DNA of 64,000 nt from Polytrichum commune (lineage: Eukaryota > Streptophyta > Polytrichopsida > Polytrichales > Polytrichaceae): NCBI GenBank assembly GCA_950295325.1, contig OX485807.1, positions 38,904,440 through 38,968,439 on the forward strand, read 5' to 3'. Made by a program: the position numbers and the translations under genes. Positions 1 through 64,000 of the stretch are shown piece by piece (the stretch's first letter is position 1; each line of letters begins with the position of its first letter). The notes under the pieces are model-generated. The model made no database searches and was not told the DNA's origin. It saw only the letters and a program-made list of their open reading frames with translations.

Positions 1-2434
1 GGCCAGTGATGGCCATGCACTCGCACATTCACTTTAACTACAATGTGCATGATGAATGCCCCCATCATCCCGTCCTCGTAGACTCCCTCCTTTATTACGT
101 TTTTACTCCAACAAAGTGTGCCTTCCCACATGCAAAGTGGAGGTGGACGTGGTGGGTCCCGCATGCGTAAATGGCTCGGGATGATTCTCCTTGTTGTCTT
201 TTTTTTAAAAGTTGTGGGATTTTGAGTTCGATACGGTGATGCGAATCCCATATACTTAAGTTCAAATCATTTCACTTGGGGAGATTCGAACATGCGACTT
301 GAGATTGGCATGATGGTGGTGGGTATATACCTTTAGTGTTCCTTGGACGGTTTTGGGCGCATGTTCAACTCGGTTTTGAAGTAAGTCTAGATTTATGCAT
401 GAAATTTGGACATAATGAGATTGTTTGCGTGCATTTTTACTGGCAAGCTTTATGATAGGAATAGCATAAATTGATTTTCGCTATGGACATTGCACTTCTT
501 CATTTGTGAACATGGTTTATTTGCATGCATTAAACTATCGTATCCATTACTCTGATGTGCTACGCCAAATCCCATGCCATATAATATATTTACTTTAGAA
601 AATTACTCACATTGACAAAGAGTGGTATATTGATGACTAACTTAAGTGATGTTTCTAGTTCTTTGGGCACTTTAGTGTAACCTTTCGTAAATAGTGTACA
701 TGCCACTATCTTCCTCCCCTCCCCCTTCCCCCTGAAAGCCCTTTATTGCTATTTCATCTCAATTGTGCCTCAATGCACTAATTTGGGGTCTTTGAAGCTA
801 ACTAAAATAATAGACAAACAAACTAAAAGCAATACACTCATAGCTACCAAGAATATCATGATGTTTTAGTTGGTTGAATGAGAAGTATGCTTGATTATGC
901 AACAATTCCCTCTTGCCATTTTGTAATTGACAAAAATTATATAGCAATCATCATTGGCCTCTTTTAGTAACATGAGTTCCCTAGTCTCTTAGATTGTTTT
1001 CTACATGGACATGACTCACATGAATCCACAAATATTGGGTTAGTCATATACCACTTGCTCTCATCTTAGCCACATCTGCTCATTTCTTCAAGGGAATCTT
1101 GCACGTTTCATTGTAGCCACATTGAAGGGGGAGGGGGGGGGGGGGGGCTAAAATAAAATTCCACTTGAAAACCAAATTCAACTCTAAAAGTTTTGAACTA
1201 AATAATGCATGCAGTCAAAAACATCTAAGTAGAGACGTTCCCTTCCAATTATGATCACCCACCCAATGATTTTGTTCCTTCTTTGTTTCCGTCGATTTAT
1301 TACGTTTAATATGTAGGTGGGACAAACCTAGATACCTCATAACATGTTGTTCTTACAAGCATGATATAGGTATATTGAAATCTACATAACTCAACATTGT
1401 ATCCCATTCTTGGTTGGACAATAGATCATTGCTCCATTTAGTTGTTTTGTAATATGTCAGTACCATGTTGTATGCGAGTCGGGAGCCGGCACCCTATAGA
1501 ACCCCATGGTACGGGCATGGAACCTACCTTTCAATCTTAAAAGTGCAAATTCAAAGAGGATGGTACAAATACCCAACTAGATGTCGCATATCTAGATAGA
1601 TGAACTACCATTCCCTCTGGGGTTGGCACATTGGCCTAGCTTTGCTGCCCCACAATTGTTTTTCGCCGTTGGGGAGGCAAGGCAGCCATGTGAGCAACTG
1701 TACAACACATCAAAAAAGTGGCTCCCGCCAAGGCAAGCCACTGCGTAGATTGTAGAATGTAGTAAGAACGCATACTACGTTTCACCCCAATGCTATAAAC
1801 ACATTGTCGGCGTTTAACCCGACGATGAATATAATCTTTTAACCACAAATGGTTATTGTCATGTTCAATTTTGTACTTTTAATTGTTTTAACCAAGGTCC
1901 TTCAAGGGCCACCCATGCTGTGGAAGCATGTGCCATGTGCCCAACCCTTCTAATTTACTTACTCTCCTTCCAATTTTGTTCCTTGTTTGTCCCCTTCTTT
2001 ATTTCTATTTCGGTCCTTTTTCCATAACTTTATTCAACCTCTCTCCTCTCCAAGTAGTAGTTAGGTTTTAGGGACAAGAGTGAAAACTTATAACATATTC
2101 ACCTTACGAGCACAATTATGCTAAAGACCTATATATATATAGCACAAACCTAACATCATACACCGGACATTGCATATGTCATCATTCAAAGAATTTTTTG
2201 TAACTTGACCATCTAGAACCTTGCATTGGAATTACATTTTGAGACTAAAGTATAAACTAAAGTGCATGGTACGGTCACCTAACTAGGTATAGTGCATGTA
2301 CATAAGTAGACGGGCGACTAACGAGACCTCTAACTTACCTTATTACTCTCCTTTCCATTCTCGTTCCTTGTCCATTTCCTTCTCTTTCCTTCTTTGTTTG
2401 CGACAAAATATCTTCAAAGGTACTGTACAAGTTA
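1..2434. other. Intergenic, no gene recognised
   Basis: No open frame here resembles a known protein. The stretch is AT-rich, with a long G tract at about 1129-1147. Near 205-345 there is a short segment with a tRNA B-box-like string on the minus strand (GTTCGAATC) and a T-rich edge. It could be an old SINE fragment, but no target-site duplication was seen, so it is not called as one. Confidence 0.5.
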
Positions 2435-2660
2435 CTACACTAGATATGATATTTAGTGTCGGCTTACTATTTGAAGTTACGCAAGGCTATATATCCTTTT
2501 ACTACTGATGTCATTTTTTTACCAAGCACAAATGATAATGTTCTATAATGTCCAAACTACCAATGTGACATTTGTTAACAAATTATGAGATATACAGTAA
2601 ATAGATATAGGTATGCCTCTCTGAGTTGGGTAGCAAGTTAAATAATTATCAATCACTTAT
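2435..2660. mobile_element. MITE family A, degenerate copy
   Basis: The left end begins CTACACTAGATATGATATTT and runs into a TTACTATTTGAAGTTACGCAA stretch shared with the copies near 11.3 kb and 49.7 kb. The right end is decayed; a TAGCAAGTTAAAT stretch resembles the inverted inner terminus. It is non-coding. Family membership is seen by direct comparison; assignment to a transposon superfamily is not possible by eye. Confidence 0.5.
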
Positions 2661-3440
2661 AAAGGAAGATGATTTCCACTTTAACCTCATCATTTTTTTC
2701 TACATCTCAACCTCTTTTATGAAACTGACAATGTGCGTGTTTCGCAATTGACACAATCTCCAATTCATTATAAACCAATTTACATTTCCCAAAAAAAGTC
2801 CCGTCTATTTCCGCATAATCCTACCACTTTCGTCTTGTCTCATATTGGAATGTGGAAACACAAAAACTTGAAAACTCAAGATCTACTAGTTGACTCGACT
2901 TCTCTCATGAATTTGCTGCACATAAGCAGAAAGCAAACCTCGCGGAGGTAATCATAATAACTTTGTCTACCATAACTAGTCATTCATCCACAAGCATAAG
3001 ATGGATAAAATAAGCTGACGTGTCTTTCATCCATGGAGATACGACACCATCCTTAAGTTTTACATTTTGTCCACGAGCTGATCCATTGTGTCCGATAACA
3101 ACTCAAAGTAGGTGGATGACGTGTCACTCCTGTGATTTATCAACCACTCTCCTCTCATTGGTTGTTTAGTCCCTTAAACTCTCAAAGGCCAAGATACACG
3201 TTTAGGTCTGTGTAGTCACATGTGCCTCATACCACCAACATATACGTTTGCATCATAATATTCTCATTCTGAACACGTGGACAATTAAAAAATTTGTGTG
3301 GACAATCCTAACCCTACAAAGCTTCCATCCATACAGTCAAGATCTACCCTAAGAGTTGTCGATGAGTTTCCTTAATAACCTTCCGAGTCAGAAATTACTC
3401 TTTATAATGGAAATTACTTTCAAGCGTTTCAATATAAGAC
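2661..3440. other. Intergenic, nothing recognised
   Basis: AT-rich sequence without a credible coding frame, RNA gene or clear repeat. A short open frame near 2733-2951 has no recognisable motif and is probably chance. Confidence 0.5.
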
Positions 3441-4080
3441 CAGTTTACATTTCAAAAAACACTTGAGAGTTTCCTCAGCTCTCCTCCCACTCTTGCCCTG
3501 TCTCAGACTGGAACGCGGGAACGCGAGAGCCCGGGAACACGGGAACACGGGAACGCGCACGGTGTTCACACTGGGTTGCGGCAGGGAGGGCGCGAGGGAG
3601 GAAGGGCCTTGTGAGCGGAGACTTGATTGCGCGAGGCATGGAGTTGCCAAGGGGCGTTGGGCCACCGCCATAGCCAAAAGCTGGTTTAGCTTTCTTCTCC
3701 CCTTCCGACGCCAATGGCACCCACATCCCGAGGGAGGGTCCTGTTTGCCTTCGCACCTTCCGATGCATCATGCTTATAACCATCGCCCCGCCGCTCACTC
3801 CGTTCGCCCCTGTCAGTAATAATAGTTTTTATCGGGAGCCATTGTTTATGCCCCTGCTCAAACCCCGGCTGAGCTGCCTCCCTTACTCTCATCAGCCCGC
3901 TGCCATTGTCGGTTCCAACATTTGGTTCGGAACAAGCGCGGCGTGGCACTGGAGTCATCGTGTGGAAAGGTGGAGTGGATCTATCAGTTTGTAACTTAGT
4001 AGTGGCTTCAGTTTCTCTGTTTCCAATAATCGGCTAGCCTTTTCGGAGGCTTAAGTAAAGAGTATGTAGTCAGTCAGTCA
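3440..4080 (+). promoter_or_regulatory. GC/CpG-rich block upstream of the SMI1/KNR4 gene
   Basis: This segment is clearly richer in G, C and CpG than its surroundings and lies 1.2-1.8 kb upstream of the start codon of the SMI1/KNR4-domain gene. Around 3510-3558 it has a short tandem run of GGGAACGCG/GGGAACACG-like units. Several overlapping frames of 70-118 codons open on both strands, as expected in GC-rich DNA, and none has recognisable protein features. It could be a promoter or first-exon region of the downstream gene, or a decayed insertion. The regulatory label is inference. Confidence 0.3.
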
Positions 4081-4110
4081 GTCAGTCTCTCTCTCTCTCT
4101 CTCTCTCTGG
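4072..4110. repeat. Microsatellite: CAGT then CT repeats
   Basis: About four CAGT units pass directly into about eleven CT units. Pyrimidine-rich CT tracts are common around plant transcription starts and in 5' leaders, which fits the position upstream of the first gene. Such a role is inferred. Confidence 0.75.
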
Positions 4111-4874
4111 GGGTCGGATCCTGTGCACTATTTTCGGCAGCGTATTTGCACGGGATCTGTATAATCGTTTCCGAGGTTTGGTTCGATTTTGTTGTTTAGT
4201 TTTTTTGGTAGTTAAAATTTCTTTTTTCATCATTTTAGTTTGGTGCGGAAAAGACTAAGTTCTGTGGAGGTTGGAGATCTCTTTGTCCTCCGTAACTTTC
4301 AGCCCTGATTGCTGAGAATAGGTGCGGTGTTGTGTGCCTTTCTTCTTGCCGGGGGGCCACCGGTGTCAGAGCGTGTTGAGAGTTGAGACGCGGTACCTTT
4401 TATTCTGCAGTGCGAGCGCGACAATGACCTTTTGGTCGGGGATAAACATCTTTGCAAAGCTTGTCGGGGATCATTGCAACCTGATTATTCCGAGGAGCCT
4501 GAGACAACCTTTTCTCTATGCTTTGGTGCCGTGTTTTTGTCTTTTCACCAAACACAATCATTGTGACTATTCTCTTGCCTGAGGGATCCTGATTCTTGAT
4601 TCTCGATTCTTGATTTTGAACCTTGCCACCGTGCCACCTCGCTAAATTTACATGCATCCCAGGTGCTTTACATTCTCCGTCCTGCTATGGGAAGCAGACA
4701 ATGAGAGCGAGCTTTTCAGCAACTGAGTCATTGTGGTCTGTTTTGAAGCTTATTCATTGCAATTTGTGACTGCATTGATTGATTGTCCCATGATTTCCTA
4801 TCCTACACGGATGCAAGTGTTGAGATTGTAGTACTTTACCGGAAGCGGTGGGAGAGCGCATATAGACTGGTAGT

Positions 4875-5323
4875 TTATACGCAGCCTGAGAAACCGAGAG
4901 CACAAAATTACATACAGCCACCTGAGCAGGCTTCCTGTATACCCTGTAGTTAGCTCGCGAAGCCGCAGTTGAGTAGTTCTCCAATTTGAGGCTCGTGAGA
5001 AGCAATCAGAAGACAGAAGAAACTTAGAGCACAAATTTCTTTTACCTCTTCGGCACCAATGTTGCCACAATGCTTGATGCTGAGTGGAGATCAAGGGATA
5101 AGTAGCCTTAGAAGCCGAGAAAAAAAATCCGTGGACAGTGACCCTGAATAGTAGTTCTCTTTCACAGTTCGTAGCTAGCTTGAGAAGCAGCAGTTGAGCA
5201 GTTTTTCAAATTGAGGCTTGTGAGAAGCAACCAGAAGGCAAAAGAGGTTTAGAGAGCAATTTTTCATTTGACGCTTAGGTATCAATGTTGCCACAATGCT
5301 GGATGTGGAGCAGAGATCAGGGG
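4875..5323 (+). repeat. Tandem duplication (~225 bp) of leader and start-codon region
   Basis: Two diverged copies lie head to tail, roughly 4875-5098 and 5103-5323. They align through CAGTTGAG, ATTTGAGGCT, GTGAGAAGCAA and the string AATGTTGCCACAATGCT. The second copy ends in the first 28 nucleotides of the SMI1/KNR4 coding sequence, so the first copy carries a duplicated start codon and first codons (at 5070). That upstream version hits a stop after 11 codons. The copies differ by scattered substitutions and small indels, so the event is not recent. Confidence 0.85.
5059..5151 (+). promoter_or_regulatory. Candidate upstream ORFs created by the duplication
   Basis: If the leader is transcribed without an intron here, the first repeat copy offers two short frames. 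One is a 30-codon frame opening at 5059. The other is an 11-codon frame at 5070-5105 (MLDAEWRSRDK) that mimics the true N-terminus MLDVEQRSGE. The second copy keeps the equivalent of the 5059 ATG at 5285, where a 15-codon frame (5285-5332) overlaps the main start at 5296 out of frame. Such frames generally lower translation of the main frame; here this is inferred, with no transcript evidence. Confidence 0.4.
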
Positions 5324-7293
5324 AACTTTTGAGAGGAACTTTGACGCAGCATCAAGCTCATGCTGCAGGGCTGAAGCGTCTTTCTGCCAGGGCAAGTGCG
5401 GGCCCCTCTACTCCACCGGGAACTAGGCGTGTTTTCTTCTCCTTCTCTGCTTATGCGCGCAGTGTAATCGAGCATTTGAAGAAGCGTGATGTGCCTATTG
5501 CGGAAGGTCTCTCCGATGAAGAGTTTGAGCGGATAGAAGCTACTTTTGGCTTCACTTTCCCACCTGATTTGAAAGGAATCCTCCAAGAAGGGCTTCCCGT
5601 GGGAACAGGATTTCCCAATTGGCGGACCGGAAATCTGGAGCAACTTCGTATGCGCGTCAATCTTCCCATCCTTGGTATTCTGCATGAGGTGGCGAATTCG
5701 AAGTTTTGGTGGAAACCCTGGGGCACTCGTCCTCTGGAAATTGATCATGCAGTCAAAACCGCGCGCTCTGCTTTGCGCAGATTCCCAATTCTGGTCCCAA
5801 TGTACGGCCATTGTTACATACCCTCTTCACCCAACCTCGCGGGTAACCCTGTTTTCTTCGTTTACCAGAAAAACGTGGTTTACTGTGGGTACGACGTGGC
5901 CGATTTTTTCGAGCGGGAAGCCTTTCTTGCTCATGACTGCGATCCTCCGCTTGATTTCAACAATTGGAGCGAAGATATAGGTAGCGGAAGAAGCGTCACT
6001 AGCAATGGGAGCGGAGATCATAGACGAGGAGAGCTGTATCAAACAGACGTCGATTCTGTGCATCGAAGTTCGCATTCTTCGTCAGCCACAGATCTGTCGG
6101 AAGCCTCCGGGTCTGGGAATTCAGACGGACAAGGGGAGACATGGGGCCGTAATTTGGACGTTCTTGCCAAAAATGCAGAGTTTCTTGGTAGTCCGCGGAA
6201 GAAAGGGAAGCCTCCTAGCAGGTTGGGGCGGTCGAGATCAGGGAGCTCAAGCCAACATCTAAAGTCGTCCCGAGAGTTGGACGGTAAGTTACAAGAATTC
6301 GATTCCCCACGAGCTTCAGACTGCCAGGATGATATACTCAGGTACAAGCAGATTATTGAGAAACCCCTGCCTACAAAAACATTGATAAATCTGTCGATGG
6401 TGATGCCCCCATGGGCTGCTCGTACTCCTCGTCGGATTGAATTCTGGAGCGACCTTGCTGAGAAGCAACAAAAACAATGTGGCGTTGCTCCTGGGGAAGC
6501 TGGCCTATTCTCTCCTCGGAAAGCGGACGATGATGTGACGCAAGAAGCTGCTCCAAGCCCGGTCAAGAAACATTTGGACGTGAAGGAGCGGAGCTCAGGA
6601 AAGTCATCAAAGTGGCTGACCGGGTATTTGGAGGAGATGTCTCTTGTTCTTAGAGAGGGCGGGTGGAGAGAGGATGATATATCAGACATGATGGATTCCA
6701 AGTCTCCACCTGAACTTTGGAACCAACAATTGGATGCCCAGGTGAGACATTCCATCTTGTATGTTGGCCTACTTCTCTTGGTCCTCGCATATTGAAATCT
6801 GAATCCTAGTACAGTATATATTTACCCATCTTCGTTACTCCTGGTATGGCTTACTACCTTATTTCATAATTTTCATTGCATAGTTATGTTTACAGATTCT
6901 CAGAGGTGACATGTATTTGTTAGTTATCTCTATTATTTTTCAAAACAGCACATAACCATAGCCACAAATCTAGTGACTTGCACATTGCCCGGGTTTCTGT
7001 GGTTCAATTGTATCTCAATTGCAGTCCAGTGTATTTCAATTTCTGTAGTTCAATGGGTTGCAGCTGGTAAGAACAAAATGTATGTTTCTTTTACTATCCC
7101 TATGGCTACTGATCAAACAGCTTATATACTATTGGTTAGGTTTATACTTATGTATTACTTTCATTGGGTGCAGGCAGTTTTGGTGACCTTAGCCAGGGAA
7201 GTGGAGTTACTCTCTACGTCACTGAAAAAGGCTGGTTGGAGCGTTCCTGATGTAACCGAGACTATGAAGATGGGTCTAAGTGCTGTTTGGTGA
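5296..7293 (+). CDS. SMI1/KNR4-domain protein (plant type), two exons
   Basis: Exons 5296-6741 and 7174-7293 join in phase 0 (CAG|GTGAGA donor, GTGCAG acceptor) to give 521 residues. The N-terminus MLDVEQRSGE, followed by AGLKRLSARA at 24-33, matches the start seen in plant homologues, which supports this ATG. The SMI1/KNR4 core covers about residues 45-215: GLSDEEFERIEATFGFTFPP at 71-90, the GLPVG.GFPNWR motif at 99-110, and CYIPSSPNLAGNPVFFV at 173-189. A serine-rich low-complexity region follows, then a conserved C-terminal part (WLTGYLEEMSLVLREGGW) continuing into exon 2. Without splicing, exon 1 would run 17 codons into the intron to a stop. Yeast Smi1/Knr4 is a cell-wall signalling scaffold; the plant proteins have no settled function. 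No transmembrane segment or targeting peptide is evident, so a soluble protein is expected. Family call is firm; function is unknown. Confidence 0.9.
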
Positions 7294-8470
7294 TAAAACC
7301 ATATCATGGCCAGACTCTTGCCATGCGCTTGAGACGTCTCCTATAGTGCCTGCCCTTTGGATCATCATCAGGGCGAGGGGAAATTTTCAGCTTCTCTGCT
7401 ACTCGTAAGTAGTTGTTAACCATTGGCATTGCGGAGTGGAAGACAACGAGGAGAGGTTTATTTTTATCGCTTCAACAGGCAAAAGACCGGTTTTCAGGGA
7501 AACAATTTAAGCTGCAAGAAACCTTGTGGTCACACCGTCTATAATTTATTTCCTTGAAGACCTGTTGCATCTCAAGAAATGCAGGAGTGGATTGCAGATC
7601 ATGCAGGTGTGGAATTGATACCCTGATGATTGATTTTAGCAAATAGTTGAATTTATTTCCCCAAAGGAGTGGATCTTCATCAGCACTTGTGTATTATACA
7701 TCATCGACTATGTTCGTGGAGACATCATGGAAGCATTCACCTGCCCATCCATCATAGATCTCTGGCATGTCTTATCAATTTTGTATTTCTTTCTGTACAA
7801 TTCTGTGCTGGATGAGGAAGTCGTCAGCTTAAATTTCCACAAATGGAACTGATTCTGAAGTGTGCTCCATCATTAAGATATAGACTGATATGTTAGGTGG
7901 GTGTTTGATAGTTTTTACCACTTTGGGTGGTTATTACATACCCCATGAGAGTTTTGCAGGAACTCAGGTGAGCTCTCACAAGTCAGTTGGGGATTAGAGA
8001 GCCCATTTTAGAAACGAGCTGCCCTACATTTGGGCATGAGTTCATCCCAATAAGATTGGTTTCAGGGCATGTACAGCATAGACATGTGGTATTCTTCATA
8101 CTTGGAATTATTGCGGCATCAGTCATGTTAATAAATCAAGTTCAAGTTTAGATACACATTGAGCACATTCCTTTTAATTCTGATTTTTTCTTTGAATGAT
8201 AAAACTGGTCTTCTGTTAGTTCCAGCTATTATCAGATGCCTGCCTTGTTCAGCTTGCTCTACCTTATTGTTGTTCTGCTGATCCCCCAGCACTCTCCTGT
8301 GTTTTTCTCTTTGAGTTCTCCTGTGCTCTTGTATTCTCTTGTGATCTCCTTCGCCAATCTCCAGTGGTAATTTAATGGTGTCCAGGCAATCACAGTTGTT
8401 CATGATTCTTATCATTAAGGTAGAGGGTGCATGCACCTCCTAATCCTGTAACTGGAGCACACCTTAAACC
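7294..8470. other. 3' flank of the SMI1/KNR4 gene
   Basis: AT-rich sequence after the stop codon, presumably 3' UTR then intergenic. No further exon, RNA gene or repeat is recognised. Confidence 0.5.
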
Positions 8471-8483
8471 GATTGAATGTCTC

Positions 8484-8770
8484 CAGTTCAAAGCGGAGGT
8501 GGATTTGGGTGAACAATGGGGTGGTTGTGGGACAATGCGGGATTAGATTTGGGCAAGTGTCGGAATGGAGCAATGGGTGGAGAATTTGTATGTTTTATTG
8601 TGTCCCGCATGTAAAAGTTAGAAGAGTTTTGATTTTTTAAAAATGGGTGGAGTGTTGGTTTTAGTGTGGGAGTGGTTTGGGCAAAAGGTGGGATTGGTTT
8701 TGGGCGAAAATTGGGGCCAATTTTGGGTGACTGTTGGGACACTTTTGGGAGTTGTATGTTGTGGAAAAAG
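8484..8770. repeat. G-rich low-complexity tract (TTTGGG-like)
   Basis: The plus strand repeats short TTTGGG, TTGTGGG and TTTTGGG clusters, densest at 8643-8755. Closely spaced GGG runs could form G-quadruplexes on the plus strand. Minus-strand translation gives only Pro/Asn/His-rich low complexity, so it is not regarded as a gene. Confidence 0.5.
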
Positions 8771-10330
8771 TGTGTCTAGGGGAGGATTTAGTAAGTTAAG
8801 GATAACTGATTTAATTTTTTTTATAGTATATTCATATTATTTTTTGGGAATTGTTAAATCAACCACGTAGTTTGTTAAAACCACCATAGAGACGAGTTAC
8901 GTGGTTCATGACTTGTCAAAATTAGATTCACAACATGAAGAGGAGCAAGGTATTAACTTTGTGTTAATTTGAATAAACTTTGTCAACTTGGATGACAAGT
9001 CAGAGCCTAGTTGACGCCTTATGTACTGACTGTGGTTGTTTTAACCAATGTGTGGTTGATTTAACAAACTCCTACTTTTATTTCTACCATGTCTAAGCCA
9101 ATCATGCATACCATAAATCCAAATGGACTCCTAAAATAGGTTGAATCGCATAAAGTGTCGATTTTAGCACTCTCTACGTTGGTAGTCACTAAGATCATGT
9201 CAATACAAACCCATGTAAACCCTTACTGCCGATTTGTAGGGGACTTTCAACATAATAGGCTTTCGCGTGTTCTCATTGTCACCATTTTAGAGGAGCTCTC
9301 TCCCCTCTAAAGCCTTCCGCCCCTTCCACAATTCAACATTTAGAAGGGTGAGTTCCAACTCCTCTATAACTCTTGATAGCAACTGTGAATGATGTCATGT
9401 AATATGTGATTGGTGGCATGACTTCTTTAGGAATGTTTGCTAAATAAATGTTGTCGTTCCAATGAGATTAAAATCTATGCCCAAAATGTATTACCAGTTC
9501 CAAATTCACAATACCTAATTGCTCTATACCAAAATTCCTTTATTGCTTGAGCCTATACCCTCGATTTCACCACTCATTAATGATCATGTTTTCTTTCTAT
9601 GATTTTTCATAGCATCCTAAGCATATCCTTGACCTCCCCCCTCTTTTTGGATTTTTTTCCCCACCATAAATTACTTGTAGTAAATCTAGAGCACGACTCC
9701 ACTACTAAGCCAAAATCATAACATATATAAAATGATGGACACTAAATCCCGTAAAGGGAAGTCTCAGTGCTAGGACTCGCCTCCCTCCCCATATATCCCC
9801 AAACTCACAAGCAAACACAACATGCTAGAATGAAATCGAATTTTCTTAAAGAGAAAATCACTTGTCTCTTTCCTAGGATAAGGTCAAGAAAAATCTCCCC
9901 ATGTATGTTCATGTGTTTTAGGTCCGCTTTACATGAGGAGTCAAGGCCAATTTGTGGCTTCGGCTTGTGTCCACGATTGGTCTAATCCACTAAATCAACT
10001 CCAAGGCCTATACATGAGGGAGTCAAGACCATCCTTTGAACTTCATATTCTAATGAGGTGAAATTATATTCTAATACACTAAAGACCAAAATCTGATACG
10101 GTCGGAGGAAAAAAAATCAGCTTGGGCCAAACCCAATTTGCTTTCTTGATGCCGTGTTAGAGCTTCCTCCCTTCTAGGCCCAAGTCAATATTTCGTGGAG
10201 AAATGCCTTCATATGTTGAAGGCCGGCCTCGACCCCTCATGTGAAGCGGACCTTAGCTAGGTCCATTTCAACGGACCGACCTTCAAAGTGACAATCCCAA
10301 AATTCACTCGTGCATTCATACCCAAGTGAT
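8771..10330. other. Intergenic, nothing recognised
   Basis: No credible gene. The open frame near 9767-9985 has no motif. No clear repeat termini were found. Confidence 0.45.
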
Positions 10331-11240
10331 TGTATTTCAATACGAGAATCACACAACTGAACTTTCCGCAACCGAACCAAAATTGCTATTCAGATGTGCA
10401 TTTGGAACAGTGTGACAACACTTCAACAATGAAATGACATTGATTTCAAAGTCCGGGAAGTCAAAAGGCGAACGGGAGTCAAAGTACATCAAGATGGTTT
10501 CAAAACGGCTCAGTGTTTGGCAACGTTGCGGTAGCTTGCATGAGATAGACGCTAACATCAACTTGCTGGTCCAACTGAAAGAAATACTTAACAAGCTCCC
10601 TAATCATACTACATCCTCAAATAACGATGCAAACTTATCTCTAACGGGGTGTAGTGTCCGGCACGCAAGTGAGAAGCGTCAATGATCAGACGATTTCAGT
10701 CACGAGCAGTACGATTCGCATGCAAGTGAGAAGTGTCAAGTATCAGACGATTTCAGTCGCGAGGGGTACGATTCGCATGCAAAGTTGTGCCTCCCAACGC
10801 ACATTAATTGTTGCGCATTCATCGTCTTTCATCAAACACCTGTGCTCTCGCGACTAAGAATTGCCTCGGGCGAACGAAAAGCTCTCCTCCACACTCGCAA
10901 TGGTGCATCGTGCAAAACACCACCGCCCAAGTTGGGCGGCGGCTGCTCAATTGGATTGGATCGGTCTCACGGCAATTGTTGATACCCTGAGTGTGCAAGC
11001 ATGCTTGTACGGAATCCAAGACACTTACTGGCAAATTCATTCTTCACAACGGGAGCGATGCGGAAATCGAAGGATTCAAGCGTCAATTGCTGGAGCAACA
11101 ATTGCTCAACCGATGCACGAACCCATTTGAAGGAGGCCTCTCCCCATTTCGGGGACGATGCTGATCCAAATCTCTCTCTTCTTGCATCTGTGCACTCTAC
11201 TATCGATTCAAGCGCGAGGATTCTTTGAATTTCTCATCAG
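10331..11240. other. GC-richer block with short unassigned frames
   Basis: Base composition rises above the flanks and several frames of 60-90 codons open, including an ATG frame at 10434-10685 (KYIKMVSKRLSVWQRCGSL within it). None is recognised. The block could be a decayed gene fragment or an inserted element. No splice structure could be built. Confidence 0.25.
10665..10778. repeat. Tandem duplication, 57-bp unit
   Basis: Two adjacent copies begin GCAAGTGAGAAG at 10665 and 10722. Both contain ATCAGACGATTTCAGTC and end in ACGATTCGCATGC. The copies differ at only a few positions. No function is apparent. Confidence 0.85.
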
Positions 11241-11322
11241 TCTTTGAATTATGGTTTTTGTTGTTCCAAGAAAATGCACTCATGAGTGCATGAGTGAGTT
11301 TCTCGATCGTGAACTTCCAAGG

Positions 11323-11557
11323 CTAGTACACTGGATATTGGAATTAGTGTACCTTGCTATTTGGAGTTACAAAATGCTATATACCTTTTTTTTGTTATTA
11401 ATGTAAAATTTTGAACCAAGTAAATAGGTTAATGTTTGGTAATACTCAAACGACCAACTTGACCTTTATTGGCAAAATATGAGATATACCCTAAATAGTT
11501 ATAGCACCGCGTAATTTCAAATAGTAAGTGACACTAAATACAATATTTTGTGTAGTG
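11323..11557. mobile_element. MITE family A, full-length copy
   Basis: About 235 bp with inverted ends of roughly 55 bp. The left end runs through AGTGTACCTTGCTATTTGGA and ACAAAATGCTATA. The right end, inverted, reads ACACAAAATATTG, AGTGTCACTTACTATTTGAA and GCGGTGCTATA. The interior is AT-rich and non-coding, so any movement must have depended on a transposase elsewhere. Confidence 0.75.
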
Positions 11558-12990
11558 TGTTGAAATGGACCAATCTAAAATACTTGAACACGTGTTGGGA
11601 TCCCTAAGGCTTCATTTGGCGTTCAAGAAATGGTGGCCAAATGGTAGAATATTTTGATTTTCAGGAGGGTCCGATGTCTAGGAAACAACGGATGCATCAT
11701 TTTTTATTTTTTATTTTCTCCATTCTTTGAAATATGTTGTAGGCCCCTTGACACCGGTGGCATGAATTCCGGCCAACGTTTACTTTGTTTGTGGTAATTA
11801 GTGTCACATGTGTAATAATGTCACTTACCCTATTTTGAGGCATACCCTAGATTACACTAATGATCAACAACTTCATCATTTAGTGTCACCCAAGGACACT
11901 TGGCGTTCACGTGGGCTTATTATTATCTTGGCATAAGTTTGTTCAATAATGTGATGATGTGTATGTGTATGTTATATTTAGTATACTTTGTTGTAAAATA
12001 TGCTTACTATAGTTTCAATCTCATAGACCATGTAGACTTTGACTTCAATACTTACTGAGGGCTTGTATAGAGTATTGCTTAGGCCATAGAACATATACAT
12101 GTGCATTGAAGGGTTAACTAGTAACAACAATTCCCGGTATGATCCAACGACCAAAATTTGTTTGTGTAATTAGGAGGTAAAACGTATCATATGTGAATGG
12201 TTGCAGTATATGATCGACCATACGGAAATAGGCTTAGGCAATAAAGGGTTCCGTGTTTGAAAAATTCTTCAAAGTTCCGACCAAGAGGTCCCATGAGAGC
12301 TCAAAACAAGGTCATGGATTTCATTGTTCATCATAGTAAACTATAATTGAGAGACTGGTCCTCTTCAGCCAACCTTCATACTACTCTATGCCATGCATGT
12401 CTTGTGAGCACCAAATCACTCAACCTTACCCTAACACTCTCATGCAATGATGTCAACGCTTCAACCCTTAAACATGTCAATCCCTCAATATACTCACACA
12501 TGTGTATGCGTATTGAAGGTTGGTTCAGTAGATTGACAAGTGATGAGCTCGCGGCTATGATGAAGGTGAAACCTCCCTCACTCACACCAACATGAATGCT
12601 TTTTTTCTCTCTCTACACATACATTGACCACCGTCATGAATAACTTGCTTGCAAACTTGATTGTTGGGTGGGCCAAAACATCTCCACCAATCTACTGCAA
12701 TTCCTCCCTATCAGAAGTACAATTGTTTTTGAATCACTTGTGATGCATGCTTCAAATGAATTTGACAGGAGTGCATTTGATGCCTACTTTTTGTGTTTGG
12801 ATTGGTAGAAAATGTCTACATTCTCCAACGTTGTTTTTAGAACTAGGTAATGAGAAGCTCCAGATTCTTTAAGCACATAAGTGTAACATTTCTGTGGGCA
12901 AGTTTTGTGGGGATTCTTGTCTCCAATTTTGGTGCGAATGTTGCGCCTGTGCACAAGGTAAATGTCAACAATCTACCACTAACCCCTAGC
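11558..12990. other. Intergenic, nothing recognised
   Basis: No exon, RNA gene or repeat boundary recognised. The ATG frame near 12376-12585 (-) and the overlapping plus frame carry no known motif. Confidence 0.45.
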
Positions 12991-13318
12991 TAGTAGAAAA
13001 CTATGTCCAAAAGAACCGCAGTCAAAATCGGCCGCAGTTTGTTTGACTAACCTGATCTGCAGTCACAAAACAACTACAAATGCTTCTTTTTAGTTTGGAG
13101 AATTCAGTTTTAACAATTTTGGGGCATATAGTATACCGTTGGGAAGGTATTTGGAAGACCTTTCCAACGGTATATTATACACCCCCATATTTCCAAAATG
13201 TCAGTCGCTAACCCACAAAAACAAATCTACAGTCTTTTAGTGACTGCAGATCAGGCTGGTCAAAAGAACCGCAGCCGATTTCGACTGCGACTCTTTTGGG
13301 CGTGGTTTTCTACGAGTG
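12991..13318. mobile_element. Fold-back element, ~325 bp, one long hairpin
   Basis: The left arm from 12991 reads GTAGAAAAC, then CCAAAAGAACCGCAGTC, AAATCGGC and CTGATCTGCAGTCAC. The right arm, inverted from 13316, reads GTAGAAAAC, CCCAAAAGAGTCGCAGTCG, AAATCGGC and CTGATCTGCAGTCAC. Near the centre, ATACCGTTGGGAAGGT (13131-13146) faces ACCTTTCCAACGGTAT across about 7 bases. Most of the element can fold into one imperfect stem. No coding capacity. It fits a fold-back MITE. A transcript through it would be a natural double-stranded RNA precursor, but that role is inferred. Confidence 0.85.
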
Positions 13319-13772
13319 CCTTTAGAATAGATGTTTATGAATCACTTCTACTTTTAGATGCTTCTACTGGATTTGTGATGATTTGGTATATGACCAAGGG
13401 GAGCAAGTTCCATGCTTGGAAAGAGCATGGGTGTTTAGATGAATCCATTGATCAATAACATTTATGTCTGATTTTTTTTTTTTTATTTAAAAAAAAAAGA
13501 AGTTTACACTTTAGACCATTTTTTATACAACAAATATGAAGAATTTTGCAAGAGCACGGGTTCCCATCTAAACCCCCCCAAATTAGATAGTGGGTTTCAC
13601 TTTGAAGGAAGTTTGTATGAGTACAATTTTTAAATTTTCAGTCCTGAGAATTCTTGTATTCCAAAAGCACTTCAAAATAGTGCTTCATAAGTTGTGTATT
13701 TGTCTCCCATGAAAGAAGATGAAATTGGTGTAGCCAGGAAACTGGAGCCTCACAATCTCTATGCACGTACAT

Positions 13773-14122
13773 TACACTAAATATGATATTTACTGTCAAA
13801 TGGCACTTTATGTCACTGTGGTAGCTTTTCAGATGACACTTCTTATGAATAAGTGAGCAAATATTTTCATGGATGATGGATGTGTTCATGCATTGGCCAA
13901 AATCTTACCTTCTCTTGTCAGCAACTTGTGATGAAATATTGGCATGGTTGACTGAAATTTGGATGAAAAATCACTTGGTAAGTGACAGTAATTGCAACAC
14001 TGTAAATCTATAACTCTCCCAAAAACTTTACAAGGAATGACAAATAATGTTGGGTTCACATTTAGTGTTGGTGACACTACACCACGGTTTACAAGTAGTA
14101 TTGAGCAATAGTATTGGTGATA
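13773..14122 (-). mobile_element. MITE family B copy
   Basis: The left edge carries the half-site ACACTAAATAT followed by its near inverse. The interior matches the other family B copies in reverse: TTCTTATGAATAAGTGAGCAA, CAGCAACTTGTGATGAAATA, TCACTTGGTAAGTGACAG and AGGAATGACAAATAATGTT. The right part reaches the ACCACGGTTTACAAGTAGTA segment and then appears truncated compared with the copy at 36.7 kb. Confidence 0.75.
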
Positions 14123-14138
14123 CTAACAATCATAGTTA

Positions 14139-14708
14139 GGGGCGCTTCACACTATGGACGAACGCCGAGAGGCCGTCGATTTCCACCAATCAAATTGCAA
14201 GAAATCAAGAGTTCGGCCTCTCGACCCTTCACACTATGGCCAAAGTCCAAAGGCTGTCGCAATTTAAAATGATTACTTTGTGAAGAAGGCGATGGACTCT
14301 CGAAGGAAGTTTGGGTCGGACGGGAATGGACACCCAAACTATTGTCGAGAGGCTGTTGGTTTTTGTTCAGTAAAAAATCAGTCATTGACAAAATCTTGAC
14401 CGTTAGATTGGAGGGGTTGTTTTGGGCAAAGAATAAAGTGGGATGCTCCTTTGGGTTTGGACTTTGGGCTTGGCCTTTGGAAGCTTCACACTATGGCTGT
14501 CCAAGTCGAGAGGCCGTGGGAGTTCATGGCCAAAAGTTTGGACTTTGGGCTTGGCCTTTAAAGGCTTCACACTATGCCCGGCCGAAGGCTCCACTTCCTA
14601 TATTTTATTGGCTATGTATTTTCAGCCCATTTCTTTGGACTCTCAACAAAGTTTGGCCACTCGATCCCACGGCCTCTCGACTTGGACGGTCATAGTGTGA
14701 AGCGGCCC
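14139..14708. mobile_element. Tourist-like (PIF/Harbinger) MITE
   Basis: About 570 bp flanked by TTA on both sides (14136-14138 and 14709-14711). The ends GGGGCGCTTCACACTATG and, inverted, GGGCCGCTTCACACTATG match. The combination of a 3-bp TTA duplication and G-rich ends is typical of PIF/Harbinger elements. Inside, a unit with TTTGGGCTTGGCCTTT and CTTCACACTATG is repeated near 14455 and 14538. There is no transposase frame. Confidence 0.8.
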
Positions 14709-14711
14709 TTA

Positions 14712-17173
14712 GTGTAGTTTGTTTGCATAGTGACCTTTAGAATCCTGTCTCTGTGCTCACAAACCTTTTTGCCTCTTATCTCGGCAAGCTTTGAGAATTC
14801 TGAGGCTGTGATCATATGCATTGATGACCCAAGATTGTAAGAAAACTGTTGAAGGCATCACTGGCAAAAAAATTCTGAGTTGGTTGAAAGTGTCGACATA
14901 TCGTGAAGGTCTCTACAATTTTGGCTCAGAAAGTTTCATCTTTTGGTATCTTCGAGTTTGCAGAGAGTGTCTCGCTTAAAAAGTTATAGAATGTAATTGA
15001 CCTGCACTAGGGCGATCGTTACTGCAAACCTATGAATATCACTTGGGGTTTTTTATGGATAATGAAAGCAAATGCCACATGCGTCGTTAGTTGCATATAC
15101 TTGAGTGGTAGTGGTTGTGGTTGTAGTTGAAGAGTGGATTTGACCTTAAGGATTGTCCTTGTTATTTGTGCAATTTGTGAAGTGGAGGCAAAAGAATAAC
15201 AGATTCTAATGGAAAGTTTGTCTCAAAATAATTGCCTCCTACAAATCCTCTCTCATGCTTTGGCTTTGAAGTTCTCTCTTGGTGCCACTCTCCCGGGTTT
15301 AGAATGGTTGTGATGGTTGTATGTTTACTTTCTTTGTTTCTTTGAAGTCTCTCGATATTCCAATTCACCTTGTGTTGTAGTTGGGCAAATGTCATCAAAT
15401 ACCTTATATATATACACTTTATACTCAACAAAAGAAAACTAGACAACCAACAAGCAACGGTTACCCTACCCGTGTAATACAAATACGAACATACCCCCTT
15501 ATCACCATGGAGCCCACCTTTTGAAAGAAAGGTAATACACTATGCATTGCATCATGGCTAGCTTTGATCAAAATAAGGAGAACGGGTTCATATTCACATT
15601 GATGCTAGAACACTGACATTCCCTTTTCCTTTTTTTGTAGTTGGGCAAAGTAGAGAAGTCATGGTCACCAATGCACCTCATCCCTCCTTATCCCTCAACA
15701 ATGGAACTCAAGAAAGTAAATTACAACCATCTAACACCGAAATGGTTGTTGTAGTGTAAATGCACTTTCAAGGATATCGCATTTATAAAATTACAAACTT
15801 CTCACCTCACCACCTCACTTTCATGAAGCACTTTGGGTTGAGTGTTTATTATTGTTCTCCCACTTCATGTACCACGATTTGCCGCGTTGAGTGCATGCAA
15901 GAGTGGTGAGAATTGAAGTGTTGAGGTTTGGGATGACAAACTTATGCTCAAAAAGTGTGTCCTAAAAGACAACCACAACCAATCATGCAAGTACTCGGAT
16001 GGCCAACCCATAATTGCAAAGAGAAGTGTCCTTGCACATTTAGTTTGGCTGTGTTTAAAAATTAAATCGATTTAATTTAATTTAATTTAAATTAAATTGA
16101 GTATTGCAACAAAAGGGGTGAATTACATGATTGTCTCATCAAGACTTACATAACTTCAACTGCTTGAATAAGAATGCATGTAGAAACAACTCACTTGAGT
16201 TCATGCACGTGTGGAAACATGCAATTGGGATAAATGATGCAATATTAACCCCTAAAAGCCTGGTGGTTTTAACTTAAATAAAAAATATATGAATTAGAAA
16301 CTTCAAAGAGTTAGTTTTTGAATCACATCCATGCGATTGGAATATAGATCTTTATCCTTGGTCTCCACCAAATCATTTTATAAGCGTTTTCCTTCATAAA
16401 TCAATAAGGATTTCAAGGTGTATCAAAAGCATTTGATCTTTAATATGATTAGCTAAAAATATTAGTTGCATACTTTGGCGAGAAAAACCAAGAATGTTCA
16501 TGCTGTTGACATTGTTACTTTTCAAAAAGAGATAATTTTGTAACCAAAAAATAAATAAAGAGTTCCAACCACTTCAAGGTCCATATTTTAGACCCATTGA
16601 TTTAAATTTAAAATTATATCCGGTTTGCTCTAGATGGTGCAAAAATTGATTATGTTAAGGTATTAAAAAAATATATACAAAAAGGAGAAAAGTTTGTGTT
16701 GAGAAGTATATCTTTGAAAAATGCTAGCAACCAATTTTTGGCTTCTTGGGCATTTAGGGGTTAAGGAAATAACCCTTTTATTGTTGGTATGGCTGTTGGT
16801 CTATGACCCTAATGCAAAACAATCTAGACTCACAAACCTGCAAAGGTAGATCTTTACTGGACTTGACGTTTGCGTATAGTGCACTGCACTGCAAAATCGG
16901 AATAAATTAAAAAAATTCTTACCGTACATGTATTGACCAAATATATTAAGCGCATATTTGCTTTTATCTGGCTTTGCGTGCCAGGTCTATCAAGACCTTT
17001 CTCAACATACCTGAATGAGTCTGCCACAAAAAGCCTCCTTGAACCACCTCAGTAGAAAAACCTACCCACACTCTTTCACAACCTTGTATATTCTATGCCT
17101 CTTCTGGTCACTGCATCTAAGTTCATATCTAATTGATCATGGTGCAAGGTCCAAAATTTTCATCATTGTCCAC
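14712..17173. other. Intergenic, no gene recognised
   Basis: AT-rich sequence without recognisable exons. A short AT palindromic run of ATTTA-type repeats lies at about 16068-16096. The minus frame at 15162-15482 has no motif. Confidence 0.45.
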
Positions 17174-20100
17174 TCAAATGGTGATGTACTTTACGACTGC
17201 ACCTCGTATCTTCTCCATAAACTTCACTGCTTGTTCCTGAATGCACATCAAAGTCTGTGAGGATTGTGTTTTTTGGTCATTTCAGTATGTCACAATAAAC
17301 ACATCCTACAAGAATTTGTTGTGATTATGGCACGAATAGGTTTGAGTGAAGATCTAGATTACCTGCAGTTTTCACATGCGACTACTTTGAGCTTTGGAAT
17401 TTAAGGTCTATAAGTATTTTATTTTCCTTTTCTTTCATCATCTGATTTATTTTATTTGTCTTCTATTTCTATCTTGATGACCCAGTTCTTTGCCTTGGAA
17501 AATTCAAAGCAAGAGCCTCCACATTGTTCCACAGACCTTGAACTTTCACCTGTTCACCTTTTAGACAAAATCTTGAGGACACGCTGTCCTTCTGATAGAC
17601 AGAGCTGACTCTTACTCAATACTTGCAATCAAGCAACATTCAGAATAGGAATTCAGATCCGGATGGGACTTCAATTCTTTGGTACCTCGTTAGCTTTTGA
17701 AGCTGCAGCAATGTTCTCATCCAGAAGCGCCAAAAGAGGCCGGTCCAGCTCCGACTCTCCTGCCATCTCTAGCAACTGCAAGCCACAAACTGCGCCTTAG
17801 ATGACAGGAAACAAAAAACCGCAGTGCCTCTTTCACATACGTTACGTAAAATGTAAGGTGAGAAAAATAAAATCGCTTCATACAAGGAACCCAAAACAAA
17901 GTCGTTTTTCTTATATTTGAGTTTAATTGGATTTCGTATCTTTAAGTTCATGAAATGATTCCAATGTTGCCACCAGTGTGAGATATGGTGTTGCCTCATC
18001 TTGAAGTTAGTCTAAATCTATATGTATTTCTCAGACAGACATCACAAGGATTAGCGGGCCCTCGAAGACTGTTGACTCCTTCAAAGGTGAACACCTTGAA
18101 CGAGCACAGACAAGCCAACCTGCACCTAATCTTCCCTAAGGGCAAGCCCCTATGTTCCCACATGATTAGATGAAAAAATCCACTTCACCCAGACACTCCC
18201 ATTATGATTGGGTGGATCACAAGTGATAGGGTGCACTGAAAATCAAGTGCTTGGAAGGTCACCCATCCAAGCACTACTCCGGCCTTAACACTGCATCTCT
18301 GTATCATTATCCCTGTAATCATGAACCTTCTCACAACTCTAGTGCTCTCTCGTTTATCAGCAAAACATGGATCCATCCACGTACAGGCTAAATTTTAAAC
18401 TCTACCACCCTTTTGTCAAAATTCATGCAGGCTGAGTTGTGAAAAACAAGCTGGAAAGCCATGCTACATGTCCTTACTGTGGCACGCTTGTCCTTTGAAG
18501 AGAGTATGCGAGCCAGACGTTCCTTTGCTCCGACAAGATCTACAGCCAGTTTATCGTATGCTTCTGCAAGTGCCACTCAAAATCCATCAAAAACAGTGTG
18601 TGGGTCACTTTCTTCCCTTCAACCACATTTGAGCACTGCAGGACCTTTGCAGACTTCAACAAAAAATCTCTTTTCCAGCCAAAGACTTTCATCATCCCAG
18701 GGGGAGGTCACTTTGCTGTAGGGATATGAACCATGTGAGAAATATTTCCGAGGGGAGTTATGAAGTAATACACATATTCATGTGATGTTCCGCACATTTG
18801 TTGGACATACTCAGAATGTACCTAGTATATTCTGAGAATGTAATTCCAATTCCCTAATTTTTTTAACTTATATAATTCTTACTTTGAGACATAAATAGGA
18901 CAACCTATCTTGTATCACACCTAAAATTCCAGTGAACGGAAGTGAACACCCCCCCCTCCCAGGCTCTTCACAAACATGTGCAACATTTCTAGAACCTCAA
19001 GGATATATGGCACCAGTATCTACCAATTCCTTCTCTCAAAACCTTTTGCAAGGCCTCGAGCTCGCCCACCCTGTCCTCAATAGCCTGAAATAACATCACA
19101 AAATCCGGAATCAACACAGACCTTTGCTGCATTGCAAACATGTCCAGGCAGTGCTGTAATGCTCTACTAAAAACAGGATGAAAATGCATAATATAAATGT
19201 GGCATGTAGAAGGAGCTTACCGGTGTCTGGTTTGCACCAAACCGGAGAGAGCCAATCTCAGACTTCAAATATGCAAAGAAATCCTCTGTGAGTCTGTGTA
19301 CAACATCCACACCCCGTTAACACTCAACAAATTTTGAACTTTCTCAAATGAGAGGGTAAAGTGTGTATGGCAATGTGCATGGACTTTACCCTTAAAAACC
19401 TGAGTATAGCATTTTCTAAGATGTGTCATACAATAACATCTCCAAAGGTATCTTAAGAATTAGCACAAGAGAGAGGTTGTGAGGCATCATTGAAGGATCC
19501 CGTGATGAATTTAGAATTTGAAATATTGAATTTCATCAGAATCAGATTTTGAAATTATAATCTACAGTATCCATAGCTTTGACATAATTGGCTGAAATTA
19601 CATTACAGACACTATAAATTGGTGGAAGGTTGCAAGCATGATATGATCTTGGAGTACTGAAACTGTCAGAATCTCACTTGAGATTTAAGCCTCTTTGTGG
19701 TATAGAGGAGAACCAGTCATAAAATTTTATGATTGAGCTTTTGGAGGTCATAGACAATATTAATACCTTTGTCTAGGAAAGAAGTTTATTGAAACAATAA
19801 TTATTTTGAAGCAAGATCCCATCATTTGGAATTGAAAGTCTTCTTGTTTAAGCATTAAAATTATGGGTTGAGTGTTGGGCAAAGCAGTTGAGAGGCACTC
19901 CTGTGGCCTCAGTGGAGTCACCCAGTTACTCATGTCATCCAATTTCCAAACAGAAATTACACCAGATAACTAAGTCTCTTTTGAAAAAAACCTATGGGTC
20001 TGATTATCCACAAGGTGATGAAAGGATACCATTCAGATGGTTGAAGTCAAAGATTGAAATACCTTGGTCGGCAGCGCGCAATCTCAAAATCCATCTCTTG

Positions 20101-22065
20101 GCCTTCGGTAGTCAAGAAAAACTCTGCCAGACCGGCATGGGTGTCTGGGACAATCCTTGCCTGCTCACAAGTTCATCCTCACAAACCACCTCTTAGAAAT
20201 TGCAGATGACGCAATTCCAGATTCTTGTGTTGTGGGCTCACACAGATTGAACAAACTTTCAGACTTCCTATTGCGCAATTAGAGTTGTCCTTTATGTCAA
20301 TGGAACTTTTTTGTGGGAGTGGGTCCCCTATGAGTTTCCACTGGTTGTTTTGCAAACAATGCAACTAATTTCTTCCACTTGTGATCGTGCATACTCGGAG
20401 GCAGTGCTTGAATTTGAATAAAGAGCAACCTATTTCAGTTCATTGAGGGCAAAACTAATTCTTAGCATGTCTTGGCATGCCCAAAATGATGAGTTTGACC
20501 CTTAATGAACCGATATAGAATGTTCTTTATTCAAACCTCCACACTAAGTACTACCCTCAACATGTACCAAAAACTTACCGAACATGGAAAGTCTTATATG
20601 CAAAAGAACCCACTCCGAGCCCAAAGTCATGTTGCGTTAAAGGATAAATCTTTTGCGTCCAAATTTTCAATTTTGTGAGTGTGTTGAGAATGGTGGTGGC
20701 CATCAAGTGAGTGAGATCCAAAATTTTAGGTTAAGAGTAAAACATACCTCACGAGCCTCCCTGCGCCTCTCCTTTTCCAGCTGCAGCTGTCTTTCGAGCT
20801 TCTCTCTTTCCACATCATCTCCAGCAATTTTTTTTTGGTAGTTCCGTCGCGCAATGTGACCAGGGACAGGAGCCGCCAAAATTCCCTCGGGATCCTGCAC
20901 CCCCAAAACTATGAAGCCCTTGAAAAATTCCACACAAATGTTGATCTGAAACCACTCTGTTGGGTATGCCCGCTTTCAGAAAAGGAGCTATGCCATTCAC
21001 TGCCTTCCAATTATAAGAGGCCTCTCGTGGTGCAAAACTTTGCGAGTAGGATTCATCATGCTTTTACATAGCTTCAGCAATGATAGAAGGTAAGTGGACA
21101 CAATTGACTGTCCCTTAAAAAAAGGGTTACCAACACGTCCCTCTACTTTCTTACAGCACGATGTTGTTCCTGCAAATGAGGACCCAATTTTCCCAACAAA
21201 TTTCATACCACAGTAGGGAGAGTGATCATAGAAACATCCTGGAAAGATATGAACCACTGAAGGGTATCAACATTGACTCAACATCAAACTCTGGTCACGT
21301 GCATTTTGAGATGCACATAGCCCAAGCAACAACAGAGGTTATAAGAGTACAAAATTCGCCCTCTCTAAAGAAAGTGGCGACACATCCCTCTACCTACTCT
21401 ATTACAACACAACATTGTTCCTGCGAACGAGGACCCAATCCTCCCATCAAAATTCATAACACAAAAGGCAGAGTGCTCGTTAAAAGATTTTAACCCTGAA
21501 GGCTATGTATCAACATTGAATCAACATTAAACGCTGGTCACTTGCATTCTCACATGTAAATATGTTTAACCAACAAAAGGGAATAAGTGCACACAACTTC
21601 CTCCTCTCTCTGAAAAAAAGGGGTGGCGACACATCCCTCTACCTACTTTCCTACAGCATGACGTTTATTTGTCCCTGCAAAGGAGGAGCCAATTCTCCCA
21701 ACAAAATTCACAACACTACAGACAGAGTGCTCATAGAAACACCAAGTGGATAGGGTGAATCCAATCCGAAATCAAACAAGCGCAGGAGCTTAAAAGAACC
21801 TACAAACCTGTGACAGTAGTAGGGAATTACCCTTTGAGATGTGGTGGGAGGATGTTGTGGAGCTTACCCATCCCACATTGCGAATGTGGAGATGACCTCG
21901 TTGAGGCGCCTGCCGTAGAGGCAACCGCAGAGGCTGAGTCGTATGTGAAAACGGGAATTTGGGTTGCTGTGACAACTTTGTTGTTGAGGGAGACGAGCTT
22001 AAAGCGTAGGTGCTGCGACAAGACACCGAGCATCCACAGCTCACAAACTCCATTGCGGCACTCAT
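17174..22065 (-). CDS. Putative plastid-targeted coiled-coil protein, unknown function, eight exons
   Basis: Minus-strand exons are 22065-21808, 20894-20748, 20160-20063, 19293-19221, 19084-19024, 18563-18478, 17775-17686 and 17236-17174. All have GT-AG borders and together give 291 residues in one frame. Residues 1-86 (MSAAMEFVSCGCSVSCRS onward) are Ser/Thr-rich and poor in acidic residues, like a plastid transit peptide. DPEGILAAPVPGHIARRNYQ (87-106) leads into a charged helix, REKLERQLQLEKERRREARE. Then come HAGLAEFFLTTEGQEMDFEI, FFAYLKSEIGSLRFG, RVGELEALQKVLREG, GAKERLARILSSKDKRAT, LLALLDENIAAA and KFMEKIRGAVVKYITI. The helical, charged make-up and the last two motifs resemble an uncharacterised conserved plant chloroplast protein family; I cannot assign a locus or activity. 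Intron 1 holds a tandem repeat and intron 6 a 5S-rRNA-like element. An extra small exon between exons 1 and 2 cannot be excluded. Confidence 0.8.
18030..18330 (-). repeat. 5S-rRNA-derived element in intron 6 of the coiled-coil gene
   Basis: Read on the minus strand, 18296-18228 contains GCAGTGTTAAG, GGAGTAGTGCTTGG, GGATGGGTGACC and, further on, AGTGCACCCT. These match in order the middle and 3' half of plant 5S rRNA, including the intermediate element and C box of its internal promoter. About 190 bp further downstream (to about 18040) matches the copy at 25.7-26.0 kb outside the 5S part, including GATTAGGTGCAGG and GGCTTGTCTG. It lies in sense orientation in the intron. It fits a 5S-derived SINE or 5S mimic rather than a 5S gene, because the 5' third is missing. 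Confidence 0.75.
21113..21755. repeat. Tandem repeat, ~248-bp period, in intron 1 of the coiled-coil gene
   Basis: About two and a half diverged copies lie head to tail. Recognisable shared blocks are ACATCCCTCTAC (about 21134, 21381 and 21631), a CCTGCAAA/GAGGACCCAAT stretch, CAGAGTGCTC and TATCAACATTGA. Spacing between equivalent blocks is 247-250 bp. The array is wholly intronic and has no protein-like frame. Confidence 0.8.
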
Positions 22066-24581
22066 GCGTGCACACTTCCTTCTTGTCTAATTCTTTCCTG
22101 TCCTTTCCCTTGCTTGGTATCTTAGCTTCAATTACACCAACTCCCTCACCGGATTGTGGCTAACTTATCTTCCTCTCTTCAAATATCTCAGGCTCTCGCA
22201 TACAAGAATTCGGGCTTCATTCATCAACCTATGTGTTTGTCGAATTGGGGCTGTCCGTCGCCATGGATGGGATGGAGCACTTTGTGTTGCAGATGAAATT
22301 CGTATGAAAGTCGGCGTGCTTGCTTGCTTGCGGCTCACCATTCTTGAAGAGATGGGTACCTTATCCATCCATCCGGACTCCCCAAATTAATTAGGCTAAA
22401 TAGAATAGGCCTTCTAAGGGTGGGTTTATGGGCACCAAGTAACTTATTGGTCTGGTGTTTGTAAGGTGAATGCAATGGTATCATTAATCAACATCATTAA
22501 TGGTATCAAAGAACCTACACGTGAGTATCATCAAAATTGTGATACTAGTCAAATATTGATGTATGGTGCGTATCTCAAGGTGAGACAATCTACGTTGTTA
22601 TTCGGGTCGATATTATTCTAAACCATCATTTTGACACTAGAACAAATTTATCTAGGTATGACGGTTCTGGCTTGGTATATAGACTCAAATGGTATTGAAA
22701 GCAAAATTGCCGTTAAATATCCATACCCTATTGGTATCAAAAAATGTGAAATCCTCACTATAGATACGTGAATCATATAAAAAAAAGGAAAGACGATACT
22801 AGACAAACATTGGTTTACACTATAGGGAACATTGGTTTAGCATTTAAGAGTGTTGGAGTTGAGGAGTTTACAGTGGGATATGGGTCCAGGGTATAAGAAA
22901 ATGTGGTGGCACTAAGTTAATGTGGCATCACTTCCTCGTCAAATCTCAAAGGTCCCACCTCAAGCAAATACTCCTAGTTTGAGAAACCAATCTCTAAGCT
23001 CAGGTCCAATCTTGAGTCCAAAAGGAAGTTATTTTGTACCCCAAGTTTCTTGCACTGAGATCCTTATGTAAACCTACCCTAAGTTGCACCAAACCAAAAC
23101 TAGATGCCACGAAAACAATGTGTTTTTCATCCAAGTGGGGGCCAAGTGGAACTCATCCCAAATTTGCCCAGTGTCACCATACATGTCAATTTGTTGACTG
23201 TCACCAATGTTTAACCGCTTGGATGAATGGGAACTTCAAAGTTTCTTACCATCCTAACATCACACCTCTAGGTATCAACAAATTTTGAACTTAGAAAAGG
23301 TGGTGGCTACATCTAATGGTTGGCAGTCGCTACACGTTGCTCTTGACCCTAACCCCTCTTGCATGCCCGCCCTATTGCATAACTCATTTGTAGCCATCTC
23401 ATCTTCATTTGTAAATTGAAAATTATTGGGTTGATCAAGAACTCTCCTTGATATAGAATCCACATCTTAGAGTCTTGATTTTATATATAAAAAGAGTGAA
23501 TTGTTGGAAAATATTGGAGGGTATTGTAGAGGGAACTAGGTCTATTTAATATTTCTACCTAATGCCATAATGTATTTTCTCTATGGGCTTTACAAGTGGG
23601 TAGTTACTAGGGTGAGAATGAAATGTGGCAAAATTTGAGAGGAACACAATGATGTTTTTGTCGGTATAGACACTACATTATCATTTAGAGCCCTCTACAT
23701 TTATTAGAGCTTGTGGTGGAATTGAAAGTTCATCATCGAAAGCAACCAAGGTATGGTGTCCCAACTTGTGCTATAATTAAGGAGCCAATGTGAGAATATG
23801 TATAAGGCATACTAGGGTATTAGAAGCAATGAAGTGATTGAGTGGCACAACAACTCTTAATTTAAGGTAGACATCCCTTATTTGGTTACTCTTCTTAAAA
23901 GACACCTTTATTTGAGTTATATGTGGTTTGGTGTGACTCCAAGAATGGATATCAAAAAGACATGTGTTTAAAAGAGATTAGATGCGTGTTCAAAATATGA
24001 CAAGGCCATTAAATGAGCATGAGAATCTTCACTCTGATAATGAATAAGATAATTCATATGAGCTCCAAAATTTATGACAAAAGTGGCTATGGCCTCAATT
24101 TGGATTTGCTAACCATCTTGTACTAATCGTGTGTCTCATATCCTAGGGGAAATGGGCTAGTTGGAATGATGTGATACTCGGAAAATGCACATTTGTGCAG
24201 TGGGGTGGTGCTTTGCAACTTGTGTTTAAAAAACTGAGCCCACTTCAAGCAAGTCTTTTGGAAAAATATTTTAAAATAACGCAAAAAAATGAAGGGAAGT
24301 ATGAAGGGATTGTAGGAGCTGCTCTCAACTGATAAGTACATGGTTGTCCTACATTTTTGCAAAAAACAACCACTTCATCACTCCTCAACATTCACCAGTC
24401 GAAACTAACAACAATCTCTCGCAACTCCTCCAAAAAGTCGATTGCATTTTGATTTTCGTGATGACAGAACTCACTTAACTTAGATGCTTCGCAGAATTTG
24501 AAGCAAACGGAGGCAGAGTTCGGAGTCTATCTGTGAATCACTGAGTGTGCAATTATCCAGTTGTTCAATTGTTCAATCTCA
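22066..24581. other. Divergent intergenic region between the coiled-coil and Ycf49-like genes
   Basis: This 2.5-kb segment separates two divergently transcribed genes and must hold both promoters. The first 350 bp upstream of the minus gene is GC-richer. No clear TATA box or other regulatory site could be assigned. A family D dispersed repeat lies near 23.9-24.2 kb. The plus frame at 22154-22390 is not recognised. Confidence 0.5.
23930..24165 (+). repeat. Dispersed repeat family D, copy 1
   Basis: Contains GTGTGACTCCAAGAATGGAT, AAAAAGACATGTGTTTAAAA, GAGATTAGAT, CTTCACTCTGATAATGAATA and GCTAACCATCTTGTACTAAT. The same blocks, in the same order and strand, recur near 42.5, 47.0, 55.9, 58.2 and 62.4 kb. 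Class unknown; no termini identified. Confidence 0.65.
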
Positions 24582-27500
24582 ATGGCAGCGATGGCAGCAG
24601 CCCTGCCCTCATCGCTGCTGTCCGCCAACTCCACTTCCACCATCTCCCACAAGTCACTTGCTAGGAATCCCAAGCCACTCACATTTCTACCTGGTTGCAG
24701 AATTTCCCAAACACAACGCCATAGCCACACCCATATCCAAATCTATAGCCAAAGCCGTAGCCATAGCCATAGCGATGACATAGCTCCCTCATGTAGTTTC
24801 TCTCTGTCACCTGCATCGAGTCCCTTTGGAAACACGACATATAATAAACCATTGAAGCAGCATTGCAGAGATTATGGCAGAGATTTAGTGATGAACGGTG
24901 GTGAAGAATCCGTTCCAAGTATGGCAGTTGGGTTAGGCGGTGTAGGTGTAGTGGGAGTTGTTGGTGCAGGGATGATGATGATGGTGGTGGTTCCGGAGAT
25001 GGCACATGCGTCCGAGATGGTGGTTTCAAATGTCTCAAATATTGTAAATGTGGATGATGCCTCCTGGTCTGCTCTTGTCGCGTCGGAGCCGAAGAATGCC
25101 CTTTCTCTGCCCACTTGGGTCATTCATGTGGCGAGCGTGGTGGAGTGGTGAGTCTTTCTTCTAAAATTCTCTTCAACAGGTTATGATGCTATCTATCCCT
25201 TTTGTTAAATGCATTTGGGACTGGAATTCCTTGAAGGGGAATGAATCATCATCATCATCATTATTGTCACAAAACCCTCCTTTTTGTTTTGAGTGTCTTT
25301 GCCTTCTCTTGCTGCTTTTGTGTTTCCTTGACTCGGTAGGTCGAGAGGTATACTCCTTGAGTGTAAGTCTTTGGAATTCCATGTGGGTTAGGGGTTTAGG
25401 GTTTGGGGCATGCCATGCCTTTGTAACGCATATATGTATGTGCAATTCAGTGAATGGAATGGTGAGGCATCCATATCTCGTGATGATTTGAAGATAGGGG
25501 GGTTGCGGGAAAGTGAACTCGCAAAAGTACAAATCACCATGATGATTGTGATTAGACAGGTTATGAAATCCCGATTGAAACGAATATCGAACTACTATAC
25601 TATCAATGGTAAGGTGGTGTTCACCTCTGAAAGGAGGCAATATTCTTCAGAGTCCTTTGAAAGGAGGCAATATATCGTGATGACGTTCGTTTCGGAATTA
25701 CATATAGAATTTGACTGTCTTGAAGGATTTCATGGGAACTCTTAGGCTAATCCACCTAAGGTCCGAATAGTGCTCGGATGGGTGACCTTTCTAGCACTTG
25801 ATTTCTGGTGCACCCTACTGCCCTGCCCTACTATGGTCCACCAAATCATAGTGGGGGTATCTGTGTGAACCAGATATTTGAACCACCCTTACGAGCTTGC
25901 TGTGGGGAGAGATTAGGTGCAGGCTGGCTTGTCTGCGCCCGTTCCCATTCAAGGTGGTTACCTTTGAAAGGAGGCAATATTCTTCAAAGGTCCCTCTAAT
26001 TTTCGTGATGTGTGCTTCAGAATTACATGTAGAATTAAACTATCTTGAAGATGAAGCAACACCATAATTCACATTGGTAGCGACATCGGAGTCATATCTC
26101 TCTCTCTCTCTCCCCCTGCGCATCTGATCCTTGGGTCTCCGCATAGTTTATTTCACACATCTCTTTGGAGCCTGCCGGAATTCTTTTGGTATGGTAACTC
26201 GCATTTGAATCTGATGGTTTTGAGATTCAGTGTCCTTTTCTGAAGTGCATTTTGAATGCTGGTCTGAATACATTTCGTAAATTTTGCAAATGTGGGAGCC
26301 ACATTACCCTGAGGTTTGGGGTAAAGTGGGAGCTGATGAATGTGAGTGGGGAGTGGCGGCAGCTGGTCTCTGCCATGCAGGAGGTTGTTAGACTTTGTGT
26401 TTGGTTCTCGTGAGGTTCAGAACTCATTTCGTGAGATGGAGCTCACAAATGCTCTCTCACTTCCCACCTGGTTTATCCATGTGGCCAGCGTTGTCGAATG
26501 GTAAGTATCACCCTCATTCTGAATTCATCTCTTTAGATCATTGCCTCTTTTGGGCTCTCTCTCACTTCATTGGGTCTTGCAAGCGCAAGCAATCTGGGTG
26601 AAGAGTGAACTGTTCCAAAATAGGTATTTTCCTTCATGTATTCCTTTGGTTGTAAACGCATTGAACACGAACAAGCAATATTTCTAGCTTCTAAAAAGGT
26701 GCACCTGCCAACACCATGTGAGAGAAACAGACTACATGTAGTGGAAAAGGGGAAAGCAAGGAGCTTCTAAACCTTCGAGTGAGTAATTCAACAAATTTTG
26801 GAGTCGTATTCCAGTCCACCTGAAGGTATCATGTGTGTTCAAAGAAAGTCATGTACATAGCAGTCCACATCATGTATGATGTGGCTCCCTCTTTTGTTGA
26901 TTTTACCCCAAACTATTTGTTGTGAGGTTTCTACATACTATATATATTTTCACTGGTACATACACTGTCCAGTGGTCTTCTGCTCTGTAAGAATGGAATC
27001 TGCACAAAGAAGATTTTGAAAGTCTGAGGGCATTTTTGCAGGATAACTGCAATGGGACTGGTGTGGCGATACGGTGACACCCCAGGCAAATCCACATGGA
27101 AGGGCCTTTCTTGGGGAATGGTATTTTCTATACACTAACCCTTTGAGGCTATTTGATCCACATGAAAGCAAAATATTGTGAGAAATATTGTGGTCCGAGG
27201 AGAGTGAGCTCCAAGAGTTCAAATAAGTTCCAAAGCACATAATTGTGATTCTTGTTCTTGGCAATTTAATATTGAAGATACCTAGTATGCATACACATGC
27301 AAATGTTTTCCCACATGACTCAGGAATTGTTCACCTGCATTTATGGAACAAATATGACTTCTTTGTCGTTCCAATTTTTTTGGGGCTAAGGGTTTTGCAA
27401 CACTAGGGCTCATTACCATCATTTGCCTATGGCAGGTGCCTTTGTTGGGTGGAGCAATGTGTGCGTGCACCTGGCATTTCTACTACAATGCTCAGTCTTT

Positions 27501-28741
27501 GGAGGTGTGTTCACCTTTGTTTGTGTTGACCCTTTATCCCTGCGCCTATTTTGATAGGGTCAACCATCTCTTGCAGCCTCAATTTCACCATTTATGATGA
27601 TTGTTTCCTTCTATGATTTTTTATACCAAGCTAAGCATATCTTAACCTAACTCTAAAATTTTCAGATCTTTAAAATGAAAGAAGTTTTTTTTAACGATTA
27701 TAGAGCGTGAAATAATGAACTATATCATAAAAATCACGAAACTAATCCAAAAATCACATTTTCACAAATCATTGACTTTATGTATAGAAATATCATGTTT
27801 AGGTCAAATTCATTTATAGTATCTAAATTTGAAAATTTGATAAAAAAACATGCCATGTAGTCTAGCTCAAATCTTAGACCTGTAGAGCTTGCAAATGCAA
27901 TGCAAATTGCAGTTTTTGAAGTTTTTCAGATCTATAAAGTGGAGTAGAAAGTAGATGTCAAGAAGTTCATTTCATTAGTTGAGCTTAGAAACAATTGAAA
28001 TCATCTTCAAGGTGGAAATCAAGTTTGGCCAACAAAAAGCCCTGAGGGGGCTCCTCAGGCAATAAAGGGTTGACCTACTCCTTTATTTGAAACCTTGTCT
28101 CGAGCCTAATATGGGCAATATCCACACAATGTGAGGAACCATTCTTAGATCCTCAGCCTTTGTAGCCAGTCTCTCACAATTAGAATATTTTAGAGGATGA
28201 ACCTTCAACTTTAAAAGTGTTATGAACTCAGTGCACATCATATACAGTTGCTCTCTTACATCCCCATACTTCCATAATAGCTGGCAAGATTTTAGAGAAT
28301 GTGTATGACAATTGGTCACCACCTGGATAGGGTGTTGATCTTACAGAATTGACTAGTTCTAGCTACATTCTGTAGAGGTGTAAATTGCAGGAGAGTGGAA
28401 TATTATCAAGTAGGGTCACAATTTCGTGTATTTACAATAATCTATCTCTTTCCAACTCAAGGAAGAGGGTCACCCTTGCTTTCGCTCTATTCTCTGTGCT
28501 AGGGGTCCTCTCCATCCTGTTCAGAATCAATTGTCAAAACTTTCACTTATAAGGCTCACGGGAAAACCGTTTCCTGCAAAGCATTGACACTTCACAAACA
28601 CTTAAAGACTACTTTGTTGTTCCTTGCAAACAGGTTTTGGTGGTGTTGCAAGCAGCACTCACTCTAATAGGCAACTTCACTATGTGGGCTGCTGCATTCC
28701 GAATTTATCAAGCCTCCCAGCAGCAATCTAAGGCGCCATAG
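24582..28741 (+). CDS. Ycf49-like protein (DUF2499), plastid membrane protein, four exons
   Basis: Exons 24582-25147, 27042-27120, 27436-27504 and 28634-28741 (all GT-AG) give 273 residues. 24582 is the first ATG in frame and opens MAAMAAALPSSLLSANSTST, a typical plastid transit start. A hydrophobic stretch at about 114-139 ends in PEMAHA, which looks like a second, thylakoid-type signal. The DUF2499 core is residues 171-265: KNALSLPTWVIHVASVVEW, ITAMGLVWRYGD, WKGLSWGM, GGAMCACTWHFYYNAQSLE, and VLVVLQAALTLIGNFTMWAA. The order and motifs match Ycf49-like proteins of plants, algae and cyanobacteria. Membrane helices are likely within the core. The biochemical role is not established. Within the transit peptide, CATAGC-type hexamers at 24720-24780 give a low-complexity His/Ser stretch. 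Intron 1 holds a duplicated exon end and a 5S-like element. Confidence 0.9.
25384..25407 (+). repeat. Short telomere-like motif
   Basis: GGTTAGGGGTTTAGGGTTTG contains degenerate TTTAGGG units, the plant telomere repeat. It lies in intron 1 of the Ycf49-like gene. Three imperfect units are too few to imply an interstitial telomere. Confidence 0.5.
25606..26060 (+). repeat. 5S-rRNA-derived element, partly duplicated, in intron 1 of the Ycf49-like gene
   Basis: At 25758-25816 the plus strand has GAATAGTGCTCGG, GGATGGGTGACC and GGTGCACCCT, the C-box half of plant 5S rRNA. The following about 190 bp (GATTAGGTGCAGG, GGCTTGTCTG, AAAGGAGGCAATATTCTTC) matches the element at 18.0-18.3 kb. The 3' part also occurs just upstream (25610-25735), so this insertion is a 1.4-copy tandem. 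It has sense orientation to the host gene. It looks like a 5S-headed SINE; no A-rich tail or clear target duplication was found. Confidence 0.7.
26436..26500 (+). CDS. Duplicated (alternative) exon of the Ycf49-like gene
   Basis: This stretch, inside intron 1, encodes MELTNALSLPTWFIHVASVV then E and a split W codon, followed by a strong donor TG|GTAAGT in the same phase as exon 1. It repeats the end of exon 1 (NALSLPTWVIHVASVVEW) with one residue changed. The frame stays open upstream to at least 26382, after a possible acceptor CCATGCAG. Used as a first exon from its own ATG and joined to exons 2-4, it would give a 106-residue core-only protein without transit peptide. Used internally it could only replace exon 1 sequence. 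It may also be an unused relic of a tandem duplication. Sequence similarity is certain; usage is not. Confidence 0.6.
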
Positions 28742-30301
28742 AGCTGCAGAAGTCTGTCAAAATTTCTGAAAATGTCCTGTCAAATCTTATGAAGTCAGCA
28801 AAATACCTTCAGGTGTTTTGTGAGTGTTGACTGATGTATACTTCATGATGGAAAAGCCATGGCTTTCCTCACTGTAATTTTAGTTTCGTGCAACTTTAAC
28901 CATGCCAAAGTGGTTTTTTTTTAAGTCAACACAATGTCCTTCTGGATGTCGAGTTAAAACTGTGACAACCCTTATAGAAGAGCATACCTAACCTTCATGT
29001 GTCCATCAATTGCCCACCAGAGTGAATTAGTAAACAGATTTGGAAACGGAAGCAGTTGGATTCTGTGTCTTTGATTGCAAGGCATGCTGCAGTGTACATC
29101 ACACGGTGTTGCATCCTTCTTATTGGGCTAGTAATGGTGTTTACAGACACAGACTTGTTCTTGTAAACAATTTTATTGTGTTCTGGGTCGATTGAGTGCA
29201 ATGTGTGACTTCATGCCGTATCAGTGTTGAGCACCTCTATTATATCACCTGTTTTTTTGTGTCCATCCAAGTTTTTGTGATACAATGAAACCTCATCTTG
29301 TGCGAGCTCCTGCACACGGAGCACAGAAATAATAGTTGTAGATTCTTCTCCCCACATATATGCTGAACGAAATATGATGAAGTAATATGCCCAAATGCAC
29401 ATAGGTAGCTATGCATGATCCTGCACTTTGATGATGTTGGTGGGCTGCGCAGAGCTTTAAATTAACCTGACTGAAAATACACATTAATATTGAGCGGCTC
29501 GCAGGTATCAATGTGCATGTTTATGTTGGACTCTGATTGCCGTGCCACCTTCATGTAGCCGGGAGTGACATTGCACTTTTCATTTGGGATAATTTTCACC
29601 TGCCATTTGCCAATGTCTCTTGAAATTCATGGCCATGGACGTGACGTATGACATTTGTAAGTAGCCTTTTTAGGTTCCAATGCACGTGAAATAATTCTTG
29701 GGTAGACTGGATAACCTAAGAATCATTCCATTTGGGACGCAGCTCTTCAATGGAAATATTGGTAGATATAAGAAGGCTTTGTGTCCAAAGATATCTGGGA
29801 GGCAACAACGAAATTGGTGTTGATTAATGAGAGATTGCCACTTGACTATGCACAGCATTCATGCATGTATTCAAGGACCATGATTCTTGATGAAAATTTA
29901 TTCTTGAAGCTAGAATAGAAAGAGAGCGTCCTCCAAACACATGCTATCCAAGGATGTGTTTGCCTTTTGCTGATATTGTTTAATTACATTAGCTCATGAA
30001 AGTTGAGTCTTGATGTGAAGCTATTTAATTTGATTTGATTTGATTTGATGGCAAGGGACTCTCTCTAGGAGTTGTGATGCATGATTTGACTATATATCAA
30101 ACGTCAGGATTAGAAGGGTTGCCTTAACGTGGAGTGGATGTGACCTTTTAAGCCCTACAGGTCACCGTCCGGTGTCTGGACCTGTTCTTGCATCAGTTCA
30201 CCACCTTTCTGTCACCCAAATTATCATTCCTCGACTCCATTTGCAGCAGCAGGAAAATCTTGCTACAAGAAACATAAATACATTGCAAGGGAGTCAGAGT
30301 T
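28742..30301. other. Intergenic between the Ycf49-like and DUF4743/Nudix genes
   Basis: No exon recognised. It presumably holds the 3' UTR of the upstream gene and the promoter of the next. A short TTGAT repeat lies at about 30025-30049. An in-frame TAA at 30275-30277 supports the Nudix start at 30302. Confidence 0.5.
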
Positions 30302-33300
30302 ATGGATCCCGAGATTGAAAGCCTGGGCAGTTACTGGGAGACAATAATTCACAACTGCAACTTCGGCAGGGTAAACCTTTCACCCATACAGACACATGTG
30401 TTTCCCATTCCAGTAACAGGTGATGAGTACCAAGAATTAATATCGAGTTTGTACCTATACTCGTAGGAATGACAAGTAGAAGAAGTAGGCTAGGGGAAAT
30501 ATATAAACAGGATCACTCTTGTCTCACGTTTTACGACCAATGGTTGATAGCTAGTAGTCACATGCATCCCAACAAGGCATTGTAAATCACCATGAAACTG
30601 ATTTTCAAGAGTGACCTGATCATTTTGCAGGAGCAGAAGAAGTTTTTCCTGCCTTTCAAGCTTGAAGACAAGATTCTTGGCTATGTACACCCACGGTAAG
30701 CTAAAATTTCTTCAAGTAATAATAGATGCATCTGGCAGGCATCTTAGCCCACGAAGGTTTTGAAATTACAAAGGGGTTTACATTGCAAATGCAGAGTAGC
30801 CACTTTCATTTCCTCACAGATGGGAGAGTTTGTGACTTTCCAGAGGTTTTAGAGTGCTGAGAATACTACCTAAGAATTAGAAGGTTTGATAGGTTGGAGC
30901 TAAAACTCCTGATATTCTTTGCGCAGGATGCAAGAGCAGCTGAAGCGCTGGCCAAATGTGTTTTTCTTCGATCCGGGTGACTTAACAACTGGGGTAGGAA
31001 ATGGCTGGGTGACCCTGCATCCCACTGTCATTTCACCGGGTGAACGCACCAAGCAGGTTGACGAAGTACTAAGGATCCTTGAGGTTGAGAAATTCATTAC
31101 CGACTGGCGCAATGAGGTGAGCCCTATTCACTGAAGGCCTTAAATTGAGGGGTTCAATAAACGACTAATATACACAATTTCCATGAGTCCTCACCGAGTA
31201 TTTATATCATGGGTTGTTTGGTGCACTCAATCTTATGTCAAGGAGACAATAAATTATATTGTAATATGTGACATTGATGATCAATATACTAAGTATGTGT
31301 TTGCATCCAAGGGCACCCATGACATGTATTTGTATCTGAAGCTTCAATTACACTCAATGAATGAGTTCATGTTAGATAGGATCAGTTTGGACGTGCTTGC
31401 AGAGGCCGAGATAGGTCTCTCACACGCTTAGAGGTTAACCTATATAATTAACGAAATTGTGTTGGGGGGGAGGGGGGCCGGCAATTAAAAAAAAAACTGA
31501 CATACGATCTCTGTGTTGAGAATTTGACATATCAGCACAGGTGTCTTAAGTTGTGGATTATGTTTCTTGACTAATCCTGTTCCTGATGACCTGTGTGGAT
31601 GCAGTTAATTCCAATTGTGTCACAGTTTGATGGGCACCATTACTTCAGTTTGGAGAGAGCAGCCATTCCATATTTTGGCACAAAAGTAAGAACTTGTAAA
31701 CTTTTGCAATTCAACCAGCATACACAGCCTGAATCTTCTATGTGTGCATATTGCACGTAAGGTATGTGGCCCTATTGTGGGCACTTCCAAATCCACAAAC
31801 ATTTATGGCTGTTGGATCAGCTAGGTGATTCTCTCATCCAGTTCGCAGTTGTGAATCTCAAAGATTTCTATTTCAAGTTTCAGAATCGCAGTTGAGCTGC
31901 AAAAGTTAGTTCAAACTGAGAATCATCTTTCTCTATAAGTGATCACATAAGTAGGTCCTCCCAATTTCATACTTGACCTAGAATGATGATATTAATTTTG
32001 AGCACATACTCCACTCTCATTGTGACACGTCTTTTTGGCGTCCATTCTTCACTACAAGCCTTGCCATATACCACTCAACTGTAAATGTCTGATTAAGAAG
32101 AGTGACCACATAGGCCCACATATCTTAGATCTGTTAAAATGTGAGAGCTTTGGTCAAATAGAATACATTGCATGGTGGTTAGTTTATCTGGGGCGGATGC
32201 CTTTAAATCGGGGCGCTTGGATGGTAACATCCCAGGCCAATCTGGCTATATGCTGAGATCTCCATTCCTTGGACAATCAGCAGGGAAAGTCTTTTGAGGT
32301 TGAATTTGCACTATTTCTGAGCCATATCAGTGGATATGTATAACTTCTGGCAGGCCTACGGCTTGCATGTCAACGGATATGTAAAGAAGGGTGGTAAAGA
32401 CTTTCTGTGGCTTTCTAAGCGCAGTAAGAAAAAGAAGTCCTTTGCGGGTGCTTTTGACAATATTGTCACTGCTGGCCAGGTTCCACATTCAGACTCCTCT
32501 CCAGTCCAAATTTCGTATGAATAACATTGAATATTATTCAATAAAAGCCTGCTCGTCATTTGAATGTATCTTAAACTGCAAGCTCGTTCACTGTCAGAGA
32601 GGCGTTTTTTCCTTTTCTTTCTTGGGTCATTCTCTAATATCTACACAGGCAGGATACATGTCTGATGAAGTGTGAATTCAGCCTGCAGGAATGAGCTGCA
32701 AGCAGAATATGATTAAAAAATGCAAGCAGAAGGCAAACATCCCTCCTTGGCTAGCTGAGAGGTAATTAAATCTTTCACTACTGAAGAGAAATACACAGTT
32801 TCTGATGTCAGTGACTTGTCATCATCCTATGAGGAAAATTTTGGAGAAGTACAATAGGATTGCGCTCCATGATTTTCTTTGAAGAATGTATCTCATAAAC
32901 GAGCATTCTGTAGCCGGTACATAGGGCATGCACTATATGTATCTTGCTCGTACTATGTGCAACAAATGCATAATATTTGGGGTCTATGAGTAATAGGCAA
33001 ATAGGTATAATTATTGGAGAATTCAACCAAATAAATGAATATTATACTAATTTCCTCTAAGTGAACTTTCTAGATCCTATACTTCAAAAACTTCAAAAGC
33101 TTTAACAAATTTCAGGTCCAAAGATAATATACATGGAACCTTATATTTTGTTCCACCAGGTTATTAATACATACTGAGTGACCTCCAAGATCTGGTACTG
33201 CTCAGGCAAGGGCTTAGGTAATTAAATTAAGTGCTTTGTATATCAGAGTTTGCATTGCAAAAAAATAATAATCAGGAAGTTCATGTTTTTTGGTCAAGTG

Positions 33301-34477
33301 ATGGTTATAACAGGGTCCATAAAGATTGTGGGTTTCGCAGGGCTGTGTCTGTGGGTACTGTAAGCTATGAACAGATCGCCGGCCTGAAGATGAAGAGGGA
33401 TGTCATCTACTGCCATGATCTGGAGCTGCCGTCCGACTTCCTTCCCTTCAGCAATGGTTTCCCTTTCTATCCCTTCGTTTAATTGCTGCATTTCGCCTCT
33501 TGTAGTTTACAGTTAAATAAAGGTAGGTTCACCTAATGTGGACAGTGACTTATAATGTTTTCCAATGTGTAGGTACATATCCCAGTCTGAAATATACATA
33601 TGCGAAAGGAAAACCATTTTAGGTCATCTTTGAGTTTCACTTCAGGAATTCAAAAGATCAATGCATCTTGACTCCAAATAAGATGTTTACATTTAATGTG
33701 GACAATGACCTATAATGGCTCCTGACGTAGAGGAACTTATCCAAGTCTAAAATTTACATATCTGAGAGGAAACCAGGACAGGTCATCTATGACTTTCACT
33801 TCATGAATTCATCAGAAGATATTCACTATGACTCCAAAAGTAGCATGCTAGGTTCCCATGTTCCTCATTCAGATTTTCTAATGTGTAAATGTAACTTTAA
33901 CTTGTAATCAAACCATGACATAAGCTGAATGCTCAACGTATCCACAATAGGTGCACTCACCTTAGCCCCACCTTAGCTGCTAGTAAGTGAGATCATAGGA
34001 AAAGTCAATGACTGCATGTTTTTGCTCAACCACTGATAATTTTCTGCATATGTACATTGCATGTTCGGAGATCCGTTTACATTACTTTGTGAACATGTTG
34101 AGCTGCTTCACGGTCCAGGTATACTTTTAAGTAGGGAAAGGATAAGATCCACATTTCAACAATTTGCTCTGGCTGCATTCTGGGTACAAAAATCACTAGT
34201 TGGTTGCCCTAGCGGCCACCTGTGCGGCTTGTATCTGAAAACAATTGTGTATGAAATTGGTTTTTATAGCCAAGTATCTGTTTTGAGCTGAGGTTTGGAA
34301 TTTCTCTGTGCAGATGGAGATGTAGAGAACTTTCACCTGGTATCCCTCCCAGAGGTAGCAAAGATGATTTGCACATCTAAATGCTACAAGCTGAACAGCT
34401 CCCTCGTTGTCATCGACTTCCTCTTCAGACATGGGTATCTCTTACTTCCGACATTGAGCACATTTTTTTGTATTTGA
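30302..34477 (+). CDS. DUF4743/Nudix protein (plant NUDT20/24 type) with degenerate Nudix box, eight exons
   Basis: Exons 30302-30370, 30631-30695, 30927-31116, 31605-31685, 32354-32479, 32682-32761, 33341-33456 and 34314-34477 join in frame to 296 residues. Residues about 1-135 are a DUF4743 region: FFLPFKLEDKILGYVHPR, WVTLHPTVISPGERT, SLERAAIPYFGTK. The Nudix fold follows: AYGLHVNGYVKKGGKDFLWL, FDNIVTAGQPAGMS, VSVGTVSYEQ, KRDVIYCHDLELPSDF, and SLVVIDFLFRHG. Plant relatives have a Nudix helix like KECEEEAGI. Here residues 189-197 read KKCKQKANI, so the Mg-binding glutamates and the glycine are gone while the rest of the fold is kept. Hydrolysis of nucleoside-diphosphate-linked substrates is therefore unlikely. 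The transit peptide usual in some relatives is absent. The last 12 codons read into what may be an intron, so the true C-terminus is uncertain. Donors of introns 5 and 7 are weak. Confidence 0.85.
31740..32115 (+). repeat. Dispersed repeat family E, copy 1, in intron 4 of the Nudix gene
   Basis: Shares CCCTATTGTGGGCACTTCCAA, TGAGCACATA and TAAGAAGAGTG blocks with the segment at 40.25-40.64 kb, and the first part with 53.8-54.0 kb. Same strand in all three. No termini, coding frame or class could be assigned. Confidence 0.6.
33520..33845. repeat. Tandem duplication (~160 bp) in intron 7 of the Nudix gene
   Basis: Two diverged copies share TAATGTGGACA, a GAC(T/C)TATAATG stretch, TTACATAT/ATACATAT, AGGTCATCT, TTTCACTTCA and TGACTCCAAA in the same order, offset by about 160 bp. 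Wholly intronic. Confidence 0.75.
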
Positions 34478-34970
34478 TTTATCTGTAAAGTCTCCTGGTC
34501 AGACTCTGGGTGAGTTTGCTAAAAGGTGAGTCTGAGAGCTTATGCATAACTTTACTCAAGTTTTTTTAAAGGCTTAAATTAACATGCTAAGAAAGGTGGG
34601 CTGGGCTATAAAATATCGACTTTGTACTTTGTTAAACTAGAATCAATGGGCCAAGCTAGTATTGTAAAGGCTGAGCTGAGATTCAGGGTGGCAGATCCCA
34701 CAGGCTAGACCCCATTTTAGATCCTAATGTTCCCTCAGTTTTGGGAACGAAATAGGTGGTCCAAAGGAGTTTCAACCATGGTTTTAAATCAGGCTCCGAC
34801 ACAAGACACTCTAACAAGCACTTGATAAAAGACGTCCTCAAAGAGGCACCAAACTCCTAGTTTGGTCCCTCTTTGAGGAACTTTGCGGAGAACTCTATTT
34901 GTACTGAAATTCCCAATGTGAAAACTCCATAGAGTCATGGAGATTTGGATTCCCTTGAATATCCATTATA
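34478..34970. other. 3' flank of the Nudix gene
   Basis: A further terminal exon was sought here for the C-terminus that normally follows the RHG motif and was not found. No other feature recognised. Confidence 0.4.
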
Positions 34971-34973
34971 AAC

Positions 34974-35846
34974 TTAACTTGCATCTATCGATAAGCAATC
35001 ATCACCTGTGTAGAAATAGAAAGTATGTGTCTCACTTTCTGATTTAAGACCGATAATGCAGGCACATTCACCCACTTCAAACTGGGTACATCTATCTTCA
35101 TGAAGCTTTGCGTAGTGGTGACAACCATTAAAAACGCAGAAACATTCAAACCTCAAGGAATCAACAATGGCCAAAAGACAATCACGACCTAAACAATGAC
35201 ACATCCAATCCAGTAATTAGCCTTTGTGGATACGATCATGGTCTCTGCAGCAAGTCAAATGCATCAGGGTATTCAACTTCAATACTGGTTATGTATGATC
35301 GACACCACATCTTGATACCACGTTCTTGTAATTGTTGTATTTAGGATTCTTTGTTGAGGATTATTCATTGACTAGTAAACTCCAATAACTTCATATCATT
35401 ACTGTGAGTTTTCCATTTTATTGGCCATCTGAATCTGTAACTCTGGACATGTTTCACAAAGCTGACTGCAGCCCCAAAATCCCACCTCCATCTGGACCAT
35501 GTGCTGTAGTAGAGTAATGCAAGCACCTTGCCAAACAACCTTTGATTCCTCAATGGTGGCTGCAAAAACCCATAAATCACAAACACAAATGCCGTCACAC
35601 CTATCAAAACTTGATTCATTAGCATGAGTACGTCTCTCCCATGCCAAAAAGATTTAGCATGGGGAGAAAACACAAGAGACCCATGTCATGAGAAAAGTAC
35701 AGTATTTTCCATCCACATGGCTTGAGTGCAATCTTATGGTTGCACTTATGTAGCTTGGACAAGTCCTCTTGACGAAGGTTTTGTATGCACACAACCACCT
35801 TCCATTTCATCAAGCACTTCCAGACTGTGGTGATGTATTTTCTCAT
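34974..35846 (-). pseudogene. Possible broken coding relic on the minus strand
   Basis: Three protein-like minus-strand stretches lie in order. 35846-35619 encodes a frame with LRQEDLSKLHKCNHKIALKP and CGWKILYFSHDMGLLCFLPM. 35647-35399, in another frame, encodes SSFDRCDGICVCDLWVFAAT and later GCSQLCETCPELQ. 35204-34974 encodes a Cys-rich frame, RFECFCVFNGCHHYAKLHED. They could be one gene broken by frameshifts, or exons of a gene not recognised. No family was identified, and no consistent splice sites were found. Confidence 0.25.
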
Positions 35847-36230
35847 ACTAACATTTGGGTGTTAAACTTTGCATCAAGACCTAGTCACATCCGAGACCAT
35901 AGCTCTCAATCGGTATAACCCCTTGCCTCGAGATTTTGCAAAAGGAAATGATAAGGTAGATAGGAAACTCCATTCAAAAACTATTTATTGAAAACACAGA
36001 TGTTGCTGAGAACCAAGCTGTTAAAGTGAAGTCACTGAGCTGCCATAGTTTCTAGACCCCCCACAAGTTCAACGCTTCACATCTCCTCAAGGAATAATTC
36101 TTTCAAAATTTGCACACCAATAATGTATCTCATCAAAAGAACAACCTGATGAAATTTCTTAATAATAAGTTTACAATAGTTGTCATCCCAACTTACATTT
36201 CTGAAATGAAGTATAAAGATTGGTATATAT
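35847..36230. other. Intergenic, nothing recognised
   Basis: AT-rich DNA leading into the repeat cluster that follows; no gene or clear repeat terminus was found. Confidence 0.4.
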
Positions 36231-36485
36231 TGCATCTTAACATATATGTAATAAAATATTGTCATAGATGATTGAAATTTGGATGAAAAAACACTTAGTA
36301 AGTGATAGTAGTTGCAACATTGTAAATCTATAATGCCCAAAGAAGTTTACAAGGAATGACAAATAGTATTAGGTTTACAATTAGTGTGAGTGACACTTCA
36401 TGGGTGGTTTACAATTTAGTACAATTTGTCTTACAATGAGCAAGACAAATAGAATTCATGACTCGAAATACAATATTTAGTGTAG
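36231..36485 (-). mobile_element. MITE family B, partial copy
   Basis: Contains GAAATTTGGATGAAAAAACA, TTGCAACATTGTAAATCTAT, AAGTTTACAAGGAATGACAA and a right end with ACAATATTTAGTGTAG. These match the copies at 13.8 and 36.7 kb. The left end is not clear and may lie up to 150 bp further left. Confidence 0.65.
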
Positions 36486-37110
36486 GCCCTCCCAACTATG
36501 TCACAGTGAAGGGGGAGAACCAACTGCTAGTTACAGCTGAACCAGCTGAGTTTGAGACATACCCGGTTCAAATTCAAGGCTTCAGAAGAATTACCAACCC
36601 ATTTAGAAGAATTTACAGAATATTCCCTAAATTTCAAAAGGAATTTCAGAGGATGTCAACTTGTAACTGGTTGATCTTGGAAACATGACACTAAATGTGA
36701 TATTCAATGTCACCAATTCTAATTGTCTTGCTCAATACTACTTGTAAATCGCGGTGTAGTGTCACCAACACTAAATGTGAACCCAACATTATTTGTCATT
36801 CCTTGTAAATTTTCTGGAGGATTATAGATTTGCAGTGTTGCAATTGCTGTCACTTACCAAGTGATCTTTCATCCAACTTTTAATCATCCATGACAATATT
36901 TCCATCACAAGTTGCTGACAAGAGAAGGTAGGGTTTTGGCCACTGGATGAACTTATTCATCATCCACGACAGTATTTGTTCACTTATTCATAAGAAGCGT
37001 CATCCAAAAAAGTTACCATCGTGACATTAAGTACCATATGACAACTAAATATCATATTTAGTGTAGGTTCTCGGCCAATTATGCCCCAAAACCTCCCTAG
37101 ACCATTGCTA
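36486..37110 (+). repeat. Dispersed repeat family G, copy 1, split by a MITE
   Basis: The left part (36486-36685: GAGTTTGAGACATACC, ATTTAGAAGAATTTACAGAA, GGATGTCAACTTGTAACTGG) and the right part (from 37067: CGGCCAATTATGCCCCAAAA) are contiguous in the copies at 37.6 and 63.8 kb. Here they are separated by a family B MITE. Class unknown. Confidence 0.65.
36686..37066 (+). mobile_element. MITE family B, near full-length, nested in repeat G
   Basis: About 380 bp from GACACTAAATGTGATATT to CATATTTAGTGTAG. Contains ATCGCGGTGTAGTGTCACCA, TTTGTCATTCCTTGTAAATT, TCACAAGTTGCTGACAAGAG and TTCACTTATTCATAAGAAGC. This is the best reference copy of the family in the window. Non-coding. Confidence 0.75.
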
Positions 37111-37577
37111 TGTGAATTGTATAATACAAATGGTGTCTATATTATTCTATGAGCACATCGTTAAGTTTACGTGAGTCTCTTTTGTGTGTTCTTGACTCAC
37201 CTAACGAGGCTCGCTATTTGCCACTTAAATAATGACAAGTGTCCCAGACATTTCTGGGCCTTGTGGGGCCCACAGCCCACTTCGCTCATAAGGTGTCTGG
37301 AAAGGCCCAGAACCAGGCCACCACGTGTTGTCAATGATGTCACTGGAACACTCTGATTGGTTCACAGGCAGAACAAGAAGGATGAAAGCCTGCATTTGGG
37401 GGTGTTCTCATCCATATATATGTATTCATCCATCCATGGAGACAAAAGCACCTGTCCACCGGTAGTGGACTCTTGGCTAAGTTTCCAAGGTAGGCCGCTC
37501 GCCCACCAGATTCTGGTGTGAATAAGAACAAACCCGTCCAAATGTAGAGGGAATATGCTGGGGTAGGGTTTACATGT
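37111..37577. other. Intergenic, nothing recognised
   Basis: No gene or repeat termini recognised between the split repeat G copy and the next copy. Confidence 0.4.
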
Positions 37578-37802
37578 GCCAACCTATGTCCGGGAAGAAC
37601 CGGCGGTTAGTTGCAGATGAACGAGTTCGAGAGATAATCGGTTGAAGTTCAAGATTTCAGGAAATTTATTGATCAATTTAGAGGAATCTATAGAAAATAC
37701 CTCATTTGAATAAAGCAAAAACCGGAAGATGTCAACATGTAACCAGTTGGGTTTAGAATTACTATGATCTTGACCGACTATGCCCAAAAACTTTCTACGC
37801 AC
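37578..37802 (+). repeat. Dispersed repeat family G, copy 2
   Basis: GTTAGTTGCAGATGAACGAG, AATTTAGAGGAATCTATAGA, GATGTCAACATGTAACCAGT and GACCGACTATGCCCAAAAAC match copy 1 at 36.5 kb and the inverted copy at 63.8 kb. Confidence 0.65.
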
Positions 37803-40250
37803 TAGTGCCAACTAGCTACTCCCATTTTCTCAAATCCGGGCCCACTTGCTAATCTCCTCCTCCTCCCGGTTACCGAGGATGGAGTTCTAGAGCACCATCG
37901 GTTCTCTTGAGTCTTCAAGCTGGCTAATCCTTGTGTATCCGACACTTGTAGGTTAAATATTCTTTAGTAGGTGTAGCAAAGTCTAGCGGCCCGTGTTTCA
38001 CGGCCCTCCACATCCTAGCGGACCGCCAAAATGTGGTTGGACGACAACATGTGCTTAACTACATGCGAACACCTCCGACCCACTACCATCTAGGATCTAG
38101 TGGGCAAGTAGCCTACATGGAAAGTCACCCTTAGAGCCTCAAGTCTTTCTTTCAATTGGACCACCAAATTGATATTAGCCTCTATCTCGTAGAGGTCACA
38201 ACACTCTGCCACTCTAGAGAAATAGCACGTTTGAAACCATCATGATGTACTTTTAGTCCCATTAGCCTTCTCGAGCTTCCTGGACATTAAACACAATTTC
38301 GTTTCATTCAGTAAAACTGAACTTAGAGCCAATCACTTCAATCAACATATTATTGCAATGATTACTCAGTATAACCACCTTTCACACCTATTACTATAGT
38401 TCATCATTCACATGTTACTCTAGCTTGCTACCGATATTATCATTTTGTAAGTAGATTCTATGTACGATAAGAAACTTAATGCAACTTTCTTGGTAAAAAA
38501 AAAGGAAACCCATAGTCAAGATCTATACCGAAGTGCTAAAGGTTAGTCTTTTTTCGGAATTGTTTTTCTTTTTTAACGTAGTAGGGGGGGGCTCCGTAAC
38601 TTACATATATAGATGCGTACATACCTTTGTAAATACTTGGGTTCGGTTTGTAGCTAAAAAGCAGGTTCCAAAAATATATATAAGTTTGAGTGTTATGGTT
38701 GTGTTTTTTTATTAGAATTGTCGGGACGGCCTTTTGAGGGAGCAGACACACTTTTTGTTGAATATTTTATGCGTAAATTGCAGACTTGGTGATTAAGTGA
38801 CCTAAAGAAAATTTTGAATGTGGTGTTGGTGGTGATGATCGTGCTTCGTGTGTGGAGTTCCGTCACATGAAGGTACTCATAAGTTTAGGGTATTTGTGGC
38901 TTCATTTGAGCCCTAAACATGGTGGTGTGCTTGCTACAAGGTTTTGTGCTACGGAAGAGGAATATACCTTATGGACGATGCTTCCCTTCCTCGCCCCTTT
39001 GCTTTGGTTGATGCCGAACCATGATAATATTCATGTGGGATTTGGATGGGTGTCATGCAATGTAAGACTGTCATGTAACAAACATTATGAGAATAATTGT
39101 ATATCAAAAGTTGTAGTGCTTTATATTATATAAGGAGATTTTTTTACCATTAATATTGATGCCAAGTTCTTTGGATTCCCCCAACACTCTTCGTGTTGAG
39201 CTTTGTAAGTTCAGGGATTACTTTTGAAGTGTGGCCGAGGGTTGTGACCGTGAAATTGTGGGGGTTCTTGAAGTCATTCAAAGGTTGTGTGGTGAATGTG
39301 AAACTATGATTGAATCTTGTGTGGTAAATGCTTGAAAATTTGGTCAACCTGACACAAAATCAAGTTGACCAATGTGGTGAGTTTGACACAAAATCCAATA
39401 GCCCATGATTGTTTATCCATCGCACACCATGTAGACTTCCATGTTGTTGTTTTTTTTCATTTATTTAAATCTCTTTGGTCCATTTTTAGGCCCTCAAGCA
39501 TCTTCCACCAATGAGAAATTTAGATGGCAATGGTCAGGGGTCCCTAAACTCTAGTGTTGAGTTCACCTAGCTATTGGTTGTGAAATGCACCCAATCCATC
39601 CCCACGTAACATCTGTAAATTTTTGGCAAAATTAAATAGCCCTTATCATTCTCTTAGAGTTATATACTACATTAATTACTAGAGAATAGACATTCTCACA
39701 TTGACATTTAGAAACATAGACAGTCTCTCTCTATTTCTCTATCTAACGGTAGGGTTTTAACCATGAGAGAAAGAGATGACAACGTGAATTAGAGGAGCTA
39801 CATCCATGATCAAAGCCGCACTTTGAGTGTAAACCCAACACTGATTTACAGATTATATATATATACACAAACACGACATAGGCTACATAGCATCATGAAA
39901 TGTGAGGGTTAAATGTTGTGGCTATTCTTACTGAGTTTGTGCATATTCAAGCTGAGTTTGGTAGAACTTTCTTGAAAGTAAAAGAACTCAACCCTTGCAC
40001 TAAATAAAAATGTTATGACAAATCACAGTAGAAGTTTAAGCCAATATTGGCTAATCATGTGTAGCTAGGGAGTAAAACATGACCAACAACTTCATTGAGG
40101 GAAATTTTGCTTAATTAAGGTTACCCCCCACCGGGCACAAGGGAGATAACAATAATATAGCTTTAGCAAATATAGGGGGACCCCGAGCTTGCTACTTTGT
40201 ACTCAGGAGACAGTTGTTGATTGATATGTTGTGGGTAAGTATGTGATGCG
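37803..40250. other. Intergenic, nothing recognised
   Basis: 2.4 kb of AT-rich sequence. The plus frame near 38852-39133 has no known motif. Small AT dinucleotide run near 39855-39870. Confidence 0.45.
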
Positions 40251-40254
40251 ATAA

Positions 40255-40640
40255 GATACCCTATTGTGGGCACTTCCAACTCCGCGTACAATTTTGCCTC
40301 ATTGGATTGGAACGGGAATGGTCTCATCCATTTAGCAATTGCATTTTCCAAGGATTGTCGTTTGAAGGTTCGTGATTGAAGTTCAGACGCAAAAATGATT
40401 AGAAACTTCGAAGAGTTCAAAGTGAAGATTATGATTCTCCTTAAGCGATCGCATAGACCCTCTAGCAAGTGTGATAGTTGTTGAACTTAGAATGTCGTCC
40501 ATATTATGAGCACATAGTAGTCCGATCTCATCATAACAATTGTCTTTTTGGTGTCCATTGATAACTATGAGTTTTACCATGTGCCACTCAAATATATGTG
40601 TCCTCTTAAGAAGAGTGTAACCACATACATTGGCCCCAGA
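40255..40640 (+). repeat. Dispersed repeat family E, copy 2
   Basis: CCCTATTGTGGGCACTTCCAA, GAGCACATAGTAG, TGTCTTTTTGGTGTCCATT and TTAAGAAGAGTGTAACCACA match the copy in intron 4 of the Nudix gene. Confidence 0.6.
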
Positions 40641-42480
40641 TACCTAGTTGCTACACAAGTGGTGAAGAATCCCAAAAGGGAATTCTTTGTGAATCTCAAC
40701 CTTATGTCTTTGATAGTAAAAACATTGCTTCCTTACGAATCTTAGAATGAATGTCTTACGGGATTGATCCATCAATGTTTTAGGTCAATTTACAAAAATT
40801 CCGATTGCATAGAACACGTGCTTTTGAACTTCTATACTAGTACATTGTTAATGGTTAAAATATTGTGGGCATGCTTATAGTGTCTCTTACCCTTTGTTGC
40901 ACTAAAAGGTGGTCCACATTATTTGAAAGGGGCCTCACGTGGTTTGAATCCCGGGTCTTCAAACATATCTAAAGCATAGGCAACCACCAACCAACCCACA
41001 TGACTCCAAGGTGACAATGTCACAACCCATTATCATACTAAAACAAAAGTACTCCTTGCCCCCCACACTACATTGCTATCTCAGATAGAGCCCATCCCTA
41101 AAAGGAGGAAGTAGCATGTTGGTGAGAGGTTCTTTATTCATGCTTGCTCCATCTTAAGCCCGACGTTTGTATCTATGTATCTGGCCCACAATATACACCA
41201 TCACGCATTGAAACAAATTGGACCTTAAGCTTGAGGGAATTTTTTTTGATCAAGCTCTCCCATACATGTCCTATCCAAGCAGCTGATCAATGGAAAATAT
41301 AGTATAAAAAAACCATGTAATACCATTTAACACAAAAAAAAATGTATAGAATTAATGATTTTCAATTTTGCTAAAGTCTATGCTTGGAAAAAAAATATGA
41401 ATCCTTCAAGTATGATAGATATGAATTGGATTTGACTGTCTTCAAAGTCTTTATATTTTCCATCCAATAGGAAATATTGTAACCTATAACGTAGAGCTCT
41501 AATTATATGTAATGTGTGTTGGAATATAGTGTACGTACACAATAATATCCTCGATGTTTTAGTGTTGGAATCCTCATTTATAGTATGACCCACAATATTT
41601 GCCATAAACAATGTACCATGGAGAAAACATGTCCCACCCAAGTTTGTTATTTATTTGTTCCGAGTGGATCTCAATTAAATTAATTGGAGCTTTTGACCCC
41701 GATTTAGAAGTCACTTATCTCTTATAATAGCAATATCCATAATATGCAATGTCTCTCTTCATTTTTACCCTTCCGCATGGTAAGGCATGTGGGTGTTATC
41801 TGATTTATTCTTCTTATTCTCCATCTTGTATTGATAAAAGTGTGTCCTTAGATTTATGGTGCATCAACAAATCTATGAACATGAACAAAAATTGGGTTGA
41901 AAATCAAACCTCCCCTTATTTAGTTGTGATCATTGCAAGTGCATGTGTGTTGATGTTTAGTTCAAATGAACACACAAGTCCCCCTCCCCCCCTGAAATTG
42001 TGTGACTATCAACTGGCACGTAGTTAATTAAACATGAAGATGTTGTCCTATCTCTTTAGAACATGTGTCTTTATAGTGTTCTTTCTTAGATGCAAACCAA
42101 ACCACATACCATTCCAATACACGTGTTTCATGAAAAATGATATTTGAATAACACCTTAGTTGCATGTAAACGTTCACAACACCTATCAATGGGGGTGAAA
42201 ACAATGACTACTATGTAGAAGTTAAAACTAAATATTTTTTAGGCAATTAACACCTAAATCGGGGTCAAAGATCCCAAATTGATCTAGTAAACTTAAGTTG
42301 AGATGAATCAACAACACAACTATAGGGGCAAGATTTTACTGCACCCTCAATGGTAGGTGTTGGGAAATAAATCCTTAGTAGACATAGAACCTTACCCATA
42401 GTGGTGCATTTGACCATTTCATGATAAGTCTAAGGTAAATGGGTCTAATTCAAACAATCCTCTTAGACCGGCACCTACAT
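40641..42480. other. Intergenic; possible SINE fragment near 40.95 kb
   Basis: No gene recognised. At about 40920-41010 the minus strand has a B-box-like GGGATTCAAACC preceded by a GTGGTTGCC stretch, suggestive of a tRNA-derived fragment, but tail and target duplication were not seen. Confidence 0.4.
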
Positions 42481-42486
42481 TTCAGT

Positions 42487-42750
42487 GTTGTGTGGTTATG
42501 TGTGAATCTAAGAATGGATACCAAAAAGCCATGTTTAGAAAAACAATTAGACTAGATACTAGAACATTCAACCATTCTAAGCTCGATAATGAACATCATT
42601 GGAGAGACCTATGTGATCATTTAATGAGAAGAAGACAAAGAGAAAGAGAAAGAACTTCACTCTAATAATGAATAAGGTATACATATGATTTCAGAAGATT
42701 ATGAGAAAATTTGGAGTTGCTAATCATCTTGCACTAATTGTGTGTTTGGT
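42487..42750 (+). repeat. Dispersed repeat family D, copy 2
   Basis: GAATCTAAGAATGGATACCA, CTTCACTCTAATAATGAATA and GCTAATCATCTTGCACTAAT match the copy at 23.9 kb in order and strand. Confidence 0.65.
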
Positions 42751-43934
42751 AGCCAACAAACATTGGGTACAGAGAAAAAAAATGGCCATTTGAGGTTCAC
42801 TTAGAAAGTCCTCGTGGATCTATGCTAACTAGCCCTCCAACAACATCCTGCGAAACCAAGGGCAAAAAGCAATTGCTAAACAACTCACAATGGTTGCTTG
42901 CCTTGCTTATAAGTTGGGTGGGTCCACTACATATCCATAGAAATGCCGCCAAATTTTGGTCCCTATATCCATGTGTGCTTCCCCAATGCAACAATATGTA
43001 ATAGCGACAAATGTTGTATTTGCCATGATGTCAAGGCTCCCGATGTATACATGGACCCCAAATAAGGGTCTACCAGCACCACTTAGTTAAGGCAATTAGC
43101 GAACTTATGAGTTAGCGAAGATCAACTAACCAAAGTTGGTAGCGAACCAAAATCATGGTCAAATCGCATGCACTACCTAGTTAGGAGGATCAGCTAACAT
43201 AACAAGTTAGTGAGAATCAATCAACCCAATATGCTAGCTAACCAATATTGCACCCACTCCCCTCGGTTATGATTAACCAAAGGTTGATCAATTTGAGAGA
43301 GGAGTTAAGGTTGACAACCAAAGTTCTACTCAACTTGTTCTACTCAACATGGCATTCATTATGCACATTATGATTTTTTTTGAACCACACCATTTGTGTT
43401 TCATTGTAATTGAAATATTATTAAGTATTATTATTTACATAAACTTATCCTTGAAAATGATATTTTAATAGTATATTTTCATTAAAATATTTCATGGTTC
43501 AATTGATAATTTAGGATGTTGAGAAATAGTGTGATCCACCTCGTAGCAAAATGGAGTAGAGATGGGTAAAATAAGAGGCAATAATTTAAAAAATAAAAGT
43601 TAAAAATAAAGTTGGTTTAATCGATGGTAAAGAGTTAGTTGGCATTAGGGGGTATGGGATGAGTTAAGATTTCTTCACAAAAGCAAGGTCCAAAGAGTTA
43701 TCTAACTTCTAGTTTGATAACTTCTATTTGAACCTAAATTTCAACTAGGTGGTGCCGGCACAAGACCGATTAGTCATCATATAGGTTAGCTGCCTCAAAT
43801 GTCAACTAAATCTCTTAACTAGGTGGTGTGGGCATAACAAAACTAATTTGAGTGCTTACTTATTCCAACCAAAGCCTTACCCATGAGGTGCAAGTGGATG
43901 CCAAGGAGGTTGCAATGACCCTTGGCTAAACTAC
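42751..43934. other. Intergenic, degenerate internal repeats
   Basis: Short, imperfectly repeated TTAGCGAA, AGTTAG and AGCTAAC motifs occur at about 43080-43260. No gene recognised. Confidence 0.4.
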
Positions 43935-44232
43935 CTTAAGTTTGGCTTAGCTACCATTTGAGGGCCATGTTTAGCATCGCTCTTATACCATGCCCACACT
44001 AGGGCCAATTGTTGGTCTTGGGCCATAGGAGAAATCCCTCTTGATAGGGAAAATGCATCTCTTTCTACAAGTCTGGCCTAGCCACCATTTGAGGGCTCCC
44101 CATAGACCCCACCTTGACAAGTTTGGTGGCCATGTTTAGTGTCATTCTTATACCAAGCCCACACTAGTGCCGATCGTTGGTCCTGGGCAATAGGAGGAGC
44201 CCCTCTTGATAAGGAAAATGAATCTCTTTCCG
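43935..44232. repeat. Tandem duplication (~165 bp)
   Basis: Two copies share AGCCACCATTTGAGGGC or its variant, GGCCATGTTTAG, GCCCACACTAG, GTTGGTC and CCCTCTTGATA in the same order. The second copy has an extra CCCCATAGACCCCACC-like insertion. Non-coding. Confidence 0.75.
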
Positions 44233-44517
44233 AAATAAATTACCACCAGTAAGGACTTTTCTTCCTACTCATAGTAACCTCACTAGATGTAACAACTATA
44301 ATTTCACCAATACACACAAGACAAGAACTCCTATCAAGATGGAAACTCTCCCACTACTGAGGACCAACTACTAGTCCTCATGTGAAGATGGTATTACCTT
44401 ACCACACCGTTGACAAATAATCACCTCTTGATGTTTTTTTTTTACCTAGTAGTCATCGCCACAAAAAGGAAACCGCAAAACCTACGGGACGGTGCCCAAT
44501 TTGTGGTTGTGAGGGGC

Positions 44518-44835
44518 TGATCACACCGGCCAGTTCAAACACCATCCATCAACATCTCCAACTGTAATAGTGTGAAAAGTGGTGGACCAACATCTAATTC
44601 TGAACATAATCCCCAACACTTTCACGACTGGAACTAGACAAATAGTTTGGTGTGATGGGGGCATGAATCGAAGGGCTTACCACACCAACCACTCCTGACA
44701 CCATCCGTCATCATCTCCGGCTGTAATAGTGTGAAAAGTGGTGAACCAACATCTATCTCTCAACACAATCCCCAGCAATCTCACGGCTGGAACTGGACGG
44801 AACGTTGGGTGTGATCGGGGCATGAGCTGAGAGGC
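44518..44835. repeat. Tandem duplication (~170 bp)
   Basis: GTAATAGTGTGAAAAGTGGT occurs at about 44566 and 44725. The flanking ACACCATCC, CCAACATCTA, AATCCCCA and TGTGAT(G/C)GGGGCATGA blocks are also repeated in order. It lies shortly after another tandem duplication, with which it shares no sequence. Confidence 0.75.
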
Positions 44836-45420
44836 ATAGGCCACATCCCGTGCCTCCTCGAAGGAGGCCAGGCCAGAGAGAGAGAGTGAGAAGCAAAAAA
44901 GGAGGCGGCACATGTGGGAGGCCCACCAAACGATCCTCCGAAATTGAATGAGCACATGATAGTCCACTCAGAATGTACGTAGTTCCTAGATATCGGGTGG
45001 GGTCGGGTAGCCTCCCGCAGCAGGGGAGGGGGAGGGGCTAGGGCTCCATGTGAAGGGAAAGACGCTTGGCCCATGGGGTGGGGCCTATTTCTGTAGGGCC
45101 ACCACATGGTCATGGGGGCCCTGCCAACCCTCGTTTCCAGGCCCACCCCCATGCCCTTGCCTGCCCAATTTGGTGCGTAAATCATCGCACCATCACCCTT
45201 GCACTTTGCCTCGCCAAATTTTGTGGCATACTTGCCGAGGAAATCAATTCTCACTCATCACGAGTGTCTAGGGTTTGGAGGGATTTGGGTGAACCAACCC
45301 AGACACTCGTTCTTTGTTGGATGTCTAAACTCTTGCCTCCAAGGAACCATTGTATGGGTTGTTTTGTCCCAGCCGGTTTGGAGGTGAGGTAGAGGGTGTT
45401 AAAACCATCATTTTGAGCGT
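44836..45420. other. GC-rich block without recognised gene
   Basis: Composition is much richer in G and C than the flanks. A 157-codon minus-strand frame (45254-44781) and plus frames open here. Their translations are Pro/Gly/Trp-rich, without a motif, and are taken as compositional artefacts. Confidence 0.35.
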
Positions 45421-45599
45421 TGAGTATACACATTATCATTGGGTTGACACAACTAAAGTGTGTCATGCTAGTAATTGAAATGGGGTTCCAATGCATCAAA
45501 GTACGTCTTCTTTGGATTTCCTATGCAAAAGTTAGAAGGGTTCAAAGCTTCATTGATAGAGAGTATTCAAAGCCGTTAGGGGAGACTGATGTTCACATA

Positions 45600-45690
45600 T
45601 TAAACATTCTCATAATCAACGTGTACTTATTATGCAAGATTTTAGGGTGCTAGTTTTGGGTGGGGTGTTGGTTTTAGCATCCTCTTCCTT
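45600..45690 (+). repeat. Dispersed repeat family F, copy 1
   Basis: TGCAAGATTTTAGG, GTGTTGGTTTTAGCA and a CTCATAATCAA stretch recur at 58.57-58.65 kb on the same strand. The TTGGTTTTAG block resembles part of the G-rich tract near 8.65 kb. Confidence 0.5.
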
Positions 45691-45835
45691 GGTCGTATCC
45701 AAAACCAACACACTTGAAAGTCCCTACATGTATGACCTTGGTATACATAGTGTTGGTTTCAAGTTTGGTCTTGGTTTTGTGCATCCACTGACATAGAGGG
45801 AGGGAACACTCTTTGGTTTCCTATGTGACCAAAGC

Positions 45836-45893
45836 TTGAGGCGAACACCACATTGAGGCGAACACCACATTGAGGCGAACACCACATTGAGGC
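45836..45893. repeat. Minisatellite, 17-bp unit
   Basis: TTGAGGCGAACACCACA is repeated three times without change, followed by a partial fourth unit ending in TTGAGGCGAGAG. The lack of differences suggests a recent or still active expansion. Confidence 0.9.
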
Positions 45894-46984
45894 GAGAGAA
45901 GCTAGTGTTTGCCATGTTCTAGTTATGTTATTGGTTGGATTCTCCAGCTAGAAGATCTCAACCGACTGGCAGTTGGGTTACTAGTTGCCAGTTTGAAGAG
46001 CTTGAAATACTTATATCTATTAGATCCTCATAGCAAATATGTCCTAGGTTTACATATAAACCTAAGTCTATCTCCAATGGGTGAAGTGCCTCACATTCGT
46101 GCCAACTCCCGGTTGGTGTCATCTCTCTCATTGAGCATGTCCACGTGTGAGCAAAAATATTGTTGGAAAGAGCTCTTATATAGTCTCAAACACAAAATGA
46201 ACAGTTGATCCCTCCATTGCATATAGCCTAGCCATTCGCAATTCACCCATAACCCACCTTAGAGCAAGCTAGCACAGTCATCACTCCATAACATTACTCA
46301 TCCTATATGTTGGGCACCCTTTTTCTAGTAGGGGAGGCCAAGTGTATCAAGGCCAACGATATTCCTAACTTGAGGATTCCGGGTATAGGCTAACCGACTG
46401 CACCGATGATGGTGGTCATTTACTCAAATACAAACCCAAGCAACATCGGCCTAGTAGCAACACACATGTGTTTTCATTTTAATTATCAAGGCAATTTGGC
46501 AGCTAAACTGGGGTTTGACTCAGCTGTCAGTTCACTCTTGTAGAGTAAACAATTTTTAGGTTGAATATTGTTCATTTTACAAGGTGGCTGAGTATAAATG
46601 GAGGATAATACTTCTAAAATTCCTGGCATTGGGGTTCAATACCCAAGTGTTGATTAATGTTAAGTTGAACATGCATATTTCATATGCCATTGTGGCAATA
46701 AACTCAAGTGGACATTCGCTCTAAGTCCACGGTGAGGACTTGGCCCAAGAGTACGACCTCCATTTTGAACTCCCAAAGTTCTTCGCAATGTAAAAAACTC
46801 CTCATAACAAACTCAATGTGGATGTTGTGCAATCTTTATATCATTAAGGCACTGATACCAGACAATTCTTCCCCTATATGTCTAAAGTCAAAAAGTTGTT
46901 GTGAGCATTTTTCAAAGACCTCTTTCTCGAGCTCAAATGGTTTTTTTCTCTCTGAAGGTAGACGTGCCTAATTCCAACATAGCA
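45894..46984. other. Intergenic, nothing recognised
   Basis: AT-rich DNA with no gene, RNA or repeat boundary recognised. The plus frames at about 45909-46208 and 46708-46971 have no motif. Confidence 0.4.
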
Positions 46985-47130
46985 ATAATATGGACACATG
47001 TATTTGAGCCATATGTGGTTAGGTGTAAAAATAAGTACGGATAGGAAAACACATGTATTCAAAAGATATTGCACTGCGTGCTCAAAATGAATTAGCCATT
47101 CTATGTTCAATAGTCAGCATGATTGGATTG
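46985..47130 (+). repeat. Dispersed repeat family D, copy 3 (short)
   Basis: Contains ATATGTGGTTAGGTGTAAAA, ACATGTATTCAAAAGATATT and CCATTCTATGTTCAATAGTC, aligning with the front part of the other family D copies on the same strand. Confidence 0.5.
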
Positions 47131-49743
47131 ACGTAGGGATCAAAATTAATATGTCACCTCTAGAATAGTAAATAATTGCAATGTGCACAAAAACCCTCCC
47201 ACATATAAAAATTCATTAACATTAGGGTATGGGGAAAGAAAAACATCAAAAATTCAATTACCCCACCCAATCAAAAACCCTTGTGTTGCACGTGGTATTG
47301 CAAAATAACAAAGAGTGTCCCCTTGAGAGAGAATCATATTGGCTTGCTTAGTTATGTCATGTCATGTACACACGAAGCTTGAATCGTATCAATTTGTAAA
47401 AACATAATATATTTATACAATATTGTCAGATAAACATTATATAGTTACATTCATAGTTATCAGAAGTCAATAAAAAAATAAGTTTGAAATAAGAAACCCA
47501 AATTCAACAAAACCAACACAGTAATGGAGAAGACTGTAAATGTAAGGAATACCTAAAGGGCAGCGAATGGCATACCAAACCATGTATATGAGCATATCCC
47601 TAAAGTATCGAACTAAAGAGCAAGAGGGTTCGTATATTGCATTCAACAACATGGTAGAGTGACATCGATGTAAGGCCCACTAGACTAAGCACATTTGGTA
47701 GGCTTGTGAGTAGCTGGTAGGGTAGGGTTCCGGGTTTAAGGCATGCTCTCTCGGCTAAGAATAGTCACAAAGAGTGCTAGGACATTTTAGTTGCCTAAAA
47801 TAGATTAATTCCTAGTTGACAACTCACTTTCTTTTAACACTTGATAGGGTACTCGATTGATCAAGTGTCAACTCAAACTAGGGCTTCCAACCCCTCTTCC
47901 TCCCGTCCTAGGCACTTTACAATTAACTATAATGTGTTGTAATCATTGTACATTTACAATCCTCAAATGTATGACAACAATATATAGTCATGATTTTAGG
48001 TTCAATGTTGGTTTTGGGTATAATATCTTTTAACATAAGATGAATGGTTTAATGTCAACTCTTCCGTCATAAATTTTCTAGAGTGGTTTATAATAAATGA
48101 TCATCAAATCCGCCTTTCAATCTAGTAGTAGGATGATTGCACAAGGCCAACCGATTTCAAGTCTTTTACGAAACCCACCATTGGACCGGTGAAGGATGTG
48201 GTCGGCTCCTTATCGAAAGGAAGGCATGCTTTTGTTTCCATGTTACTTTTAGTTCCTTTCAGTTGCTTGCCGGACGAGTCATTAAAGTAAGAAGGTGAAA
48301 CTAATTAACACATCCTTTATGATATGCTTCCGAAAATGACTCAGAAAGTGGATTATGTACAAGGTGGATGATAGTTTGGAAATGGATGAAGGACGGATGA
48401 GCACTGACGAGCCAATGAATAGAGATTTGGAAGGGAGATTTTGGAGTGACATACTTACAAAAGCACGGGTTTACGTACGTTGGGGTCCAAGACCAAACAA
48501 ATTCTAAAATCAAGCAATCCTATTTGGTTTAAAGTAAAACAATTGAATCCAAGGAGTTTATGTTGCCCACCCTTGATATGTGTTAAAATCGCATATGTGT
48601 TAAGGAATATTGCGCTCCCCAAAAATAATCCAATAAATACATTAGTTAGCATTCATTGTTGATTGTTAGGAGAAATTTTATAACTTATGATGTCCTCGTC
48701 AATGAGTTCACCTCAATAAGTGTTAATCTGGATGAAAGTGAGGCTATAAAAATTTATAGCTTGGATGAAACCAACAATAACCCTAACTCTAAACCCTACC
48801 ACCACATTGAAACAACTAGCATCTACTAAGAGTGAAATTGGACCCACTATGAATGCACATGTGTTCATCGATTATGAATTAGAATTTGATCTTAAAAAAA
48901 CCTACACACCTATTGAGGAGGAAATTATAGGCATGCTTGATGAAAGAGATGATATACTTGATAATGAGCCCATTAAAGAAGTTAGCAATGTGCAAATTGG
49001 TGATGTGGTAGATAGAGTAGGATTGAAGGATGTTGAAAGTGCACTACTTTAAATATAATATTTAGTGTTTGCTTATATTTAATGTTGTTACCACCCTACC
49101 TTATTCAACACTAATTTTTGGAACAAAGACCTACTGATGTTACACCTAGCATTCAAGCACCTTAAAAGGAAATAAAATCTTGGCATGCACAAAAATCTCA
49201 TCAAACTACTTTCAAATTTTTTTTTTCTTCCATTACACTTAGATGTACGATGACAATTATATCTTGTGTATTTTCATCCTTTATTTATACAAGTGTTATT
49301 GTTTTTAATTCCATAATCACATAAGTGTTGTTCATGTGAGTGTTAAAAATTGTCTATACTACCCATGATGAGTGCTAAAGTGTAAACACCAAGTAATTTC
49401 CCCAATGTTACATATCTAGCTGCAAGTAGGTCCATGTTTCATTGTCTATGTGGGGGTTACATGAATATGTGTGGTTATTGGGGATTGTCATTTAGGGTTA
49501 CATGGTGCTCAAATGGTGCTATAACTAAGGGAAAAAAATCCCCTTGTCAACACAGTATTCAACATATTCTCTTTATTTGTACCCCATTTGTAAATAATCA
49601 CATCACTGCATAAGTCCAGATGTTCATCCCCATTACATACATGTTTTAGTAGATGAGAAGTCACAAATGTTATGGACACGTGGCAATTTTTGATAGGTAA
49701 GAAATGAGTGGATAATTGGGCAGGAACATCTCCTTCACTAAGA
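47131..49743. other. Intergenic, no gene recognised
   Basis: AT-rich. An acidic 95-codon plus frame at 48765-49052 (with KKTYTPIEEEIIGMLDERDD) is not recognised and ends just before a family-A/B-like TTTAAATATAATATTTAGTG motif. It may be a transposon relic. Nothing else is seen. Confidence 0.4.
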
Positions 49744-49976
49744 CTACACTAAATATTATATATAGTGTCACTTACTATTTGGAAATTTCGCAATGCTATA
49801 ACTATTTATTCTATATCTTGATTTTTGCAAACAGAGGTCTAATCAGTTCTTTGGACAATATAGAACATTCACATTTTGATTTGGTAAAATAATTATTTTA
49901 ATAATGATAATAATAGATATAGTAGTAGTGTGTAACTCCATATAGTTAGTGACACTACATACAATGTTTGGTGTAG
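49744..49976. mobile_element. MITE family A, full-length copy
   Basis: About 233 bp. The left end has ACACTAAATATTATATATAG, GTGTCACTTACTATTTGGAA and TTCGCAATGCTATAAC. The right end reads GTAACTCCATATAGTTAGTG, ACACTACATACAATG and GTGTAG, the inverse pattern. Interior AT-rich, non-coding. Confidence 0.8.
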
Positions 49977-51023
49977 TAGGTTTCCCCTTATATTATATGA
50001 GCCAAGATATGTAACAAAGGAGTGGTAAACCAACTCTGACCAGTTATGGCAAGAGGCATAGCCTAACTAGAGAAGAGAGGAGCATCAATGCCACGTTCTT
50101 TAGGTTACCTCCGTGTCCCGAATGCAAACCTCTTATGTACCATTGTTATGATGATGCATCATTGTCCCAATCATGTTTCAACAATGTAGTACCCACGGTC
50201 CAAAAGTGCTCATTTTGTCAACCTCCTCCACAATGTTCATACATATCTCAACACAATGTTATAACTAGGTTCAACTGTAGGCTACAACCAAAATAATAGG
50301 CTTTGAGTGAACATGTTGTGAATCTAATTTATGTGGCTTAAGCCTCAATGGACCAGAAACCTTGAACCACCCAAGATGGAACCACAACATTATTAACCCT
50401 TGCAAATATGTTTCATTCAAATTTAGACTTAACATCACATGCTTAGCTCTTTAAACATGTCATTATTTACACACAAGCCTAAGTCTCTCTCTCTCTCTCA
50501 TGCAAAAACCATGTTGTTCTTTATAAAAATACACATAGGCATATAGTCAAGCATATATGCCAAGATATTGTGGCATATATAGGGCACCGTATACATACTA
50601 TTGGGATTGCAAATGGACATGGCAACACATGCCCTCCACCCCCCAAAAAAAAGCTAAATATATAACATTAAATTGATTAAGTAAATTCAAATGTTTGTGC
50701 TTGAATGCACAAGGTACTAGTCAATTGTGAGATGCACGGGACGAGCTTGTGTGTGGTGTACACCCACACTAAGGGATTGTGTGCATGCACAAGAACAATG
50801 GTAGATAAGGTAGTTGAAGTGGGTCTCTCGTCCTTGAATAGTGGTAGATTGATGTATGTTTTCAATTGTTGTGTGTTTTTTGAACTTTGAGTAATTGTGA
50901 CATCAATGAAACCTTAGCATGTATATATGTTGACCTCAACATGTTTGAGGTTTGGTTGATATGGGTACATATGAGGCAACGCCTTTGAATCATGAAACCC
51001 CAAAGGACAAAGTACTTCAACTA
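49977..51023. other. Intergenic, nothing recognised
   Basis: No gene, RNA or repeat boundary recognised. A short CT run lies near 50483-50500. Confidence 0.4.
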
Positions 51024-51511
51024 CAGTCCACCCTCTATAAATGTTAGGCTCTGGAGTAAAATTTTCCTTACATTTATAGTGAGTTAACATTGTAACAGTT
51101 ATAAAGGGAGCTTTTTGAATGCTTAACAAATATAAATTAATTACAATTATGGAGGGAGAGTTTTGCAAAATTATCATATATAAAATATGTGTATCAAATC
51201 AATCCTTTATTTTTATGAAACAAAATAAGAATCAATATAGTCCAGATGAATAATTTGATCACAAAAGTCAAATTTGGTGGCTTTTGCCACTTTGAAAGGT
51301 TGTGAGTCAATGTAATGGATGTCATCACACAATATTGGATGTATTTCGTAGGTTAACATTAATAAGTGACAAATTAACAAAGAGGGGAGTAAATTATTGT
51401 TAACATTTAACATAGTTAACATTCTAGTTAGCAATATGAGGGGAGTACGATTTTGTTAACAAATATAATGAGTTAACGTTTATAAGTGTAACATATATCG
51501 AGGGTGGACTG
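51024..51511. mobile_element. pogo/Lemi1-like MITE (Tc1/mariner)
   Basis: 488 bp flanked by TA on both sides (51022-51023 and 51512-51513). The left end CAGTCCACCCTCTATAAATG and the right end, inverted, CAGTCCACCCTCGATATATG match. The CAGT...CCTCTATAAAT pattern with a TA duplication is characteristic of plant pogo/Lemi1-type elements. Interior has GTTAAC-rich sequence and no transposase frame. Confidence 0.8.
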
Positions 51512-52072
51512 TATGTCTTATATCCTCGCATTGATGCAAGACTATATGTTTTTATAATTTGGGAACTTCTATGTGATGTGGTAAAGATGGTTGCATTTCC
51601 ATATCTAATTCTTTGCAAAACATGACAAGACATTGCATTTGAATATCAAGTCAACCTCGAACAAGTATATTCAAGTCAATAAAGACTTAACAAACTAAAT
51701 AAACATAGATAAATGAGTGTATACTTGACACTAATGTGAATGGGAGCCCTTTTTTCCTTGCCATGCTCATGTCTTACCAAGCATAAACAATGAATTTTAC
51801 TAAGGCCATCTCTCTCTCTCTCTCTCTCTCATGCACATACTTGAAAAACTTTGAATAACATTGTATAAGTTCCCCAACTCCATAGGCTTAAGGTGCAAGC
51901 GCCCAATTCCGACACCTCCTTTTCTCCCAAAGTAGGCAACTACATATTTCAATATGAACACCAATTGCAATATTCTAAGGACTAAATACACAACTTATTG
52001 GTTGAAGAAGATATAATGTCAATAGTCAACATTGTCCACTTCAAGGGGGGGGGGGGGGGGAGGGGGGTGATA
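51512..52072. other. Intergenic; CT repeat and G tract
   Basis: A CT dinucleotide run lies at about 51811-51829 and a run of about 16 G at 52044-52060. No gene recognised. Confidence 0.5.
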
Positions 52073-52474
52073 GCCTTGCCACACTGGGGTCGGCTGAGCC
52101 AGCTAGTCCATGGCCCCTACCATGGAGGCATTTGGCTAGGCTGGCTTGGTGTGGTGCGGCACCAGCCACTGCTCCAACGAATGCCTAGATGGGACAGTGG
52201 TTGGGAGTTGGTTGCCTACCTGTTTTTTTTTAAAAACACTTACTATCAAACCTAATCTTCATATATCTCCATATTATGTTTATTAATGGCCAGACCGAAG
52301 CCAACGGGCAGGTGCTCCGGCTGGCTAGCTGCAAGGGGGTGCCTTGCAGCCATCCAACCGGAGCACTCGTGGGACTTTATCTCGAACCCCTTGGTTGGCC
52401 GCCGCATGTTGTGGGGGCCTCCAAGTTGGGCAAATTGGCAAGTTGGGACACTTGTCCCCCCGGTGTGGCAAGGC
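52073..52474. mobile_element. TIR element with strong internal hairpin
   Basis: The outer ends GCCTTGCCACACTGGGG and, inverted, GCCTTGCCACACCGGGG match over 17 bp with one difference. At 52313-52365, TGCTCCGGCTGG...TGCAAGG faces CCTTGCAGCC...CCGGAGCA and would form a GC-rich stem of about 24 bp. Element is much richer in G and C than its flanks. No coding capacity. Superfamily not assigned. Confidence 0.6.
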
Positions 52475-53240
52475 AATGAGGGGTGGGGGGAAATAGGAAG
52501 ACCATGTGACTAGGAAATAACAAATAAAGATTTGTGACTTTGAAATATCATATAAAAGTTGGCTATCCTCTGATCCATGTGACCTTAATGTTGTTATATT
52601 GACAACACAATCGCTTATCCAAATTGAATATTAGAAGAAGAAAAAAATGTATGAGTTAGGCACAAGTCCATAGTGCTCAAAGTGTCCGTGATAGGCACTT
52701 GTACATGAAGCCGACACCGAAACCTTTACCGCCCGAGTTCACGTACCACCAGTTCTTGTGCTTCGACGCAGCTGGTGAGACTCCATATTTGGACATGGAG
52801 TGTGCGTACTTGTCACTCCTTGAGAGCCTACTAGCTTGAAGGTGGAGTGGGTAGAGAGGAGTCGGTCTATCTTAATAAAGAATTTTTGGGAAACGGCGCA
52901 AGTTGACTACATTCAATACCAACTCCATCCACATCCGAAAGAAAAATCCACATGCTCAATGATAATTTGCAATTACTTCTCCTGGAAAAATGGTTGGAAG
53001 ATGTTGACCAATTAATGTGACCATATAACTCATGATCATGAGGAGCTCACATTAATTAAGGCTTTTGATCATCGACTCCCCAATGTCATTGTTATATTCA
53101 ATGGACACGTCAAGCAATCATCATACGTTTCTATTTACAAACCGTGCATCCTCACTTTCAACCCTAGCTTCTTTTCGTTACATAAATTTCCACAACGATG
53201 TGGGTTCCAACATGAGTATTTACGGACCTTGCCGAGCTAC
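52475..53240. other. Intergenic, nothing recognised
   Basis: No gene, RNA or repeat boundary recognised. Confidence 0.4.
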
Positions 53241-53446
53241 CTACACCGTTTGTTCTCAATTAGTGTGTGTTACTAAGTCAGAGTTACGTAGAGCTATTTG
53301 TAACAAGCAAAGTCATTTGTGTTCTGTAATGTTATGAACCACCTATTCACCTTTCATTAGTAAAAATTGAACTCATGAGTAAGACGTTACTGCATTGCGT
53401 AATTCTGAATATTAAGACAAATTACACTATTTTGTCTAACTAGTGT
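53241..53446. mobile_element. MITE family A, first of an abutting pair
   Basis: The left end CTACACCGTTTGTTCTCAAT, AGTGTGTGTTACTAAG and GAGTTACGTAGAGCTAT, and the right end GCATTGCGTAATTCTGAATA, follow the family A pattern. Its right terminal palindrome (about 53424-53446) is the same sequence that serves as left terminus of the next element. Confidence 0.65.
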
Positions 53447-53634
53447 GGGTTACTCATTTGGAGTTACCCATTGCTATAACATTTCAATGAGAGTATCATT
53501 TTTTTTACCTAAATAACATAAGTAATTAGTGTGCACAACGAAGAATATCATATGATATAACTTAGTTGATAAAAGTAGTTAAAGCGACACGTAGCTCTGA
53601 ATGGTAGCCCACACTAATTAGATAATGTAGTGTA
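53423..53634. mobile_element. MITE family A, second of an abutting pair
   Basis: Left end ACACTATTTTGTCTAACTAG then TGTGGGTTACTCATTTGG and CCATTGCTATAAC; right end, inverted, ACACTACATTATCTAATTAG then TGTGGGCTACCATTC. About 212 bp, non-coding, sharing one terminus with its neighbour. Confidence 0.7.
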
Positions 53635-53814
53635 ATTGGGATCATCAGTGTAGTAACTTATATAGGTGCCACTTGATTCCTTGGCTATCATTTGCAATTG
53701 TTTGTTTTTACGGAGGACATCAACTTTCCGGTACCTACTACCTTCCATGTGTAGATGTTGATGGATCTTATGAACACAAGATGATGCATTAGAATGTTGC
53801 TCATTGCATACGTA

Positions 53815-54010
53815 ATGCATGTGGCTCTATTGTGGACACTTTTAGGTTCCAACTTCACATATAATTTTGGTTGTTGGATCGATTTGGAATGCAGTTTATC
53901 ACATTAGTTATTGAGAATTACAAAGATTTTCATTTCAATGTTCATAATCGAAGTTGAGATGCAACAATTATGAGAGATTGAAGTGAACAATTGTTTATTT
54001 GTTATTTGTT
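53815..54010 (+). repeat. Dispersed repeat family E, copy 3 (partial)
   Basis: CTATTGTGGACACTTTTAGG, AGAATTACAAAGATTTTCAT and TCATAATCGAAGTTGAGATG match the front part of the copy in intron 4 of the Nudix gene. Confidence 0.5.
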
Positions 54011-54402
54011 ATTTTTATTTTTAATGATTGAATAGGCCTTCAATAACAATATTCATCAAGCCTTTCATGTTTGTGTGTGCCTCGATGAGAACCTGGAGGG
54101 ATTTGTGCTCACAACAAAGTTGCACAATGTGAGATTGTTTTACATCTCAATTTGAATTTGAGAACCAACTCGATTGTGACCATACATAGAAAGAGAACAA
54201 ATTCATTAAGTTAGATAAAGAGATAGCCCACATGTGGTTGGTGTGAATGAGAAACACTTCATCCTTGATCATTGACTTAGATTACTAAGTTGTGGAACAA
54301 ATGGTATTGCCTATGTGGAGATCGTATCTTGGGATGAAGTTAAATAATGCTATGTCTCACAAAGTCCAATCTCATTATAACATATGTTTCTTGACTACCA
54401 AT

Positions 54403-54439
<37 letters not shown>

Positions 54440-55884
54440 GGCCTTAAAATGGGTTTACACTATGGTCAAAGACCAAAGAAATTCCAAACTTGAGTGGTCC
54501 CAAAGTTGAGAGCAAAATTTTGAATAAAATTTTTTGACACTAGAGTTTGGGTCTAAGGTATGAAAAATGAAATGAAACTAATGGGACATCATTATCTTGC
54601 CATATCTCGCCGCTCCCCACTCAAGAAAATACTCCTAGTTTGAGAAACCAATCTTAGAACACGGAGCGATTCTTTGATTTCAAAAGTAAAGTCCAGTAAG
54701 GGGTGTTTTAATTGAAGCCCAATTTTTCTTCACCCCATACCCTAATAATGTAAACGCACCCTTTTAGATGAGGACTAGGGTTGAGTTTTGGATTGACTTT
54801 GTGACTCATCCCACATGGCAACGTATATAAGAAACACACGCTGTATTGACATTGAAGGAACGTTATTGTCCAGGTCTGAGCCAACACCGTCAAAGGCCAA
54901 ATAAATCTTGCCCTGACCTCTTGGCCCGAGTAAAAGAATCCGGGAGGCAAAATCCTCACAGTCCCCATGTTGAAGAGATGTTGCAATTTTACAGGAAACG
55001 TCCGGGCTACAACAAATTCAAATATGATCATCACTGATATCATATGGATTGATGTGGATTGCATTATTTTTATTGTACATATGAGCTACATTGCTACCAA
55101 CAAAGTATACACACTAGATAGGATTGATGCGGAAGAGCTAGACAAAGTTTGTGATTGAGACAAATGTATAGGGTTTATGTACGAGGTTTATATATGGAGC
55201 GGGTCTTGTGTTTTTAGCCAAAAATCATTTAATTCTTTTTGTGAATACACATGTCCTTTGTAATGCATATGGAGTATGGTATTTTGGTTGTTGATATGGT
55301 TGTATATGATATGCAAGTGTGATATGGTTGTGTTTTCTTCGAAGTCCCTCTAAAGTTCATGACATTAGGAACTATGTTTGCAATGGTATGTATGGACATG
55401 AACTATTTTTGATTACTTGTAAGGAATATAGACTACAACAATTTGCATTGGCATGGGAAATATAAGTGATGGTAGGGTGCACACAAATAGATTGTTTTAG
55501 AATATTAAGTGATTATAAAGAACCTTTAATTCATGCCTTGGAAATCAATAGCCCCTAAAAAATACCCTCCGCCATATGTGGTGCACAAAAATCCTACAAA
55601 GTGAGCCACCTATGGATGCATGATTGGCTTGCAAGTGTTGTACTCATACCAAAGGTTAGTACCCCAATTTAGTGGGACTTTGAAATCTAGTTGGGAGAGT
55701 TAATCACAAACCCTACAAAGGACACGTTTTTACTATCCCCCTCCCCCTTAACCTCAACACCTCTAGTGGGGCCCTATTCAAGGAGCAAAGACATCTAACC
55801 ATGCCCCCACTTGGGCCTTTTTGGTTGAAGTTAAGGTAGACGTGCCTATTTTGGGTTAACGATCTTGATCGGAGCCCTATCTTT
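54011..55884. other. Intergenic; CT microsatellite and an unassigned frame
   Basis: A CT run of about 13 units lies at 54411-54437. At 54846-55037 a plus frame without an ATG encodes ERYCPGLSQHRQRPNKSCPD and MLQFYRKRPGYNKFKYDHH. It looks protein-like but is not recognised; it could be an exon fragment. Confidence 0.35.
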
Positions 55885-56165
55885 AAGTGGTGTATAGTTA
55901 GACGTGACTCCAAGAACAAATACTAAAAAGATATATGTTCAAAAAAGATTGGACTAAGTGTTCAACATATTCTTCCAATTCTAGGCTTAACAATCAACAT
56001 AATCGAGGAAACCTATATGATCATTCTAATGAACATGAAAATCTTCACTTTCATGATGAATAAGAAGTTCACATGCGCTCCAAAAATCATGAGGAAAGTG
56101 GCTACAGCCTTGGTGTGGATTTGCTCGCCATCATACTCATCACGTGTTCTACATATCCTAGGAGT
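55885..56165 (+). repeat. Dispersed repeat family D, copy 4
   Basis: GTGACTCCAAGAACAAATAC, AAAAGATATATGTTCAAAAA, GATCATTCTAATGAACATGA and TTTGCTCGCCATCATACTCA follow the order seen at 23.9 kb. Confidence 0.65.
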
Positions 56166-56406
56166 CACGGGCTAGTTTGAAAAGGTAAGGATTTCAGACC
56201 CACCTACTTTGGGGACTCCATTTGCAAAGACACATTGAAGAGCAAGTAGGGCCCAGTCGCGTGCCAGATCAGCCTCCTGAGCGACACTTTCCAGGTGGCA
56301 CAGACACGTAGCACGCTGACGTGGCATGTGCCCTGCTGCATTATTGGCAAGCCAGTGCCGTGTACATATATATCTCTCTCTTATAACTTGCAATGGTGAG
56401 TCGGAA
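56166..56406. other. Intergenic gap before Tourist-like MITE
   Basis: A 240-bp, somewhat GC-richer stretch. Nothing recognised. Confidence 0.4.
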
Positions 56407-56882
56407 GGCCACTTCACACACGAGACTGAGAGCCCGTGACCATTACACTTCAAGCACTCTCGTTGGTGGAAAAGGCAGAGCCGGTCCAGGTTCGCTTCAC
56501 ACTACGCTTGAGGGACCAACGGAGTATGTGAATGTAAGATGGATGTCAAGTCTACATGGATTCTTACATGGCATCGAATGGATCATGTTTCATGGTCACT
56601 TGGACTATTTTCAAAAACCACCTCTTGAAGGTCAGCCTAACACAAAACCGGGAGACCACGGCACTCCGTATGCTCACAACTGTTGATTTGTTCTATTTCA
56701 TCATGCATGAGGACCCACATGAATAAAAATTCATTGAAATAACATTTGGTTGAGGACCTGACCACATATGACTTCACACTACACTTGAGGGTCCGTGACC
56801 ACACTCCATGATTTTGGAGGTGTTTTGCAACGGCCATTGGGCACTTTCTCTTGGGCTCTTAGCTCGTTGTGTGAAGTGGCCC
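56407..56882. mobile_element. Tourist-like MITE, second family, copy 1
   Basis: About 476 bp, closely matching the element at 60.54-61.02 kb along its length (for example CTTGAGGGACCAACGGAGTA, GGTCACTTGGACTATTT, AATTCATTGAAATA). Ends GGCCACTTCACACAC and, inverted, GGGCCACTTCACACAA. Right flank TAA (56883-56885); the left flank reads GAA, so the TAA duplication has decayed on that side. Confidence 0.8.
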
Positions 56883-57204
56883 TAACTTGTTACCATGTAG
56901 TTCACCTGATCACCATGATAAGTCGAGGTGCAGGCCTGGGATCGATGAGGGTCTAATAACATGAATAGGTCCTACTAACATAGCCTTCGAGCCCCAAACC
57001 CTAACACCTATGTTATGTGGGAAGGCAATTTTTGGGCCAAAGCTGACAAGGGGTGGTGGCTGAAGTGGCACACTTTGGAGTCATGTCACCTGCCACCACC
57101 TCCATATAAGCTTATATGATATTGCGGGCCTTGGGCCGATCGACTTGGCTGTGAGTACAAAAGTTGGACCATATAATTGAATCAATAATATGTACCATGG
57201 AAGC
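56883..57204. other. Intergenic gap
   Basis: Nothing recognised in about 320 bp between two transposable elements. Confidence 0.4.
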
Positions 57205-57420
57205 CTACACTGGTTACCTAATTGTGTGTTGCTATTCGGAGCTATGCAGTGCAATAATGTCTTACTCAAGAGTTCGATGTTTTACTAACGAAAAGCTTCA
57301 TAAGCCATTTGGACATTACAAAAAAGTTAGATGTCTTTGCTTGGTTAAAATACTACATTCTCATTGAATAGTTGTAGCACTTCGAATACTAACACGCACT
57401 CATTGAGATGATTAGTGTAT
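57205..57420. mobile_element. MITE family A, diverged copy
   Basis: Left end CTACACTGGTTACCTAATTG then TGTGTTGCTATTCGGAGCTA; right end, inverted, ACACTAATCATCTCAATGAG then TGCGTGTTAGTATTCGAAG. The spacing is the same as in other family A members. Confidence 0.6.
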
Positions 57421-57505
57421 TACATTGTTCCTGTAATTGAGGGTATGTTTACACTAAAGGCGATTAAGTCACAACTCTTGAATGATCATGGTATGCCACT
57501 TTTTT

Positions 57506-57690
57506 CTTTTCTTTTTGAGACAGAAGGCCGACATGCCAACGCCAAAGCACAAGAGGCATTTGACCACATGGCAAGCTTTCCGTCAAGTAGAGAGGAGATT
57601 TCACAGCCAGGATTCGAACTGCCAACCTCTTCCTTGAGATTTGGGTATCTCTCCACCATCATCCGGTAGTTTAAGGTCATCTCGGACCAT
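57506..57690 (-). mobile_element. tRNA-derived SINE with tail and target duplication
   Basis: On the minus strand the element starts ATGGTCCGAGATGACC (A-box-like), has the B box GGCAGTTCGAATCCTGG (57619-57610 at its core), a body, and ends in an A-rich tail AAAAAGAAAAG. It is flanked by GTATGCCACTTTTT at 57492-57505 and 57691-57704, a 14-bp target-site duplication. This is the full structure of a Pol III-transcribed SINE. It depends on a LINE enzyme from elsewhere. A plus-strand open frame crossing it is incidental. Confidence 0.8.
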
Positions 57691-57704
57691 GTATGCCACT
57701 TTTT

Positions 57705-58164
57705 GGATGAGAGCATAGAGAGGGGTCCTGGACTCTAGCCCAAAGTCTTTCGAAGGTCATAAGCCCTTAGTGTAAACCTCCCGAATTTATGATGTCCATT
57801 CCGTTGAGCCTACCTTCAAGAGTTGTCGCGAGAAATTCCCCCACAATCCCAGACAACAATATTCATACTTGTCATGTGGGATTCCTTGTAAATAAGTTTT
57901 ATCCATTAAAAGTGTAATGGGTTGTAGTCCAAAAATGCCATGGCTTGTGTGAACCTAAAGCAGAGGCCCGTGACGCTCTCAACTTATAAGAATTCAAGGA
58001 TTCTCAAGAGCCATGGCCCGATGGTTTGCATGTCAACAAGCCCTTACTCATGGTTGGTTGTTGTTACATTAGGGTTCATGTCTACATACTTCATTATAAA
58101 TGGAGGTTGTAAAGTTGTAAGGTATGTATGCATATGTCATTTGGCTACTTTTATCAACTAGATT
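57705..58164. other. Intergenic gap
   Basis: Nothing recognised in this stretch. Confidence 0.4.
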
Positions 58165-58345
58165 ACTTATATTTGATTGGTATGGTTATGTGAAGATCAA
58201 AGAACAAACACCATAAAGACGCATGTTTAAAAGAGGTTGGATTGCAACCTCAAATTGTATCAACTAACTCCACAATTGAAAATTCAATTGGGAGGACCTA
58301 TGTATTCAAATAAGAAATCAACGAACATGCACTTCCAATAACCTT
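58165..58345 (+). repeat. Dispersed repeat family D, copy 5
   Basis: GGTATGGTTATGTGAAGATC, AAAGACGCATGTTTAAAAGA and GGAGGACCTATGTATTCAAA align with the other copies; closest to the copy at 62.4 kb. Confidence 0.55.
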
Positions 58346-58567
58346 AACTTAAATTAGGGGAGGTGCAATTTTTGATTTGGGTTTTGTTGATGTATCATCA
58401 TAGATTTGCTAGTACAATATAAACTTGAAGATGCAAACCCGGTCAATAAAAGATTGTAGAACAAGAATACTAACCAAATAACACCCGCATATCTTAGAGG
58501 GTTCAAAAACTTTTTGGTAGATGATGCAAAATTACACATGAGCATGTTGACACTAAGGTGGTGGACA

Positions 58568-58650
58568 TCTCATAATCAATATGAAACCTATTGTGCAAGA
58601 TTTTAGGATGTTGGTTTTGCGTGGGGGTGTTGGTTTTAGCACCCTTTGCC
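58568..58650 (+). repeat. Dispersed repeat family F, copy 2
   Basis: CTCATAATCAATATGAAACC, TGTGCAAGATTTTAGGATG and GGTGTTGGTTTTAGCACCCT match the copy at 45.6 kb. Confidence 0.5.
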
Positions 58651-59889
58651 TTTAAGTTAGTAGACCTCACTTTCGTACTCGAGATTGCACCCGAGGTTGA
58701 AGATTCACACTAGGGAAGTGTGTTCTCAAGTCAAGACAAACAAAACTTGGTGGTAAAGTGGTGTGACCATTAGTGCCACTTCATTCTTTTGTGCTTTGGA
58801 CTTGGAACCTAATGGAAACTCCTCATGTCAATTTACAGTTGCACTTGACTAGTAAGATCACTCTATTTTTAAAACAAACTTAGTCTTGGACCCTAGTGTA
58901 GGGGCCTATCCTTAACATATGGTCGTTGAAAGCATGGTCCTTACTCAACCGTATTGAGACATAATAGAATAGGGTGGACCTGGTGGTGGTGGGTGGGGAG
59001 GGGGGGGGTCAATCTTTTGTAGGTGATGGAACCACTGGAGAACAAGGGGTGTTTGCAAGGAGGATATACACAACAATGCATACTCTTAGGATATTCAAAA
59101 AATTAGAGTATTTCCTTAAAATGTATTTATGAACCCCTACTTACAATACTCTAAGAGTTTTGATTTTGTTTAGCTCGAAACTATAATCAAAACTATAAAC
59201 GAATTTGTTCTCAAGTAGTCATCTAAGTGGCACGAATGACCCCCTTGGAAGGGTGGGTTGCAAACAATAACGTCCCTAGACTTTGTTGACAAATATGAGA
59301 TACATGACTACTTACCCCCGAATCAACCACTAAGATTTCACATCACATTATTCACCTAGTAGTAAAGTTACGTTTTCGGTTTTAATGATTTAATTTATAT
59401 ATATATGGGAAACTCTAACTATGTTCGGGTGGCATTTGTCGTTTCTAATGTCAAGTCGGTTGGTGAACGGGTAATAAAGCCCCTCGCATGCAAACATGCC
59501 GACTAAAATAACACACCAAATTACATCTTCTAATCGTATAAAAACAAATGCCTTGGAGCAATTATGTTCAACGTTGAATGTCGTACACCATCGGGATCTT
59601 TCAAGAGGCATCTAGGTAAACCTCACCCCAAATTTTGGTTATTATTCCGGACCCACATTGCAATTGTGGACAAAAGGTAGAATGACGTGTGTAGATCTTT
59701 TTTCATAAGTTGTGATTTGATTACGATTATGTTATCCGTAAAGAAACGCTCGTGAGTTGCACGGAACTTGTTGATCAATATCGGAGTCATCTTTCTTTCT
59801 TTTACTCTTCGATTCTTTCCAAAATTAAACATCGAACATAGACGTGAAGTTTAGTGACAAGTGACATGATCACTTCTACATTCTCAATG
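58651..59889. other. Intergenic, nothing recognised
   Basis: No gene recognised. A G-rich run lies at about 58986-59010. Confidence 0.45.
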
Positions 59890-60525
59890 CTACATCGAAT
59901 ATTGTATTTAGTGTCACCAATTCTATTCGTCTTGCTCAGTACTCATTGTAAACTACCCGTGTAATGTCACCGACACTAAATGTAAACCTAACATCATTCG
60001 TCAACCCTTGTAGAAATAGTTGGGCATTATAGATGTACAATGTTACAATTATTTAATGTTTTTTTATCCGAACCTCAATCATTCACAACGTTTTTTCATT
60101 ATAGAAATGTTAGGGATGCAAAAGATGCCACAAACGAATGAACAACACCAAATAGGATATTTAGTGTCACCAATTCTAGTTGTGTTGCTCAACACTAATT
60201 GTAAACCGCGGTATAGTGTCACCAACTCTAAATGTTAACCCAACATTAGTTGTCATTCCTTGTAAATTTTTAGGGAGGGGAACTATAGATCCACAATGTT
60301 GCAATCATTGTCACTTACCAAGCAATTTTTTCATCCAAAATTCAATCATCCATGACAATATTTCATCACAAGTTGCTGACAACAAAAGGTAGGGTTTCGG
60401 CCAATGGATGAGCTCATCCATCATCCATGACAAGATTTGCTCACTTATTCATAAGAAGTGTCATCTAAAAGTCACCATAGTCACACTAACTACCATATGA
60501 CAACTAAATATCATATGTAGTGTAC
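59890..60525 (+). mobile_element. MITE family B, two copies in tandem
   Basis: A shortened copy (59890 to about 60158) is followed directly by a near-complete one (about 60143-60525). ATATTTAGTGTCACCAATTC at about 60150 is the junction, and the first unit starts with the same motif at about 59905. Both contain the ACCAACTCTAAATGT or ACCGACACTAAATGT block and CCTTGTA. Non-coding. Confidence 0.7.
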
Positions 60526-60539
60526 TAAAAAGGTAGTAA

Positions 60540-61024
60540 GGGCCACTTCACACACGTGACCATTACACTTCAAGCACTCTCATTGGTGGGAAAGGCGGAG
60601 CCGGTCCAAGTTCGCTTCACATCACGCTTGAGGGACCAACGGAGTATGTGAATGCAAGATGAATGCAAAGTCTACATGGATCCCTACATGGCATCGAATG
60701 GGTCATGTTTCATGGTCACTTGGACTATTTACAAAACCCACCTCTTAGAGGCAGGCCCAACCCAAAACCGGGAGACCATGGCACTTTGAACGCTCACAAC
60801 CGTTGGTTTAGTCTATTTTATCATGTGCGAGGACCCACATGAATGAAAATTCATTGAAATAGCATTTGGTTGGGGGCCCGGTCACATATGACTTCACACT
60901 ACACTTGAGGATCCGTGACCACACTGCATGATTTCGGAGGTATGATGGGACGGCCTTTGGACACGTTCTTTTGGGCTCTCACAATTTCATGGTCTCGGCT
61001 CTTGGCTCGTGTGTGAAGTGGCCC
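60540..61024. mobile_element. Tourist-like MITE, second family, copy 2
   Basis: 485 bp flanked by TAA on both sides (60537-60539 and 61025-61027). Ends GGGCCACTTCACACACG and, inverted, GGGCCACTTCACACACG. Nearly co-linear with the copy at 56.4 kb. The 3-bp TAA duplication and GGGCC ends point to PIF/Harbinger. Confidence 0.85.
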
Positions 61025-61027
61025 TAA

Positions 61028-61640
61028 GTTGGGACGACACTCATATATAAGAAGTGCCATTGCAACAATAGTTACCACAGTAATAAATACACTTCCTCTA
61101 CAAAATGACACTAAATAAACTATGTTTAGTGCAGAGGATTTGGCGTTGCTGGATCTGCCACTGCATCTACATAATAACATAGTAGAGGCTCCAGGATGGT
61201 TTCCAAAATAAACTGGAAACCTGGCGCCAGTGTGAAAGCGGCTGCGTTCTGGAGGCCCCTGTGTGGTGGTAATGTTATTGTATGTTCCCTATGTATAATT
61301 GGCAGGCCCTTGCTTGGGGGGCCTAATTCAGGACATTGGGCCTCCATTTTCTTTTTTGGCCACAAAACACAACCAATTGGGAGGTGGCCTAACCGCGTGG
61401 GAACGTGCCACCCTTATAATAGAGCTCCTACACAGTGGGCGTTGGCGTTCCCCACGTTCCCACGTTCCCCGGACCGTATACACGTACGTTCCCCCGCCTC
61501 TCTTCAGAGTCCCAAAATACCCAGTAATGTACTGTTATGGCACCCAGAAGCTTCCGGCGCCACTGAGATCTTTACATTTTTTTAATACATGTGGGGGATG
61601 GCGCACATCCAACCCAATTTTGTAACGTCAATATATATAA
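61028..61640. other. GC-richer block, no recognised gene
   Basis: From about 61130 the sequence becomes richer in G and C, with CCACGTTCCC-type repeats at 61447-61480 and a TATAATAG string at 61415. Frames of up to 129 codons (61196-61585, +) are Pro/Trp/Gly-rich and not recognised. It may be promoter or first-exon DNA of an unseen gene, or a compositional patch. Confidence 0.3.
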
Positions 61641-62424
61641 AAATGAAAAACAATTTAATCAATTAGCCAATCAGCGATTTCGGTGGAAGATTTTTTGTGT
61701 GCCAGGTGGAGGCGGTTCATTGGGCGGTAGGGCTCCATGGAAACTGAGCATTTCAAAAACCCTTTTGTACGCAAAGTATACAAGGTGGTGATCTTTCGGG
61801 TGAGCTTATAACTTCCTTATTATTGTTATTATTATTATGATGAGTCATCCTCGACAACGTCCCCACCAAACATGTTCCAATGTGGTGACTTGGATATTTG
61901 TGCCTTGAAATGTGTAATTTCTTTACGGAATCGCGGACCGTGACCGGAGTCGCCATATATATATATATGGTGCCCTAACCCCAAATGATTTTCATGGTTT
62001 GGAAAAACATGCGTGTTTCTAAACCTGACATTTTGGGTCCACTAATTAATAGTAAACCCGGTTTTCATAAGTGAGATGTCCCGTGTAGAAATCATTTGCA
62101 ATGATCCCGTCCCTTGAGTGACTCGCATTCCGAGGCAATGGGTAACATATTCTACCACATTTGGCTTTCTTCTTACATGGATAATGAGGTCATTGCTCAG
62201 AAGTTGGGGTAGGGAGGGGATTTTCTCTTATACGAGCTCAACGTTGAGCCATGAAATAGTGTGCAATTCGAGGTTGTTTCTTTTAGTCGATTTGACTCCT
62301 TAATTAGTTTCAAAGCCTCTAATTAGTGTAGTCCAATGCCGCAACTTTATAGGGGTTAGTTTGTTTAGGTATGCGGGTGTTATGTGGTTGTTTTTTTCTT
62401 TTCTTAATCGGACCTTTAGATTTC
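61641..62424. other. Intergenic, nothing recognised
   Basis: Small AT dinucleotide run at about 61954-61970; otherwise nothing recognised. Confidence 0.4.
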
Positions 62425-62610
62425 ATGGGTATGTGGTTCGATGAGGATCAAAGAGCGAACATCATATAGACACATGTTTAAAAGAGCTTGGACTATGTCT
62501 TCAAATATTTATAACCACTCCACACTCAATAGTGAACACGATTGGGAGGAATTGTGTATATGCTTAAGAAATCAATAAACATTCACTTTTGATAACTGTA
62601 ACTAAAGCAT
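62425..62610 (+). repeat. Dispersed repeat family D, copy 6
   Basis: GGGTATGTGGTTCGATGAGG, TAGACACATGTTTAAAAGAG and CATTCACTTTTGATAACTG align with the copy at 58.2 kb. Confidence 0.55.
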
Positions 62611-63774
62611 GGGGAGGTCCAATTTTCAATCCACATTTTGCATACTCTTTCGTCGTAAGTTTGCTAATGCAACATGAGTTTTGTTGTGTGAATCTAGTTA
62701 GTAGGAGCTGGAGAACATGGAAAACGAACCAATTGACACCCACATACCTTAATGAGTGGATGGATGAGGTGTACGTTCATATGCAATAATTCCCTCTCTA
62801 CAAACTAGAAGTAGATGTCGTGATTGGTGACAGGTTTTGGGATGGAGGCATGTCAACAACTAAAACTTAAACTGACAAAATGGGATACGGCAACATGAGT
62901 GTAATGCAACATATATACACGCTTTCTTGGATTCACTAGTGGGAGGGAAAAGGAGGTCTTCTTGACAATGAGAAAGAGTTGTTGCAAATGAACATGCTTC
63001 TCACTCATCCAACAAAGACGTTTTGAAAATGGCATGTATCATGGAGGGTACTTTTGACGTTGATTTGACACTAGAATTAGTTTCAACGACCCTCAAGTTA
63101 ATCCAGTACAACATAATTGAGATGAATCAACCACAAACATATAAGTTAGGGAACAACTTTCCCACATGGATGGTTGATAACACTTCAAGAGAGAGAGATT
63201 AACCTTAGATGATGCCTCAACTCATCCTAACATTCATTAGTGGAGTTTGTCATCTCCCTTTGCTATTTGGAGTGCTCACCTAGTAGAGCTACATGTACAT
63301 TGAACCATGAGCATTGGGTTTCCCCTTGCAAAATGATAACGTACTATGTCCCTTTGGGTGCCCACAAATATATCATATTTAGGTTGATTTTCGAGTGTGG
63401 GATGTGGGACTAATTAGGAGCTTGTCCTCGGGCTAACGGAGGATGTACTAGTTCCTTCTAATTAAAGTGGAGATATTTTATCAAAACTATAAATGTTTTC
63501 AAAATCCTTACATTTTGGTTTGCTAAAGAAATAGAGGGGAACTCTTTCAATGCACGTAGATTCGTGGGAAGTGTGTGACACCTCGGTGATTGTTTGAATG
63601 TCATAATAATGAAATGGTTATTACTAAATATAGCATTACTTGATGTGAGATTGATAAATAAGGGACCTTTCATTAACAACTATCAACGCATCCTACCAAA
63701 CAACTCAAGGACACCTTAATTATGGAGTGACTTTGATCTAGTTTTACTTAAATATAAGTTTTTCCAAACATTGT
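62611..63774. other. Intergenic, nothing recognised
   Basis: AT-rich DNA without a recognisable gene, RNA or repeat boundary. Confidence 0.4.
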
Positions 63775-63960
63775 ACGGGGAGATTTTTGGGCATAATCGG
63801 TCAACATCCTAGCATTTCCAAGTCCAACTAGTTACATGTTGTGATATTTCACATTATTCTACAAATTATTCTAAAATGATAAATACATTTTGTGAAGTCC
63901 TGTACTTTAACTAGTTATTTCTCAAACTCAACTGTTTCATATGTAACTAGTGGTCTAGGC
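63775..63960 (-). repeat. Dispersed repeat family G, copy 3 (inverted)
   Basis: Read on the minus strand: CAGTTGAGTTTGAGAAA, ACAACATGTAACTAGTTGGA and GTTGACCGATTATGCCCAAA. These match the copies at 36.5 and 37.6 kb in order. This copy is not interrupted at the point where copy 1 carries a MITE. Confidence 0.6.
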
Positions 63961-64000
63961 CACATATGAGCATTATTTATTGATTTCCACCCAGGTTGCA

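Follow-up and report, generated by a model that had tools for sequence, protein, structure and literature searches.

Background

SINEs with a 5S rRNA head (SINE3) have been reported from vertebrates and some insects (PMC7245038), and AfuSINE3 represents them in Aspergillus (PMC5063351). PxSE4 and PxSE5 measure 389 bp and number 4415 and 1952 copies, respectively, while ObSE2 and PxSE4 are a tRNA-headed and a 5S-headed family with a common remainder (PMC8010984). Plant SINEs have been reviewed as tRNA-derived and mostly A-tailed (PMC9033089). Cassandra carries a 5S promoter inside its LTRs (PMC10853983, PMC10886601); insertion of a SINE3 into an LTR has been proposed as one origin of this arrangement (PMC10886601), and the Cassandra paper ties such promoter capture to SINEs in animals. 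P5SM, by comparison, lies in an exon of TFIIIA and mimics the structure of 5S rRNA (PMC5972288). The first-pass annotation of the DNA studied here had held that 5S-headed SINEs are known in animals and not widely reported in plants; vertebrates, insects and fungi are on record, and our search of freely accessible papers returned no 5S-headed SINE from a plant.

In this study, we analysed a stretch of 64,000 nucleotides of Polytrichum commune (hereafter the window) and searched the 408-Mb assembly, with its seven large contigs, for relatives of a 5S-like element found there. We are highly confident that what survives there is an old copy, truncated at its 5' end, of a SINE3-type SINE with a 5S rRNA head; we name this family S5.

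Results

The element lies in a phase-0 GT..AG intron of the host gene (17776..18477, minus strand), predicted from the sequence and the flanking reading frames. The 5S-like stretch occupies 18288..17952 of the minus strand, in the same sense as the host gene and about 175 bp upstream of the intron acceptor. An element of this kind, in sense within the intron, had been placed at 18030-18330 by the first-pass annotation; its presence and orientation are confirmed by the sequence and by a score of 49 against the genome's own 5S gene (1000 dinucleotide shuffles: mean 19.7, maximum 38), while its borders have to be redrawn, the true extent running about 80 bp beyond 18030. As the score exceeds the shuffle maximum, the likeness goes beyond the 12-bp C box, and it spans GGCCGGAGTAGTGCT through that box. 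On the plus strand, a neighbour at 24537..25151 matches DUF2499.

The S5 profile matches 17952..18288 (minus strand; consensus 62-398) with 360 bits and an E of 1.8e-109, at a divergence of 16.1% from the consensus, comparable to that of sibling copies. What is left of the 5S-derived head (positions 62-120; 18230..18288, minus strand) holds an intermediate-element-like GGAGTAGTGCT and the C box GGATGGGTGACC (18257..18268, minus strand), the latter identical to the C box of the genome's own 5S, and both GGAGTAGTGCTTGGATGGGTGACC and GTGCACCCT sit within 18280..18229 of the same strand. The copy opens at position 62 of the consensus, so that it lacks the A box together with the first half of 5S, and upstream of 18288 no family-type 5S head was found (score 14; shuffle mean 14.5). 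Behind the head, again on the minus strand, come the SINE body (18069..18229), which by sequence comparison is a segment common to S5 and a second family, F2, and the 3' part (17952..18068), delimited by aligned copies and the profile match, whose pyrimidine tail has worn away (ATCATTTCATGAAC). The flanks offer short duplication candidates only, none of them convincing. The Rfam 5S family misses this copy, which is truncated and diverged, and with E values up to 10 allowed, the 5S covariance model found nothing in the region; across the window, Rfam returned nothing above its cut-offs, and the weak hits that it gave around the element resemble noise.

The search for further copies uncovered a dispersed family. 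With the window element as query, 1604 first-look candidates were obtained, and 40 scored places had about 77-81% identity; the 3' half of the element retrieved a further candidate set ending at the same point. Three non-overlapping patterns of 27-34 nt matched 744, 682 and 870 times with at most 3 mismatches, and their reversed controls never. Because the other two patterns were present in only 7 and 8 of 30 loci picked solely by the exact C-box pattern, the total is put at roughly 3,000 copies, a rough figure. A long, CpG-rich body pattern gave 24 matches only, an under-count of S5 copies. S5 is thus a dispersed multi-copy family with fixed ends, a non-5S body and a tail. Its copies lie 9-20% from the consensus (mean 14.6%), mostly through C>T and G>A changes, and nothing suggests constraint on them.

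A second copy (positions 31-400) lies in the window at 25725..26100 of the plus strand (318 bits, E 1.2e-96; divergence 15.3%), and an S5 fragment (positions 254-350; 25616..25725, plus strand; profile match E 1.2e-15) is fused ahead of it. Head-to-tail fusions with internal overlaps, like this one at 25616-26100, were also observed in L029, L068, L069, L071, L090 and L091. Plain SINE insertion does not explain such tandem fusions, which may stem from template jumping or recombination.

Copies aligned with their flanks showed that full elements of about 400 bp consist of a 5S head (1-120), the body, the 3' part and a CTTT-rich tail, with a fixed start, AAGGGTGGCTTAAACCCAAGGCC, and a fixed end, GGTGGCAACATTGGAGTCATC, followed by the tail in variable length. 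The 5' end falls within about 2 nt of the start of the genome's 5S. Positions 1-120 scored 104 against that gene (shuffle maximum 41); the head and 5S positions 1-93 agree in 75 of 98 aligned columns, and positions 121-399 were at chance. The S5 profile itself picks up genuine 5S genes with E about 1e-15; the 5S heads of single copies stay below the Rfam cut-off (best 32.3 of 38 bits). Boxes A, IE and C of the type-1 Pol III promoter keep the order and spacing that they have in 5S, the distance from GTTAAGC (A box) to the C box being 23 nt in both, and the window copy has lost the A box. Target-site duplications scoring at least 9 were found in 12 of 41 full-length copies, against 1% of mispaired-flank controls; they come right after the tail and are mostly 8-17 bp long, the best being a perfect 14 bp. 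The anatomy of S5 is that of SINE3. In the 3' flanks of L017, L024, L025 and L020, the pyrimidine tails are shortly followed by CAG, in the manner of 3' splice sites, and sense copies might favour exonisation through such tails.

Two flanking sequences (L027:2985-3279 and L035:2000-2330), which represent F2 and match the body of S5 alone, about position 121 to 281, were compared with S5. The matching segment begins where the 5S part ends. The F2 body scored 91 and 93 (shuffle maxima 62 and 46), the S5 head was at chance against F2, and the 3' part was weakly alike (34 and 33 versus shuffle maxima of 39 and 38). A profile built from these two sequences recovered the majority of S5 copies, its matches being confined to that body segment (best E 7e-10). 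F2 is itself dispersed, with 178 and 199 first-look candidates. In both copies its head carries, at corresponding positions, motifs that resemble an A and a B box and are separated by 32-33 nt (P 0.006 and 0.045), and no tRNA covariance match was obtained from Rfam at E up to 10; we would call this head tRNA-like by its A/B-box likeness only. As F2 shares the body of S5 but bears a different, tRNA-like head, an exchange of heads on one common body, in one direction or the other, seems indicated.

The genome's own 5S differs at 21 of 119 positions from the angiosperm type. Several chromosomes bear isolated 5S genes with high scores (L036, L037, L043, L049), and some of these have C/D snoRNA matches within about 1.5 kb: snoR31/Z110/Z27, snoZ159 (twice), and U36a with SNORD14. 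At L046:954-1619, a partial 18S rRNA match with gaps is followed some 65 bp further downstream by a 5S gene on the same strand, and at L041:1501-2818 two identically scoring 5S genes stand in opposite orientation about 1.1 kb apart. Diverged 5S-like pairs about 180 bp apart, which are not S5, were seen in L055, L060, L062 and L063, on C2, C7 and C4. Among other sequences, a nearly perfect hairpin of about 90 nt at L074:430-522 fits miRNA precursor models on either strand with scores under the cut-off, and may be a MITE or a miRNA-like foldback. A match over the full length of the MIR1023 family, to our knowledge a moss-specific miRNA family, scored 68 bits with an E of 3.8e-12, the curated cut-off being 90; along with the divergent 5S and the seven large contigs, it points to a moss as host.

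Discussion

The first-pass annotation had offered two readings of the window element, a 5S-headed SINE and a splicing switch resembling P5SM. The former is supported by the large number of copies, by their fixed ends and target-site duplications, and by the type-1 promoter spacing within the 5S head. Source copies of S5 would be transcribed by RNA polymerase III and TFIIIA from the internal 5S promoter, and their RNA would be copied into the genome through target-primed reverse transcription by a LINE enzyme. The partner LINE is perhaps of the RTE type, since the S5 tail is a short tandem repeat. The 5S head was probably joined to a body that is also used by the tRNA-like-headed F2. The window copy, judged on its sequence, is most likely dead, drifting neutrally and doing nothing to the host gene; lacking the front half of 5S with the A box, and as diverged (16%) as its siblings, it lends no support to a regulatory role in the intron.

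Of the other explanations, exaptation of the window copy as a cryptic exon or splicing element of the host gene fares best, though we consider it very improbable. Sense SINE tails could supply polypyrimidine tracts, S5 tails are pyrimidine-rich, and the insertion is in sense not far upstream of an acceptor; however, the tail of this particular copy is worn away, and its divergence equals that of neutral copies.

The window copy would, in another reading, be the solo LTR of a Cassandra-type TRIM, that is, a plant LTR retrotransposon whose LTRs contain a 5S promoter. A repeat of some 400 bp that bears 5S sequence and is dispersed through a plant genome would fit this, and Cassandra is widespread in land plants (PMC10853983, PMC10886601). 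However, the 5S part of S5 is at the extreme 5' end and not within an LTR, the element begins with AAGGG and closes with a CTTT-rich tail, and no LTR pair was seen among the copies, which occur singly. LTR elements make target duplications of about 5 bp, unlike those mostly found at S5. On end structure, duplications and single copies we reject a solo LTR, to which we attach hardly any probability.

Equally hard to credit is the splicing switch, in which ribosomal protein L5 would bind a 5S mimic in the pre-mRNA of the host gene and so control how this pre-mRNA is spliced. The similarity to 5S and the intronic position in sense speak for it. However, nucleotides 1 to about 61 of 5S are absent from the window copy, and because this front half is missing the 5S fold cannot form, nor did the 5S covariance model match; the copy sits in mid-intron, shows the ordinary, neutral divergence of its family and has related copies by the thousand elsewhere. 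Those exons of the host gene that were tested matched no Pfam family at a meaningful level and gave no useful solved-structure match, results that neither bear out nor contradict the first-pass label of a plastid-protein gene; no zinc finger was matched in them, no such motif occurs in their translations, and no TFIIIA-like domain is found. TFIIIA P5SM is therefore rejected, there being no zinc finger in the tested exons and no mimicry of 5S structure. That the element is an ordinary 5S pseudogene spread by chance has next to nothing in its favour: 5S-like genes and fragments are indeed scattered through the genome, but all full copies carry the same 280-bp non-5S body and 3' part behind the head, which contradicts this origin, and S5 patterns recur hundreds of times.

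A 5S-headed SINE being the reading that we retain, S5 resembles the described SINE3 families (zebrafish SINE3, HaSE3, PxSE4/PxSE5, AfuSINE3) in its 5S head with A, IE and C boxes, its body and its target-site duplications, and PxSE4/5 are much like it in size and copy number. A LINE-like 3' region is a feature of SINE3, and S5 too may share its 3' end with a partner LINE. S5 is unlike known SINE3 in its plant host, in a head that follows the host's own 5S type and in its CTTT-rich tail. With about 3,000 copies, this plant family extends 5S-headed SINEs from animals and fungi to land plants. F2 and S5 share a body as ObSE2 and PxSE4 do, in another host kingdom and with the tRNA nature of F2 taken from A/B-box likeness only, and would provide a further instance of 5S and tRNA heads being exchanged on a shared body.

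Within plants, S5 is like the known SINEs in being short, non-coding and dispersed, with an internal Pol III-type promoter, and differs from them in having a 5S head and a pyrimidine tail, versus a tRNA head and mostly A tails. With P5SM, the window copy has in common a 5S-like sequence in sense within a pre-mRNA, but it is a truncated intronic SINE copy that fails as such a mimic on position and completeness; 5S-like stretches in plant introns can thus be SINE remnants and not regulatory mimics. S5 and Cassandra are both non-coding plant retroelements with a 5S-derived Pol III promoter; however, Cassandra is an LTR retrotransposon, whereas S5 lacks LTRs, starts with 5S sequence at its 5' end and has duplications of the SINE type. 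On balance we lean, by a narrow measure, towards regarding S5 as the first lineage of 5S-headed SINEs to be described from land plants, of the kind proposed as donor of the Cassandra 5S promoter, and it supplies the class of element that was missing from the hypothesis that Cassandra took this promoter from a SINE.
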